Below are positions 1 to 64,000 of a stretch of 64,000 nucleotides of DNA, one piece after another. The stretch is from Rubrivivax benzoatilyticus JA2 = ATCC BAA-35 (GTDB lineage Bacteria > Pseudomonadota > Gammaproteobacteria > Burkholderiales > Burkholderiaceae_C). Position 1 is the first letter of the stretch. Each line of letters starts with the position of its first letter. Both the position numbers and the translations under genes were made by a program. A model generated the notes under the pieces. It searched no databases and had not been told where the DNA came from. It worked only from the letters and a program-made list of their open reading frames with translations. The DNA is taken from assembly GCF_000190375.1 (NCBI RefSeq), contig NZ_AEWG01000141.1:1-64000 (forward strand), read 5' to 3'.

Positions 1-857
1 ACCGCGGCCGCCACCGGCGCACGCGACGGCGTGGGCGCCGGCGGTGTCGTGTCGAAGACCTCGTGCGCCGCACGTTCGACGATGGCGCGGCCGATGCGCC
101 GCTGCCCCTGGGCGTAACCGCCGAGCAGCGCCCGGTCGGCGAGCAGGTTGATGCGCCGCGGCACGCCGCCGCACAGCCGGTGCAGCGCCGCCAGCGCCTC
201 GTCGTCGAACGGCGGTTCGCCGGCCAGCCCGGCGACCGCCAGCCGGTGGCGCACGTAGGCCGCGGTCTCGGCAGCGTCCAGCGCCGGCAGGTGGTAGCGC
301 GCGATGACACGCTGGGCGAGCTGTTCCAGGTCGGGCCGCGCCAGCATCGTGCGCAGCTCGGGCTGGCCGATCAGCACGATCTGCAGCAGCTTGCGCTCGT
401 CGGTCTCCAGGTTGGTCAGCAGGCGCAGCTGTTCCAGCACCTCGGGGGCCAGCGCCTGGGCCTCGTCGATGACCAGCACCGCGTGGCGGCCGGCGGCGTG
501 CGCGGCGAGCAGGAAGCGGTTCAGCGCGTCGACGTAGGCCTTCACCGTCGCCGCGCCGGCCGGCACCTCGAGGCGGAACTCGTCGCAGACGGTCTGCAGC
601 AGCTCCAGCGCGTCGAGCTTGGGGTTGAAGACGTAGGCCACGTCGCAGTGCGCCGGCACCTGCTCCAGGAAGCAGCGGCAGACGGTGGTCTTGCCGGCGC
701 CGATCTCGCCGGTCAGCAGCACGAAGCCGCCGCCGCCCGACAGGCCGTAGAGCAGGTGCGCCAGCGCCTCGCGGTGCGCTTCGCTCATGTAGAGGAACCG
801 CGGGTCGGGGGCGATCGAGAAGGGCTCGCGCTGCAGGCCGAAGAAGCTCGCGTACAT
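1..857 (-). CDS. ExeA/GspA-like AAA ATPase, C-terminus cut by window edge
   Basis: A 285-codon N-terminal part is readable from an ATG at 857 to the window edge with no stop. It begins MYASFFGLQREPFSIAPDPR, the hallmark N-terminus of the ExeA/GspA-type AAA ATPases that serve type II secretion or polysaccharide/exosortase loci. The Walker A motif GEIGAGKT lies at residues 50-57 and the Walker B motif VLVIDEAQ at about 127-134. These proteins are cytoplasmic or membrane-attached ATPases that help assemble envelope machines. The partner genes lie outside the window, so the branch (GspA or the XrtA/PEP-CTERM-associated ATPase) cannot be decided. The sequence just before the edge is Pro/Ala-rich, as in a linker towards a C-terminal domain. 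It is divergent from tal. Confidence 0.85.
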   Translation of the reverse strand, partial: MYASFFGLQREPFSIAPDPRFLYMSEAHREALAHLLYGLSGGGGFVLLTGEIGAGKTTVCRCFLEQVPAHCDVAYVFNPKLDALELLQTVCDEFRLEVPAGAATVKAYVDALNRFLLAAHAAGRHAVLVIDEAQALAPEVLEQLRLLTNLETDERKLLQIVLIGQPELRTMLARPDLEQLAQRVIARYHLPALDAAETAAYVRHRLAVAGLAGEPPFDDEALAALHRLCGGVPRRINLLADRALLGGYAQGQRRIGRAIVERAAHEVFDTTPPAPTPSRAPVAAA

Positions 858-1008
858 CGGGGTCCGGATCGGTCGTGGGGCGTTGCGGCGCGACGGGTTG
901 CGCGAAGACGCCTAGCATAGCGAGGCCCGGTATCGCGCTTGCTTCACGCCCGTGTCACACGCCCGCGTGTCCGCCTCCGGTGCAATCCAGACTTCACGCC
1001 GACCCGCC

Positions 1009-1962
1009 ATGAACCAGCTCGACCAGCTCCGCCAGTACACGACCGTCGTCGCCGACACCGGCAACTTCCACCAACTCGCCCAGTTCGCGCCGCGTGACGC
1101 GACGACCAACCCGTCGCTGATCCTGAAGGCCGTGCGCCAGCCCGAGTACGCGCCGCTGCTGGCCGAGACCGTGGCCGCGCACGCCGCCCGCCCGCTCGAC
1201 GAGATCGTCGACGAGGTGCTGGTGCGTTTCGGCCTGGAGATCCTGAAGGTCGTGCCCGGCCGCGTCAGCACCGAGGTCGACGCCCGCCTGTCGTTCGACA
1301 CCGCGGCGACGATCGAACGCGGCCGCCGCATCGCCGCGCTGTACCGCGCCGCCGGCGTCGGCCCGGAGCGCCTGCTGGTCAAGATCGCGTCGACCTGGGA
1401 AGGCATCCGTGCCGCCGAGGTGCTGGAGCGCGAAGGCATCCACTGCAACCTGACGCTGCTCTTCGGCTTCGGCCAGGCCGTGGCCTGCGGCGATGCCGGC
1501 GTGACGCTGATCTCGCCCTTCGTCGGCCGCATCCTCGACTGGCACAAGGCGCGTGCCGGCGCCGCCTGGGACGCCGCGGCCCACAGCGGCGCCGCCGACC
1601 CCGGCGTGCAGTCGGTGACGACGATCTGGCGCCACTACAAGCGCCACGGCCTGGCCACCGAGGTGATGGGCGCGAGCTTCCGCAACGTCGGCCAGATCCT
1701 GGCGCTGGCCGGCTGCGACCTGCTGACCATCAGCCCCGAGCTGCTGGCCCAGCTGCAGGCCGCCGACGCGCCGGTCGCGCGGGCGCTCGACCTCGCCGAA
1801 GCGAAGGCCGCCGACCTGCCCGCCGTGCACCTGGACGAAGCCGCGTTCCGCTGGACGCTCAACGAGGACGCGATGGCCACCGAGAAGCTGGCCGAAGGCA
1901 TCCGCGCCTTCGCCGCCGACGCCCGCGCGCTGGACGCGCTGATCGAGGAAGCAAGACGATGA
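1009..1962 (+). CDS. tal: Transaldolase
   Basis: Predicted to transfer a dihydroxyacetone unit between sedoheptulose-7-phosphate and glyceraldehyde-3-phosphate in the cytoplasmic non-oxidative pentose phosphate pathway. The 317-aa product starts [18 protein letters not shown] and carries the TTNPSLI motif and the Schiff-base lysine motif VKIASTWEG (Lys about 125). Its length matches the TalB-type subfamily. The reading frame is open further upstream, to 952, but the ATG at 1009 gives the standard family N-terminus. The stop overlaps the pgi start (ATGA), so the two enzymes are translationally coupled. Confidence 0.96.
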
Positions 1963-3548
1963 CACGCTGCGACCGCACCGAAGCCTGGAGCGCGCTGGCC
2001 GGCCACTACGAGGCCCACGGCCGCACGCTGGACCTGCGCGAAGCCTTCGCGCGCGACGCCTCGCGCTTCGAGGCGCTGTCGCTGCAGGCGCCGGAGGTCT
2101 TCGCCGACCTGTCGAAGAATCTGCTCGACACGGCGACGCTGCACTTCCTCGCCGATCTGGCGCAGGAGTGCGAGCTGCCGGCGCGCCGCGACGCGATGCT
2201 GGCCGGTGCGGTCGCCAACCTCACCGAAGGCCGCGAGGTCTTGCACACCGCGCTGCGTGCGCCGCTGGGCGCCGCGCCGCACGGCGAGCCGGTGCATGCG
2301 GTGCTGGCGGCGATGCTGGCCTACGCCGAGCAGGTGCGGCTGGACGCGCAGATCACCGACATCGTCAACATCGGCATCGGCGGCAGCGACCTCGGGCCGC
2401 AGATGGTCGTCGCCGCGCTCGAGTCCTACGGCGAGCCGGGCCGGCGGCTGCACTTCGTCAGCAACGTCGACGGCCACGACATCACGCCGGTGCTGGCCCG
2501 GCTCGATCCGAAGCGCACGCTGTTCATCGTCGCCTCCAAGACCTTCACGACGCAGGAGACGATGGCCAACGCGCAGGTCGCGCGGGCCTGGTTCCTGGCC
2601 CGCGGCGGCACGGTCGAGCAGATCGCGCGCCACTTCGCCGCGACGACGACCAACGTCAGCGCCGCGGCGGCCTTCGGCATCACGACGACCTTCGGCTTCT
2701 GGGACTGGGTCGGCGGGCGCTACTCGCTGTGGAGCGCGATCGGCCTGCCGATCGCGATCGCCATCGGCGCAGCCAACTTCCGCGCGCTGCTCGACGGCGC
2801 GCACGCGATGGACCGCCACTTCGCCGAGGCGCCGGTCGAACGCAACCTGCCGATGCTGCTGGGCCTGCTCGACGTCTGGTACCGCAACTTCCACGGCTTC
2901 ACCAGCCGCAGCGTCGCGCCCTACCACCAGGGCCTGCGCCGGCTGCCGGCCTATCTGCAGCAGCTGGAGATGGAGTCCAACGGCAAGCGTGTCGACCTGG
3001 CCGGTGAGCCGCTGCCCTACGCCACCAGCCCGGTCGTCTGGGGCGAGCCCGGCACCAACGGCCAGCACGCCTACTTCCAGATGCTGCACCAGGGCACCGA
3101 CGTGATCCCGGTGGAGTTCATCGCCGTGCGCCGGCCGACACACGCGCACGCCGACCTGCACGCCAAGCTGCTCGCCAACTGCCTGGCGCAGAGCCAGGCG
3201 CTGATGCTGGGCAAGACCGCCGAGGCGGCGCGCGGCGAAAAGGTGCCCACCGCGTCGGCGACGCTGGACCGCGACGTGCTCGCGCGCCACCGCACCTTCC
3301 CCGGCAACCGGCCAAGCACGACCTTCGTGCTCGACGCGCTGACGCCGCGGGCGCTGGGCGCGCTGGTCGCGATGTACGAGCACCGCGTCTGGACCAGCGG
3401 CGCGCTGTGGGGCCTCAACAGCTTCGACCAGTGGGGCGTCGAGCTCGGCAAGGCGCTGGCCAACGACCTGCTGCCGCGCCTGGCCTCGGGCGACACGCGC
3501 GGGCTGGACGCCAGCACCGCCGGGTTGCTGGCCAAGCTGCGCGGCTGA
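1959..3548 (+). CDS. pgi: Glucose-6-phosphate isomerase
   Basis: Interconverts glucose-6-phosphate and fructose-6-phosphate in the cytoplasm. The 529-aa protein has the full SIS-type isomerase signatures: [11 protein letters not shown] near residue 140, and [14 protein letters not shown], which fits the PGI family pattern. The ATG at 1959 overlaps the tal stop by 4 bases, so tal-pgi form one unit linking the pentose phosphate pathway to hexose phosphates. It ends 4 bp short of the convergent glxA-like gene. Length and motifs are normal. Confidence 0.97.
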
Positions 3549-3552
3549 GGCC

Positions 3553-4509
3553 TCAGGCGCTGCGCCGCGCGCGCACGCGCCGCCACTGGCGCGTGCCGCC
3601 GAGGCCGGCTTCGGCGACCGCCTGCTTGGTCGCCCGGCCTTCGCGCAGCGCACGTTCGGCGAGCGCGACACGCAGGTCCTCGATCCAGGCGCGTGGGCTG
3701 CTGCCCACGTGTTCGGCGAACAGCCGCGCCAGGTGGCGCGGCGAGACATGGGCCAGCGCCGCGAGTTTCTCCAGCGGCCAGTCGGCGGCCGGGTCGTCGA
3801 GCACCGCGTCCTGCACGCGGTGCAGCGCCGGGTGCAGGTGCTCGCGGCCGGCGAGCAGCGCCGAGTGCTGCGGGTCCTCGCTGCCGCGGCGGTGGAAGAC
3901 GACCATCGTCTGCGCCACGGCCGCCGCCACGGCCTCGCCGCAGACGCGCCCGACGGCGTGCAGCGCAAGGTCGATGCCGGCGGTGACGCCGGCGCTCGTC
4001 GCCACCGGACCGTCGGTGACGAACAGGCGGTTGGCCAGCACCTGGGCGCTCGGCGCCAGGCGCTGCAGCTCGCCGAGCATCTCGTGGTGCGTCGTGCAGC
4101 GCCGCCCGGCCAGCAGGCCGGCGTCGGCCGCCAGCAGCGCGCCGGCGCAGACCGTCAGCAGCTCGACGCCGGCGCCCAGGCGCGGCGCCACCGCCTCGGC
4201 CAGCCAGCGGCGTGTCGCGGCCCAGTGCGCCGGCAGCGGCTGTTGCAGCGCGCTCTCGTTGCCGCTTGGCTGGCCCAGCAGCACGACCCAGGTCTCGCGG
4301 TCGAAGCTGGCCGGCAGCGGCTCCAGCGCCGTGATCGTCGCGCCGACCGAACTCGCCGCCTGCGGCTCGGGGCCGACGTGGCGCAGCCGGAAGGCCGGCG
4401 GCCGGCCGCGGCGCTGCAGCTGCTGGTTGGCGAGGCGCAAGACCTCGGCCGGGCCCGCCAGGTCCAGCAGCAGCGTGTCGGGCAGGACGACGAAGACGAT
4501 GTCGATCAT
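3553..4509 (-). CDS. GlxA-family regulator (DJ-1/PfpI + AraC HTH)
   Basis: A 318-aa two-domain regulator. Residues 1 to about 175 form a DJ-1/PfpI-type class I glutamine-amidotransferase-like fold, starting MIDIVFVVLPDTLLLDLAGP, with the elbow cysteine in LLTVCAGALL. The last 100 residues form an AraC-type double HTH (WPLEKLAALAHVSPRHLARL). Such GlxA-type activators sense small metabolites and control neighbouring catabolic or detoxification genes. The start overlaps the stop of the upstream cysteine hydrolase (ATGA), so the hydrolase and regulator are co-translated and the hydrolase is the likeliest target. The ligand is unknown. Confidence 0.9.
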   Translation of the reverse strand: MIDIVFVVLPDTLLLDLAGPAEVLRLANQQLQRRGRPPAFRLRHVGPEPQAASSVGATITALEPLPASFDRETWVVLLGQPSGNESALQQPLPAHWAATRRWLAEAVAPRLGAGVELLTVCAGALLAADAGLLAGRRCTTHHEMLGELQRLAPSAQVLANRLFVTDGPVATSAGVTAGIDLALHAVGRVCGEAVAAAVAQTMVVFHRRGSEDPQHSALLAGREHLHPALHRVQDAVLDDPAADWPLEKLAALAHVSPRHLARLFAEHVGSSPRAWIEDLRVALAERALREGRATKQAVAEAGLGGTRQWRRVRARRSA

Positions 4510-5063
4510 GCGGCGCGGCGCAAGGCCTCCTCGACGCTGCAGATCGTCGCGAAACGCCCGGCGAGCACGGTCTCGGTACGTTCGTAGAGTTCGGCCGGGC
4601 TAAGCGTGCGGCCGGCGGGTGTCGTCATCGCGAAGGTCAGCGTGGCCTCGGTGACGTAGTCGACCTCCCAGCCTTCGTCGCTGGCGTGGCGCGTCGTCGT
4701 CTCGCAGCACTGCTCGGTGCGGATGCCGGCGACGATCAGTCGGCGGATGCCCTGCTGGTGCAGCCAGACCGTGAGCCCGGTGCCGACCAGCGCGCTGTGG
4801 CGCTCCTTCAGGAAGCTGGCCGCGGCGTCGTAGGGCGCCAGGCCGTCCAGCGGCCGCACGAGGCCGCTTTCGAGCGCGAACGGGTTGTCGGCCGTCTTCG
4901 GGCCGTCGGTGTGCAGGATGCGCACCACCGGCAGGCCGCGTTCGGCGGCGCCGGACACAAGCGCATTGACACGCGCCAGGAAGCCCGGCGCGGCCGCCGG
5001 GTCCCAGTAGGGACGCGCGGTGAAGGACTGCTGGACGTCGATCAACAGGACGGCGGTGGACAT
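4506..5063 (-). CDS. Isochorismatase-family cysteine hydrolase
   Basis: A 185-aa cytosolic hydrolase of the isochorismatase/nicotinamidase/N-carbamoylsarcosine amidase fold. The catalytic triad is visible: Asp9 in LLIDVQQSF, Lys86 in SFLKERHS, and the nucleophile in RTEQCCETT (Cys119 or Cys120; Cys120 aligns best with the family position). The frame is open to 5120, but MSTAVLLIDV at 5063 is the usual family N-terminus. Substrate specificity cannot be read; the family covers amides, ureido compounds and vinyl ethers. It precedes the GlxA-type regulator with a 4-base overlap and lies 114 bp downstream of the M20 gene on the same strand. Confidence 0.9.
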   Translation of the reverse strand: MSTAVLLIDVQQSFTARPYWDPAAAPGFLARVNALVSGAAERGLPVVRILHTDGPKTADNPFALESGLVRPLDGLAPYDAAASFLKERHSALVGTGLTVWLHQQGIRRLIVAGIRTEQCCETTTRHASDEGWEVDYVTEATLTFAMTTPAGRTLSPAELYERTETVLAGRFATICSVEEALRRAA

Positions 5064-5177
5064 CGGAAGGCCTCGTGCGGTGGTGGATGGTGACCGCATC
5101 GTGCCTCTCGCAGTGTGCACGCGCCGGGCCCGAACCGGACGCGAGGCGGACGTTTCAGGACATCCGCTGTCGTGGCC

Positions 5178-6375
5178 TCAGGGCCGCGGCTGCGCCAGCC
5201 AGGCTTCGGCCAGCCGCACCCAGGCCGAGGCGCCGATCGGGATCAGCGCGTCGTTGAAGTCGTAGCTCGGGTTGTGCAGCATGCACGGCCCCAGGCCGTG
5301 GCCGGCTTCGCGGTGCGTGCCGTCGCCGTTGCCGATGACGAAGTAGCAGCCGGGCTGCTGCTGCAGGTAGAAGCTGAAGTCCTCGGCGCCCATCGTCGGC
5401 TCGAACTCGAGCACGTTGGCCGCGCCCACCACCTCGGCCAGCGTGCGGCGCACGAACTCGGTCTCGGCCGGGTGGTTGATCGTCGGCGGGTAGTTGCGGT
5501 GGAACTCGAACTCGCAGCGTGCGTCGTAGGCCGCGCAGGTCGCTTCGGCCACCTGCTGCATGCGGCGCTCCACCAGGTCCAGCACCTCGGTCGTGAAGGT
5601 GCGCACCGTGCCCTGCAGCTCGACGCTGTCGGGGATGACGTTGGTCGCCTCGCCGGCGTGGATCATCGTCGTCGAGATCACCGCGGTGTCGATCGGGCGC
5701 TTGTTGCGCGTGACGATGCCTTGCCAGGCGTTGACCAGCTGGCAGGCGACGAGCACTGGGTCGATGCCGTTGTGCGGCATCGCCGCGTGCGCGCCCTTGC
5801 CGCGGATCGTCACCTTGAACTCGTTGCTGCTGGCGAAGACCGGGCCGGTCTTCACCGCGAACTGGCCGGCTTCCAGCCCCGGCCAGTTGTGGGCGCCGAA
5901 GATCGCCTCCATCGGGAAACGCTCGAACAAGCCGTCCTGGATCATCTCGCGCGCGCCGCCGCCGCCTTCTTCGGCCGGCTGGAACACCAGGTACACGGTG
6001 CCGTCGAAGTTCCGGTTCGTCGCCAGGTGCTGGGCGGCCGCCAGCAGCATCGCCGTGTGGCCGTCGTGGCCGCAGGCGTGCATGCGGCCGGCGTGGCGGC
6101 TGGCGTGCGCGAAGGTGTTCTTCTCGGTGATCGGCAGCGCGTCGATGTCGGCACGCAGGCCGACGGCGCGCGCCGAGCTGCCGTTTTTTCACGATGCCGA
6201 CGACGCCGGTCTTGCCCAGCCCGCGGTGCACCGGGATGCCCCAGCCTTCCAGCGCGGCGGCGATCAGGTCGCTGGTGCGCTGTTCCTCGAAACACAGCTC
6301 GGGGTGGGCGTGCAGGTCACGTCGCAGCGTGGCGATGCCGGCGGCGTCGGCGACGATGGAATCGATCAGCTTCAT
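5178..6375 (-). pseudogene. M20 amidohydrolase, broken by one-base frameshift
   Basis: An M20/M40-type (hippurate hydrolase / IAA-amino acid hydrolase-like) metallo-amidohydrolase in two frames. The start is MKLIDSIVADAAGIATLRRD at 6375. The first frame carries the family N-terminus to GVVGIV, then runs out of frame in an A6 homopolymer (plus-strand T6 at 6184-6189). The second frame resumes with the metal-binding motif HACGHDGH and continues to a normal C-terminus at 5178. Removing one A gives an uninterrupted 398-aa protein of normal family size. Either the gene is inactivated or contingency-switched, or the A6 run is a sequencing error. It would sit on the same strand upstream of the cysteine hydrolase and GlxA-type regulator. 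Confidence 0.85.
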
Positions 6376-6521
6376 CGGGCAGGGCAGGGGACGGCCAAAC
6401 GGCGATCCTAGCCCCGATCCCGCGCCGCATCGGTCGCCGGGGAGATACCGTGTCGAGCGGCGGGCCGGCGGTCGCATGGCACCATCTCGGCCTTCGCGCC
6501 GCCTACCGCCACGCTCCGACC

Positions 6522-8567
6522 ATGAACGCCGCTCCCGACATCCGCGTCGTGCACGCCGCCTGCCCGCACGACTGCCCCGACACCTGCGCGATGCGGGTCA
6601 CCGTCGAGAACGGCCGCGCGGTGCGGGTGCAGGGGGACCCGGAGCACCCGACGACGAACGGCGCGCTGTGCACCAAGGTCAGCCGTTATCCGGAGCGCAC
6701 CTACCACCCCGAACGTGTGCTGACGCCGCTGAAGCGCGTCGGCCCCAAGGGCCGCGGCGAGTTCGTGCCGGTGTCCTGGGACGAGGCGCTGGACACGATC
6801 GCCGCGCGGCTCAAGGCCATCGCCGCGCGCGACCCCGAGGCCATCCTGCCCTACAGCTATGCCGGCACGATGGGCCTGGTGCAGGGCGAGAGCATGGCGG
6901 CGCGTTTCTTCCACCAGCTTGGCGCCTCGCGCCTGGACCGCACGATCTGCGCCTCGGCCGGCAGCGAGGCGCTGCTGGCGACCTACGGCATCAAGGCCGG
7001 CATGCACGTCGAGCACTTCACCGAGAGCCGGCTGATCCTGATCTGGGGCAGCAACTCGATCACCTCGAACCTGCACTTCTGGACCATCGCCCAGGCCGCC
7101 AAGCGCCAGGGCGCCAAACTCGTCTGCATCGACCCGCGGCGCACCGAGACCGCCGAGAAGTGCCACGAACACCTGGCGCTGCGCCCGGGCAGCGACGGCG
7201 CGCTGGCGCTGGCGCTGATGCACGAGCTGATCGCCCACGACTGGCTGGACCACGACTACCTGGAACGCTACGTCGACGGCTGGCCGGCGCTGCGTGAACG
7301 TGCGCTGCAGTGGCCGGCCGAACGTGCTGCCGCGGTCTGCGGCCTGACGGTCGAGCAGATCCGCGGCCTGGCGCGCGACTACGGCACGACGAAACCGGCG
7401 GCGATCCGCCTGAACTACGGCATGCAGCGTGTGCACGGCGGCGGCAGCGCGGTGCGCCTGATCGCCTTGCTGCCCTGCCTGACCGGCGCCTGGCGGCATC
7501 GCGCCGGCGGTCTGCTGCTGTCGGCCTCGGGCTGGTTCGCCGGCCGGCGCGACGACGCCTGGCTGCAGCGTCCCGACCTGCTGGCCGGCCGCCAGCCGCG
7601 CACGATCAACATGAGCACGATCGGCGGCGACCTGCTGCGCGAAGCCTCGCCGGCCTTCGGCCCGCGCATCGAGGCCGTCGTCGTCTACAACAGCAACCCG
7701 GTGGCGGTGGCGCCCGAGAGCCGCAAGGTCGTCGCCGGCTTCGCACGCGAGGACCTGTTCACCGTCGTGCTCGAGCATTTCCTCACCGACACCGCCGACC
7801 ACGCCGACTTCGTGCTGCCGGCGACGACCCAGCTCGAACACTGGGACGCGCACACCGCCTACGGCCACACCTACGCGCTGCTGAACAAGCCTGCGATCGA
7901 GCCGGTGGGCCAGGCGCGCTCCAACGCCGCGATCTTTCGTGCGCTGGCTGAACGGATGGGTTTCGACGACCCGTGTTTTGCCGACGACGACGAGACGCTG
8001 GCGCGGCGCGCCTTCCTCGCCGACCGTGTCGATCTCGACTCACTGGAGCGGCGCGGCTGGGCCCGGCTGGACGTCGCCGAGGCGCCGTTCGCCAACGGCT
8101 TCCCGACACCGTCGGGCAAGGCCATCGTCGACGTGCCGGGGCTGGGTGTGCCCGACCACGTGCCGAACTACGAGTGTGCGGAGACGACGCCCGAGCTGGC
8201 AGCGCGTTTCCCGCTGGCGATGATCTCGCCGCCGGCGCGCCACTTCCTGAACTCGACCTTCGTCAACGTGAAGAGCCTGCGTGCCGTCGAAGGCGAGCCG
8301 CTGCTGGAGATCCACCCCGACGATGCCGCCGCACGCGGCATCGCCGACGGCGCCGAGGTGCGGGTGTTCAACGAACGTGGCGAGTACCGCTGCGCCGCGG
8401 CGGTCAGCACACGCGCGCGGCCGGGCGTCGTCGTCGGCCTGGGCGTCTGGTGGCGCAAGCTGGGCCGCGACGGCACCAACGTCAACGAGCTGACGCACCA
8501 GCGGCTCACCGACATCGGCCGCGCGCCGAGCTTCTACGACTGCCTCGTCGAGGTGGCGGTCGCCTGA
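6522..8567 (+). CDS. Molybdopterin oxidoreductase (formate dehydrogenase-like family)
   Basis: A 681-aa member of the DMSO reductase/formate dehydrogenase superfamily. The N-terminus holds an Fe-S motif with cysteines at about 14, 18 and 22 (ACPHDCPDTCAM) and a fourth in ALCTKVSRY near 48. It is followed by molybdopterin-binding repeats such as LIWGSNSITSN, VYNSNPVA and FVLPATTQLEHWD, and a C-terminal dinucleotide-binding domain with HFLNSTF. There is no Tat signal, so it is probably cytoplasmic. The open frame extends far upstream, to 5115, but that stretch lies antisense to the M20 gene; the ATG at 6522 gives the family start. No electron-transfer subunit adjoins it. The substrate is unknown. 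Confidence 0.92.
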   Translation: MNAAPDIRVVHAACPHDCPDTCAMRVTVENGRAVRVQGDPEHPTTNGALCTKVSRYPERTYHPERVLTPLKRVGPKGRGEFVPVSWDEALDTIAARLKAIAARDPEAILPYSYAGTMGLVQGESMAARFFHQLGASRLDRTICASAGSEALLATYGIKAGMHVEHFTESRLILIWGSNSITSNLHFWTIAQAAKRQGAKLVCIDPRRTETAEKCHEHLALRPGSDGALALALMHELIAHDWLDHDYLERYVDGWPALRERALQWPAERAAAVCGLTVEQIRGLARDYGTTKPAAIRLNYGMQRVHGGGSAVRLIALLPCLTGAWRHRAGGLLLSASGWFAGRRDDAWLQRPDLLAGRQPRTINMSTIGGDLLREASPAFGPRIEAVVVYNSNPVAVAPESRKVVAGFAREDLFTVVLEHFLTDTADHADFVLPATTQLEHWDAHTAYGHTYALLNKPAIEPVGQARSNAAIFRALAERMGFDDPCFADDDETLARRAFLADRVDLDSLERRGWARLDVAEAPFANGFPTPSGKAIVDVPGLGVPDHVPNYECAETTPELAARFPLAMISPPARHFLNSTFVNVKSLRAVEGEPLLEIHPDDAAARGIADGAEVRVFNERGEYRCAAAVSTRARPGVVVGLGVWWRKLGRDGTNVNELTHQRLTDIGRAPSFYDCLVEVAVA

Positions 8568-9646
8568 TGCGCGGGCGCCGGGCGGGCGGGGTCGCGGTGC
8601 TGGCCGCCGTGACGGCGCTGGCCGGCTGCAGCAACGTCGGCTACGTCGCCCAGGCGCTGCAAGGCCACCTGGACCTGCTGCAGCGCTCGCGCCCGGTCGA
8701 GGACTGGCTGGGCGACCCGGCGACGCCGCCGGCGCTGCACGCCCGGCTGGAACTGGCGCAACGCCTGCGGGCCTTCGCCGTCGCCGAGCTGAAGCTTCCC
8801 GACAACCGCAGCTACAAACGTTATGCCGAGCTCGACCGCAAGGCCGTCGTCTGGAACGTCGTCGCCGCGCCCGAGCTGTCGCTGACGCTGCAGACCTGGT
8901 GCTGGCCGGTGATGGGCTGCGTCGGCTACCGCGGCTACTTCCGGCGTGACGGCGCCGATGCGCTGGCCGCCGAGCTGAAGGCCGAAGGCCGCGAGGTCTG
9001 GGTCTACGGCGTGCCGGCCTATTCGACGCTGGGCTGGAGCGAATGGCTGGGCGGCGACCCGCTGCTGTCGACCTTCATCGGCTGGTCCGACGGTGAACTG
9101 GCGCGGCTGGTGTTCCACGAGCTCGCGCACCAGGTCGCTTACGCGCCGGACGACACGCCGTTCAACGAATCCTTCGCCACCGCGGTTGAGCGCCTGGGCG
9201 TGCGGCGCTGGCTGGACACCCAGGCCGACGCCGCGGCACGCGCCGAGTACGAACGTTTCGACGCCCGCCGGCGCGCTTTCCGCGCGCTGGTCGGCGAGAC
9301 GCGCGAGGCGCTGCGCACGCTGTACGCCAGCGACGCCGACGAGGCGACGAAGCGCGCCCGCAAGGCCGAGCTGATGGCCGCGATGCGCGCGCGCCACGCG
9401 GCGCTGAAGGCCGGCGAGTGGGCGGGTTATGCCGGTTACGACGCCTGGTTCGACAATGCGAACAACGCGGCGCTGGGCGTGCAGGCGGCCTACGACGAGT
9501 GGGTGCCGGCGTTCGAGCGGCTCTTCGAGGCCGAAGGCGCCGATTTCAAACGGTTCTATGCCGAGGTGGCGCGGCTGGCCGCGCTGCCCAAGGCCCAGCG
9601 ACGTGCGGCACTGGCCGCCGCCGCGGCGACAGGAGTTGAAGAGTGA
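8567..9646 (+). CDS. Zinc aminopeptidase-like lipoprotein (PF10023 type)
   Basis: A 359-aa protein with a lipoprotein signal peptide: positively charged start, hydrophobic core and lipobox LAGC near residue 22. It carries the zincin motif HELAH at about 184-188, followed by NESFATAVE as a plausible third-ligand region. This matches the putative aminopeptidase family PF10023 of proteobacteria, whose substrates are not established. The ATG shares a base with the upstream oxidoreductase stop (TGATG), and its own stop overlaps the next gene (GTGA). It is likely anchored in the envelope and exposed to the periplasm. Confidence 0.85.
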   Translation: MRGRRAGGVAVLAAVTALAGCSNVGYVAQALQGHLDLLQRSRPVEDWLGDPATPPALHARLELAQRLRAFAVAELKLPDNRSYKRYAELDRKAVVWNVVAAPELSLTLQTWCWPVMGCVGYRGYFRRDGADALAAELKAEGREVWVYGVPAYSTLGWSEWLGGDPLLSTFIGWSDGELARLVFHELAHQVAYAPDDTPFNESFATAVERLGVRRWLDTQADAAARAEYERFDARRRAFRALVGETREALRTLYASDADEATKRARKAELMAAMRARHAALKAGEWAGYAGYDAWFDNANNAALGVQAAYDEWVPAFERLFEAEGADFKRFYAEVARLAALPKAQRRAALAAAAATGVEE

Positions 9647-9960
9647 GCGACATCCGCATCCGACGCGAACACGACCTGGGCCTGGACGTGGCCCGTGCAG
9701 TGGCCGACGACTGGGCCGAACAGTGCCGTACCCAGTTCGACATGCAGTGCAGCGTGCGCCGCGGCGAGAGCAGCGACACGGTCGAGTTCCGCCGCAGCGG
9801 CGTCAACGGCCGCCTCATCGTCGCCGCCGATCATTTCGACCTCGACGCCAAGCTCGGTTTCCTGCTCGGCGCCTTCAGCAAGACGATCGAACGCGAGATC
9901 CGCAGCAACCTCGACCAGCAACTCGCCCGCCACGCGGGCGACGCGAAGAAGCGCGGCTGA
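9643..9960 (+). CDS. Polyhydroxyalkanoic acid system family protein
   Basis: A 105-aa small protein beginning at GTG 9643, which overlaps the aminopeptidase stop (GTGA). The sequence starts SDIRIRREHDLGLDVAR and contains VEFRRSGVNGRLIVAADHFD and KLGFLLGAF. It resembles the family annotated as 'polyhydroxyalkanoic acid system protein' (PHA_gran_rgn), small proteins linked to PHA granules but without an assigned biochemical activity. It ends just before the convergent acyl-CoA-binding protein. A storage-lipid link would fit the neighbouring wax ester synthase, but that is an inference. Confidence 0.8.
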   Translation: MSDIRIRREHDLGLDVARAVADDWAEQCRTQFDMQCSVRRGESSDTVEFRRSGVNGRLIVAADHFDLDAKLGFLLGAFSKTIEREIRSNLDQQLARHAGDAKKRG

Positions 9961-9964
9961 AGCC

Positions 9965-10219
9965 TTACTTCAAATCCTCGATGAGGTCGATGTATTCCTG
10001 CATCGCCTCGTTCGCGCTCTTGCCCTTCAAGCCCGCCCAGGCGTCGTACTTCGCCCGGCCGACGAAGTCGGTGAAGCCCGGGCGGTCGCCTTCGACGTCG
10101 CCGACCGTGGCCTGCTTGTAGAGCGAATAGATCTTCAGCAGCGTCGCGTTGTCGGGCTTGGCCGGCAGCGACTTGCTCTCCGCGACGGCCTTTTCGAACG
10201 CAGCCTTGAGTTGCGGCAT
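9965..10219 (-). CDS. Acyl-CoA-binding protein (ACBP)
   Basis: An 84-aa four-helix acyl-CoA-binding protein. It has the family signature YSLYKQATVGD followed by RPGF and the aromatic/lysine positions KYDAWAGLKGKS. ACBPs bind long-chain acyl-CoA esters in the cytosol and buffer or deliver them to acyltransferases. They are near universal in eukaryotes but patchy in bacteria. The gene is divergent from a wax ester synthase/DGAT at 10304, which consumes acyl-CoA, so a functional link is attractive. A possible -10 element (TAACAT on the minus strand, 10264-10269) lies about 45 bp before the start. Confidence 0.93.
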   Translation of the reverse strand: MPQLKAAFEKAVAESKSLPAKPDNATLLKIYSLYKQATVGDVEGDRPGFTDFVGRAKYDAWAGLKGKSANEAMQEYIDLIEDLK

Positions 10220-10303
10220 GGTGCAGGTCTCCTCTGACCCGTGATCCGGGCTTGACGCTCCCGATGTTAGCGGCCATCGTGCCGCGAAAAAGCGGAGGAG
10301 CGC

Positions 10304-11752
10304 ATGAGTCTTGACGCCGAGCGCATGTCACGCGTGGACACCGCGTGGCTGCGCATGGACAACGACGTCAACCTGATGATGATCGTCGGTGTCTGGCTGC
10401 TGGAGCCCGGCATCACGCTGGCGGCGCTGCGGCGGCGTGTCGAGGAGCGCTTCCTGCGCTACGCGCGTTTCCGCCAGCGCGCCGTGCCCGACCTGCTCGG
10501 CGCCTCCTGGGTCGAGGACGATGACTTCGACCTCTCGCGCCACGTCGTCACGACGAAGCTGCCGCGCCGCCGCGGCCAGGACGAGCGCGCCGCGCTGAAG
10601 ACCTTGTGCGCCGAACTCGCCGCGACGCCGCTCGACCCCCAGCGCCCGCTGTGGCAGTTCCACCTCATCGAGCGCTACGAAGGTGGCTCGGCCATCGTCG
10701 TGCGCCTGCACCACTGCATCGCCGACGGCATCGCGCTGATCTCGGTGATGCTGTCGATCACCGACGGCGGCGCCGAGCCGCCGAAGCACCCGCAGCACGC
10801 GCATGGCCACGACCACTCGCATGAACACGACTGGCTGGCCGACGCGGTGCTGCGCCCGATCACCGACCTGACGGTCAAGGCGATCGGCATGTACGGCAAC
10901 GGTGTCGCCCGCTCGATGGAGATGCTGGCGCACCCGCAGGCGCCGCTGTGGGGCTCGCTCGCGGTGGCGCGCCACGGCTGGCAGGTGGTGCACGACGCCG
11001 CGTCGCTGGCGCTGATGGCCGACGACTCGCCGACCGCGCTGAAGGGCAAACCCGGCGGCCTGAAGGCCGTGGCCTGGAACGAACCGCTGCCGCTGGACAC
11101 CGTCAAGGCCGTCGGCAAGGCGCTGGGCTGCTCGATCAACGATGTGCTGCTGGCCTGCGTCGCCGGCGCGATCGGCCGCTACCTGCACGAATGCGGCGAC
11201 GACCCGGCGGGCAAGGAGATCCGGGCCATGGTGCCGGTGAACCTGCGGCCGATGGACAAGGCCTGGCAGCTGGGCAACCGCTTCGGCCTGGCGCCGCTGG
11301 TGCTGCCGATCGGCATCACCAACCCGATCGAACGCGTCTACGCGGTGCGCCAGCGCATGGCCGAGCTGAAGGGCAGTTACCAGCCGCTGCTGGCCTTCGC
11401 GGTGCTGGCGATGGCGGGTTTCCTCGTCAAGCCGGTGCAGGACGCGGTGCTGAACCTCTTCGCACGCAAGACCACCGCGGTGATGACCAACGTGCCCGGC
11501 CCGCGCGAGCCGCTGAAGTTTTGCGGCTCGACGCTGCGCCAGACGATGTTCTGGGTGCCGGCCTCGGGCGACGTCGGCCTGGGCGTCAGCGTGCTCAGCT
11601 ACGGCGGCGGCGTGCAGTTCGGCCTGATCGCCGACACTGCGCTGTGCCCCGACCCCGAGGCCATCGTCGAACGTTTCGAGCCCGAGTTCGAGAAGCTGCT
11701 CTGGCTGACGATGATGCTGCCCTGGCCGGGCGAGGACGGCGCGGCCGCCTAA
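10304..11752 (+). CDS. Wax ester synthase / diacylglycerol acyltransferase
   Basis: A 482-aa WS/DGAT-family acyltransferase that makes wax esters or triacylglycerol from acyl-CoA and a fatty alcohol or diacylglycerol. The catalytic motif HHCIADG (HHxxxDG) is at residues 136-142. Other conserved blocks are PLWQFHLIERYEGG, NDVLLACVAGAIG and TNVPGPREPLKF. A strong ribosome-binding site (GGAGGAG) precedes the ATG by 3-4 bases. A His-rich insert (HPQHAHGHDHSHEHD) follows the catalytic motif. It is divergent from the ACBP gene, and its stop overlaps the convergent TPR gene. Confidence 0.93.
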   Translation: MSLDAERMSRVDTAWLRMDNDVNLMMIVGVWLLEPGITLAALRRRVEERFLRYARFRQRAVPDLLGASWVEDDDFDLSRHVVTTKLPRRRGQDERAALKTLCAELAATPLDPQRPLWQFHLIERYEGGSAIVVRLHHCIADGIALISVMLSITDGGAEPPKHPQHAHGHDHSHEHDWLADAVLRPITDLTVKAIGMYGNGVARSMEMLAHPQAPLWGSLAVARHGWQVVHDAASLALMADDSPTALKGKPGGLKAVAWNEPLPLDTVKAVGKALGCSINDVLLACVAGAIGRYLHECGDDPAGKEIRAMVPVNLRPMDKAWQLGNRFGLAPLVLPIGITNPIERVYAVRQRMAELKGSYQPLLAFAVLAMAGFLVKPVQDAVLNLFARKTTAVMTNVPGPREPLKFCGSTLRQTMFWVPASGDVGLGVSVLSYGGGVQFGLIADTALCPDPEAIVERFEPEFEKLLWLTMMLPWPGEDGAAA

Positions 11753-12528
11753 ACCGCCGCCTGCAGCGCCAGCTTCGCCGCCTCGACTTCCAGCCGTTCG
11801 ATCGCGTCGGCCGGCACGTGGCGTGCTGCGTCGGCCAGCAGCCGCCGGGCCTCGGGCCGCGCGGCCTCGCCTTCGAGGATCAGCAGCCCGCGCGCGACCT
11901 CGACCTTCACGATCGCGCTGGCCGGGTTCAGCGCCAGCGCCTGGCGGTAGTGCGCCAGGCCCTTGACGGCGTCGGCGCCTTCGGTCATCGCCAGCAGCCG
12001 GCCGACGCGCGCGATGGCCTCGGCGTGGAAGGTGGCCAGCGCCAGGTGGGCTTCGGGGTGCTTCGGCGCCAGCTTCAGCGTGTGTTCGAGCGACTGCCGC
12101 ACCTGCGGCGCCAGACGTTCGGCGACCAGCTTCAGCAGGTCCAGCGACTCGGCGCGGCGCCCCAGCGCGTAGGCGTGCCAGAACCAGCCCGCCGGGTTGG
12201 CGGGCTCGGCCTTCTGCTGGGCAAGGGCACGGCGCGCGACCTCGTCGACCATCGCCAGCCGCGTGCGTTCGGTGCGTTCGAGGTAGGTGGCCTGCAGCGC
12301 CTGGGCCTTGTTGGCCAGCGTGACGCCGGCCGGCCCCAGCGCCAGCGCGGCGTCGTAGGCGGCGCGGAACTCGCCGGCATGGAGCTTCGCCCAGGCCGCG
12401 AGCAGCGCCGCATCGCGTGGCAGCGGCTCGGCGTCGCCGACATGCAGCCGTTTCCAGCGCCGGCGCAGCGCCGCCGGCTCGTAGACGTAGCCCGGGTCGG
12501 GCCAGGGGAAACGCACCCAGCGCGCCAT
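11749..12528 (-). CDS. Tetratricopeptide-type hypothetical protein
   Basis: A 259-aa protein of unassigned function. It starts MARWVRFPWPDPGYVYEPAA and then becomes strongly Ala/Leu-rich and helical, with TPR-like stretches such as HAYALGRRAESLDLLKLVAE and HYRQALALNPASAIVKVEVA. There is no signal peptide. Its ATG overlaps the stop of the TetR gene (ATGA), so regulator and TPR protein are co-translated. It probably acts as a protein-protein scaffold; nothing in the sequence gives an enzymatic role. Confidence 0.75.
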   Translation of the reverse strand: MARWVRFPWPDPGYVYEPAALRRRWKRLHVGDAEPLPRDAALLAAWAKLHAGEFRAAYDAALALGPAGVTLANKAQALQATYLERTERTRLAMVDEVARRALAQQKAEPANPAGWFWHAYALGRRAESLDLLKLVAERLAPQVRQSLEHTLKLAPKHPEAHLALATFHAEAIARVGRLLAMTEGADAVKGLAHYRQALALNPASAIVKVEVARGLLILEGEAARPEARRLLADAARHVPADAIERLEVEAAKLALQAAV

Positions 12529-13184
12529 CAGGCGCGGTAGGGCGCGGCCAGCGCGTTCAGGTGCGCGCGCGACTCGGCGTCCAGATAGGGCAGCAGCAGG
12601 CTCATCGTGTGCCAGGCGCCACGCGCCAGCGCCGCGCCGGCGCCTTCGGGCTCCAGCGCCCGGCGCGGGTCGCGCACGTATTCGTAGCTCAGCCAGTAGG
12701 TCAGCACGACGACCATCGCGGTGGCCAGCGGCTCGGCCTCCTCGGGTGTCAGCTTCACCGCGCCGGCACCCGACAGCCCGGCCAGCAACTCACGCACCGC
12801 CTCGCCCTTGTGGCGCAGCACGAACTGGAAGTGCGTCTCCAGGCGCCGGTTCTTGCTGAGCAGGTCGTTCAGGTCGCGGTACAGGAAGCGGTACTGCCAG
12901 ACCAGCTCGAAGAACATGTGCAGGAACAGCCACGCGTCCTCGACGTTGCGCACGCCGTCGGCGGCACGCAGCAGCTCGTCCAGCGCACGTTCGTAACGGT
13001 CGAACAGCGCGTTGATCAGCTCGTCCTTGGCCGGGTAGTGGTAGTACAGGTTGCCGGGGCTGATGCCGAGCTCGGCCGAGATCAGCGTCGTGCTGACGTT
13101 CGGCTCGCCGAACCGGTTGAAGAGGTCCAGCGTCACCTCGAGGATGCGTTCCGCGGTGCGCCGCGGCTTCTTGGGCGTCGGCAT
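12528..13184 (-). CDS. TetR/AcrR-family transcriptional regulator
   Basis: A 218-aa repressor with the TetR HTH near residues 10-55 (RILEVTLDLFNRFGEPN, then ISPGNLYYHYPAKDELI). The ligand-binding part contains LFLHMFFELVWQYRFLYRDL, as in TetR proteins linked to fatty-acid or exporter genes. The start at 13184 (MPTPKKPRR) is preferred; an ATG at 13196 in the same frame is possible. It is divergent from the ABC-2 exporter at 13242 across 57 bp, so it probably controls the exporter and itself. Confidence 0.92.
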   Translation of the reverse strand: MPTPKKPRRTAERILEVTLDLFNRFGEPNVSTTLISAELGISPGNLYYHYPAKDELINALFDRYERALDELLRAADGVRNVEDAWLFLHMFFELVWQYRFLYRDLNDLLSKNRRLETHFQFVLRHKGEAVRELLAGLSGAGAVKLTPEEAEPLATAMVVVLTYWLSYEYVRDPRRALEPEGAGAALARGAWHTMSLLLPYLDAESRAHLNALAAPYRA

Positions 13185-13226
13185 GGTGCGGCGCATTGTG
13201 CACCGTGGGGTCTGGGGTGCGCTGCC

Positions 13227-13232
13227 TACAAT
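13227..13232 (+). promoter_or_regulatory. Possible -10 element for the ABC-2 operon
   Basis: TACAAT lies nine bases before the ATG of the ABC ATPase in the short divergent spacer. No good -35 hexamer stands at 17 bp. The same TACAATCCG context occurs before hrcA. Transcription from here would leave almost no 5' leader. Confidence 0.4.
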
Positions 13233-13241
13233 CCGCCCCCC

Positions 13242-14153
13242 ATGCCCGCTGTCCGTTTCGACCACGTCACCAAGACCTTCCGCGGCGCACGCGGCACCGT
13301 CCAGGCCCTGGACGGCGTCAGTTTCGACATCGAGCCGGGCGAGTTCTTCGGCCTGCTCGGCTCCAACGGCGCCGGCAAGACGACGCTGATCTCCATCCTC
13401 GCCGGGCTGGCGCAAGCCAGCGGCGGCCGCGTCGAGGTCATGGGCCACGACGTCGTCACCGACTTCGCCGCCGCGCGCCGGGCGCTGGGCATCGTGCCGC
13501 AGGAGCTGGTCTTCGACCCGTTCTTCAGCGTGCGCGAGACGCTGCGCATCCAGAGCGGCTACTTCGGCCTGAAGCACAACGACGACTGGATCGACGAGCT
13601 GCTGGCCAACCTCGGCCTGGCCGACAAGGGCGGCGCCAACATGCGCCAGCTCTCCGGCGGCATGAAGCGGCGTGTGCTCGTCGCCCAGGCGCTGGTGCAC
13701 CGGCCGCCGGTCATCGTGCTCGACGAGCCGACCGCCGGCGTCGACGTCGAGCTGCGCCAGACGCTGTGGCACTTCGTCGCACGCCTGAACCGCGAAGGCC
13801 ACACGGTGCTGCTGACCACGCATTACCTGGAAGAAGCCGAGGCGCTGTGCGGCCGCATCGCGATGCTCAAGCAGGGCCGCGTCGTCGCGCTGGACCGCAC
13901 CTCGGCGCTGCTGTCGGGCATGGCGAGCACGATGCTGCGCTTCAAGACCGACGCCGCGCTGCCGCCGGCGCTGGCGGCGCGCGCCCGCGTCACCGGCCGC
14001 ATCGTGCAGCTGCAGGCGCGCGACGCCGCCGAGGTCGAGCACGACCTGGCCACGCTGCGCCAGGCCGGCGTCGCTGTCGAGGACCTGGAGATCGGCCGTG
14101 CCGACCTCGAGGACGTCTTCCTCGGGATCATGGGCGGGGAGGGCGCACGATGA
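13242..14153 (+). CDS. ABC-2 type exporter, ATP-binding protein
   Basis: A 303-aa ABC ATPase. Walker A is GSNGAGKTT (about residue 41), the signature is LSGGMKRR, Walker B is VIVLDEPTAGVD, and the H-loop is in LLTTHYLEEAEA. It resembles the YadG/NodI-like ATPases of ABC-2 exporters. The start at 13242 (MPAVRFDHVTKTF) follows the divergent spacer; the frame is open upstream but antisense to TetR. The stop overlaps the permease start (ATGA). The exported substrate is unknown. Confidence 0.94.
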   Translation: MPAVRFDHVTKTFRGARGTVQALDGVSFDIEPGEFFGLLGSNGAGKTTLISILAGLAQASGGRVEVMGHDVVTDFAAARRALGIVPQELVFDPFFSVRETLRIQSGYFGLKHNDDWIDELLANLGLADKGGANMRQLSGGMKRRVLVAQALVHRPPVIVLDEPTAGVDVELRQTLWHFVARLNREGHTVLLTTHYLEEAEALCGRIAMLKQGRVVALDRTSALLSGMASTMLRFKTDAALPPALAARARVTGRIVQLQARDAAEVEHDLATLRQAGVAVEDLEIGRADLEDVFLGIMGGEGAR

Positions 14154-14920
14154 GCGGCATCGACCTCGCCGGCGCCGGCACGCTGTTCCGCAAGGAGGTG
14201 CTGCGCTTCTGGAAGGTGGCCTTCCAGACCGTCGCCGCGCCGGTGCTGACGGCGGTGCTGTACCTGCTGATCTTCGGCCACGTGCTGGAGGACCACGTCG
14301 AGGTCTTCCCCGGTGTCGGCTACACGAGCTTCCTCGTGCCCGGGCTGGTGATGATGAGCGTGCTGCAGAACGCCTTCGCCAACACCAGCTCGTCGCTGAT
14401 CCAGAGCAAGATCACCGGCAACCTCGTCTTCCTGCTGCTGACGCCGCTGTCGCACTGGGCCTGGTTCGTCGCCTATGTCGCGGCGTCGGCGGTGCGCGGG
14501 CTGGTCGTCGGCCTGGGCGTGCTGCTGGTCACCGTCTGGTTCGCGCCGCTGCACCTGGCCGAACCGTGGTGGGTGCTGGTCTTCGCCGCGCTGGGCGCCG
14601 GCATGCTGGGCGCGCTGGGGCTGATCGCCGGGCTGTGGGCGGAGAAGTTCGACCAGCTCGCCGCGTTCCAGAACTTCATCGTCATGCCGATGACCTTTCT
14701 GTCGGGCGTTTTCTACTCGGTGAAGTCGCTGCCCGGCGTCTGGCAGGCGGCGAGCCACCTGAACCCGTTCTTCTACATGATCGACGGCTTCCGCCGCGGC
14801 TTCTTCGGCGCCAGCGACGTCTCGCCCTGGCTCAGCCTGGCGGTCGTCGGCACGAGTTTCGTCGTCGTCTCGGCGATCGCCTTGCGCCTTCTGGCGTCGG
14901 GCTACAAGCTGCGTTCATGA
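14150..14920 (+). CDS. ABC-2 type exporter, permease
   Basis: A 256-aa inner-membrane protein with about six transmembrane helices (for example FQTVAAPVLTAVLYLLIFGH and GLVVGLGVLLVTVWF). It carries the ABC-2 features GYTSFLVPGLVMMSVLQNAF and FLSGVFYSVKSLPGVWQ, typical of the YadH/NodJ-like permease family. Its ATG overlaps the ATPase stop, forming a two-gene exporter. The cargo is not evident; the family moves drugs, lipids or polysaccharides. Confidence 0.93.
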   Translation: MSGIDLAGAGTLFRKEVLRFWKVAFQTVAAPVLTAVLYLLIFGHVLEDHVEVFPGVGYTSFLVPGLVMMSVLQNAFANTSSSLIQSKITGNLVFLLLTPLSHWAWFVAYVAASAVRGLVVGLGVLLVTVWFAPLHLAEPWWVLVFAALGAGMLGALGLIAGLWAEKFDQLAAFQNFIVMPMTFLSGVFYSVKSLPGVWQAASHLNPFFYMIDGFRRGFFGASDVSPWLSLAVVGTSFVVVSAIALRLLASGYKLRS

Positions 14921-14946
14921 CGCCCGCCGCGGCGGCCTGAGATAAT
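14917..14946 (+). promoter_or_regulatory. Possible sigma-70 promoter for clpP-like gene
   Basis: ATGACG at 14917-14922 and GATAAT at 14941-14946 are separated by 18 bp and lie just downstream of the permease stop, 31 bp before the ClpP-like start. This would allow the protease, BolA and murA to be transcribed independently of the exporter. Confidence 0.4.
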
Positions 14947-14977
14947 CGCCTTCCAACCCCTGCACGAGCCTCCGAGC

Positions 14978-15583
14978 ATGACGCACATCCACGCCGCCTG
15001 CGACGCCAAGCCTGCCGACAAGGACGCCGCCAAGCCCGCCGGCGGCCTGCAGGAACAGCTGTCGTTCAAGTCGCGTTTCGTCCTTGTCTTCGGCGAGATC
15101 GACGACAAGCTGGCGCGCGCCACCTGCGAGCGCCTGATCGCGCTGTCGCAGGACTCCGACGCGCCGATCCACATGCTGATCAGCAGCCCGGGCGGCCACG
15201 TGGAAAGCGGCGACGCGATCCACGACATGATCCGCTTCATCAACGCGCCGGTGACGACCATCGGCAGCGGCTGGGTCGCCAGCGCCGGCACGCACATCTA
15301 CCTGGCCGCGCCCAAGGAGCGCCGGGTCTGTCTGCCGAACACGCGTTTCATGATCCACCAGCCCGCCGGCGGCGCCGGCGGCCGGGCCACCGACATCGCG
15401 ATCCAGGCCAAGGAAATCATCAAGACCCGCGAGCGCATCGCGCGTGTCGTCGCCACCCAGACCGGCCAGAAGATCGAGAAGGTCATGGCCGACATGGAGC
15501 GCGACTACTGGATGAGCGCCGACGAGGCGATCGCCTACGGCATCGTGTCGCGCGTCATCGAACGCCAGTCGGAACTCGCCTGA
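14978..15583 (+). CDS. ClpP-like serine protease subunit
   Basis: A 201-aa ClpP-family protease. The triad is intact: Ser102 in GWVASAGTH, His127 in FMIHQPAGG and Asp176 in MERDYWMSADEA. The spacing equals that of E. coli ClpP (S97/H122/D171). It differs around the active serine (ASAGTHIYLAAP rather than the usual ASMGA motif) and has a polar N-terminal tail with two repeated Ala/Lys/Pro blocks. No clpX, clpA or tig gene adjoins it, so it is probably a second, divergent ClpP paralogue rather than the main housekeeping one. Its stop and the BolA start share a base. Confidence 0.88.
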   Translation: MTHIHAACDAKPADKDAAKPAGGLQEQLSFKSRFVLVFGEIDDKLARATCERLIALSQDSDAPIHMLISSPGGHVESGDAIHDMIRFINAPVTTIGSGWVASAGTHIYLAAPKERRVCLPNTRFMIHQPAGGAGGRATDIAIQAKEIIKTRERIARVVATQTGQKIEKVMADMERDYWMSADEAIAYGIVSRVIERQSELA

Positions 15584-15843
15584 TGGCCGAGCCGACCGTC
15601 GCCGAAGTCCGCGGCTACATCGAGGCCGGGCTGCCCTGCGAGCACCTGCAGGTCGAAGGCGACGGCCGCCACTTCTTCGCCACCATCGTCTCGTCGGCCT
15701 TCGAGGGCCTGAACCGCGTGCGCCGCCACCAGCGGGTCTACGCCGCGCTGGGCGATAGAATGCGCGAGCAGATCCACGCGCTGTCGATGAAGACGCTCAC
15801 GCCGGCCGAGTACTCGGCCCAAGGCGCCACCCACCACCCCTGA
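15583..15843 (+). CDS. BolA/IbaG-family protein
   Basis: An 86-aa protein of the BolA/IbaG type: [20 protein letters not shown], then [20 protein letters not shown] and the late conserved block [14 protein letters not shown]. Such proteins work with monothiol glutaredoxins in Fe-S cluster handling. The position directly upstream of murA is the classical place of ibaG in proteobacteria, which favours an IbaG assignment over BolA proper. Its start shares a base with the protease stop. Confidence 0.92.
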
Positions 15844-15924
15844 CACGGCACCTGCGGCGCGCCGCGGGTGGCCGCGTGCTGCGCTGCCGCCCGTCCCGTG
15901 CCGCGTGCTTTTCCGAGCACCAGC

Positions 15925-17190
15925 ATGGACAAACTCCTGATCCGCGGCGGACGCCGCCTCCAAGGCGAGGTGGCGATCTCCGGCGCCAAGAACGCCGCGC
16001 TGCCCGAGCTCTGCGCCGCGCTGCTGTGCGCCGGGCCGCTGACGCTGGACAACGTGCCGCGCCTGCAGGACGTGGCGACGATGCTGTCGCTGCTGCGCCG
16101 CATGGGCGTCGCCGTCGAGCGCCCCGAAGACCAGCCGGCGCGCGTGACGCTCGCCGCGCCCGACGGCGTCGACCCGGTCGCGCCCTACGAGCTCGTGAAG
16201 ACGATGCGCGCGTCGATCCTCGTGCTCGGCCCGCTGCTGGCGCGTTTCGGCCGCGCGACGGTGTCGCTGCCCGGCGGCTGCGCGATCGGCTCGCGCCCGG
16301 TCGACCAGCACATCAAGGGCCTGCAGGCGATGGGCGCGACGGTCAAGGTCGAACACGGCAACATCGTCGCCAGCGCCGGCCGGCTGCGCGGCGCGCGCAT
16401 CACGACGGACATGATCACCGTCACCGGCACCGAGAACCTGCTGATGGCCGCGGCGCTGGCCGAGGGCGAGACGGTGCTGGAGAACGCCGCTCAGGAGCCC
16501 GAGGTCACCGACCTGGCCGAGCTGCTGATCTCGATGGGCGCGAAGATCGAAGGCCACGGCAGCGGCCGCATCCGCATCCAGGGTGTCGAGCGCCTGCACG
16601 CGCCGGCCGCGCCGCACCGCATCGTGCCCGACCGCATCGAGGCCGGCACCTTCCTCTGCGCGGTGGCCGCCGCCGGCGGCGAGGCCGTGCTGCGCGACGC
16701 GCGTGCCGAGCACCTCGACGCCGTCATCACCAAGTTGCGCGAAGCCGGCGTTGCCATCGAGTCGGGCGAGGACTGGATCCGCGTGCGTGCCGACGCGCGC
16801 CCGAAGGCGGTGAGCTTCCGCACCAGCGAGTACCCGGCCTTCCCGACCGACATGCAGGCCCAGTTCATGGCCGTCGACTGCGTCGCCGAAGGCGCGGCCA
16901 AGGTCTCGGAGACGATCTTCGAGAACCGCTTCATGCACGTCAACGAGCTGGTGCGCCTGGGCGCGCGCATCCAGGTCGACGGCCACACGGCGATGATCCA
17001 GGGCGTGCCGACGCTCTCGGGTGCCACCGTGATGGCGACCGACCTGCGCGCCTCGGCCAGCCTGGTCATCGCCGGCCTGGTGGCCGAAGGCGAGACGACG
17101 GTGGAGCGCATCTACCACCTGGACCGCGGCTACGACCGCATGGAAGCCAAGCTGCGCGCCCTCGGGGCGGACATCGAAAGAATCCGATGA
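15925..17190 (+). CDS. murA: UDP-N-acetylglucosamine 1-carboxyvinyltransferase
   Basis: Catalyses the first committed step of peptidoglycan synthesis, transferring enolpyruvate from PEP to UDP-GlcNAc in the cytoplasm. The 421-aa protein starts [20 protein letters not shown]. It has the active-site loop [14 protein letters not shown] with Cys119, so it should be fosfomycin-sensitive in type, plus [12 protein letters not shown] and the C-terminal [11 protein letters not shown]. The family start is at 15925; the frame is open to 15868. Its stop overlaps the hisG start (ATGA), continuing the usual Burkholderiales murA-his arrangement. Confidence 0.97.
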
Positions 17191-17828
17191 TCACGCTCGC
17201 ACTGTCCAAGGGCCGCATCTTCGAGGACTCGCTGCCGTTGCTGGCGGCCGCCGGCATCGAGGTGCTGGAGGACCCGGAGAAGAGCCGCAAGCTGATCATC
17301 GGCACCACCCGGCCCGACGTGCGCGTCGTGCTGGTGCGCGCCAGCGACGTGCCGACCTACGTGCAGCACGGCGGCGCCGACCTCGGCGTCGCCGGCCTGG
17401 ACGTGCTGCTGGAGCACGGCGACGGCCTGTACCGCCCGTTGGACCTGCGCATCGCGCGCTGCCGCATGAGCGTCGCCACGCGCGCCGACTTCGACTACGC
17501 GCACGCCGTGCGCCAGGGTGCACGCATCCGCGTCGCCACCAAGTACACCCAGATCGCGCGCCAGCACTTCGCCGCCAAGGGCGTGCACGTCGACCTGATC
17601 AAGCTCTACGGCTCGATGGAGCTGGCGCCGCTCACGGGCCTGGCCGACGCCATCGTCGACCTGGTCTCGACCGGCAGCACGCTGAAGGCCAACCAGCTCG
17701 TCGAGGTCGAGAAGATCATGGACATCTCGTCGCGCCTGGTCGTCAACCCGGCGGCGCTGAAGTTGAAGCGCGCCCCGCTGCGCGCGCTGATCGACGCCTT
17801 CGAGCAAGCCGTGGAGTCCCGCGCATGA
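17187..17828 (+). CDS. hisG: ATP phosphoribosyltransferase, short form
   Basis: First enzyme of histidine synthesis: condenses ATP and PRPP. The 213-aa product ([20 protein letters not shown]; later [20 protein letters not shown]) is the short HisG_S form, which lacks the C-terminal regulatory domain and needs the HisZ subunit. hisZ is not in the window. Both ends overlap neighbours by 4 bases (murA stop, hisD start). Confidence 0.97.
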
Positions 17829-19144
17829 ACCCCGTTGCGATCACCCGTCTGTCTACCGCCGACGCCGGCTTCGAGGCCGGTTTCCAGCGTGTGCTGCACT
17901 GGTCGGCCGAGACCGACGCCGAGATCGAGAACCGCGTCGCCGCGATCCTCGACGACGTGCGCCAGCGCGGCGACGCCGCGGTGCTGGAGTACACGGCGCG
18001 TTTCGACCGCCTGCAGGCCGACTCGGTCGCGGCGCTGGAGATCGGCGCCGACGAACTGCGCGCCGCGCTGGCCTCGATCACGCCGGCGCAGCGCTCGGCG
18101 CTCGAGGCTGCCGCCGAACGCGTTCGTGACTACCACCAGCGCCAGCTGGACGCCTGCGGCCGCAGCTGGAGCTACCGCGACGCCGACGGCACGCTGCTGG
18201 GCCAGAAAGTCACGCCGCTGGACCGCGTCGGCATCTACGTGCCCGGCGGCAAGGCGGCCTACCCGTCGAGCGTGCTGATGAACGCCATCCCGGCCCAGGT
18301 GGCCGGTGTCGGCGAGATCGTGATGGTGGTGCCGACGCCCGGCGGCGAGCGCAACGCGCTGGTGCTGGCCGCCGCCGCGGTGGCTGGTGCCCACCGCGTC
18401 TTCACGATCGGCGGCGCCCAGGCGGTGGCCGCGCTGGCCTACGGCACGGCGACCGTGCCCCGCGTCGACAAGATCACCGGCCCGGGCAACGCCTACGTCG
18501 CCAGCGCCAAGCGCCGCGTCTTCGGCCAGGTCGGCATCGACATGATCGCCGGGCCGAGCGAGATCCTCGTGCTGGCCGACGGCACGACGCCGGCCGAGTG
18601 GGTGGCGATGGACCTGTTCAGCCAGGCCGAGCACGACGAGCTGGCGCAGAGCATCCTGCTGTGCCCGGATGCCGGCTACATCGCCGCGGTGCAGGCCGAG
18701 ATCGAGCGCCTGCTGCCGGCGATGCCGCGCCAGGCGACGATCCGCGCCTCGCTCGAAGGCCGCGGCGCGCTCATCCACACGCGCTCGATGGAGGAGGCCT
18801 GCGAGATCTCCAACCGCGTCGCGCCCGAGCACCTGGAAGTCAGCTCGGCCGAACCCGGCCGCTGGGAGCCGCTGCTGCGCCACGCCGGCGCGATCTTCCT
18901 CGGCGCCTACACCAGCGAGAGCCTGGGCGACTACTGCGCCGGCCCGAACCACGTGCTGCCGACTTCGGGCACCGCGCGCTTCTCGTCGCCGCTGGGCGTC
19001 TACGACTTCCAGAAGCGCAGCAGCCTGATCGAGGTGAGCGAGGCCGGCGCCCAGGTGCTGGGCCCGATCGCCGCCGAGCTGGCCTACGGCGAAGGGCTGC
19101 AGGCCCACGCCCAGGCCGCCGAGTTCCGTCTGAAGCCCCGTTGA
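17825..19144 (+). CDS. hisD: Histidinol dehydrogenase
   Basis: Catalyses the last two oxidations, L-histidinol to L-histidine, with NAD and zinc. The 439-aa protein has the family signatures [36 protein letters not shown] and [15 protein letters not shown], with conserved late histidines in APEHLEV and GPNHVLPT. It overlaps the hisG stop by 4 bases; hisC follows after 58 bp. Confidence 0.97.
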
Positions 19145-19202
19145 GCGCGGCCTGAGCTCAGCCGGTGACCGTGTCGCAGAACCCCAGGCCCGAAAGCCCG
19201 CG

Positions 19203-20291
19203 ATGACTCCCGATCTCCCGTCCCTGATGGCGCGCGTCGTGCGCCAGGACATCCAGGGCCTGCACGCCTATGCGGTGCAGCCCTCGGCCGGCTTCGTCAA
19301 GCTGGACACGATGGAGAACCCGTTCCCGCTGCCGCCTGAGCTGCAGCAGGCGCTGGGCGAGCGTCTGGGCCGTGTGGCGATCAACCGCTACCCGGCCGAG
19401 CGCACCGAGGACCTGAAGGTGGCGCTGGCGCAGTTCGCCGGCCTGCCCGAAGGCTGCGCGCTGACGCTGGGCAACGGCTCCGACGAGCTCATCACGATGC
19501 TCAGCCTGGCCTGCGCGGTGCCGGGCGCGGTCTTCATGTCGCCGCTGCCGAGCTTCGTGATGTACGGGCTGTCGGCGGCGCTGCAGGGCGTGCGTTTCGT
19601 CGGCGTGCCGCTGGCGGCCGACTTCGAGCTCGACGAAACGGCGATGCTGGCGGCGATCGCCGAGCACCGTCCGTCGCTGCTGTACCTCGCCTATCCGAAC
19701 AACCCGACCGGCAACCTCTGGGACGACGCCGTCGTCGACCGCCTGATCGCGGCGATGGGCGAAGCCGGCGGCCTGGTCGTGATGGACGAGGCCTACCAGC
19801 CCTTCGCCGCACGCGACTCGATGGCGCGCCTGGCCGCGCATCCGCACGTGCTGGTGATGCGCACGATGAGCAAGTTCGGCCTGGCCGGCGTGCGCATCGG
19901 CTACCTGATGGGCCGCAGCGCGCTGATCGCCGAGATCGACAAGCTGCGCCCGCCGTTCAACGTCAGCGTGCTCAACGCCGAGGCGGCGCTGTTCGCGCTG
20001 GAGCACGCCGACGAGTACGCGCGCCAGGCCGCCGAGATCCGCGCCCAGCGCCAGCGCCTGCACGAGGCGCTGCAGACGATGCCCGGCGTTCACGCCTGGC
20101 CGAGCGAGGCGAACATGATCCTGGCGCGTGTGCCCGACGCCGCAGCGGCCTTCGCCGGCCTCAAGTCGCGCGGCGTGCTGGTGAAGAACGTCTCGGCGCT
20201 GCACCCCTCGCTCGCCAACTGCCTGCGCCTGACCGTCGGCACCCCCGACGAGACGACCCGACTGATCGACGCGCTGCGCGCCAGCCTGTAG
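19203..20291 (+). CDS. hisC: Histidinol-phosphate aminotransferase
   Basis: PLP-dependent enzyme making histidinol phosphate from imidazole-acetol phosphate and glutamate. The 362-aa protein shows the fold-type I blocks YPNNPTGNLWDD and VVMDEAYQPFA, and the PLP lysine in RTMSKFGLAGVRIGY. It lies between hisD and hisB in the usual betaproteobacterial order. The 58-bp gap to hisD is the largest inside this operon; I see no clear promoter or strong hairpin there. Confidence 0.96.
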   Translation: MTPDLPSLMARVVRQDIQGLHAYAVQPSAGFVKLDTMENPFPLPPELQQALGERLGRVAINRYPAERTEDLKVALAQFAGLPEGCALTLGNGSDELITMLSLACAVPGAVFMSPLPSFVMYGLSAALQGVRFVGVPLAADFELDETAMLAAIAEHRPSLLYLAYPNNPTGNLWDDAVVDRLIAAMGEAGGLVVMDEAYQPFAARDSMARLAAHPHVLVMRTMSKFGLAGVRIGYLMGRSALIAEIDKLRPPFNVSVLNAEAALFALEHADEYARQAAEIRAQRQRLHEALQTMPGVHAWPSEANMILARVPDAAAAFAGLKSRGVLVKNVSALHPSLANCLRLTVGTPDETTRLIDALRASL

Positions 20292-20300
20292 AAGGACGCC

Positions 20301-20906
20301 ATGGACACCCGCAACGACGCCCGCACCGCCGAAGTCCGGCGCGACACCCGCGAAACGCGCATCCGCGTGCGCGTCGACCTCGACGGCCGCGGTGACGCCA
20401 AGCTCGCCACCGGCATCGGCTTCCTCGACCACATGCTCGACCAGGTGGCGCGCCACGGCATGATCGACCTGGAAGTCGAGTGCGAGGGCGATCTGCACAT
20501 CGACGGCCACCACAGCGTCGAGGACATCGGCATCACGCTGGGGCAGGCGGTCGCGCAGGCCGTCGGCGACAAGCGCGGCATCACGCGCTACGGCCACAGC
20601 TACGTGCCGCTGGACGAGGCGCTGTCGCGTGTCGTCGTCGACTTCTCCGGCCGCCCCGGGCTGGCTTTCGACGTCAAGTTCACCGCCGGCATGATCGGCG
20701 CGCTGGACACCCAGCTCGTCTACGAGTTCTTCCAGGGCTTCGTCAACCACGCGCTGGTCACGCTGCACGTCGACAACCTGAAGGGCATCAACGCCCACCA
20801 CCAGTGCGAGACGGTGTTCAAGGCCTTCGGCCGCGCGCTGCGCATGGCGCTCGCCGCCGACGAACGTGCGGCCGGCATCGTGCCGTCGACGAAAGGTTGT
20901 TTGTGA
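20301..20906 (+). CDS. hisB: Imidazoleglycerol-phosphate dehydratase
   Basis: A 201-aa monofunctional HisB. The Mn-binding motifs are [12 protein letters not shown] and [11 protein letters not shown], with a second copy typical of the family (FNHALV-like [11 protein letters not shown], then [12 protein letters not shown]). It lacks the histidinol-phosphatase domain found in the E. coli fusion, so phosphatase activity must be encoded elsewhere. The stop overlaps the GTG start of hisH. Confidence 0.97.
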
Positions 20907-21544
20907 GCGTCGTCGCCGTCGTCGATTACGGGATGGGCAACCTGCGCTCGGTGTCGCAGGCGGTGATGCACGTCGCCGCTGGCACCGGGCACGAGGTCGT
21001 CGTCACCTCGCAGCCTGAGGAGGTCTTCGCCGCCGAGCGCATCGTGCTGCCGGGGCAGGGCGCGATCCGCGACTGCATGCGCGAGCTGCACGACTCCGGG
21101 CTGCTGGAGGCGGTGCTCGACGCCGCCGCGAACAAGCCGCTGATGGGCGTGTGCGTCGGCATGCAGATGCTGCTGACGCACAGCGAGGAGCAGGACACGC
21201 CCGGTCTCGGCCTGATCCCCGGCGAGGTGAAGCGTTTCCGTCTCGAAGGCCGGCTGCAGGAGGACGGCAGCCGCTTCAAGGTGCCGCAGATGGGCTGGAA
21301 CCAGGTCTGGCAGCGCCCGCACGCGCTGTGGGACGGTGTGCCCGACGGCGCCTTCTTCTATTTCGTCCACAGCTACTTCGCGCAGCCCGCGGATGCCGCC
21401 CACACCGCGGGCGAAACCGACTACGGCGCGCGCTTTACCTGCGCTATCGCGCGGGATAACATTTTTGCCACCCAGTTCCACCCCGAGAAGAGCGCTGCCC
21501 ACGGCCTCGCGCTGTACCGCAACTTCCTCGGCTGGAAGCCCTGA
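20903..21544 (+). CDS. hisH: Imidazole glycerol phosphate synthase, glutaminase subunit
   Basis: Class I glutamine amidotransferase subunit that feeds ammonia to HisF. The 213-aa protein starts at GTG 20903, overlapping the hisB stop (GTGA), and reads [19 protein letters not shown]. The nucleophile cysteine is in [11 protein letters not shown], and the His/Glu pair in [14 protein letters not shown]. The frame is open into hisB upstream, so the coupled GTG is preferred. Confidence 0.95.
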
Positions 21545-21581
21545 TCCGTCTTTCCCCCTCCCGCCACGGCGCCGACGAGCC

Positions 21582-22328
21582 ATGCTGCTGATCCCCGCCA
21601 TCGACCTGAAGGACGGCAAGTGCGTCCGCCTCCAGCAGGGCGATATGAATGCCTCCACGACCTTCGGCGACGACCCCGCCGCGATGGCGCGCCGCTGGCT
21701 CGACGCCGGCGCACGCCGTCTGCACCTGGTCGACCTCAACGGCGCCTTCGCCGGCCGGCCGATCAACGAGGCGGCCGTCAAGGCCATCCTGCGTGAGGTC
21801 GGCGACGAGATCCCGGTGCAGCTGGGTGGCGGCATCCGCGACCTGGACACCATCGAACGCCTGCTCGACGACGGCATCAGCTACGTCATCATCGGCACCG
21901 CCGCGGTCAAGAGCCCGGGTTTCCTGAAGGACGCCTGCACGGCCTTCGGCGGCCACATCATCGTCGGCCTCGACGCCAAGGACGGCAAGGTCGCCACCGA
22001 CGGCTGGAGCAAGCTCACCGGCCACGAGGTCGTCGACCTGGCGAAGAAGTTCGAGGACTACGGCGTCGAAGGCGTGATCTACACCGACATCGGCCGCGAC
22101 GGCATGCTCACCGGCATCAACATCGAGGCCACCGTCAAGCTGGCGCAGGCGCTGGCTATCCCCGTCATCGCCTCGGGCGGCCTGTCGGACCTGGCGGACA
22201 TCGAGCGCCTGTGCGGCGTCGAGTCCGACGGTGTCGAAGGCGTCATCTGCGGGCGCAGCATCTACACCGGCGCGCTCGACTTCGCCGCCGCGCAGGCGCG
22301 CGCCGACGAGCTCAACGGCGCCGCCTAA
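21582..22328 (+). CDS. hisA: ProFAR isomerase
   Basis: A 248-aa TIM-barrel isomerase acting on the phosphoribosylformimino-AICAR phosphate intermediate. It begins [20 protein letters not shown] (catalytic Asp8), with the second catalytic Asp in [12 protein letters not shown] and phosphate-binding loops QLGGGIRD and ASGGLSDL. The ATG at 21582 lies 37 bp after hisH; the upstream open frame overlaps hisH and is not used. Confidence 0.96.
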
Positions 22329-22361
22329 CCTCTTTCGCGCCGCCCCTCGCCGGGCGTTCCC

Positions 22362-23137
22362 ATGCTGGCCAAACGCATCATTCCCTGCCTGGACGTCACC
22401 GGCGGCCGGGTCGTCAAGGGCGTCAACTTCGTCGAGCTGCGCGACGCGGGCGACCCGGTCGAGATCGCCGCGCGCTACAACGAGCAGGGCGCCGACGAAC
22501 TGACCTTCCTGGACATCACCGCGACCAGCGACGGCCGCGACCTGATCCTGCACATCATCGAGGCCGTGGCCTCGCAGGTCTTCATCCCGCTGACCGTCGG
22601 CGGCGGCGTGCGCAGCGTCGAGGACGTGCGCCGGCTGCTGAACGCCGGCGCCGACAAGGTGAGCTTCAACTCGGCGGCGGTGGCCAACCCGCAGGTCATC
22701 CGCGACGCGTCGGAGAAGTACGGTGCGCAGTGCATCGTCGTCGCCATCGACGCCAAGCGCCGCCAGGGCGAGGACCTCGCCGCGCGCGGCCCGGGCTGGG
22801 ACGTCTACACCCACGGCGGGCGCAAGAACGTCGGCCTGGACGCCGTCGAATGGGCGCGCCGCATGGCCGAACACGGTGCCGGCGAGATCCTGCTGACCAG
22901 CATGGACCGCGACGGCACGAAGAGCGGTTTCGACCTGGAACTCACGCGCGCCGTCAGTGACGCGGTGCCGGTGCCGGTCATCGCCTCGGGCGGCGTCGGC
23001 ACGCTGGAGCATCTGTCCGAAGGCATCCGCCTGGGCGGCGCCGACGCGGTGCTGGCGGCCAGCATCTTCCACTATGGCGAGTTCACCGTCGCCCAGGCCA
23101 AGGCGCTGATGGCCCGCGACGGCATCCCGGTCCGCCC

Positions 23138-23141
<4 letters not shown>
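22362..23141 (+). CDS. hisF: Imidazole glycerol phosphate synthase, cyclase subunit
   Basis: A 259-aa TIM-barrel cyclase that partners HisH to make IGP and AICAR. Signatures are [19 protein letters not shown] (catalytic Asp11), [15 protein letters not shown] and [14 protein letters not shown] (Asp about 130). It is the last his gene here: the next gene, overlapping by 4 bases, is rsmD rather than the expected hisI/hisE. Confidence 0.97.
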
Positions 23142-24847
<1,706 letters not shown>

Positions 24848-24849
24848 GG

Positions 24850-25491
24850 TCAGGCGCCGGGCGGGACGTCCGGCGCCGGCGGCGCCTCGGGGCGCGGCGG
24901 CTTCGGCGGCTTGGGACGCGCAGGCTTGGCGTGGATCTTCTGCAGCGCGCGGTCCATCTCGCCGGCGAGCAGCAGGTCCGACGCGGCGAGCGACTGCTCG
25001 ATGGCCTTGGCGATGGCCTCGCGGTGGTCCGGTGAGGGCTTCTTCAGCACCCAGTTGACGACCTCGGCGCGCACGCCGGGGTGGCCGATGCCCAGGCGCA
25101 GGCGCCAGAAGTCCAGCGTGCCGAGCTGGCTGTGGATGTCCTTCAGGCCGTTGTGGCCGGCGGCGCTGCCGCCGAGCTTGATCTTGGCCTCGCCGGGCTG
25201 CAGGTCGAGCTCGTCGTGCACGACGAGGATCTCGTTCGGTGCGATCTTGAAGAAACGCGCCAGCGTCGCGACCGAGAACCCGGAGCGGTTCATGTAGGTC
25301 ATCGGCTCGAGCAGCCAGACCGGGCCGTGCGGCGTGTTCACACGTGCGGCCAGCGCCTGGTAGCCGCGTTCGGGCACGAGGCGTGCGCCGAGCTTGTCGG
25401 CCAGCGCCTCCAGCCACCAGAAGCCCGCGTTGTGGCGCGTGGCCTCGTACTCAGGGCCCGGGTTGCCCAGGCCGACGAACAGACGAATCAT
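24850..25491 (-). CDS. pth: Peptidyl-tRNA hydrolase
   Basis: Recycles peptidyl-tRNA released from stalled ribosomes. The 213-aa protein has the family motifs [20 protein letters not shown] (catalytic His about 20), MTYMNRSG and [13 protein letters not shown]. It carries a Pro/Lys-rich C-terminal extension ([16 protein letters not shown]) beyond the normal fold end. It follows rplY, the usual neighbour, with a terminator-like hairpin between them. Confidence 0.96.
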
Positions 25492-25524
25492 GGTCGAGGA
25501 TTATCCGGAGCCCGGAAACGACAA

Positions 25525-25544
25525 GGCCCCACCGAGGTGGGGCC
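25525..25544 (-). terminator. Intrinsic terminator-like hairpin after rplY
   Basis: GGCCCCAC and GTGGGGCC form an 8-bp stem with a CGAG loop between the rplY stop and pth. On the minus strand it is followed by TTGTCGTTT, an imperfect U tract, so it may terminate only part of the transcripts. Confidence 0.65.
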
Positions 25545-25584
25545 CCAAACGGTGTGCGCAGCCGGCGCGAGGCCGGCCGGGGCA

Positions 25585-26229
25585 TCACTTCTTGTTCTGC
25601 TTCTCGTCCTTCTTGCCCTTGCCCTTGCCCTTTTCGGGCGCGGCCACCGGGGCGACGATCACTTCTTCCTCGGCCTTCGGCATCGTGACGGCGACGATCG
25701 CCGGGTTCAGCGTGCCGTGGCGCACGGCCTTGATGCCGGCCGGCAGCTTCAGGTCGTTGAGGTGCAGGCTCTGGTTCTTCACCAGGCCCGACAGGTCGAT
25801 CGTCACGAACTCGGGCAGCTGCGAGGCCAGGCACTCGATCTCGATTTCGGTGGCGACGTGGCTGACCAGGCACTTGTCGGTCTTCACCGCCGGCGAGTTC
25901 TCTTCGCCTTCGAAGTGCAGCGGCACCTTCTTGCGCAGGCGGGTCGTCTCGTCGACGCGCTGGAAGTCCACGTGCATGACGATCGGCTTCCAGGCGTGCA
26001 TCTGGAAGTCGCGCAGCAGAACCTTCTCGACCTTGCCGGCCAGTTCCATCTCGAGGATCGAGGAGTGGAAGGCTTCCTTCTTCAGCGCGAAGAAGAGGGC
26101 GTTGTGATCGAGCTCGATCATCTTCGGCTCGCCGGCACCGTAGACGATGCCCGGAACCTTGGCGGCGTTGCGCAGGCGGCGGCTCGCTCCGGTCCCCTGG
26201 ACGCTACGCTCGTAAGCAGTGAATTTCAT
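25585..26229 (-). CDS. rplY: 50S ribosomal protein L25 / Ctc
   Basis: A 214-aa long-form L25 that binds 5S rRNA. The N-terminal L25 domain starts [20 protein letters not shown] with KVPGIVYG. The Ctc-type C-terminal domain ([31 protein letters not shown]) ends in a Lys-rich tail ([14 protein letters not shown]). The ATG at 26229 is the family start; the open frame reaches 26274. Flanked by terminator hairpins on both sides, it looks like a separately terminated unit. Confidence 0.96.
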
Positions 26230-26283
26230 GTGGACTCCACAGTTGCGAAAAAGGGGCCCGCGACCAGGCCCCAAAAAGGAAAA

Positions 26284-26302
26284 GGGCTCGCGAAGCGAGC
26301 CC
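26284..26302 (-). terminator. Intrinsic terminator after prs
   Basis: GGGCTCGC and GCGAGCCC form a perfect 8-bp stem with a 3-base loop. On the minus strand the stem is followed by TTTTCCTTTTT. It sits 11 bp after the prs stop and fits a rho-independent terminator. Confidence 0.85.
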
Positions 26303-26312
26303 GCTTTCCGAA

Positions 26313-27275
26313 TCAGAAATTACTGTTCTGCTCGGCGAACAGCGAGGTCACCGACTCGCCGTCGCTGATGCGGCGGATCGTCTCGGCGAACAGGAACGCG
26401 ACGCTGAGCTGGCGGATCTTCGGGCAGGCCTTGGCTTCCGGGCTCATCGGGATCGTGTTCGTGATGACGACCTCGTCGATCTGCGAATTCTTGATGCGCT
26501 CGACGGCCGGGCCGGAGAACACCGGGTGCGTGCAGTAGGCGTAGACGCTCTTGGCGCCGCGTTCCTTCAGCACCTCGGCGGCCTTCACCAGCGTGCCGGC
26601 GGTGTCGATCATGTCGTCCATGATCACGCAGTTGCGGCCGTCGATCTCGCCGATGATGTGCATCACCTCGGAGACGTTGGCGGCGGGGCGGCGCTTGTCG
26701 ATGATCGCCAGGTCGCAGCCGAGCTGCTTGGCCAGCGCGCGGGCACGGACCACGCCGCCGACGTCCGGCGACACGACGACCAGGTCCTTGTAGGCCTTGC
26801 TCTTCAGGTCCGACAGCAGCACCGGGCTGGCGTAGATGTTGTCGACCGGGATGTCGAAGAAGCCCTGGATCTGGTCGGCGTGCAGATCCATCGTCAGCAG
26901 GCGCTCGACGCCCACCGTCTCGAGCAGGTTGGCGACGACCTTGGCGCTGATCGGCACCCGCGTGCTGCGCGGGCGGCGGTCCTGGCGGGCATAGCCGAAG
27001 TACGGGATCACGGCGGTGATGCGGCGAGCGCTGGCGCGCTTCAACGCATCGACCATGATCAGGAACTCCATCAGGTTCTCGTTGGTCGGGCTGCAGGTCG
27101 GCTGCACGACGAAGACGTCGCGGGCACGCACGTTCTGCCGGATCTCGACCGTGACCTCGCCGTCGGAGAAGCGACCCACCGAAGCCCGCCCGAGCTCGAC
27201 GCTCAGATGCGTGGCAATTTCCTGCGCCAGCACCGGGTTCGCGTTGCCGGTGAAGAGCACGGTATTGAACAGCAC
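26313..27275 (-). CDS. prs: Ribose-phosphate pyrophosphokinase
   Basis: Makes PRPP from ribose-5-phosphate and ATP, the precursor for histidine, purines, pyrimidines and NAD. The 320-aa protein has [14 protein letters not shown], the ATP loop [16 protein letters not shown] and the PRPP-binding loop [13 protein letters not shown]. The longest open frame would start at 27368 inside the tRNA-Gln gene, which is not plausible. GTG 27275 ([11 protein letters not shown]), with a GGAGA eight bases upstream, gives normal length. It is transcribed downstream of tRNA-Gln and ends at a strong terminator. Confidence 0.94.
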
Positions 27276-27295
27276 GATGGGGATCTCCGGGAGCG

Positions 27296-27316
27296 CTGAC
27301 GGCGACGCGCCGTCAG
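27296..27316 (-). other. 9-bp stem-loop between tRNA-Gln and prs
   Basis: CTGACGGCG and CGCCGTCAG pair perfectly around a 3-base loop. The element lies 9 bases beyond the encoded CCA of tRNA-Gln and about 20 bases before the prs GTG. There is no U tract on the minus strand, so it is more likely a processing or stabilising stem than a terminator. Confidence 0.5.
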
Positions 27317-27325
27317 AGAGAATTT

Positions 27326-27402
27326 TGGCAGGGGAGGAAGGACTCGAACCCTCGCATGTCGGAATCAAAATCCGATGCCTTAACCAACTTGGCGACTCCC
27401 CT
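27326..27402 (-). tRNA. tRNA-Gln (UUG)
   Basis: A 77-nt tRNA with encoded CCA. The acceptor stem AGGGGAG pairs with CTCCCCT. The D arm is GCC/GGC, and the anticodon stem TCGGA/TCCGA carries loop TTTTGAT, giving anticodon UUG. The T arm is GAGGG/CCTTC with loop TTCGAGT. It sits between ispE and prs, the conserved betaproteobacterial location, and is probably cut from their common transcript. Confidence 0.97.
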
Positions 27403-27439
27403 ACACAGGACCCGGCTAGGCCGCGCCCTTGAAACCGTC

Positions 27440-28321
27440 TCAGTCACGAGCCCAGCCGACCAGCGGATGATGCTCCAGACTGCGGCACATCCGTCCGACC
27501 CAACCTTCCGGAAGCTCGGCTTCCGAAAATGTCGCCAGGGGTCGATCGCCTGTGCCAGCTCTCGCGAAGACTGCGCTGCCTGAGCCCGTCATGCGGCTGT
27601 TGCCGTAACGTTGCTCGAGGAAACCCAGGGCTTGCGCCACATCGTTGCATCGGTCCTGCGCGGGGGGTTGCATGTCGTTGCAACCGTATCCTGCACTGAA
27701 TTCCGCGACAACTTTGTCCTCTGCGGGAGAGCCCAAGACTATAGCAGATGTATCCCGTTTGAGAAGGGGGTGTTCGAAGATTTCTTTCGTGGAGAGGCCT
27801 TGCACGGGCTTCACGACCGCGTACCACTGGCGCGGCAGCTCGATCGGCGTGAGCTTTTCGCCGATGCCTTCGACGAAGGCGTTGCGGCCGCCGACGAAGA
27901 ACGGCACGTCGGCGCCCAGCGTCGCGCCCAGCGCCAGCAGGCGCTCGCGCGGCCAGTCCAGGCCCCACAGGCGGTTCAGCGCCAGCAGCACGGTCGCGGC
28001 GTCGGAGCTGCCGCCGCCCATCCCGGCGCCGGCCGGCAGCTGTTTGGCGATCGAGATGTCGACGCCCAGCGTCGTGCCGCTGGCCGCCTGCAGCGCGCGC
28101 GCGGCACGCAGGCAGAGATCGTCGGACGGCAGCGCCACGCCGAGGTCGTGGCGGGCGATCCGGCCGTCGTCGCGGCGCTCGAAGTGCAGCGTGTCGGCCC
28201 AGTCGATCAGCACGAACGGCGACTGCAGCAGGTGGTAGCCGTCGGCGCGGCGGCCGACGATGTGCAGGAACAGGTTCAGCTTGGCCGGGGCCGGGACGTC
28301 GAGCAGCGATCGCAAGGTCAT
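27440..28321 (-). CDS. ispE: 4-diphosphocytidyl-2-C-methyl-D-erythritol kinase
   Basis: GHMP kinase of the non-mevalonate isoprenoid pathway. The 293-aa protein has [20 protein letters not shown], the ATP loop [16 protein letters not shown] and the C-terminal [12 protein letters not shown]. The start at 28321 (MTLRSLLDV) is chosen over the open extension to 28372. The last third of the gene (about 27440-27800) is visibly less GC-rich than its surroundings and uses codons rare in this window, such as ATA, ACA and TCT. The reading frame stays intact, so it may be a mosaic gene. Confidence 0.95.
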
Positions 28322-28390
28322 GGGTCGCGACTCTAAGCCGTCGCCCGTCCGGTCACGCTTGCGCCGAGCCAAGCGCGCCTCGGTCCGGGT

Positions 28391-28903
28391 TCATTCCGGC
28401 GCTTGCTCCAGCCGCACGCGCACCAGCACCGGCGGCGGTGCCGCACGCGAGGCCTCGACCCAGCCGTCGTCGCGCCGCGCGAGGTCGATCGTCCAGCCCA
28501 GCTGATCGAAGCCACGTGCCGTCGGCTGCGACGCGGCGCCGGGCCAGGGCCGGCCGGCCAGCCAGTCGGGCAGGGCGGCCAGCGGCAGCGCCTCGCCGAG
28601 CGCCTCGCGCGAGAGCTCGTCCAGCCCGGCGTAGCGTGTGCTGCCCTCGGCGGCGGTCAGCACCGCCTCGCCTGGCGCCCAGCGCGCGGTGGCGACGATG
28701 CTGCCCAGCGGCGAGGTCAGGCGCAGCTCGCCGCGCTCGCCGTCGCCCTGCAGCTCGAATCCGCTGGCCAGGCGGCGCAGCGGCGCGTCGGCGGGGCGCA
28801 CCTCGACCGACAGCTTGCCGGCCACCCAGCCGCCAGCGTTGTGCGGCACCGTCGTGCAGCCGGCCAGCGCGAGGGCCGCGGCCGCGAGCAGCGCGCGCTT
28901 CAT
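28391..28903 (-). CDS. lolB: Outer-membrane lipoprotein receptor LolB
   Basis: A 170-aa lipoprotein that accepts lipoproteins from LolA and inserts them in the outer membrane. It has a lipobox signal peptide MKRALLAAAALALAGC, then GGWVAGKLSVEV, GFELQGDGERGELRLTSPLG and the late DQLGWTIDLARR, all LolB-like. It is shorter than E. coli LolB (207 aa). It lies between the TPR gene and ispE, the standard location next to ispE. Confidence 0.9.
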   Translation of the reverse strand: MKRALLAAAALALAGCTTVPHNAGGWVAGKLSVEVRPADAPLRRLASGFELQGDGERGELRLTSPLGSIVATARWAPGEAVLTAAEGSTRYAGLDELSREALGEALPLAALPDWLAGRPWPGAASQPTARGFDQLGWTIDLARRDDGWVEASRAAPPPVLVRVRLEQAPE

Positions 28904-28913
28904 GCGGCCGCAC

Positions 28914-30731
28914 TCACGGCCGCACCTTCAGCCGCTTCAGGGTCTCGACCAGGACCTCGTTGTCGGCGTCGCGGCTGCGGGCCTCGGCCCAGACGCGCCG
29001 CGCCTCGTCCTGGCGGCCGTCGGCCCACAGCACCTCGCCGAGGTGGGCGGCGATCTCGGCGTCGGGGCGCGAGGCGTAGGCGCGCTGCAGCAGCTCCAGC
29101 GCCCGGGCGCGGTTGCCCAGGCGGAACTCGACCCAGCCCAGGCTGTCGGTGATGAACGGGTCGCCGGGGGCGAGTTCGAGCGCCCGGGCGATCAGGTCGC
29201 GTGCCTCGGGCAGGCGCTGGCCGCGATCGGCCAGCGAGTAGCCCAGCGCGTTGTAGGCGTGCGCGTTGTCGGGCTTGAGCTCGATGACGCGGCGCAGCAG
29301 GCGCTCCATCTCGTCGATGCGGCCGAGCTTCTCGGCCAGCATCGACTGTTCGTAGAGCAGTTCGGGGTCGTCGGGCTGCAGCTTCAGTGCCTGGCCCATC
29401 ACCTCGTAGGCCTCCTTCCAGCGCTTGACGCCGCGCAGCATCGACGCCTCGGCGTCGAGCCGGGCGCGCAGGTCCTTCGGCTCGCTGCCGGGCATGGCCA
29501 GCAGCAGCCGGCGCGCGTCGTCGACGCGGCCCTGGCGCGCGAGCATCGACGCCCGCCGGGTCTGGACCTCCAGCGCACGCTCGGGGGCGTCGACACGCGC
29601 CAGCCAGCGCTCGGCGGCGGCGTAGTCGCCACGCTGCTCGGCCGAGGCCGCCAGCATCAGCCAGGCCTGGACGCGGCCCTGGGCCGGCGCGTGCGAGCGG
29701 TCGTCTTCGCCGCCGCCGCTGGCGGCAGCGCTCGCGGCCGACGCCGGCGCCGCGGCGGGTTCGGTCAGCTCCAGGTAGCGGCGCAGCGCGGCCTCGCCCT
29801 GGGCGGCGTGCCGGAGCTCCAGGTGCAGCGCGCCCAGCGTCAGATAGGGCGGCGCGAGATCGGGCTTGCGCCGGGTGACGGTTTCGAGCTGGCGCAGCGC
29901 CTCGGCATAACGCTGCGTGCTGGTCAGCGCCCGCGCGTACAGCAGCAGCAGCGCCGGCTCGGCGTCGGGGCGGGCGGCGTAGTCGGTGACGATGGGCTCG
30001 GCCTCGGGCCGGCTGGGCAGCAGCTCCAGTGCCAGCAGCACCGGCGCCTGCGCCGCCGGGTCGGCGGCATGCGCCTGGCGCGCCAGCTCGAGCGCGCGCG
30101 TGCCGTCGCCTGCGGTCAGCCGCGCGCGGCCGATCGCGATCTGTGCGGCCACCCGCGTCGCCGGGGTCTCCAGGTACGGTGCGAGCACCTCCTCGACGAG
30201 CCGGGCGCCGCGCGCCGGGTCGGCCGCACGCTGCAGGAAACCCGGCACCGCGGCGATGATGCCGCTGCGCTCGGCCGGGGTCGCGGCCGCCAGCAGCGCG
30301 CGCAACGGTTCGGCGGCCTGGTCCAGGCGGTTCATCGCCGACAGGATCTGCAGCTCGGTGCGCAGCGCCTCTTGCGAACGCGGCAGCGCCGTGCGCCAGG
30401 CGCGTGTGGCGGTCAGCGCCTCCTCGCCGGCCCGGGCCTGCAGCGCGATCTCGACCGCGCGGCGGAACAGCAGCTCGTCACGGCTGCGCCGCGCGGCGTC
30501 GAGGATCACCTGGTAGGCGGCTCCCGGCTGGCCTTGGCGGGCCTCGATCTCGCCGATCAGCAGCTGGTAGAACAGCGGCGCGTCGAGGGCCGAGTTGCGC
30601 ACCTCGGGTGGCGCCGGGGGCGATGTGGCGACGGCCCCCTGGGCCCAGGCAGAGACGGCGGCGAAGGCCAGCGCGGCGGCCAGCGGACGGGCGCCGCGGC
30701 GACGCGCGGCGACAAGGGAACGGCAAGGCAT
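28914..30731 (-). CDS. Secreted tetratricopeptide repeat protein
   Basis: A 605-aa protein with an N-terminal signal sequence (RRGARPLAAALAFAAVSAWA followed by QG) and TPR repeats over most of its length, for example AHAYNALGYSLADRGQRLPE, ALELAPGDPFITDSLGWVEF and LGALHLELRHAAQGEAALRR. A Ser/Ala/Pro linker near the middle separates two helical halves. Function is unproven; it lies 10 bp before lolB, so a periplasmic scaffold role in envelope biogenesis is plausible. Start ATG 30731 is used; ATG 30749 in frame would overlap the mutM start codon. Confidence 0.85.
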   Translation of the reverse strand: MPCRSLVAARRRGARPLAAALAFAAVSAWAQGAVATSPPAPPEVRNSALDAPLFYQLLIGEIEARQGQPGAAYQVILDAARRSRDELLFRRAVEIALQARAGEEALTATRAWRTALPRSQEALRTELQILSAMNRLDQAAEPLRALLAAATPAERSGIIAAVPGFLQRAADPARGARLVEEVLAPYLETPATRVAAQIAIGRARLTAGDGTRALELARQAHAADPAAQAPVLLALELLPSRPEAEPIVTDYAARPDAEPALLLLYARALTSTQRYAEALRQLETVTRRKPDLAPPYLTLGALHLELRHAAQGEAALRRYLELTEPAAAPASAASAAASGGGEDDRSHAPAQGRVQAWLMLAASAEQRGDYAAAERWLARVDAPERALEVQTRRASMLARQGRVDDARRLLLAMPGSEPKDLRARLDAEASMLRGVKRWKEAYEVMGQALKLQPDDPELLYEQSMLAEKLGRIDEMERLLRRVIELKPDNAHAYNALGYSLADRGQRLPEARDLIARALELAPGDPFITDSLGWVEFRLGNRARALELLQRAYASRPDAEIAAHLGEVLWADGRQDEARRVWAEARSRDADNEVLVETLKRLKVRP

Positions 30732-30736
30732 CTCGA

Positions 30737-30742
30737 CATAAT
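30737..30742 (+). promoter_or_regulatory. Possible -10 element for mutM
   Basis: CATAAT lies five bases before the mutM ATG, in a 16-bp spacer between two divergent starts. If used, mutM mRNA would be nearly leaderless. No convincing -35 is visible because the upstream sequence is coding on the other strand. Confidence 0.3.
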
Positions 30743-30747
30743 GCCGC

Positions 30748-31572
30748 ATGCCCGAATTGCCCGAAGTCGAAGTCACGCGCAGGGGCATCGACGAGCCGCT
30801 GCGTGGTGCCGAGGTCTTGGCGGTGCGCCTGGGCAAGGCCTTGCGCTGGCCGCTGGGCGTCGCGCCGCAGGCCCTGCTCGGCGCCCGCGTGCTGCCGGTG
30901 CAGCGGCGCGGCAAGTACCTCTGGCTGCCGCTGCTCGGCGGCTGCGGCGGCGGGCTGCTGCTGCACCTGGGCATGTCCGGCTCGCTGGCGCTGCACCCGG
31001 CCGCGCCGGCGCCCGGCCCGCACGACCACTTCGACCTCGTCACCTCGCACGGCACGCTGCGCCTGACCGACCCACGGCGCTTCGGTGCCGTCGTCTGGTC
31101 GCCGTCCACCGCCGACCCGCCGGCGGCGACGCTGCTGGCCGCGCTCGGCGCCGAGCCGTTTGACGCCACGCTCACGCCGCAGTCCTTCCATGCCGCGCTG
31201 CAGCGCCATCGCACGCCGATCAAGGCGATGCTGCTGTCCGGGCGCATCGTCGTCGGCGCCGGCAACATCTACGCCTGCGAGGCGCTGCATCAGGCCGGCA
31301 TCCACCCGGCGACGCCGTGCCGGCGCATCGGCCCGCTGCGTGCGGCGCGGCTGCTGCAGGCGCTGCGCGAGACGCTGGCGCAGGCGATCGAGCTGGGCGG
31401 CTCGACGCTGCGCGACTTCCGCGATGCCCACGGCATGAACGGCGAGTTCCAGCACCATGCCCGGGTCTACGGCCGTGCCGGCGAACCCTGCCCGCGCTGC
31501 GGCGCCGCGGTGCGGCGTGTCGTGCAGGCGCAGCGCGCCACCTATTTCTGCGCCGCCTGCCAGCGTCCCTGA
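30748..31572 (+). CDS. mutM: Formamidopyrimidine-DNA glycosylase
   Basis: Base-excision repair glycosylase/AP lyase removing 8-oxoguanine. The 274-aa protein starts [14 protein letters not shown], with Pro1 of the mature protein as nucleophile and Glu2 catalytic. It has the lysine in GKYLWLPL, the helix-two-turn-helix [18 protein letters not shown] and a zinc finger CPRCGAAV...YFCAACQR. It is divergent from the TPR gene; mutY lies two genes downstream on the same strand. Confidence 0.97.
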
Positions 31573-31610
31573 ACGCGACGGATTGCGCAGCTTGTTTCCT
31601 TGACGCGGCG

Positions 31611-31630
31611 CCGCGCGCCCGGGCGCGCGG
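31611..31630. repeat. 20-bp perfect GC-only palindrome after mutM
   Basis: CCGCGCGCCC is followed immediately by its exact reverse complement GGGCGCGCGG, 38 bp after the mutM stop and 26 bp before the dynamin-like gene. There is no T tract, so termination is not clear; it may act as an mRNA stem between the two genes. Confidence 0.5.
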
Positions 31631-31656
31631 AGGGCTGCGCTAGCATCGGCCGCGCC

Positions 31657-33639
31657 ATGAAGAGTTCCCTGGTCTCGACGCTCGACTCCCTGGCCGCATG
31701 GCGGCAGGACGTCGACCGCCGCGTGGCCGTGTTCGCGCGTTTCCTGGCCGATCACGAACTGGCCGACGCGGCGCAGACCGAGCTGCTGGCCACGCTGCGC
31801 GAACGGCTGGCGGCCGAGCGCGTGGTGCTGGCCTTCGTGGCCGAGTTCTCGCGCGGCAAGTCGGAGCTGATCAACGCGATCTTCTTCGCGGCGGCCGGCC
31901 GCCGCGTGATGCCGGCGACTCCCGGGCGCACGACGATGTGCCCGGTCGAGCTGTTCCACGACCCGGCGCAGCCGCCGCGGCTGTCGCTGCTGCCGATCGA
32001 GACCCGGCTGGCCGGCCTGTCGCTGGCCGAGCTGCGCCGCCGCGACGAGGCCTGGCAGTCGCTGCCGCTGGATCCGCAGGACCCGGAGCAGCTCGCCGCC
32101 ACGCTGGCAGCGGTGACGCGCTCGCGCCGCGTCACCGTTGGCGAGGCGCGTGCGCTGGGCTTCTGGCACGACGAGCGCCCCGAGGACAACCCGCCGCTGC
32201 TGGCCGACGGCCAGGTCGAGGTGCCGGCCTGGCGCCACGCGCTGATCAACTTCCCGCACGCGCTGCTGTCGCGCGGGCTGGTCGTGCTCGACACGCCGGG
32301 CCTCAACGCGATCGGCGCCGAGCCCGAGCTGACGCTGTCGCTGCTGCCGTCGGCGCATGCCTGCGTGTTCGTGCTCGCGGCCGACGCCGGCGTCACGCGT
32401 TCGGACCTCGCGATCTGGCGCGAGCACCTGGGCAGCGACGGGCTCGAACGGTTCGTCGTGCTCAACAAGATCGACACGCTGGCCGATCCGCTGGCCGAGC
32501 CGGCCGTCGTCGCGGCGCAGATCGAGCGCCAGCGCGACGCCAGCGCCGCCTCGCTCGGCGTGGCGCGTTCGCGTGTCTTTCCGCTGTCGGCGCGCGAGGC
32601 GCTGGCCGCGCGCGTGGCCGGCGACGCCGCGGCGCTGGAGCGCAGCCGCCTGCCGGCGCTGGAGTCGGCGCTGACCGCCGAGCTGATCCCGCGCCAGCAC
32701 GAGGTGCTGGCCCAGGCGGCGGCCGGCTGCGCGCAGCAGATGCGCAGCGCCGCGTCGCGCCGCCTCGCCGACCGCCGCCGCCAGCTCGCCGAGCAGTTGC
32801 TGGAGCTGCGCGGCCTGCGCGGCAAGAGCGCCGCCAAGGTGCGGCTGATGCTCGACCGTGTCGAGGCCGAGTCGGCCGAGTTCGACGGCTGCGTCAAGCG
32901 CCTGGCGGCGCTGCGGCTGGTGCAGACGCGCCAGCTCGGCGCGCTGCTCGACCGCCTGGGCAGCGACGCGCTGCGCACCGAGGTCTCGGCGATGCTGTCG
33001 GCCATCGGCGGGCGGGCTTTCACCGCCGGCGCGCGCGAGAGCTTCGCGACGCTGTTCAAGCGCCTGCGCGCCACGCTCGGCGACGCCAGCGCACGCACCG
33101 ACGAGATGCGGCGCATGCTGGACTCCAGCTTCGTGCAGCTCAACGCCGAACACGGTTTCGCCTTCGCGCTGCAGCCGCCGCCGCTGCTCAACGCCTACGT
33201 CGACCAGCTCGACCAGCTCGAGCAGAACTACGGCCGCTACCTCGGTCTGGCCCAGGGCTGGCGCATGGCGATGCCGGGCTCGGCCGAGCAGTTCCGGCGC
33301 ATGCTGCTGGCCAAGCTGCGCGTCGTCTTCGAGCGCGCTGCGCATGACGTCGAGGTCTGGAGCCAGTCGCAGTCGGCGCAGGTCGACGAGCAGCTGCGCG
33401 AGCGCCGCCGGGGCTTCCGCCGGCGCCGTGAGGCGCTGGTGCGCATCCAGTCGGCCGCCGGCGAGCTCGAGGGGCGCATTGCCGAGGTCGAGCAGCAGGA
33501 CCAGCACCTGGTCGCGCTGCAGGTCGGGCTGGACCGCGTCGTCGCCGACCTGGTGGCCGCGGCGCGCGACGCCGAGGGCCTCGAGCGGGCGCCCGTCGAG
33601 GCGTCCGCGGCCGCGCCGCTGGCCCGCGACGCCGCCTGA
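31657..33639 (+). CDS. Bacterial dynamin-like GTPase
   Basis: A 660-aa dynamin-superfamily GTPase. G1 is in EFSRGKSELINA (Lys68), G2 is a threonine in PGRTTMCPVE, G3 is DTPGLN (Asp212) and G4 is NKID (Asn270). Long helical regions follow (residues 350-640), consistent with a dynamin stalk. There is no clear paddle or transmembrane hairpin. Start ATG 31657 (MKSSLVSTLDSL) is preferred over the extension to 31600. The stop shares a base with the mutY start (TGATG). Membrane remodelling is the known role of some relatives; its link to DNA repair neighbours is only positional. Confidence 0.88.
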   Translation: MKSSLVSTLDSLAAWRQDVDRRVAVFARFLADHELADAAQTELLATLRERLAAERVVLAFVAEFSRGKSELINAIFFAAAGRRVMPATPGRTTMCPVELFHDPAQPPRLSLLPIETRLAGLSLAELRRRDEAWQSLPLDPQDPEQLAATLAAVTRSRRVTVGEARALGFWHDERPEDNPPLLADGQVEVPAWRHALINFPHALLSRGLVVLDTPGLNAIGAEPELTLSLLPSAHACVFVLAADAGVTRSDLAIWREHLGSDGLERFVVLNKIDTLADPLAEPAVVAAQIERQRDASAASLGVARSRVFPLSAREALAARVAGDAAALERSRLPALESALTAELIPRQHEVLAQAAAGCAQQMRSAASRRLADRRRQLAEQLLELRGLRGKSAAKVRLMLDRVEAESAEFDGCVKRLAALRLVQTRQLGALLDRLGSDALRTEVSAMLSAIGGRAFTAGARESFATLFKRLRATLGDASARTDEMRRMLDSSFVQLNAEHGFAFALQPPPLLNAYVDQLDQLEQNYGRYLGLAQGWRMAMPGSAEQFRRMLLAKLRVVFERAAHDVEVWSQSQSAQVDEQLRERRRGFRRRREALVRIQSAAGELEGRIAEVEQQDQHLVALQVGLDRVVADLVAAARDAEGLERAPVEASAAAPLARDAA

Positions 33640-34697
33640 TGCCCGACACCACGATCGCCGCGCGCGTCGTGCGCTGGCAGCGCACGCACGGCCGCCACAC
33701 GCTGCCGTGGCAGAACACGCGCGACCCGTACCGCATCTGGCTGTCCGAGGTGATGCTGCAGCAGACCCAGGTGGCGACGGTGCTCGGCTACTACGAACGT
33801 TTCCTGCAGCGCTTTCCCGACGTCGCCGCGCTCGCCGCCGCGCCGCTGGACGAGGTGCTGGCGCTGTGGAGCGGGCTGGGCTACTACAGCCGCGCGCGCA
33901 ACCTGCACCGCTGCGCGCAGGCCGTCGTCGCCGAACACGGCGGGCGTTTCCCGCCCGACGCCGCGACGCTGGCGACGCTGCCCGGCATCGGCCGCTCGAC
34001 CGCCGCGGCGATCGCCGCTTTCGCCTACGGCGAGCGCGCCGCGATCCTCGACGGCAACGTCAAGCGCGTGCTGACGCGCGCGATCGGCTTCGGCGGCGAC
34101 CTGGCACGCCCGGCCGAGGAGCGGGCGCTGTGGCGCCAAGCCGAGGCGCTGCTGCCCGAGCAGGACATCGAGCGCTACACGCAAGGCCTGATGGACCTGG
34201 GCGCGACCGTCTGCCTGGCGCGCCGGCCGCAGTGCCTGCTGTGCCCGCTGGCCGAGGTCTGTGTCGCGCGCACCGAAGGCGCGCCCGAACGCTATCCGGT
34301 GAAGACGCGCACGCTGCGCCGCGGCCGGCGCCGCCACGCGCTGCTGTGGCTGAGCCGGGGCGACGCGGTCTGGCTGGTGCAGCGCCCCGACAGCGGCGTC
34401 TGGGCCGGGCTCTGGAGCCTGCCCGAATACGAGTCGGCCGAGGATCTGGAGGCGCTCGTCGCCGGCTGGCCGGGGCAGGGCGCGTGGCTGGCCCCGTTCG
34501 TGCACGTGCTGACGCACCTGGACTGGACCTTGGAGCCGCTGCGCTGGACGCTGCCGCCGGCGCTGGCCGCCGAGCCGGGCGCCGTCGAAGCCGTGCTGCC
34601 GGCCGGGCGCTGGTTCACGCGTGCCGAGGCGCTGGCCGCCGGGCTGCCGGCGCCGGTGCGGCGCCTGCTCGAAGCCGACGCGGTGCTCAGCCGATGA
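33639..34697 (+). CDS. mutY: A/G-specific adenine glycosylase
   Basis: Removes adenine mispaired with 8-oxoguanine. The 352-aa protein has the catalytic Glu in SEVMLQQTQV, the HhH-GPD region LPGIGRSTAAAIAAFAYG with catalytic Asp in ILDGNVKRVL, the 4Fe-4S motif CLARRPQCLLCPLAEVC, and a C-terminal NUDIX-like MutT-type domain (RRRHALLWLSRG). Translationally coupled to the dynamin-like gene; it overlaps the convergent LON-domain gene at the 3' end. Confidence 0.97.
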   Translation: MPDTTIAARVVRWQRTHGRHTLPWQNTRDPYRIWLSEVMLQQTQVATVLGYYERFLQRFPDVAALAAAPLDEVLALWSGLGYYSRARNLHRCAQAVVAEHGGRFPPDAATLATLPGIGRSTAAAIAAFAYGERAAILDGNVKRVLTRAIGFGGDLARPAEERALWRQAEALLPEQDIERYTQGLMDLGATVCLARRPQCLLCPLAEVCVARTEGAPERYPVKTRTLRRGRRRHALLWLSRGDAVWLVQRPDSGVWAGLWSLPEYESAEDLEALVAGWPGQGAWLAPFVHVLTHLDWTLEPLRWTLPPALAAEPGAVEAVLPAGRWFTRAEALAAGLPAPVRRLLEADAVLSR

Positions 34698-35304
34698 CGA
34701 TCGACTTGTCGCGCAGGTAGCCGTCGACGATCGACAGCCGGATCACCGGATCTTCGAGTTCCATCAGCTTCTGCTTGGCCGACAGCGGCACCGGCAGCAG
34801 CTCGCACCAGCGGTTGGCCACCCAGCCGGCGTCGTCGAAGCGGTAGGGCTCGGCAAACGGCTGGTGGCCCTGTTCGTCGAGCTTGCGGATCGCCTCCTGC
34901 AGCGCCTGCACCGTCGGCTGCATCGCCTCGCCCGGCGCACGCAGCGCGTCGGCAGCGATGTCCTCGACCTCGCAGGTCCAGAGCCCGTCGGGCTGCTGCG
35001 CCGGGGTGCCGGCGAGGCGGAAGCGTTCCAGCCCGGTGCCACGCACGCGCAGCAGCCCGGGGCCGTCGGCGTCGACCTCGTCGAGCCGCACGACGACACC
35101 GACCCTTTCGAGCTTCACGCCCTGCGCCGCGGTGCCGGTCTCGCGCCCCTGCTGCAGGCAAACGATGCCGAAGCCCGTGCCTTCACGCAGACAGCGTGCG
35201 ACGAGGTCCAGGTAACGCGCCTCGAAGACCTTCAGCCCGACCAGCCCGCCGGGAAAGAGCACGGCCTGCAGCGGGAACAGCGGCATCAGTCCCGTTGGGC
35301 TCAT
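34687..35304 (-). CDS. LON peptidase substrate-binding domain protein
   Basis: A 205-aa protein made of only the N-terminal substrate-binding domain of Lon: LMPLFPLQAVLFPGGLVGLK and FEARYLDLVARCLREGTGFG, ending with helices like QKLMELEDPVIRLSIVDGYL. It has no ATPase or protease part. Such stand-alone LAN/LON-domain proteins are common in proteobacteria and of uncertain function. Start 35304 is favoured by an AGGGG six bases upstream; 35286 is the alternative. Its last 11 bases overlap mutY tail-to-tail. Confidence 0.9.
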   Translation of the reverse strand: MSPTGLMPLFPLQAVLFPGGLVGLKVFEARYLDLVARCLREGTGFGIVCLQQGRETGTAAQGVKLERVGVVVRLDEVDADGPGLLRVRGTGLERFRLAGTPAQQPDGLWTCEVEDIAADALRAPGEAMQPTVQALQEAIRKLDEQGHQPFAEPYRFDDAGWVANRWCELLPVPLSAKQKLMELEDPVIRLSIVDGYLRDKSIVIG

Positions 35305-35553
35305 CGACAACCCCTCGCCTGTTGGCCTGCGGAGGTCTTCCCCCCGGGGACAGCTCGCCACTGGCGGGCAGGGGGAGCGCCCGTGGCATACGGGCCGGAT
35401 CCGATCCGGGTCTCCCGGTCGGATTCGGAGCCCCTTTGGGGCTGAGCCCGGACGAAGACAGTCCGGAGGACTGTCTGCGCCTGGCGAAGAGCCCGCCGTC
35501 CCCGGCCGGCGCGCCCTGCAAGGGCGGCCGCCAGGCGGCCGGGGGCCGTCATT
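35305..35553. repeat. Hairpin-rich intergenic element
   Basis: A 249-bp spacer without a credible gene. Stem-loops are AGCCCC/GGGGCT around TTT (35429-35443), GACAGTCC/GGACTGTC around GGA (35457-35475) and GGCCGC/GCGGCC around CAG (35526-35540), plus partial repeats of CCGGATCCGATCCGG type near 35388-35402. The last hairpin could terminate rapZ. The dense set of short inverted repeats resembles a dispersed extragenic element; whether it recurs in the genome cannot be seen here. Confidence 0.55.
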
Positions 35554-36477
35554 TCATCCACGGGCGTCGAGCTCGCGATGGCGGATCAAGGTGGCCTGGC
35601 GGCCTTCGAAGCGCCGGGCCAGCTGCTCGACGCCGTAGACCGAGCGGTGCTGGCCGCCGGTGCAGCCCAGCGCGACCGTCAGGTAGCTGCGCTGGTTGTC
35701 CTCGAAGGCCGGCAGCCAGCGTTCGATGAAGGTGGCGATCTGCTCGAGCATCTCGCCGGCATCGGTTTGCGCCCGCAGGTAGGCGGCCACCGGCTCGTCG
35801 CGGCCGGTCAGCGCACGCAGCTCGCGCACGTAGTACGGGTTGGGCAGCGCACGCAGGTCGAAGACGAAGTCGGCGTCAAGCGGCACGCCCTGCTTGAAGG
35901 CGAAGCTCTCGAAGACCAGCGTCAGCGCCGACTCGCGTGCGCCGGCCAGCCCGCGCACCCAGGCACGCAGCACCCCGGGGCGCAGCTGGCTGGTGTCGAT
36001 GACGGTGGACTTCTCGCGCAGCCCCGCCAGCAGCTCGCGTTCGAGCTCGATCGCCTCGACCAGCGCGCGCGCGGCGTCGTTGCCGGCCGGCACCGAGGAC
36101 AGCGGGTGCGGCCGGCGGGTCTCGGAGAAGCGCCGCACCAGCGCGTCGGTGCTGGCGTCCAGGAACAGCGAACGAACCTTCAGCCCTTCGGCGCGCAGCT
36201 CGTCGATCAGCGGCAGCAGCAGCGGCAGCGAACCGACGGTGCGCACGTCCACCGCGACGGCCACGCGCCGCGTCCAGCGGCCGTGCTCCAGGCGGATGAA
36301 CTCGCGCAGCAGCTCCGGCGGCAGGTTGTCGACGCAGAAGTAGCCGGCATCCTCGAGCGCGTGCAGGGCGATCGACTTGCCCGAGCCGGAGATCCCGGTG
36401 ACGAGGAAGATCTCGTTGCCGCTGCCGTCGGGCAGCGGCGCCCATTCGCTGGGCGGCGGGTCGACGAATCCGCTCAC
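35554..36477 (-). CDS. rapZ: RNase adapter protein RapZ
   Basis: A 307-aa P-loop protein that in enterobacteria controls GlmZ decay and thereby amino-sugar synthesis. Walker A GISGSGKS is at residues 28-35, followed by [20 protein letters not shown], the Walker B-like VAVDVRT, and the C-terminal block [20 protein letters not shown]. It has about 20 extra N-terminal residues compared with E. coli RapZ (284 aa). It lies between recN and the hairpin-rich spacer. Confidence 0.94.
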
Positions 36478-36544
36478 TGGAACTCCCTTCGGCCTGCGGC
36501 CGCTGCGGCCCGGCAGGAACGAGCCCGCGGCAGGTCCCGAGGGC

Positions 36545-38203
36545 TCATCGTGCGTTCCCTGCCAGCATCGCCTCGGCGTGGGCGCGGCTGGTGCTGGTCA
36601 GGCGTTCGCCGCCGAGCATGCGCGCGACCTCGGCCACGCGGGCCTCGCCGGCCACCGGCCGCACCTCGCTGACCGTGGCCTGGCCCTGCAGCGCCTTGGC
36701 GACGACGAAATGATGGTCGGCGCAGGCCGCGACCTGCGCCAGGTGGGTCACGGCCAGCACCTGCGTCGTGCCGCCGAGCTGCTTCATCAGCCGCCCGACG
36801 CTGTCGGCCACGGCGCCGCCGACACCGGCGTCGATCTCGTCGAAGATCAGCGTCTGCGCGCCGTCGCCGGGCGCGTTGGCGGCCGTGGTAACGGCGATCG
36901 CCAGCGCCAGCCGCGACAGCTCGCCGCCCGAGGCGACCTTGGCGATCGCGCGCGGCGTGCTGCCGGCGTGGCCGGCGACACGCAGCTCGACGTTCTCCAG
37001 CCCGTAGGCCTGCGGTTCGTCCTGCGGCAGCAGCGCGACCTCGAAACGCCCGCCGGCCATGCCCAGCTGCTGCATCGCCTGCGTCACCGCGTCGGCGAGT
37101 TTGGGCGCGGCCTTGGCGCGGGCGCGGCTGATCTTCTTCGCCTCGTCGCGCCAGGCGCGTTCGGCTTCGGCGGCGGCCCGTTCGAGGCCGTCGAGGTCGG
37201 CGGCGGCGTCGAGCGCCGCGAGTTCGGCCTTCCAGCCGGCCAGCAGCGCCGGCAGCTCGATCGGCTGGCGGCGGTAGCGCCGCGCCAGCGAGACCCAGGC
37301 CCCCAGGCGGGCGTCCAGGTCGGCCAGGCGTTCGGGGTCCGGTTCGCGGCGGCCGAGGTAGCTGCCCAGCGTGTGCGCGGCGTCTTCCAGCTGCGCCTGG
37401 GCGCCGCGCAGCACCTCGACGACCGAGGCCAGCTCGGCGTCGTAGCGCTGCACCTCCTCCAGTGCGTCGATGGCACGCGCGATCAGCGCATCGGCCGAGG
37501 GTTCACCTTCGGCGGTGGCGTCCAGCGCCGCGCGGGCGCCGTCGAGCAGCGCCTGGCCGTGCGCCAGCCGCTGGTGCTCGGCGTTCAGCTCCTCCCACTC
37601 GTGTTCGCCCGGCGCGAGCTTGTCGAGCTCGCCGATCTGCCAGGCCAGGCGCTCGCGTTCACGCTCCAGCGTGTCGCGCTGCGCGCGGGCGGCGTCCAGC
37701 GCGCCCAGCGCCTGGCGCCAGGCGGCCCAGCGGGCGGCCAGCGGGCGGGTGTCGGCGCCGGCCTGGGCGTCGAGCAGCGCGCGCACCGCGGCCGGCCGCG
37801 TCAGGCTCTGCCAGGCGTGCTGGCCGTGGATGTCGACGAGATGGTCGGCGGCTTCGCGCAGCTGCGTCACGGTGGCCGGGCTGCCGTTGATCCACGCCCG
37901 GCTCTTGCCCTGGGCGTCGATCGTGCGGCGCAGCAGCAGCGTCGGCTCGGCGGCGAAGCCGGCCTCGTCCAGCCAGGCGGCCAGCGAGGGCGGGGCGTCG
38001 AATTCGGCGGCCACTTCGGCACGCGCCGCGCCTTCGCGCACCAGCGTGGCGTCGCCGCGTGCGCCCAGCGCCAGCTGCAGCGCGTCGATCAGGATGGACT
38101 TGCCGGCACCGGTCTCGCCGGTGAGCACGCTGAAGCCGGCGTCCAGCTCGATCTCCAGGCGTTCGACGATGACGACGTCGCGAAGAGAAAGTCGGCGGAG
38201 CAT
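36545..38203 (-). CDS. recN: DNA repair protein RecN
   Basis: A 552-aa SMC-like ATPase for double-strand break repair. It starts [20 protein letters not shown], with Walker A GETGAGKS at 29-36. A long coiled-coil centre of Ala/Glu/Arg-rich helices follows, then the C-terminal signature [16 protein letters not shown] and Walker [13 protein letters not shown]. The longest open frame, to 39148, runs through nadK in another phase and is not real. It starts 2 bp after the nadK stop. Confidence 0.96.
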
Positions 38204-38205
38204 CT

Positions 38206-39081
<876 letters not shown>

Positions 39082-39114
39082 GCGGCGCATTACACCATAG
39101 GGAAAACTGCTCCC

Positions 39115-39120
39115 TACAAT
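39115..39120 (+). promoter_or_regulatory. Possible -10 element for hrcA
   Basis: TACAAT eight bases before the hrcA ATG in the 47-bp spacer to divergent nadK. The wider string TACAATCCG is identical to that before the ABC-2 exporter ATPase. No CIRCE inverted repeat is seen here. Confidence 0.4.
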
Positions 39121-39128
39121 CCGAAACC

Positions 39129-40154
39129 ATGCTCGACGACCGCGCCAAGACGCTGCTGAAAGCCCTCGTGGAGCGCTACATCGCCGACGGCCAGCCGGTG
39201 GGGTCGCGCACGCTGTCGCGCGCCTCCGGGCTGGACCTGTCGCCGGCGACGATCCGCAACGTGATGGCCGACCTGGAAGAGCTCGGCCTGATCGCCAGCC
39301 CGCACACCAGCGCCGGCCGCATCCCGACGGCACGCGGCTACCGGCTGTTCGTCGACACGATGCTCACCGCACGCCCGATCGACCTGCAGACCGTCGCCCC
39401 GGAGCTGGCCGCCGCGCGCGAGCAGCTGCATCCCGACCAGCCGCAGCGTGTCATCGCCCAGGCGGCTTCGCTGCTGTCCAACCTGTCGAGCTTCGTCGGC
39501 GTCGTCAGCGCGCCGCGCAAGGCCGGGCTGATCCACCACATCGAGTTCCTGCGCCTGGGCGAGCGCCGCGTGCTGGTGATCCTCGTCGCGCCCGACGGCG
39601 ACGTTCAGAACCGCGTCATCTTCACCGCCCGCGACTACACCCAGGCCGAGCTGATCGAGGCCACCAACTTCCTCAACGCCCACTACACCGGGCTGGCGAT
39701 CGAGGAGGTGCGCGAGCGCCTGAAACACGAGGTCGACGCGCTGCGCGGCGAGATCGCCCAGCTGATGCAGGCCGCGGTGCAGGCCGGCGAGGAGCTGGCC
39801 GGGCGCAGCGAGAACGTCGTCGTCTCCGGCGAGCACAACCTGCTGGGCGTGCAGGACCTGGGCCACGACATGGTCGGGCTGCGCCGGCTGTTCGACGTCT
39901 TCGAGCAGAAGACCGAGCTGATGCGGCTGCTCGACGTCAGCAGCCGGGCCGAGGGGGTGCGCATCTACATCGGCGGCGAGAGCCAGGTCGTGCCGTTCGA
40001 GGAGCTGTCGGTCGTCACCGCCCCCTACGAGGTGGACGGGCGCATCGTCGGCACGCTGGGTGTCATCGGCCCGACGCGCATGGCCTACGACCGCATGATC
40101 CGCATCGTCGACATCACCGCCCGGCTGGTGGGCAATGCGCTGTCCTCGCGCTGA
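39129..40154 (+). CDS. hrcA: Heat-inducible transcription repressor HrcA
   Basis: Repressor of groESL/dnaK operons that binds CIRCE elements. The 341-aa protein starts [20 protein letters not shown], with a winged helix ([40 protein letters not shown]). The HrcA core follows, with [20 protein letters not shown] and the C-terminal [17 protein letters not shown]. Conserved location beside nadK/recN in Burkholderiales. Confidence 0.96.
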
Positions 40155-40391
40155 GCGCGCGTCACGCAGACGGCCCGCGCGTGAGGGATTGCCGGCCCGG
40201 CGTTGAGATTTTTCAGCCCCGTGGGGGGCGGCCGATACACGCTGCAACGTGGTGGCCGTTATAAACCGCATGGCACCGCGTGCAGCGTAGGCGCGGTCGC
40301 CATCCACTCCGGTGCGGACCAGGCGCGACAGACGCCGTCCGCAGGCCAGTCTGGCGGGGGCGATCACCCGGTCTCCGCCACGGGAGTTCGG
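40155..40391. other. Upstream region of the hybrid kinase
   Basis: A 237-bp spacer with lower GC between about 40195 and 40275. It includes TTATAA at 40259-40264 that could be a -10 element. No tRNA, small gene or strong hairpin is evident. The kinase frame is open across it from 40203, without good coding character. Confidence 0.4.
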
Positions 40392-44078
<3,687 letters not shown>

Positions 44079-44098
44079 AATCGCCGTCTTTTCGCGCG

Positions 44099-44175
44099 GG
44101 GCCGTTAGCTCAGTCGGTTAGAGCAGAGGACTCATAATCCTTTGGTCCGGGGTTCGAGCCCCCGACGGCCTACCA
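44099..44175 (+). tRNA. tRNA with CAU anticodon (Met, or Ile2)
   Basis: A 77-nt tRNA with encoded CCA. Acceptor stem GGGCCGT/ACGGCCT (first pair G-U), D arm CTC/GAG, anticodon stem GAGGA/TCCTT with loop CTCATAA (anticodon CAU), T arm CGGGG/CCCCG, discriminator A. The body (AGAGCAG, GACTCATAATC, TTGGTC) looks more like E. coli ileX, where C34 is modified to lysidine to read AUA, than like elongator tRNA-Met. Identity is therefore open. TAGAAT at 44076-44081, overlapping the kinase stop, may be its -10 element. Confidence 0.93.
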
Positions 44176-44221
44176 ACACCTGCCGGCTGCAGGGCCGCGG
44201 CCTCGGCACAGGGCACAGGTC

Positions 44222-45016
44222 TCACCTCGCCGCCGTCGCGCCGACCGGCACCAGGTACAGCTCGCTCGGTTTGTCCAGCAGCCAGCTGCTGAAGACGAAG
44301 CTGCAGCGGATCTCCTCGCCCAGCGGCACATCCTTCCCCAGCGTCATGCGCATCAGGCGGTAGCCCTGCCGTTCACCCCGCCGGATCGGCGCGATCGCCG
44401 GCCCGGCCTTGCGCTGCTGGAAGCTGAAGCGCGGCGCGTAGCCTTCGCGTGCGTCGGGCGGGCGGCACACGACCTCGGTGAGCGGCCCGCCGGTGAACAG
44501 GTGCCGGTGGTCGTCCGGGTCGGGATAGAACTCCCACTGCAGGGTTTGGCGCTGCGTCGCTGCCGGGATCGTCAAGCGCAGCACCCGCGTGTCGTCGATG
44601 CGCTCGATGCGCCAGGTGCTGCCCGCCGGCGCCGTCGTCCACGGGAAGGGGCCGAGGTCCGGCACCTGCGCCAGCGCTCGTGCCAGCACCGCGTTGCGGG
44701 CCGCATAGGCCGCGGCCACGCACGCGGTGTCGGCGCCGCAGGCGTTGCGCTCGCGCAGCCAGCGGCGCTGCGTGCGGCGCAGGCTGCGGTCTTCCTCCCA
44801 GCGTTGGGTCAGCGCGCTGTAGGCCGCCGCCATGCGCGCATCCGCCCGGGCCAGGTCGGGGTCGGCGCAGACCAGGCGCTCGACGGGCGTGCGCGCGCGC
44901 TGGCAGTCGAAGCCGGGTTGCGCGTCAGCGCGCGGGCCGGCGTCTTGGGCCCGGGCCGTCGCCGACAGCAGCAACAGGCCGAAGAGAGCAAGCAGCGAAG
45001 AGGGCGTGGAGTTCAT
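44222..45016 (-). CDS. Secreted LprI/DUF1311-like protein
   Basis: A 264-aa exported protein. Signal peptide MNSTPSSLLALFGLLLLSAT with cleavage after ARA, then a lysozyme-inhibitor LprI-like N-terminal domain: FDCQRARTPVERLVCADPDL, YSALTQRWEEDRSLRRTQRR and ERNACGADTACVAAAY, with four cysteines. The remaining 140 residues are a beta-rich domain of unknown type. It could protect against lysozyme or bind peptidoglycan; that is family inference. Start at 45016 is chosen for the signal peptide. Confidence 0.82.
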   Translation of the reverse strand: MNSTPSSLLALFGLLLLSATARAQDAGPRADAQPGFDCQRARTPVERLVCADPDLARADARMAAAYSALTQRWEEDRSLRRTQRRWLRERNACGADTACVAAAYAARNAVLARALAQVPDLGPFPWTTAPAGSTWRIERIDDTRVLRLTIPAATQRQTLQWEFYPDPDDHRHLFTGGPLTEVVCRPPDAREGYAPRFSFQQRKAGPAIAPIRRGERQGYRLMRMTLGKDVPLGEEIRCSFVFSSWLLDKPSELYLVPVGATAAR

Positions 45017-45080
45017 CAGGGTGTGGTGTTGCGACTGTTCGAGCTTCTTGCCGAAGCAGCGGCCAGCCAAGGGGCGCCGG

Positions 45081-46370
45081 TCAGGCCGCTTCTTCGACCG
45101 CTTCCACCCCCACCCAGGCCCGGATCTGCGCCAGCTCGTCGGCGTCCAGCACCTTCTGCTCGCGCTCGCACAGGAACTGCATCTGGTTCACCAGCCGCGA
45201 GCCCAGCGTCGGCACGCTGTCCTGGCCCTGGCCGAAGACGTGGCCGTTGAGCTGCATGCCGCGCACCAGGAAGCTGACGTCGCGCTGGCGCACGCGCATG
45301 CCCGCCGTCTCGTGGCAGCGGCGGCAGACCTCGTGCGCGGTGGCCGCGGCCTCGAAGCCGCGTTCGGCCAGCAGCTCCGACAGCGTGCGCAACACGAGCT
45401 GCAGGTCCTGCGGCGCCAGCATCGGCGCGCCGGTCAGCGAGCACACCTCGCGCACGACGGCGAAGGTGGCACCGCGGCCGTGCCAGGGCGACTCCGCGTC
45501 CTGCTCGACGGCCGCGGCCTCGACCTCGTGGCGCGCCGGGTCGACGATGCGCCCCCCCGAACCGCTGATCCACAGCAGCCGCGCCATCCCCAGTGACCGG
45601 AAGAAGGCCTTGAACGTGCCGCCGCCGTTCCAGTTCTCCATGATGTCCGGGTGCTCCTGGCGCAGGCGCGAGGCCAGCATGCCGGCGCTCACCGGCAGCG
45701 CCGACTCGTCGACCGTGGCCCAGATGCGGGTGGCGATCAGGCCCAGTTCGTCGCCGGTGGCGGGGCGCGGCGCCTCGCGCGCCGGCTCGGGCCGCGGCGC
45801 GGCGGCGGCGCGTGCTTCGCCCGTGTCGGCCACGGCTTCTGGCGCCGGCTGCGCCAGCGCCAGCGCGTCGCGCAGGAACACCCGTTCGTCGATCAGCAGG
45901 TCGGCCGAGGCCTGGTAGGCCGCCGACGGGAAACCGATCGCCAGCACCGTGGTGCGGCGGTCGTAGCGGCGCAGCTTGCGCAGCACCGGCGTGAAGTCGG
46001 CGTCGGCCGAGAAGACGATGAACTCGTCGCAGCGGGTCTCGTGCTGCAGCAGGTCGACGATGTCCAGCACCATGTGGATGTCGGTGCTGGTCTTGCCCTG
46101 GCTGGTCACCGGCGGGCAGTCGACGATCTCGAAGCCGGCACGCAGGAAGGCGTGGCGGTAGGTCTGGTACCAGTTCGGGTTCAGGTAGCAGCGGCGCACC
46201 AGCAGCCGGCGGCGCTCGCCGTCCTCGTGCGGCTCGGGCAGTGCCAGAGCGCTGGTCAGCCAGCCGATCCATTCGGAAGGGTGACGCGCGAAACGTTCGG
46301 CGGCGTCGGGCTGCAGCTGGCGCAGCTGCGAAAACACGTTGTCGAAGTCGACGAACAGGGCGCTCTTCAT
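45081..46370 (-). CDS. NYN-domain protein with OST-HTH-like region
   Basis: A 429-aa protein whose first 165 residues are a NYN (PIN-like) nuclease domain. The acidic residues are in LFVDFDNVFSQL, TDIHMVLDIVDLLQH and EFIVFSADADFTPVLRKLRR. After a Pro/Ala-rich linker comes a helical block (LGLIATRIWATVDESALPVS, then LASRLRQEHPDIMENWNGGG) resembling OST-HTH/LOTUS RNA-binding modules. The C-terminal part is unassigned. Predicted RNA-acting enzyme; substrate unknown. Confidence 0.85.
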   Translation of the reverse strand: MKSALFVDFDNVFSQLRQLQPDAAERFARHPSEWIGWLTSALALPEPHEDGERRRLLVRRCYLNPNWYQTYRHAFLRAGFEIVDCPPVTSQGKTSTDIHMVLDIVDLLQHETRCDEFIVFSADADFTPVLRKLRRYDRRTTVLAIGFPSAAYQASADLLIDERVFLRDALALAQPAPEAVADTGEARAAAAPRPEPAREAPRPATGDELGLIATRIWATVDESALPVSAGMLASRLRQEHPDIMENWNGGGTFKAFFRSLGMARLLWISGSGGRIVDPARHEVEAAAVEQDAESPWHGRGATFAVVREVCSLTGAPMLAPQDLQLVLRTLSELLAERGFEAAATAHEVCRRCHETAGMRVRQRDVSFLVRGMQLNGHVFGQGQDSVPTLGSRLVNQMQFLCEREQKVLDADELAQIRAWVGVEAVEEAA

Positions 46371-46551
46371 GGCGGCGGGGGCTCCCGGATGCGCGGGCGG
46401 CCGGCAGGTTAGCCGATCCGCCGCCGCCTGAGGCGCCTCACGGCCCGGGCGGCGGCTCCTCCCGACCCGGGCCGGCCGCTCGTTTCATCCGACGCGGCGC
46501 GGGCCGCGTCAGGGGCCGCCATCTCCGGGGACGGGGCGGCCCGCGCGGTGC

Positions 46552-47595
46552 TCAGGCCGTCGCCAGCGCCGCGGGGGTGCGCAGCAAACGGCTGCCGGCA
46601 ACGGCTGCCGCCTCGTCGTCGCCTTCGGTCTCGTGGTCGTGCACGATGTGCGTGCCGGTCTCGCCCATCAGCGCCGGCACCGCGGTCTCCAGGCTGGTGA
46701 TGATCACGCGCCGGCCGCCGGTCTCGAGGAAGCGGATCGCCGCCTCGATCTTTGGCCCCATGCTGCCGGGCGGGAAGTGGCCCTCGGCCAGGTAACGCTT
46801 CATCTCGCTCAGCGAGGCGCGTGCCAGGTCGCGCTGCTGGGGCTGGCCGAAGTGGACGGCGACACGCGGCACGGCGGTCAGGATCATCATGTCGCGGATG
46901 CCCAGCACGTTGGCCATCACCGCCGCCGTCAGGTCCTTGTCGATGACGGCCTCGACGCCGCGGCGGCGGCCGGCCTCGTCGCGCAGCACCGGGATGCCGC
47001 CGCCGCCGCCGGCGATGACGACGGTGCGGCCGCACATCAGCGCCTCGACCAGCGAGACGTCGCAGATGTGCTTGGGCTTGGGCGAGGGCACGACGTAGCG
47101 CCAGCCGCGGCCCGAGTCCTCGCGCACCGTCACGCCCAGCTCGGCGGCCAGTGCCTTGGCCTGGGCTTCGCTGAAGAAGGGGCCGACCGGCTTGGTCGGG
47201 TTGGCGAAGGCCGGGTCGTGGCGGTCGACCTCGACCTGCGTCACCAGCCCGACGACGTGGCGCGGGTTGCCGGCTTCGCGCAGCGCGTTCTCGAAGGCCT
47301 GCGCCAGGATGTAGGCCAGCGCGCCCTGGGTCTGCGCCACCAGGATGTCCAGCGACTGCGGCGCCACGCGGTCCTGCGCCGCGGCGTTGGCCAGCAGCAG
47401 CTTGCCGACCTGCGGGCCGTTGCCGTGCACGACGACGAGCTGGTTGTCGAGTTCGAGCAGCGGCAGCATCGCTCGGGCCGTGGCCGCGGCGATCGCCTTC
47501 TGCTCCTCGGGCGTGCCGCGGCCCTCGGCCGGGTCGAGGGCGTTGCCGCCCACCGCGACGATCAGGCGGCGCGGAACGGAGAACGGTTGGGTCAT
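46552..47595 (-). CDS. arcC: Carbamate kinase
   Basis: Converts carbamoyl phosphate and ADP to ATP plus carbamate. The 347-aa protein has RLIVAVGGNALDPAEGRGTP, VVVHGNGPQVGKLLL, VTQVEVDRHDPAFANPTKPV and VIAGGGGGIPV followed by AVIDKDLTAAVMA, all carbamate kinase signatures. It carries about 30 extra C-terminal residues (from ETEGDDEAAAVAGSRLL) beyond the usual 310-315 aa. Start ATG 47595 with AGGAGC upstream. Divergent from the MFS-FdrA operon, it is the probable ATP-yielding last step for that cluster. Confidence 0.95.
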   Translation of the reverse strand: MTQPFSVPRRLIVAVGGNALDPAEGRGTPEEQKAIAAATARAMLPLLELDNQLVVVHGNGPQVGKLLLANAAAQDRVAPQSLDILVAQTQGALAYILAQAFENALREAGNPRHVVGLVTQVEVDRHDPAFANPTKPVGPFFSEAQAKALAAELGVTVREDSGRGWRYVVPSPKPKHICDVSLVEALMCGRTVVIAGGGGGIPVLRDEAGRRRGVEAVIDKDLTAAVMANVLGIRDMMILTAVPRVAVHFGQPQQRDLARASLSEMKRYLAEGHFPPGSMGPKIEAAIRFLETGGRRVIITSLETAVPALMGETGTHIVHDHETEGDDEAAAVAGSRLLRTPAALATA

Positions 47596-47663
47596 CGCAT
47601 GTGCTCCTGCAGAACGGTCAGTCTTTGCAAAAGCCATTGTCGAAACGCCGATCCCCACGTTCG

Positions 47664-47741
47664 TTCGAATCGGTCTCACAGTGCAATGCCGATCTTTCGA
47701 ATCGCCACGAGGCCCTGAAACCGGCTCTTCCGGGTTTCGAA
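47664..47741. promoter_or_regulatory. Three TTCGAA palindromes in divergent control region
   Basis: The 274-bp AT-richer spacer between carbamate kinase and the first MFS gene holds TTCGAA at 47664-47669, 47696-47701 and 47736-47741. The first two share TTCGAATCG and the third reads TTTCGAACGG. Their position between divergent genes suggests operator sites, possibly for the LysR regulator at 54330. A -10-like GACAAT on the minus strand is at 47636-47641. Confidence 0.4.
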
Positions 47742-47869
47742 CGGTCGCGATTGCATTGTTGAGAGCTGTTTGAAAGTCGCGGAAAACGATGCCTGGCACC
47801 TGCCCTCGGCGGGGTGTCGTGATGACACTGGCTGCGTCGTCAACTGAACGCAGCACAGAGGTAGAAGCA

Positions 47870-49126
47870 ATGTCATCGATCACGACACCGGACCGCGGCC
47901 AGGAGGCCGCGACCGAGCGCAGGGCCGGGATACCCGGCTGGTGGATCACCGTGGCCGTGTTCTGGCTCGGCTGGATCTTCATGTACGCCGACCGCACGAT
48001 CCTCAACCCGGTGATGAAGGACATCCAGACCGAGTTCGGCCTCAGCGCCACGCAGCTCGGCATCATCAGCAGCGCCTTCTTCCTGTCGTACGCGCTGCTG
48101 CAGGTGCCGGCCGGCGTGCTCGGCGACCGCATCGGCCGCAAGAAGGTGCTGGTGCCCGGCTTCCTGCTCTTCGGGCTGTTCACCGCGGTCAGCGGCATGG
48201 CCAGGAGCTTCGCCACCTTCATCGCCGCGCGGGTGGTCACCGGCGCCGGCCAGGGCACCTATTACGGGCCGCAGTACGGCATCGCCGCCGAGCAGATCCC
48301 GGCGCGCAACCGCTCGCTGGGCAGCGCGCTGATCAACTCCGGCATGGCCTTCGGCATCGCGCTCGGGCTGATGGTCTCGTCCTGGGTCGCGCACTCGCTG
48401 GGCTACGGCTGGCGCGCGCCGTTCTTCGTGATGGCCGTGCCGACGGTGGTGATGGCGCTGCTGATCTGGTGGCTGATCAAGGAGAACCCGCGGCCGCTCG
48501 GCGCCCAGGCGCAGGCGCAGTCGAACAAGGCGTCGTTCGTCGCGCTGCTGAAGAACCGCAACCTGCTGGTCACCTACGTGATGGTGTTCTGCTCGCTGTT
48601 CGGCTTCTTCATGATCCTCACCTGGCTGCCGTACTACCTGCAGACCGAGCGCGGCATCCCGGTCAAGGAGATCGGCAACATCAGCTCGCTGGTGGCCTGG
48701 GTGTCGATCCCCGGCGGCCTGCTGTTCGCCCAGGTCTCCGACAAGCTCGGCAAGCGCAAGCCGCTGGTCTTCGTGCTGGTGCCGATCGCCGCGGCCAGCC
48801 TGATCAGCATCGCCTGGCTGCAGGACGTGAACCAGGTCATCGCCGCGATCTGCGTCTACGGCTTCTTCGGCAAGCTGGCGCTGGACCCGGTGCTGATCGC
48901 CACGGTGGCCGACAACACGCCCAAGGAGAGCTACGGCACGGCCTTCGGCATCTTCAATTTCGTCGGCATGAGCTCGTCGATCCTGGCGCCGACGATCGCC
49001 GGCTTCGTGTCCGACGCCACCGGCAGCCTGGCCACCAACTTCTACATTTCGGCCGCCGTGCTCGCGGTCGGGATGATCGGCATGGGCTTCCTGCGCGAAA
49101 CCCCGAAACAGGCCGCGACGGCGTGA
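47870..49126 (+). CDS. MFS transporter, copy 1
   Basis: A 418-aa twelve-helix major facilitator. It starts after a GAGG at ATG 47870 (MSSITTPDRG). The helix 1 region is WWITVAVFWLGWIFMYADRT, with the MFS motif A GDRIGRKKVLVPG between helices 2 and 3 and its repeat SDKLGKRKPLV in the second half. The look is that of the anion-type MFS carriers (ACS family), fitting uptake of a carboxylate. It is first in the operon with FdrA and shares very high identity with copy 2. Confidence 0.93.
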   Translation: MSSITTPDRGQEAATERRAGIPGWWITVAVFWLGWIFMYADRTILNPVMKDIQTEFGLSATQLGIISSAFFLSYALLQVPAGVLGDRIGRKKVLVPGFLLFGLFTAVSGMARSFATFIAARVVTGAGQGTYYGPQYGIAAEQIPARNRSLGSALINSGMAFGIALGLMVSSWVAHSLGYGWRAPFFVMAVPTVVMALLIWWLIKENPRPLGAQAQAQSNKASFVALLKNRNLLVTYVMVFCSLFGFFMILTWLPYYLQTERGIPVKEIGNISSLVAWVSIPGGLLFAQVSDKLGKRKPLVFVLVPIAAASLISIAWLQDVNQVIAAICVYGFFGKLALDPVLIATVADNTPKESYGTAFGIFNFVGMSSSILAPTIAGFVSDATGSLATNFYISAAVLAVGMIGMGFLRETPKQAATA

Positions 49127-49196
49127 CCGGCTTGCTCCGTGCGGGCCGCCGGCCACGGCCGCCCCGGACGGAGCCCCACGCGACGGAGTTCCCCGA

Positions 49197-50441
49197 ATGA
49201 CTGCCCCGATCTGTCCCAAGCCGCTGCCGACCCGCGCGATCGACCGTCGCGTCGGCATCCCGGGCTGGTGGATCACCGTGTTCCTGTTCTGGCTCGGCTG
49301 GATCTTCATGTACGCCGACCGCACCGTGCTGAACCCGGTGATGAAGGACATCCAGACCGAGTTCGGCCTCAGCGCGACGCAGCTCGGCCTGGTCAGCAGC
49401 TCGTTCTTCCTGTCGTACGCGGTGCTGCAGATCCCGGCCGGCGTGCTCGGCGACCGCATCGGCCGCAAGAAAGTGCTGGTGCCCGGCTTCGTGCTGTTCG
49501 GCGTGCTGACGGCGGTGACCGGCGTCGTGCGCTCGTACTGGGAGCTGCTGCTGGCGCGCATCGGCACCGGCGCCGCCGAAGGCACCTACTACGGCCCGCA
49601 GTTCGGCATCAGCGCGGAGCAGATCCCGGCCGCGCACCGCTCGCTGGGCATGGCGCTGATCAACTCGGGCATGGCCTTCGGCATCGCGCTCGGGCTGATG
49701 GCCTCGAGCTGGGTGGCGCACACGCTGGAGCTGGGCTGGCGCACGCCGTTCTATTTCATGGCCGTGCCGACGGTGGTCACCGGGCTGCTGATCGCCTGGC
49801 TGATCAAGGAGAACCCGCGCCGCCCCGGCGCGCTGGCCGAGGCGCACACGCGCTCGTTCACCTCGCTGCTGAGGAACCGCAACCTGCTGGTCACCTACGT
49901 GATGGTGTTCTGCTCGCTGTTCGGCTTCTTCATGATCCTCACCTGGCTGCCGTACTACCTGCAGACCGAACGCGGCATCCCGGTCAAGGAGATCGGCAAC
50001 GTCAGCTCGCTGGTGGCCTGGGTGTCGATCCCCGGCGGCCTGCTGTTCGCGCGCATCTCCGACAAGCTGGGCCGGCGCAAGCCGCTGGTCTTCGTGCTGG
50101 TGCCGATCGCCGTCGCCAGCCTGATCAGCATCGCCTGGCTGCAGGACGTGAACCAGGTGATCGTCGCGATCTGCGTCTACGGCTTCTTCGGCAAGCTGGC
50201 GCTGGACCCGGTGCTGATCGCCACCGTCGCCGACAACGCCCCCGAGGCGCGCTACGGCACGGCCTATGGCATCTACAACTTCGTCGGCATGTGCTCGTCG
50301 ATCGTCGCGCCGACGATCGCCGGCTTCGTCTCCGACGCCACCGGCAGCCTGGCCGCCAACTTCTACATCTCCGCCGCCGTGCTGGCCTTCGGCATGGCGT
50401 GCATGGCCCTGCTGCGCGAGCGCCCCGGCGCCCGCGCCTGA
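49197..50441 (+). CDS. MFS transporter, copy 2
   Basis: A 414-aa paralogue of the preceding gene, 70 bp downstream. It shares the same MFS motif GDRIGRKKVLVPG and long identical stretches such as LVTYVMVFCSLFGFFMILTW. Differences cluster at the N-terminus, in helices 3-6 and at the C-terminus, so the two copies may differ in substrate or regulation. DNA identity is nearly complete around 49876-50049, compatible with recent conversion. FdrA begins 25 bp later. Confidence 0.93.
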   Translation: MTAPICPKPLPTRAIDRRVGIPGWWITVFLFWLGWIFMYADRTVLNPVMKDIQTEFGLSATQLGLVSSSFFLSYAVLQIPAGVLGDRIGRKKVLVPGFVLFGVLTAVTGVVRSYWELLLARIGTGAAEGTYYGPQFGISAEQIPAAHRSLGMALINSGMAFGIALGLMASSWVAHTLELGWRTPFYFMAVPTVVTGLLIAWLIKENPRRPGALAEAHTRSFTSLLRNRNLLVTYVMVFCSLFGFFMILTWLPYYLQTERGIPVKEIGNVSSLVAWVSIPGGLLFARISDKLGRRKPLVFVLVPIAVASLISIAWLQDVNQVIVAICVYGFFGKLALDPVLIATVADNAPEARYGTAYGIYNFVGMCSSIVAPTIAGFVSDATGSLAANFYISAAVLAFGMACMALLRERPGARA

Positions 50442-50465
50442 ACCCGATCCACGAAAGGATTCCCC

Positions 50466-52121
50466 ATGTTGCACTGCTTCATCCTGAAAGGCAGTTTCCA
50501 GGACTCCGTCACCTTGATGGTGCTGTCGCGCGACCTGTCGGCGCTGCCCGGCGTCGTCAAGGCCTCGGTGATGATGGGCACACCCGCCAACAAGGACGTG
50601 TTCCGCGAGACCGGCCTGTGGCACGACACGCTGGACGAGGCCACGCCCAGCGACGTCTGCGTCATCGTCGACTGCGAGGACGCGGCGCGTGCCGCCGCCG
50701 TGCTCGAAGAGCTGAAGACGCGGCTGGCCGACGTCGCCAGGAGCCGGCGCGCCTCGGGCTACCCGGTGGCGCGCAGCTGGCGCCGCGCCCGCCAGCTGGT
50801 GCCCGACGCCAAGGTCGCGCTGATCTCGGTGGCCGGCCACTACGCCGCCGACGTCGCGCGACAGGCGCTGGACGACGGCTGCCACGTGATGATGTTCTCC
50901 GACAACGTGTCGGTCGAAGCCGAGGTCGAGCTCAAGCTTGCGGCGCGCCGCCGCGGCCTGATCGTCATGGGCCCGGACTGCGGCACCTCGGTCATCGGCG
51001 GCGTGCCGCTGGCCTTCGCCAACCGCATGCCCAAGGGGCCGATCGCGGTGATCGGCGCCTCGGGCACCGGCATCCAGGAGATCTGCTCGCAGATCGCCGC
51101 GCGCGGTGCCGGCATCACGCACGCCATCGGCCTCGGCGGCCGCGATCTGTCGGCGGCGGTCGGCGGCATCAGCGCGCTGACGGCGATCGACTTCGTCGCT
51201 GCCGACGCCGCCAGTCGCGTCGTCGTCTTCGTCTCCAAGCCGCCGGCGCCGGAGGTCAAGGCGCGCGTGCTGGCGGCGCTGAAGCTGATGCAGCGGCCGG
51301 TGGTCGCGCTCTTCCTCGGCGACCGCCAGGCCGTGCGCCGCGACGGCAACGTGCACTTCGCACAGACGCTGGACGGCGCCGCGGCGCTGGCGGTGGACCT
51401 GGCCAACGTCGACTCGCAGGCCTCGCACCAGCCTTCGGCCAGCGGCCTGGGCATCTGCGGCCTGTACACCGGCGGCACGCTGGCCGCCGAGGCGGCGCAG
51501 CTGCTGGCCGACGCGCTGGGGCTGCACGCCGACGAGACGCACGCCGAGGGCTACATGCTGCGCAGCGGCGGCCACCGCGTCATCGACCTCGGCGACGACC
51601 TCTACACCCGCGGCCGGCCGCACCCGATGATCGATCCGACGCTGCGCAACGAGATGATCCGCGCGCTGGCCGACGAGCCGACCTACGGCGTGCTGCTGCT
51701 CGACGTCGTGCTCGGCTACGGCGCCAACGCCGACCCGGCCGGCGTCACCGCGCGTGCCGTCGCCGAGATGCGCGCCGGGCGTGGCGGCGCGCCGATCACG
51801 GTCATCGCCACGCTGACCGGCACCGACCAGGACCCGCAGGACCGCGCCAGCCAGGCCGCCAAGCTGGAGGAAGCCGGCATCGTGATCGCCGAGAGCACGC
51901 GCACCGCGGTCGAGCTGGCGCTGCGCCTGGTGCAGCCGCCGGTGGCCGGCATCGGCGCGCCGCCGCCGCTGCTGGCCGCACCGCCGGCGATCGTGAACAT
52001 CGGCCTGCGCGGCTTCGCCGACGAACTGCAGGCCGGCGGCACGAACGTCGTCCATTACCTCTGGGAACCGATCGCGGGCGGCAATCAACGCCTGCAGCGG
52101 CTGGTCGCCGCACTGCAATGA
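50466..52121 (+). CDS. fdrA: FdrA/AllF, oxamic transcarbamylase-type subunit
   Basis: A 551-aa FdrA-family protein related to succinyl-CoA synthetase alpha subunits. It has two CoA-ligase-like regions: ALISVAGHYAADVARQALDD, GLIVMGPDCGTSVIGGVPLA and IAVIGASGTGIQEICSQIAA. A later region contains MIDPTLRNEMIRAL. In E. coli FdrA (AllF, 555 aa) is one of three subunits of oxamic transcarbamylase, which splits oxalurate to oxamate and carbamoyl phosphate. The same three-gene set follows here, so a carbamoyltransferase is likely; substrate unproven. Confidence 0.92.
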   Translation: MLHCFILKGSFQDSVTLMVLSRDLSALPGVVKASVMMGTPANKDVFRETGLWHDTLDEATPSDVCVIVDCEDAARAAAVLEELKTRLADVARSRRASGYPVARSWRRARQLVPDAKVALISVAGHYAADVARQALDDGCHVMMFSDNVSVEAEVELKLAARRRGLIVMGPDCGTSVIGGVPLAFANRMPKGPIAVIGASGTGIQEICSQIAARGAGITHAIGLGGRDLSAAVGGISALTAIDFVAADAASRVVVFVSKPPAPEVKARVLAALKLMQRPVVALFLGDRQAVRRDGNVHFAQTLDGAAALAVDLANVDSQASHQPSASGLGICGLYTGGTLAAEAAQLLADALGLHADETHAEGYMLRSGGHRVIDLGDDLYTRGRPHPMIDPTLRNEMIRALADEPTYGVLLLDVVLGYGANADPAGVTARAVAEMRAGRGGAPITVIATLTGTDQDPQDRASQAAKLEEAGIVIAESTRTAVELALRLVQPPVAGIGAPPPLLAAPPAIVNIGLRGFADELQAGGTNVVHYLWEPIAGGNQRLQRLVAALQ

Positions 52122-52138
52122 CGAAACGGAGCGATTCC

Positions 52139-53404
52139 ATGTACGAAACCATCAACGAAGCCAACGAAGCCGTCATCAACGAGATCAAGCGTGCGCGGCC
52201 CCGCCTCGTCGACGTGCGGCCTGCCGCCGACTGCATCCCGGTGCTGCGCGAAGGCAGGACGCTGCTGCACGCCGGCCCGCCGATCGCCTGGGCCGACATG
52301 ACCGGCCCGATGCAGGGCGCGGTGCTCGGTGCCGCGATGTTCGAAGGCTGGGCGCGCGACGCCGAAGAGGCCGAACGCCTGGCCGCCAGCGGCGAGATTC
52401 GCTTCACGCCCTGCCACGACCATTCGGCCGTCGGCCCGATGGGCGGCATCACCTCGGCATCGATGCCGGTGCTGGTGGTGCTCAACGAGGTCCAGGGCAA
52501 CATGGCCTTCTGCAACCTCAACGAAGGCATCGGCAAGGTGATGCGCTTCGGCGCCTTCGAAGGCGAGGTGCAGACCCGCCTGGCCTGGATGCGCGACGTG
52601 CTCGGGCCGGTGCTGTCGCAGGCGCTGGGCATGGTTCCCGGCGGCATCGACCTGTCGGTGCTGATGGCGCAGGCGATCACGATGGGCGACGAGTTCCACC
52701 AGCGCAACATCGCCGCCTCGGCGCTGCTGCTCAAGCTGCTGGCGCCGGACATCGCCGCCTGCGAGGCCAGCACCCAGCACAAGGAGGAGGTGCTGCGTTT
52801 CCTCGGCCGCACCGACCAGTTCTTCCTCAACGTCGCGATGGCCTATTGCAAGTGCGTGATGGACGCCGGCGCGACGGTCGAGGCCGGCACCATCGTCACC
52901 GCGATGACGCGCAACGGCCGCGACTTCGGCATCCGCGTCAGCGGTACCGGCAAGCGCTGGTTCACGGCGCCGGTCAACACGCCGGCGGGCCTGTTCTTCT
53001 CCGGCTTCAGCCAGGACGACGCCAACCCCGACATCGGCGACTCGGCGATCACCGAGACGCTGGGCATCGGCGGCGCGGCGATGATCGCCGCCCCGGGCGT
53101 CACGCGCTTCGTCGGTGCCGGCGGCTTCAGCGACGCGCTGGAGACCAGCGAGGAGATGCGCGAGATCTACGTCGACAGCTCGCCGATGTTCCAGATCCCG
53201 ACCTGGGACTTCCAGGCCGCGTGTCTGGGGCTGGACGTGCGCCGCGTCGTCGAGACCGGCATCACGCCGGTCATCAACACCGGCATCGCGCACCGCAAGG
53301 CCGGCATCGGCCAGGTCGGCGCCGGCACCGTGCGGCCGCCGCGCGGCTGCTTCGAGAAGGCGCTCGAAGCAGTGGCCGAGACCGTCGGCGTGACGGCCGA
53401 CTGA
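52139..53404 (+). CDS. DUF1116 protein (YlbE/AllG family)
   Basis: A 421-aa DUF1116 protein, counterpart of E. coli YlbE/AllG (419 aa). Recognisable stretches: NEAVINEIKRARPRLVDVRP, FTPCHDHSAVGPMGGITSAS, PVLVVLNEVQGNMAFCNLNE and GGIDLSVLMAQAITMGDEFH. Start ATG 52139 has a GGAG eight bases upstream; ATG 52118 in frame overlaps the fdrA stop and is the alternative. It should form the carbamoyltransferase with FdrA and the DUF2877 protein. The conserved His/Asp/Cys residues may be catalytic, but the mechanism is not settled. Confidence 0.92.
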   Translation: MYETINEANEAVINEIKRARPRLVDVRPAADCIPVLREGRTLLHAGPPIAWADMTGPMQGAVLGAAMFEGWARDAEEAERLAASGEIRFTPCHDHSAVGPMGGITSASMPVLVVLNEVQGNMAFCNLNEGIGKVMRFGAFEGEVQTRLAWMRDVLGPVLSQALGMVPGGIDLSVLMAQAITMGDEFHQRNIAASALLLKLLAPDIAACEASTQHKEEVLRFLGRTDQFFLNVAMAYCKCVMDAGATVEAGTIVTAMTRNGRDFGIRVSGTGKRWFTAPVNTPAGLFFSGFSQDDANPDIGDSAITETLGIGGAAMIAAPGVTRFVGAGGFSDALETSEEMREIYVDSSPMFQIPTWDFQAACLGLDVRRVVETGITPVINTGIAHRKAGIGQVGAGTVRPPRGCFEKALEAVAETVGVTAD

Positions 53405-53454
53405 AGGCCTGGCCCGGGCCCGGCGATGGCGGCGCGACGATCGGACAGCAGATC

Positions 53455-54261
53455 ATGAGTGCCGCCGTTGCCACCCGCGTGCGAGCGCTGGCGCTCAGCG
53501 AGGCCGCGGCGCGTGCGCTGGACGGTCGCGTCGCCACCGTCGCAGCGCTGCACCGCCGCGGCTTCAGCGTCGTCGTGGCGGGCGGCGAGCCGATCTTCGT
53601 CGGCCCGCCGGGCGCCGGGCTGCTGCCGCTGCACGTCGTCGTGCGCCGCGACAGCTTCGAGACGCTGCGGCGCCGGCTCGGCATCGGCGAACGCCTGCGC
53701 TGGGACCTGAGCGCGGCGCGGCGCTGGCAGCTCGGCCTGGGCCGCCGCCATGCGTTGCCCGAGCTGGACGCCGGCGTCGCCCGCGTCGCCGACTGGCTGC
53801 GCTCGCAACCGCCAGCCAACGGCTTCGGCGGCGCCCAGGCGCAGGTGCTGGCGGCCGACGGCCGCCTGCGGCAGGCGCTGCAGGCCGCCGCCGACGGCCC
53901 GACGGCGCCGGCGCTGCTGCAGCTGATCGGCCGCGGCGCCGGCTCGACTCCGGCCGGCGACGACGCGCTGATCGGCGCGCTGGCGCACGGCTGGCTCGTC
54001 GACGGCGCCGACAGCCCGCTGCGCCGGGCGCTGCTGCCCTGGCGCGAGGCGCTCGGGGCGCTGACGACGCCGCTGGGCGCCGGTTATCTGCGCCGCGCGC
54101 TCGACGGTGTCTTCGGCAGCCACCTGATCCAGCTCTGCCGCGCGCTGCCCGCGGCCGGTGAGCGGCTGGACACGCGCGCGCGCCGTGTCGCGCAGCACGG
54201 CGCCAGCTCCGGCATCGACACGCTGCTCGGCTTCGTCGCCGCGCACGAAGGGCGCCGCTAA
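53455..54261 (+). CDS. DUF2877 protein (YlbF/AllH family)
   Basis: A 268-aa DUF2877 protein, matching E. coli YlbF/AllH (271 aa) in size and order. It has the family-type glycine-rich block LIGRGAGSTPAGDDALIGAL and the late ALTTPLGAGYLRRALDGVFG. The start at 53455 follows a 50-bp gap, the largest in the carbamoyltransferase operon. Third predicted subunit; precise role unknown. Confidence 0.88.
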   Translation: MSAAVATRVRALALSEAAARALDGRVATVAALHRRGFSVVVAGGEPIFVGPPGAGLLPLHVVVRRDSFETLRRRLGIGERLRWDLSAARRWQLGLGRRHALPELDAGVARVADWLRSQPPANGFGGAQAQVLAADGRLRQALQAAADGPTAPALLQLIGRGAGSTPAGDDALIGALAHGWLVDGADSPLRRALLPWREALGALTTPLGAGYLRRALDGVFGSHLIQLCRALPAAGERLDTRARRVAQHGASSGIDTLLGFVAAHEGRR

Positions 54262-54329
54262 CATCGACCGACCCGCTCCGACCCCCGTTCAGCGCCGCTG
54301 TCGCGCCGGACGCGACCCGCCGACTTCCC

Positions 54330-55322
54330 GTGTCCCGCTCTCCCAACCTCGACCCCGAAGCGCTGCGCACCTTCGTCGCGGTCGCGCAGCTGCGCAGTTT
54401 TTCCGCCGCCGCCGACCTGCTGCACAAGACGACCTCGGCGATCTCCTACCGCATCAAGTCGCTGGAAGACAGCGCCGGCGTGCCGCTGCTGCAGCGCACC
54501 ACGCGCACCGTGACGCTGACGCCCGCCGGCGAGGTGCTGCTGACGCGCGCCAGCCAGATCTTCGACTGGATGCAGACGCTGCCGCGCGAGCTGGAGCAGG
54601 CCAACGCCGGCGTCGAGTCGGAGCTGGTCATCGTCGTCAACAACCTGCTGCACGACAGTGCCGCGATGTCCGAGCTGCTGGCGCACCTGCACGAGCGTTT
54701 CCCGTACACGACGATCAAGGTGCGTTTCGGCGTCTACATGGGCGTCTGGGACGAGCTGGTGCACAACGGCGGGCGCATCGGCATCGGCGCGCCGGGGTTC
54801 CACACCATCAACGACGACTTCGCCACGTTGCCGCTGGGCGAGATCCGCTGGGTCTTCGTCGTCGCGCCGAGCCATCCGCTGGCGCGCCAGCGCGAACCGC
54901 TGGGCAACGACGCGCTGCGGCCGTATCCGGCGGTCAACGTCGAGGACACCTCGCAGCGCATGAAGAAGCGCACCGCCTGGCGGCTGCCCGGCCAGCAGGA
55001 GCTGCTGGTGCCCGACCTGGCGACCAAGATCGCCTGCCACGAACGCGGGCTGGGCGTCGGTTTCCTGCCGGCGGCGCGCGCGCGTGCGGCGCTACGCGCC
55101 GGCACGCTGGTCGAGCGCACGGTGAGTTATCCGCGCTCGTCGTCGCCGCTGTCGCTGGCCTGGCCGACGCAGGGCGCCGGCGCCGTCACGGCCTACATCC
55201 ACGAGCTGTTCGCCACGCGCGACCGGCTGGCGCTGCCTTTCCTGAGCCCGCTGGTGCCGCCGCCCGAATCCGCGCCGCCGTCCGGCGAGGGCGAAGAGCC
55301 GGAAGCCGCTGGCGTCGCCTGA
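54330..55322 (+). CDS. LysR-family regulator
   Basis: A 330-aa LysR regulator. HTH at residues 5-65 (DPEALRTFVAVAQLRSFSAA, then TTSAISYRIKSLEDSAGVPL), followed by a substrate-binding domain. The start is GTG 54330. It has an Ala/Pro/Glu-rich C-terminal tail. Immediately downstream of the DUF2877 gene and on the same strand, it probably senses the cluster's substrate and controls the 47596-47869 divergent region. Confidence 0.92.
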   Translation: MSRSPNLDPEALRTFVAVAQLRSFSAAADLLHKTTSAISYRIKSLEDSAGVPLLQRTTRTVTLTPAGEVLLTRASQIFDWMQTLPRELEQANAGVESELVIVVNNLLHDSAAMSELLAHLHERFPYTTIKVRFGVYMGVWDELVHNGGRIGIGAPGFHTINDDFATLPLGEIRWVFVVAPSHPLARQREPLGNDALRPYPAVNVEDTSQRMKKRTAWRLPGQQELLVPDLATKIACHERGLGVGFLPAARARAALRAGTLVERTVSYPRSSSPLSLAWPTQGAGAVTAYIHELFATRDRLALPFLSPLVPPPESAPPSGEGEEPEAAGVA

Positions 55323-55550
55323 GGCCGCGGCGTCGCGCCTCGGTCCGGTCCCGCCGCAGCAGGCGGGCCGCCCTCGGGTCGAGCCGGATGGGCGCTTGGA
55401 CGCGCCGGATGAATGAACTTTTCCCGGTGGGGGCCACGCGGCGTGCGGTCAGGCGCGTGCGCCGGCACGGCGGCTCGGTGTCGTGCCGCGGTGGCCGCAG
55501 CCGGCGGCTGCAGGCCGGGCGCGCCGCAGCGTCACGACGGCCGCCCGGCC
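55323..55550. other. Intergenic spacer between convergent genes
   Basis: A 228-bp GC-rich spacer between the convergent LysR and chemoreceptor genes. Short open frames run through it without coding character. I see no clear terminator with a U tract and no RNA gene. Confidence 0.4.
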
Positions 55551-57287
55551 TCAGAAGGTCTGCCAGTCGTCGTCGGCGGTCTCGGCCTTGGCGGTCGTGA
55601 GCGGCGCCGCCGCGGCGACCGGCGCCGGGCGCACCGCGGCCGGACGCGGCGCTGCCGGGCGGCGTGAGGGGGCTGCCGTCGGTGTCGTCACCGCCGGTGC
55701 CACGGTCGCCACCACCGGCGGCGTCGGCGCCACCGCGGGCGCCGCGGCCGTTCGGCCGGCGACGCGGAACACCGCCACGGCGTCGACCAGCTGGCGTGCC
55801 TGGGTGCGAAGGCTCTCGGCGGCGGCGGCGCTCTCCTCGACCAGCGCGGCGTTCTGCTGCGTCGCCTGGTCCATCTGCGCCACGGCTTCGCCGACCTGGG
55901 CGACACCGTCGCTCTGCTCGGCGCTGGCGCTGCTGATCTCGCCGACGATGTCGGCCACGCGGCGGATCGACGCCAGCACGTCCTGCATCTTCGCGCCGGC
56001 CTGATGGACCAGCGCATTGCCGCTGTCCACGCGTTCGACGCTGGTGCCGATCAGCGACTTGATCTCGCGTGCCGCCTCGGCCGAGCGCTGCGCCAGGATG
56101 CGCACCTCGCCGGCGACGACGGCGAAGCCGCGGCCCTGCTCGCCGGCACGCGCCGCCTCGACGGCGGCGTTGAGCGCCAGGATGTTGGTCTGGAACGCGA
56201 TGCCGTCGATGACGTTGATGATCTCGGTGATGCGGCGCGAACTCTCGCTGATGCCGTCCATCGTCTGCACGACCTGGCCGACCATCTGCCCGCCTTCGGT
56301 GGCCACGGCGCTGGCCGCGGCGGCCAGCTGGTTGGCCTGCATCGCGTTGTCGGCGTTCTGGCGCACGGTGGCGTTGAGCTCCTCCATTGACGCGGCGGTC
56401 TGCTGCAGCGCGCTGGCCTGCTGCTCGGTGCGCGCCGACAGGTCGGCGTTGCCGTGCGCGATCTGGTGGCTGGCGGTGGCCACGCCGTCGGCCGACTCGC
56501 GCACCTCGGCGACGATGCGTGCCAGGCTGGCCTGCATGCCGGCCAGGGCCTGCAGCAGGCGGGCGGTCTCGTCGCGGCCCTCGGCGACGATGGTCGCCGA
56601 CAGGTCGCCGGCGCCGATCGCTTCGGCGGTGCGCACGGCGCGTTCGATCGGCCGCGTGATCGACCGCGTCGCGACGATGGCGAAGCCGGCGCCCAGCAGC
56701 GTGGCCAGCAGCGCGCCGATGGCGATCGTCCACTGGCTGCGTTCGGTCGCCGCGGCGAGCCCGGCCTGGCTGGCCTCCAGCAGCTCCTGCGAATGCGCGG
56801 CCACCGCGTCCAGCGCCTTCTGGTAGTCCTGGGCCACCGGCAGCAGCAGGGTGTCGACGTCGGCATACACCGACTCGCCGCGTTCGACCCGCTCGTTGAG
56901 CTCGCGGCGCACGTCGGTGTAGCGCACGCGCACGTCGGCGACCTTGGCGATCAGCGCCTTGCCTTCGGCGTCGTCGACCATCGCCACCAGCGCCTTGTGC
57001 ACCACCGCGGTCTCGGTCGAGATCTGCTCGACGTCCTGCTTCATCTGGGCCTGCAGCGCCGGGTCGGAGCTCTTCAGCGAGGCCGAGACCTTGGTCCAGC
57101 TGATGCGGAGGTTGGTCGCCCACTGGCTGGCGAGCTTGCTGCGCTGCTCGTCCTTCTGCACGATGGCCTCGCTGGCGGCGCGCAGCTCGCCGAGTTGCCA
57201 GATGGCCGCCGCCGCGACGGCGACGGTGATCGTCAACACGAGCCCGAAGGCCAGTCCGAGGCGGGCGCCGATGCGCAATTGGTTCAT
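55551..57287 (-). CDS. Methyl-accepting chemotaxis protein
   Basis: A 578-aa chemoreceptor. N-terminal membrane helix ([20 protein letters not shown]), a roughly 160-residue four-helix-bundle periplasmic sensor, a second membrane helix ([20 protein letters not shown]), HAMP ([20 protein letters not shown]), then the signalling hairpin with its tip ([20 protein letters not shown]). The last five residues, DWQTF, match the NWETF-type pentapeptide docking site for CheR/CheB, so it is probably a full, adaptation-competent receptor. Start 57287 chosen for the membrane-helix N-terminus. Ligand unknown. Confidence 0.94.
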
Positions 57288-57589
57288 GCTGCTCCAGAAA
57301 TGCTCGGTGAACGGCGTGAGCGTCGACTGGCGGACGCCGCAACCACTGCCTTCGGTATCGGCGCCGCCTTGACGCACTTCATGCGCGCGGACCGAAGTGG
57401 GGGTCGAGCGTGAATTCCTGCACGCCCGAAATCCACGAAAAGCATGCAGTCAATGAAAACGCAATTGCTTGCGGTGGCGTTGTGGCTCGCGATGCTTGAG
57501 CAATGTCATGCGATGCAAGCGGGAATCCATGATGTCCTCGGCGCAGCCGAGCGCGTACCGTGTCCGCGTCGGAACCTGCGGAGGTGCCC
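57288..57589. other. Divergent promoter region, chemoreceptor and CBS gene
   Basis: A 302-bp spacer with an AT-richer middle (57430-57520). It holds the sigma-28-like element for the chemoreceptor and a GGAGG ribosome-binding site for the CBS gene just before 57590. No additional gene or RNA is apparent. Confidence 0.5.
57355..57381 (-). promoter_or_regulatory. Sigma-28 (FliA)-like promoter of the chemoreceptor
   Basis: On the minus strand TGAA (57381-57378) is followed after exactly 15 bp by GCCGATAC (57362-57355), close to the FliA consensus TAAA-N15-GCCGATAA. It lies 68 bp before the chemoreceptor ATG. This fits flagellar-regulon control of chemoreceptors. Confidence 0.55.
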
Positions 57590-58180
57590 ATGAGCCTGGA
57601 GACCCCCTTGTCCACCCGCAGCCTGGAGGCCGGCGCCGTGCTGGCGCAGGCCCAGCCGTGGCAGAGCTTCCCGGTGACGCTCGATTCGGCGGCGGTGTCG
57701 GTGATGACCGACCTCACGCAGGTCAAGGCGGCCACCGTCGCGCCCGGCGCGACGCTGCGCCAGGCCGAGCAGACGATGATCTACCAGGGGGTCCGGCTGC
57801 TGTTCGTCGTCGCCGAGTGGCCGGCGATCGAGGGCCTGATCACGAGCACCGACCTGCGCGGCGAACGTGCGCTGCGTCTGGTGCAGGAACGCGGCCTGCG
57901 CTGGGCCGAGATCACCGTCGGTGACGCGATGACGCCGCGTTCGCGGCTCGACGCCATCGAGCATTCCCGGCTGCAGGGCGCGCGGGTGGGCCATCTGGTG
58001 GCCACGCTCAAGCGCCTGGGGCGCAACCACCTGCTGGTGGTCGACGGCGGCGGCCCGGGCGTGCCGCCGCGGCTGCGGGGGATCGTCTCGCGCTCGCAGA
58101 TCGAGCGCCAGCTGGGCCGGCCGGTCGACGTGGTGCCGGTGGCGACCAGCTTCGCCGACCTGCCGCAGATGCTGGCCTGA
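57590..58180 (+). CDS. CBS-domain protein
   Basis: A 196-aa protein built of a CBS pair: the first (MTDLTQVKAATVAPGATLRQ with RLLFVVAEWPAIEGLITSTD) and the second (VGDAMTPRSRLDAIEHSRLQ with HLLVVDGGG and GIVSRSQIERQLG). It has no attached enzyme. Such proteins sense adenosine nucleotides or SAM and act on partners. The ATG at 57590 has GGAGG six to seven bases upstream. Partner unknown. Confidence 0.88.
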   Translation: MSLETPLSTRSLEAGAVLAQAQPWQSFPVTLDSAAVSVMTDLTQVKAATVAPGATLRQAEQTMIYQGVRLLFVVAEWPAIEGLITSTDLRGERALRLVQERGLRWAEITVGDAMTPRSRLDAIEHSRLQGARVGHLVATLKRLGRNHLLVVDGGGPGVPPRLRGIVSRSQIERQLGRPVDVVPVATSFADLPQMLA

Positions 58181-58198
58181 GCCGGCCGCGCCCGCGTG

Positions 58199-58666
58199 TT
58201 ACTGGGCGCGCGTAACCTGCGGCGCCTTGCTCACGCGCACCTTGCCGCCGGTGGTCACGATGATGACCGCGTCGCCGGGCTGGAGGTTCTCGTTGCCCTT
58301 GGCCTGCACGATGGCGCGGCGTTCGCCGCTGCGCAGCTGCACGAGGATCTCGACCGCGTCCTCGCGCGTGCCCATGCGCTCGACGGCGTTGCCGACGACG
58401 GCGCCGGCCACCGCGCCGAGCACGCCGACGGCGACGCTCTCGCGCCGGCCACCGACGCTGGAGCCGGCGATGCCGCCGATCACGCCGCCGCTGACGCCGC
58501 CGATGCCGCTCTGCGAGCCTTCGACGACGACCGGCCGGGTCGACAGCACGGTGGCGTCGATGACGGTGCTCATGCGCTGCGCGTCACCGGGGCTGATGAC
58601 GTCGGGGCTGGTGGTGGAACAGGCCGCCAGTGCCAGCACGGCGGCGGCGGCGATCAGGCGCTTCAT
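58199..58666 (-). CDS. Glycine-zipper outer-membrane lipoprotein (SlyB-like)
   Basis: A 155-aa lipoprotein: signal peptide MKRLIAAAAVLALAACSTTS with lipobox LAAC, then a glycine-zipper 2TM segment (SGIGGVSGGVIGGIAGSSVG, VGVLGAVAGAVVGNAVE). A small C-terminal beta domain follows (LVQLRSGERRAIVQ, LQPGDAVIIVTTGGKVRVS), as in SlyB/Pcp-type proteins linked to outer-membrane integrity. Start 58666 chosen for the signal peptide. Confidence 0.9.
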   Translation of the reverse strand: MKRLIAAAAVLALAACSTTSPDVISPGDAQRMSTVIDATVLSTRPVVVEGSQSGIGGVSGGVIGGIAGSSVGGRRESVAVGVLGAVAGAVVGNAVERMGTREDAVEILVQLRSGERRAIVQAKGNENLQPGDAVIIVTTGGKVRVSKAPQVTRAQ

Positions 58667-58813
58667 CGCGGGGAACCTCCTCATGACAGTGCAACGTCCC
58701 CGGCCGGGGCGCGTTGACACGCCGATGGTGCCGCAAAGCCGCGCCGTGGAAGGCGCGGCTGAAGACCGGAGGCGGTAAAGATACGTTGCGCGCCGCGGCG
58801 TCGCGGCGGCCGT

Positions 58814-59371
58814 TCAGCTGTGCAGCCGGCTGCTGCGAGGCACCGAGGCCAGCAGGAAGTCCATCTGGTCGGCGACGATGCGCCGGCCGCGCAGGATCAT
58901 GTCCTCGTGCAGGCTGGGCACGTAGGGCAGGTACAGCAGCGTCATGTGCGCCTCTTCGGGCAGGCGGTCGGCCTTGTGGCCGTTGCAGCCGCGGCAGGCG
59001 GTGATGCAGTTCATCCAGCTGTCGGCACCGCCGCGCGAGACCGGCACGATGTGCTCGCGCGTCAGGTCGTCGAACGCGAAGTGGCCGCCGCAGTAGGCGC
59101 AGATGCCGCGGTCGCGCACGAACAGCTTGTGGTTGGTGATCGCCGGCGTGTGCCGCCAGGCGCGGCTGGGGATCGCGCCGCGCACCGCGATGATCGGGTG
59201 CACCTCGATGCGCGACTGCAGCCCGGTGGCGCGCTGGATGCCGCCGCGCAGCACCTGGAAAGCCTTGCCCAGCGTCCAGGCGATGCCGTCGCTGGCATAA
59301 AGGACCGCGGCCTCGCGAGGCGTGATCCACGCCTGTGGCCGACCCGACACATCGAGTTGCAGCACATCCAT
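58814..59371 (-). CDS. HNH endonuclease
   Basis: A 185-aa HNH nuclease. The motif spans CAYCGGHFAFDDLTREHIVP and VSRGGADSWMNCITACRGCN, giving two CxxC zinc pairs and the HNH His/Asn/His core. An N-terminal segment precedes it (DVSGRPQAWITPREAAVLYA). This domain layout is widespread as a chromosomal single gene in proteobacteria, without a known partner. No restriction-modification or toxin/antitoxin partner is adjacent. Confidence 0.92.
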   Translation of the reverse strand: MDVLQLDVSGRPQAWITPREAAVLYASDGIAWTLGKAFQVLRGGIQRATGLQSRIEVHPIIAVRGAIPSRAWRHTPAITNHKLFVRDRGICAYCGGHFAFDDLTREHIVPVSRGGADSWMNCITACRGCNGHKADRLPEEAHMTLLYLPYVPSLHEDMILRGRRIVADQMDFLLASVPRSSRLHS

Positions 59372-59510
59372 GAACGGGCAGCGTAAACAAGATCCGTGCC
59401 CGTCGCAACCACGCTTTGATGACAGGCAGGGGGGGCTCGCGACCCTCTAGGGACTTTCCCGGGGCAATGCCCCCAATGGCTGGTCGGCGCAAGCCCGAAT
59501 CGGCAAAATA

Positions 59511-59522
59511 GAACGATCGTTC
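59511..59522. promoter_or_regulatory. Palindromic operator of the fatty-acid TetR gene
   Basis: GAACGATCGTTC is a perfect 12-bp palindrome 20 bp before the TetR start, set in an A/T-rich island (AAAATA to the left, ATTTTTT to the right). It is a typical TetR-family site overlapping a promoter, so the regulator likely represses itself and the downstream acyl-CoA dehydrogenase operon. Confidence 0.7.
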
Positions 59523-59542
59523 GATTTTTTGCCCATCGAAAC

Positions 59543-60196
59543 TTGGCCTCTTCCACCACCTCCCGCCAGCCGTCGGCGAAATCGCTGCAGAAGGGTCAGC
59601 AGACCCGCGCCGCGATCCTCGACGCGGCGCTGGGCCTGGCCTCGCACATGGGGCTGGAGGGGCTGTCGATCGGCACGCTCGCCGAGATGATGCAGATGAG
59701 CAAGTCGGGCGTCTTCGCCCACTTCGGCTCGCGCGAGGAGCTGCAGATCTCGGTCATCCGCGAGTACCACACGCGTTTCGAGGAAGAGGTCTTCTTCCCG
59801 GCGATGGCCGAGGCGCGCGGCCTGCCGCGGCTGCGGGCGCTGTTCGAGCGCTGGATCCGTCGCGTCTCGGTCGAGCTGGACTCGGGCTGCATCTACATCA
59901 GCGGCGCGGTCGAGTTCGACGACCGGCCCGGCCCGGTGCGCGACGCGCTCGTCTCGATGGTGCGCGCCTGGCACCTGGCGCTGCAGCGCGCGATCGCGAT
60001 GGCCGTCGAGGAAGGCCATCTTCGTCCCGAAACCGACCCGTCGCAGCTGCTGTTCGAGATGCACGGGCTGATCCTCGCGCTGCACCACGATGCCCGGCTG
60101 CTGCGCAACACCGGGGTGCTCGACCGCGCGCGGCGCGGCTTCGAGCGCCTCGTCGCCGACTGGCAGCCGCCGGCGGCCCCCGAAACGCGGACCTGA
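59543..60196 (+). CDS. TetR/AcrR regulator of beta-oxidation operon
   Basis: A 217-aa TetR repressor. HTH near residues 20-65 (TRAAILDAALGLASHMGLEG, then MQMSKSGVFAHFGSREELQI). The ligand domain has a conserved YISGAVEFDDRPGPVRDALV stretch. It starts at TTG 59543; the next ATG would remove part of the HTH. It lies 33 bp before the acyl-CoA dehydrogenase and probably responds to acyl-CoA. Confidence 0.92.
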   Translation: MASSTTSRQPSAKSLQKGQQTRAAILDAALGLASHMGLEGLSIGTLAEMMQMSKSGVFAHFGSREELQISVIREYHTRFEEEVFFPAMAEARGLPRLRALFERWIRRVSVELDSGCIYISGAVEFDDRPGPVRDALVSMVRAWHLALQRAIAMAVEEGHLRPETDPSQLLFEMHGLILALHHDARLLRNTGVLDRARRGFERLVADWQPPAAPETRT

Positions 60197-60229
60197 ATTC
60201 CGTCTCACATCCTCTCCAGGAGCGCTTCC

Positions 60230-62017
60230 ATGTCTTACACCCCGCCGCTTCGCGACCTGCAGTTCGTCATGCACGAGGTGCTCGACGTCGCCTCGACGCT
60301 CAAGCAGCTGCCGCGTCACGCCGAGATCGACGCCGACACGATCAACGCCGTCATCGAGGAGGCCGGCAAGTTCGCCGCCGGCGTGGCCGCGCCGATCAAC
60401 GCCAGCGGCGACGCCGAAGGCTGCACGCTGGACCCCGCGACGCACGCGGTGCGCACGCCCAAGGGCTTCAAGCAGGCCTACGAGCAGTACGTCGAAGGCG
60501 GCTGGCCCGCGCTGAGCTGCGACCCGGCCTTCGGCGGCCAGGGCCTGCCGGTGCTGCTGAACCAGTGCCTGTACGAGATGCTGAACTCGGCCAACCAGGC
60601 CTGGACGATGTATCCCGGCCTGTCGCACGGCGCCTACGAGTGCCTCAGCGCGCACGGCACCGAGTGGCAGAAGAACACCTACCTGCCCAAGCTGACCAGC
60701 GGCGAGTGGACCGGCACGATGTGCCTGACCGAGCCGCACTGCGGCACCGACCTCGGCATGCTGCGCACCAAGGCCGAGCCGCAGCCCGACGGCACGTACA
60801 GGATCACCGGCCAGAAGATCTTCATCTCCGCCGGCGAGCACGACATCACGCCGAACATCGTGCACCTGGTGCTGGCGCGCCTGCCGGACGCGCCGGCCGG
60901 CAGCAAGGGCATCTCGCTGTTCGTCGTGCCCAAGTTCCAGGTCGCGGCCGACGGCTCGATCGGCGAGCGCAACGGCATCTACTGCACCGCCGTCGAGCAC
61001 AAGATGGGCATCCACGGAAACGCGACCTGCCAGCTGTCGCTGGAAGGCGCCGTCGGCACGCTGGTCGGCGAGCCCAATCGCGGCCTGCAGGCGATGTTCG
61101 TGATGATGAACGCCGCCCGCCTGGGCGTCGGCTGCCAGGCCCTGGGCCTGACCGAGACGGCCTACCAGATGGCCGTGGCCTACGCCAAGGACCGCATCCA
61201 GATGCGCAGCCTCACCGGCCCGAAGGCGCCGGACAAGCCGGCCGACCCGATCATCGTGCACCCCGACGTGCGCAAGATGCTGCTGACCGCGCGCGCCTAC
61301 GCCGAGGGCGGCCGTGCGCTGGCGCTGTACACCGCGCTGCTGCTGGACCGCGAGATCGCCTCGGACGACGAGGACGAACGCGCCGAGTGCGCCGACCTCG
61401 TCGCGCTGCTCACGCCGATCGTCAAGGCCTTCATGACCGACAACGCCTGGATCGCGACCTCGCACTGCATGCAGGTCTTCGGCGGCAGCGGCTACATCCG
61501 CGGCACCGGCATCGAGCAGTTCGTGCGCGACGCGCGCATCAACATGATCTACGAAGGCACGAACACCGTGCAGTCGCTGGACCTGCTGGGCCGCAAGGTG
61601 CTGGGCGACAACGGCAAGAAGCTGAAGAAGTTCGGCAGGATCGTCGCCGAGTTCATCGAGGAAGAGGGCGTCAACGAATCGATGCAGGAGTTCGTCAACC
61701 CGCTGGCCGACCTGGGCGACAAGGTGACCAAGCTGACGACCGAGCTCGGCATGAAGGCGATGCGCAACACCGACGAGGTCGGTGCCGCCGCGGTCGACTA
61801 CCTGCGTGTCTGCGGCCACCTCGTGTTCGCCTACTTCTGGGCGCGCATGGCCAAGGTGGCGCTGGAGAAGCAGGGCTCGGGCGACCCGTTCTACACCGCC
61901 AAGCTGCACACCGCGCGCTTCTACTTCGCCAAGCTGCTGCCCGAGACCGCCGGCCTGATCCGCACGGCGCGTTCGGGTTCCGACGCGCTGATGGCGATGG
62001 ACGAGTCGCTGTTCTGA
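60230..62017 (+). CDS. Acyl-CoA dehydrogenase
   Basis: A 595-aa FAD-dependent acyl-CoA dehydrogenase of the long form with a C-terminal extension domain. Signatures are GTMCLTEPHCGTDLGMLRTK for FAD/substrate binding, FGGSGYIRGTGIEQFVRDAR and the catalytic glutamate in MIYEGTNTVQSLDLLGRK. First step of fatty-acid beta-oxidation in the cytosol. A good ribosome-binding site (CAGGAG) precedes ATG 60230. Operon with TetR, DUF2147 and FadB-type genes. Confidence 0.96.
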   Translation: MSYTPPLRDLQFVMHEVLDVASTLKQLPRHAEIDADTINAVIEEAGKFAAGVAAPINASGDAEGCTLDPATHAVRTPKGFKQAYEQYVEGGWPALSCDPAFGGQGLPVLLNQCLYEMLNSANQAWTMYPGLSHGAYECLSAHGTEWQKNTYLPKLTSGEWTGTMCLTEPHCGTDLGMLRTKAEPQPDGTYRITGQKIFISAGEHDITPNIVHLVLARLPDAPAGSKGISLFVVPKFQVAADGSIGERNGIYCTAVEHKMGIHGNATCQLSLEGAVGTLVGEPNRGLQAMFVMMNAARLGVGCQALGLTETAYQMAVAYAKDRIQMRSLTGPKAPDKPADPIIVHPDVRKMLLTARAYAEGGRALALYTALLLDREIASDDEDERAECADLVALLTPIVKAFMTDNAWIATSHCMQVFGGSGYIRGTGIEQFVRDARINMIYEGTNTVQSLDLLGRKVLGDNGKKLKKFGRIVAEFIEEEGVNESMQEFVNPLADLGDKVTKLTTELGMKAMRNTDEVGAAAVDYLRVCGHLVFAYFWARMAKVALEKQGSGDPFYTAKLHTARFYFAKLLPETAGLIRTARSGSDALMAMDESLF

Positions 62018-62064
62018 CCCCCGACGGGCCCGCCCGAGTCCCGCGACAACGAAGGAGACAAAGC

Positions 62065-62499
62065 ATGCACACGCGCAACTGGATCGCTCTCGCACTCGCC
62101 GCCGCGTCGTCGGTGGCGATGGCCCAGGCCACGCCGCAAGGCCTGTGGCGCACGATCGACGACGAGACCGGCAAGGAGAAGTCGCTGGTGCGCATCGTCG
62201 ACAACGGCGGCGTGCTCGGCGGGCGCATCGAGAAGCTGCTCGACCCCGCCAAGCAGGACAGCAAGTGCGACAAGTGCAGCGACGCCCGCAAGGGCCAGCC
62301 GGTGCTGGGCATGACCATCCTCGAGAACGTGCGCAAGAACGCCGACGAGTCCTACTGGGACGGCGGCACGATCCTCGACCCGAACAACGGCAAGAGCTAC
62401 CGCGTGCGCCTGACGCCCAAGGACGGCGGCAAGACGCTCGAGGTGCGCGGCTTCATCGGGCCCTTCTATCGCAACCAGACCTGGCAGCGGGTCGAATGA
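62065..62499 (+). CDS. DUF2147 secreted protein
   Basis: A 144-aa exported protein with signal peptide MHTRNWIALALAAASSVAMA and a DUF2147 domain (GLWRTIDDETGKEKSLVRIV, PVLGMTILENVR, and the end GFIGPFYRNQTWQRV). A Cys pair is present in SKCDKCSDARKG. Proteins of this family occur in periplasm or at the envelope and often lie near fatty-acid genes; function is unknown. GAAGGAGA lies upstream of ATG 62065. The stop overlaps an ATG in the next frame. Confidence 0.88.
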   Translation: MHTRNWIALALAAASSVAMAQATPQGLWRTIDDETGKEKSLVRIVDNGGVLGGRIEKLLDPAKQDSKCDKCSDARKGQPVLGMTILENVRKNADESYWDGGTILDPNNGKSYRVRLTPKDGGKTLEVRGFIGPFYRNQTWQRVE

Positions 62500-62519
62500 A
62501 CACCAACCAGGAGCAATCC

Positions 62520-64000
62520 GTGAATCGATTCCACGTCCGCAAGGTCGCCGTGCTCGGCGCCGGCGTGATGGGCGCGCAGATCGCCGCCCATCTGGTCAAC
62601 GTCAACGTGCCGGTCGTGCTGTTCGACCTGCCGGCGAAAGATGGCCCGAAGAACGGCGTCGTCACCAAGGCCGTCGACGGCCTGAAGAAGCTCAAGCCCG
62701 CGCCGCTGGGCGTGCCCGAGGACGCCGCGCGCATCGTCCAGGCCAACTACGAGGAACACCTGCACCTGCTCGCCGAGTGCGACCTCGTCATCGAGGCCAT
62801 CGCCGAGCGCATGGACTGGAAGCTGGCGCTGTACGAGCGAATCGCCGGCTCGCTGGCGCCGCACGCCATCGTCGCCAGCAACACCTCGGGCCTGTCGATC
62901 ACCAAGCTCGCCGAGGCGTTGCCGGAAGCGATCCGCCCGCGCTTCTGCGGCATCCACTTCTTCAACCCGCCGCGCTACATGTACCTCGTCGAGCTGATCG
63001 CCACCCCGGCGACGCAGCCCGAGGTGCTGGACCAGCTCGAGGCCTTCGTCACCACCGCGGTCGGCAAGGGCGTCGTGCGCGCCAAGGACACGCCGAACTT
63101 CATCGCCAACCGCGTCGGCATCGCCGGCATGCTGGCGACGATCCACGAGGCGCAGCAGTTCGGCCTGACGGTCGAGGTCGTCGACGACCTGACCGGCAAG
63201 AAGCTCGGCCGCGCCAGCTCGGGCACCTTCCGCACCGCGGACGTGGTCGGCCTGGACACGATGGCGCACGTCATCAAGACGCTGCAGGACAACCTCGCCG
63301 ACGACCCTTTCTACCCCAGCTACGCCACGCCGCCGGTCCTGAAGGCGCTGATCGACAAGGGCGCGCTGGGGCAGAAGTCGGGCGCCGGCTTCTACCGCAA
63401 GGACGGCAAGACCATCCTGCGGCTGGACTTCGCCAGCGGCGAGTACGTGCCCTCGACCGGCAAGGCCGACGAGATCGTCGCGCGCATGCTGAAGAAGGCG
63501 CCGGCCGACCGCCTGAAGCTGCTGCGCGAGAGCAGCAACGCGCAGGCGCAGTTCCTGTGGGCCATCCTGCGCGACGCCTTCCACTACGCCGCGGTGCACC
63601 TGGAGGCGATCGCCGACAACGCGCGCGACGTCGACTTCGCGATGCGCTGGGGCTTCGGCATGCAGCAGGGCCCGTTCGAGCTCTGGCAGGCCGCCGGCTG
63701 GAAGCAGGTCGCGGAATGGGTCAAGGCCGACATCGACGCCGGCAAGGCGCTGTCGTCGGCGCCGCTGCCGGCCTGGGTCTTCGAGGGCCCGGTCGCCGAG
63801 GCCGGCGGCGTGCACACCGCCGCCGGGTCGTGGAGCCCGTCGCGCCAGGCCTTCGTGCCGCGCAGCGCGCTGGCGGTCTACGGCCGTCAGCACTTCCCGG
63901 AGAACGTGCTCGGCTCGGGCGCCAAGGGCGCGCTCGAATCCGGCACCGAGGTCTTCCGCAATGAAGACGTGCGCGTCTGGACGCTCGACGGCGAGGTGCT
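62520..64000 (+). CDS. FadB-type 3-hydroxyacyl-CoA dehydrogenase/enoyl-CoA hydratase, 3' end beyond window
   Basis: The first 493 residues of a bifunctional beta-oxidation enzyme. NAD-binding motif VAVLGAGVMGAQIAAHLVNV, then DLVIEAIAERMDWK, ASNTSGLSITKLAE and FCGIHFFNPPRYMYLVELIA of 3-hydroxyacyl-CoA dehydrogenases, and a second dehydrogenase C-terminal domain. The enoyl-CoA hydratase part begins near the edge (VRVWTLDGEV). The dehydrogenase-first order differs from E. coli FadB. GTG 62520 with AGGAG upstream is preferred; ATG 62496 in frame overlaps the DUF2147 stop. Confidence 0.94.
   Translation, partial: MNRFHVRKVAVLGAGVMGAQIAAHLVNVNVPVVLFDLPAKDGPKNGVVTKAVDGLKKLKPAPLGVPEDAARIVQANYEEHLHLLAECDLVIEAIAERMDWKLALYERIAGSLAPHAIVASNTSGLSITKLAEALPEAIRPRFCGIHFFNPPRYMYLVELIATPATQPEVLDQLEAFVTTAVGKGVVRAKDTPNFIANRVGIAGMLATIHEAQQFGLTVEVVDDLTGKKLGRASSGTFRTADVVGLDTMAHVIKTLQDNLADDPFYPSYATPPVLKALIDKGALGQKSGAGFYRKDGKTILRLDFASGEYVPSTGKADEIVARMLKKAPADRLKLLRESSNAQAQFLWAILRDAFHYAAVHLEAIADNARDVDFAMRWGFGMQQGPFELWQAAGWKQVAEWVKADIDAGKALSSAPLPAWVFEGPVAEAGGVHTAAGSWSPSRQAFVPRSALAVYGRQHFPENVLGSGAKGALESGTEVFRNEDVRVWTLDGEV

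Follow-up and report, generated by a model that had tools for sequence, protein, structure and literature searches.

The genes for oxamic transcarbamylase (OXTCase) did not receive their names until 2024, when they were placed at the end of the pathway by which Escherichia coli uses allantoin anaerobically. A 64,000-nucleotide stretch of the Rubrivivax benzoatilyticus JA2 genome (contig NZ_AEWG01000141.1, positions 1 to 64,000; hereafter the window) holds a set of such genes beside MFS carriers, which raises the question of what the set does there and where its substrate comes from. The answer that we favor, with reasonable but incomplete confidence, is that the locus is a stand-alone cassette for oxalurate utilization, with import by MFS and a yield of ATP and ammonia. 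The cells would probably live off oxalurate taken from outside.

Gene content and recurrence of the locus

Between positions 46552 and 55322, a carbamate kinase gene on the minus strand (46552–47595) is separated by an intergenic divergent region (47596–47863) from a plus-strand series of two tandem MFS carrier genes (carrier 1, 47864–49126; carrier 2, 49197–50441; 266 and 240 bits with Pfam MFS_1), allF (50466–52121), allG (52118–53404), allH (53455–54261), and a LysR-type gene (54330–55322). Every gene named in the initial annotation is present in its place, including the divergent kinase. The start of carrier 1 at 47864 was picked by eye in a frame that is open from the ATG at 47789, and the conserved start of AllG may be the inner ATG at 52139.

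The same order on the same strands, with one MFS gene, is seen again in 17 of the 80 named loci, and therefore the arrangement is more than chance. The cluster had been described as self-contained, and the gene set does recur as a unit with a carrier in other bacteria. Order and strands are as in the window in cassettes of Citrobacter, Trabulsiella, Yokenella, Cedecea, Limnobaculum, other enterics, and three of 5426 E. coli genomes, which differ from it in having one MFS gene instead of two and in forming a separate clade on the AllF+AllG tree. IS remnants surround the cassette in the two of these three E. coli genomes that were inspected. E. coli 23CRST013 carries both an ordinary all cluster and the stand-alone cassette, so that what the cassette adds there is a carrier and separate control. 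Plasmid matches H2, H7, and H8 were rejected as mobile cassettes because they bear the ordinary all cluster. Recent arrival of the Rubrivivax locus by odd base composition was also rejected, with a GC content of 0.67–0.79 gene by gene against 0.72 before the locus and 0.70 after it. Nor was a clean empty site found in relatives, the neighboring NYN gene occurring in 2 other genomes of the 25 searched in the family, with the flanking order kept in neither. AllG was present in none of the 11 other family genomes searched for it.

The enzyme set and its regulator

Thirteen E. coli allantoin-region proteins were compared with the window (E 1e-4), where AllS, AllF, AllG, AllH, and AllK alone were matched, and with the rest of the contig (E 1e-8), where none was. 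The locus differs in this from the E. coli ALL cluster, with no match to AllA, AllB, AllC, AllD, AllE, AllW, or Gcl in the window or elsewhere on its contig. Identity to the E. coli OXTCase subunits is 55% for AllF, 68% for AllG, and 29% for AllH. The three genes are encoded together, and their products all exceed the cut-offs of the family models (NCBIfam FdrA, 776 bits against 433; Pfam AllG, 327 against 27; Pfam AllH, 83 against 25), as expected for OXTCase. Their lengths (551, 428, and 268 aa) match those in E. coli (555, 419, and 271 aa), as does the F-G-H order, both as first annotated. Solved relatives are 3dmy for AllF and 3clq for AllG. We defined 41 diagnostic positions, fixed at 95% or more in 40 loci with allantoin genes and found at most once in 10 outgroup loci, and the window's proteins keep the OXTCase-specific residue at 38 of them (14 of 16 in AllF and 24 of 25 in AllG). 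To our knowledge, the E. coli enzyme is the only proven one in this reference set. A quick AllF+AllG tree mixes loci that have allantoin genes nearby with loci that lack them, and the window lies inside a starred clade of 11 rows, all without nearby allantoin genes. The proposal that the three proteins are OXTCase subunits is thus borne out by sequence, diagnostic residues, and tree. Given the AllF and AllG identities and the 38 retained residues, the most probable reading of AllFGH is the known OXTCase, with oxalurate as its substrate, and the suggestion of another N-carbamoyl compound as substrate becomes less likely.

The kinase scores 331 bits with the NCBIfam subfamily PRK12352 (cut-off 266) and 348 with the arcC equivalog, just under its cut-off of 358. 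It is 38% identical to E. coli AllK, whose role we assign to it, and 75–80% identical to the kinases of sister loci L088, L089, L091, L092, and L097. The LysR gene that ends the set is present as annotated and is more precisely an allS, its product passing the cut-off of the NCBIfam AllS equivalog (402 bits against 372). It is 49% identical to E. coli AllS, the activator of the allFGHK operon there, and as a query it found one weak LysR match in the rest of the contig. Among eight other loci, five exceed the AllS cut-off and three have AllS as their best match but fall under it. As an AllS, the gene places the cluster among the kin of a known regulon. These comparisons establish, at the level of sequence, what the enzymes and their regulator are. 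No exact inverted repeat (arms of at least 7, spacer of 0–9) was found in the 330 bases before 47864, and a TTTCGAA repeat was rejected as an operator, with three copies in the window, two of them in the divergent region, against 1.33 expected, and as many in 18 of 100 shuffles. Binding of E. coli AllS is reported to be unchanged by oxalurate (PMC12535856), a point against the reading that we favor.

By analogy with AllFGH of E. coli, a proven OXTCase (PMC11326118), the reaction and products would follow. AllS would turn the cassette genes on, and one or both MFS carriers would import oxalurate, which is carbamoyl-oxamate, and might send out oxamate, the waste product, in return. AllFGH would convert oxalurate and phosphate to oxamate and carbamoyl phosphate, from which the kinase, with ADP, would form ATP and carbamate, the latter giving ammonia and CO2. 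Each oxalurate could thus yield one ATP and one ammonia with no need for the allantoin pathway. The transported substrate, its direction, and any exchange with oxamate are what we infer. OXTCase is reversible, and the assay of the E. coli enzyme was run in reverse (PMC11326118), which would also allow the set to store or detoxify carbamoyl phosphate or to make oxalurate. We consider this highly improbable: an AllS activator, a kinase partner, and carriers point to catabolism, and the affinity of the E. coli enzyme for oxamate is low (KM 36.9 mM; PMC11326118).

Possible origin of the oxalurate

No substrate-specific MFS model was exceeded at its curated cut-off by either carrier, the best being TIGR00893 (D-galactonate transporter) with 201 bits for carrier 1 and 203 for carrier 2 against 395. 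The carriers branch as sisters in the MFS tree and share 80% identity across 401 columns, and on this comparison the genes are a local tandem duplication. The initial annotation had read a transporter pairing into them; two MFS genes are indeed present, but as each other's nearest relatives they are ruled out as a meaningful pair, and each of the 17 enteric loci with this order has a single MFS gene. Duodenibacillus loci also have two MFS genes, unlike each other. The MFS genes of the window and of the enteric and E. coli cassettes fall together in that tree, in a group with a support of 94 that is not starred. No upstream gene lies within reach in 41 of the 80 loci, and 35 of these 41 have an MFS at least 42% identical to the window's.

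Genome-wide tests covered all of these 41 loci but eight (L118, L146, L149, L154, L159, and L163–L165). The ureidoglycolate dehydrogenase AllD was sought in 36 genomes without upstream genes near allFG. AllD exceeded its cut-off in five of them (Proteus and Wohlfahrtiimonas), in none of the other 31, which include the window's host and were split from the five after the result was seen, and in all three genomes with allantoin genes nearby. Direct uptake of oxalurate fits because AllD is not over its cut-off in the host or in 31 of the 36 genomes. In the same 31, AllC exceeded its cut-off in none, allantoinase in one, and AllA in two; they represent about four lineages, with 17 from one enteric clade and several being MAGs of unstated completeness. 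Matches to the AllD model below its cut-off occur in 21 of the 31 (best 231 bits against 496), where an unlike dehydrogenase is possible, and the window's genome has none. In Vibrio G424, a single contig has genes for allantoinase and AllA together with one that is AllC-like. The search for a pathway of the urate-oxidase/PuuE type covered the window's genome, where one is present, and such a pathway may exist in the other 30 as well.

The window's genome does break down purines. Contig C125 encodes urate oxidase, together with xanthine dehydrogenase, HIU hydrolase, and OHCU decarboxylase, each of these three over its curated cut-off, which rules out a host lacking purine breakdown; the statement that no allantoin genes are visible is right for the window and contig but misses this upper urate pathway. 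A polysaccharide-deacetylase-family protein resembling PuuE allantoinase is encoded as well. In the genome search that the initial annotation had called for, the best allantoinase match (TIGR03178) reached 182 bits against 358, and AllC was matched best, at 300 bits against 598, by a second AllC-like gene, located on contig C161, whose score is like that of Proteus genes. An allantoate-amidohydrolase-like domain is fused to the OHCU decarboxylase on C125 (467 bits, just under the model's 479). The cassette could therefore be the tail of purine breakdown in the same cell, from urate through allantoin and allantoate to ureidoglycine or ureidoglycolate by way of genes on other contigs; an unrecognized enzyme would then make oxalurate, AllFGH and the kinase would complete the breakdown, and the MFS carriers would export oxamate. 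Within the E. coli network, oxamate counts as a dead end (PMC3781023). Clusters that include AllD, and so have no need to import oxalurate, also carry relatives of the window's MFS after allK, which counts against the import reading. We nevertheless hold this origin unlikely, as the enzymes for the missing step do not appear: the host genome has no match to the Ldh_2/AllD family or to ureidoglycolate lyase. One route to oxalurate is ureidoglycine-glyoxylate transaminase. Among the six Aminotran_5 matches in the host, three look by eye like cysteine desulfurases, two others like SerC and an epimerase-like protein, and the top match (491 bits) is taken for a desulfurase by its score, leaving no candidate for this route. 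The full allantoin pathway elsewhere that would have made the locus part of the known one is thus present in its upper, urate portion, and neither of the two known routes to oxalurate that we considered was found in the host. Furthermore, Duodenibacillus genomes G110 and G066 have the cassette with no Ldh_2 match and partial matches only to allantoinase models.

Sister loci suggest a further origin, in which the carrier imports a cyclic or amide precursor such as parabanate that is opened to oxalurate, or in which AllFGH has come to act on another ureido acid. The close sister loci L088, L089, L091, and L097 have no MFS; beside AllG they instead encode an amidohydrolase that resembles cytosine deaminase but scores below the cut-offs of the corresponding models. 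L088, L091, and L097, the loci that reach far enough upstream, also have a Liv-like ABC transporter, named by eye. The compound that is imported may thus be a precursor. An amidase and a FAH-family protein are inserted in the Duodenibacillus loci, and more distant plasmid FdrA/DUF1116/kinase sets adjoin ring-opening amidohydrolases. Parabanic acid hydrolyzes to oxaluric acid at neutral pH (PMC5703782). For the window we judge such a shift or precursor improbable, given the 38 of 41 diagnostic residues kept, the retention of AllS, and the absence of any such accessory enzyme beside the cassette.

Relation to known systems

The window shares with E. coli allFGHK the three subunits, the F-G-H order, AllS, and the kinase role (PMC11326118, PMC12535856), and differs in its divergent kinase, two added MFS carriers, and the position of AllS inside the cassette. 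Ammonia-oxidizing archaea and comammox Nitrospira likewise have OXTCase and kinase genes (allFGHK) without known upstream purine genes, and it has been proposed that they, too, consume purine products of other organisms (PMC12625717). In the description drawn on here, those genes are accompanied by biuret/triuret genes and, in some cases, by BmpA-NupABC or codB transporters, and no MFS or AllS is described (PMC12625717). What is new in the Rubrivivax locus is its packaging, carrier-bearing and apart from the allantoin pathway, around what is most likely the known OXTCase.

In the arginine and agmatine deiminase pathways, a carrier or antiporter, phosphorolysis by a transcarbamylase, and carbamate kinase lead to ATP. 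The cassette would work alike, with the difference that its substrate is used in one step and that OXTCase does not resemble the known family of transcarbamylases (PMC11326118). More tentatively, an oxalurate/oxamate exchanger, OXTCase, and carbamate kinase might form a one-substrate fermentation, which would parallel the arginine deiminase pathway with a ureide as its substrate and would spread as a mobile unit, independently of the breakdown of allantoin. The MFS genes of the cassette are candidates for a carrier of oxalurate or of oxamate, and the E. coli strain with both versions offers a natural comparison. That a carrier-bearing cassette recurs apart from the allantoin pathway, and is mobile in E. 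coli, suggests a role for oxalurate itself as a nutrient that either passes from one organism to another or arises when urate is oxidized.

Gene content and identity of the enzyme set

Translation and family models recovered every gene named in the initial annotation: a carbamate kinase gene on the minus strand (46552–47595), two MFS carrier genes (ends at 49126 and 50441), AllF (50466–52121), AllG (52118–53404), which overlaps AllF by four bases, AllH (53455–54261), and a LysR gene (54330–55322) that scores 402 bits against an AllS model cut-off of 372. Judged by sequence, the cassette holds the subunits of oxamic transcarbamylase (OXTCase), carbamate kinase, AllS, and MFS carriers. The neighboring NYN-domain gene (45081–46370) and chemoreceptor gene (55551–57377) look unrelated to it. 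The chemoreceptor gene, which encodes a 4HB sensor, HAMP, and MCP, is oriented toward the cassette and may be linked to sensing of the cassette substrate. Also in the window, a tRNA (44099–44172) adjoins a gene for a large hybrid sensor kinase with solute-binding, PAS, receiver, and Hpt domains (40203–44078).

The match proposed earlier between the three proteins and the OXTCase subunit families holds, with AllF, AllG, and AllH 55%, 68%, and 29% identical to their E. coli K-12 counterparts, and AllS and the kinase 49% and 38% identical. For comparison of residues we used 40 loci with allantoin genes beside allFG, a set in which, to our knowledge, only the E. coli enzyme is proven. Of the columns fixed in this set (a single residue in 95% or more of the loci), the window retains 147 of 154 in AllF and 194 of 201 in AllG. 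It also retains 38 of 41 diagnostic columns, defined as fixed in the 40 loci and found in no more than one of 10 FdrA/DUF1116 sets that are more distant and have no assigned substrate. The best model for both MFS carriers is the D-galactonate carrier subfamily, which we take to be of the anion:cation symporter kind, with scores far below its cut-off. Purified E. coli AllFGH was shown in a 2024 publication to be an oxamic transcarbamylase, and its operon also contains the kinase gene (PMC11326118).

Distribution and history of the cassette

A scan of species genomes that started from an AllG alignment gave 304 confirmed relatives; the nearest 80 were retained, so that the shares given here describe near relatives only. 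Counting upstream genes at ≥45% identity within up to 10 kb on each side, or less at contig ends, 41 of the 80 loci have no AllA, AllB, AllC, AllD, AllE, AllW, or Gcl within reach, and 35 of these 41 contain an MFS gene sharing 42% identity or more with those of the window. The window's order and strands recur in 17 of the 80 loci, but with one MFS gene rather than two, in Citrobacter, Pseudocitrobacter, Trabulsiella, Yokenella, Cedecea, Buttiauxella, Enterobacter, Entomohabitans, and Limnobaculum. The MFS–AllFGH–AllS arrangement is real and recurring. A search of 399 genomes from the window's taxonomic order yielded an AllG match in 36, and in none of the 11 others that share its family. Matches are in pieces in loci L059 (9309–11748, AllF and AllG) and L050 (10959–12357, AllF), reflecting frameshifts, decay, or assembly errors.

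In a quick AllF+AllG tree of 75 rows, with SH-aLRT support only and long-branch warnings, the four context classes are clustered, needing 16 changes versus 38 in shuffles. Even so, loci that have allantoin genes nearby are interleaved with loci that lack them, those of Proteus and Wohlfahrtiimonas being counted among the latter. The simplest account is an unchanged reaction around which feeder genes were gained and lost. The window belongs to a starred clade whose 11 rows, from Beta- and Alphaproteobacteria, all lack nearby allantoin genes, and the enteric cassettes form a different clade. In the MFS tree (61 rows), carriers adjoining allC form one clade of 16 rows, a candidate group of allantoate or ureide carriers that includes loci L106, L112, L115, L117, L126, and L139, among others. 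A second group lies mostly after allK, and a third, small group is from Duodenibacillus. A further group comprises 21 carriers encoded upstream of allF in cassettes; it has support of 94, is not starred, and contains the window's two copies as sisters.

Upstream pathway and the source of oxalurate

We searched with profiles of the E. coli-type pathway 36 genomes with no upstream gene near allFG (33 of the 41, plus genomes G000, G134, and G265) and, for comparison, three genomes with allantoin genes nearby. Ureidoglycolate dehydrogenase (AllD) exceeded its cut-off in all three comparison genomes and in five of the 36, from three Proteus and two Wohlfahrtiimonas. These five, whose carriers belong to another group in the MFS tree, were set aside after the AllD result was seen. 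In the remaining 31, which represent about four lineages on the tree (the window clade, the enteric clade, one Vibrio, and one Pseudomonas) and include several MAGs of unstated completeness, neither AllD nor AllC exceeded its cut-off in any genome. Weaker AllD matches occur in 21 of the 31 (best 231 bits versus a cut-off of 496), with none, even weak, in the window's genome. Allantoinase exceeded its cut-off in one of the 31, a Vibrio, and ureidoglycolate lyase in two, the same Vibrio and a Pseudomonas.

The initial annotation, which proposed a self-contained module, had named a full allantoin pathway elsewhere in the genome as evidence against this. The upper purine pathway is indeed present on contig C125, but neither of two known oxalurate routes was seen. 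Both subunits of xanthine dehydrogenase are encoded there, as are hydroxyisourate hydrolase and OHCU decarboxylase, all scoring above curated cut-offs. The decarboxylase (L170, 7301–9070), encoded inside a urate catabolism cluster, is fused to an M20 domain resembling allantoate amidohydrolase and falling just below that model's cut-off. Also encoded on the contig are a urate oxidase and a protein of the polysaccharide deacetylase family, which we take to be PuuD and PuuE, a pathway type looked for in the window's genome alone; a further AllC-like gene lies on contig C161 (300 bits, cut-off 598). The two routes in question use an Ldh_2-family dehydrogenase (AllD) or a ureidoglycine–glyoxylate transaminase. 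The window's genome has no Ldh_2-family match, and no transaminase of this type was recognized among its six Aminotran_5 matches, five of which, read by eye, were cysteine-desulfurase-like (three), SerC-like, and epimerase-like; the highest-scoring was taken for a desulfurase by score alone. Because neither route was seen, oxalurate in this host would either come from outside or be made by an unrecognized enzyme. A natural source exists: parabanic acid, a singlet-oxygen product of urate, hydrolyzes to oxaluric acid at neutral pH (PMC5703782).

Mobility, variant feeders, and proposed function

In three of 5426 E. coli genomes, 80% or more of the Citrobacter youngae cassette is matched, at roughly 79% identity, and in three more only its ylbE part is. 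Surroundings were inspected in two of the three strains. In 23CRST013, broken insertion sequences surround the cassette, and an integrase gene and tRNA-Phe lie about 5–7 kb away. In CM2 the same cassette adjoins IS66/IS4 remnants; we read it as a mobile unit in E. coli. Strain 23CRST013 also carries the ordinary all cluster in full (allS through allK), in which the uracil/xanthine transporter gene is interrupted by IS1. Because OXTCase and the kinase are already present there, the cassette adds a carrier and separate control, and this is the strongest hint that the value of the cassette lies in its carrier.

The four sister loci nearest to the window by tree path (L088, L089, L091, and L097) have no MFS match and contain a cytosine-deaminase-like amidohydrolase gene beside AllG, inside the operon; a Liv-like ABC transporter, named by eye, lies upstream in all three that reach far enough (L088, L091, and L097). 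In two Duodenibacillus loci, an amidase and a protein of the FAH family separate AllF from the carriers. Both variants resemble alternative feeders attached to a shared core. In distant FdrA/DUF1116 loci of the same order (L049, L054, and L061), a Liv-like binding protein and permease are 71–84% identical to those of L091. FdrA matches of any kind occur in 162 plasmid-collection records. Conjugative plasmids, Aminobacter pSR8 and two from Klebsiella, carry a distant FdrA/DUF1116/carbamate kinase set (L207, 7983–17211; L208, 5282–14071; L209, 8983–19503), in all three with a ring-opening amidohydrolase and in two with an allophanate hydrolase close by; this may be an ATP-yielding route of the cyanurate or barbiturate type.

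In the proposed mechanism, the cassette MFS, a putative oxalurate transporter, would take up oxalurate. By analogy with the E. coli enzymes, AllFGH would convert oxalurate and phosphate to oxamate and carbamoyl phosphate, from which carbamate kinase would yield ATP, ammonia, and CO2. Oxamate would be released or exchanged, and AllS would control the cassette. However, oxalurate left E. coli AllS binding unaltered (PMC12535856), which argues against a simple control model. Like the cassette genomes, ammonia-oxidizing archaea and comammox bacteria are reported to have AllFGHK without the upstream genes, and a like proposal, that purine products of other organisms are used, has been made for them (PMC12625717). 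We found no published description of the MFS–AllFGH–AllS cassette in open-licence PMC text, with most matches judged from their listing. AllFGH as OXTCase and AllFGHK without upstream genes are already known; what appears to be new is the MFS–AllFGH–AllS form of the cassette.
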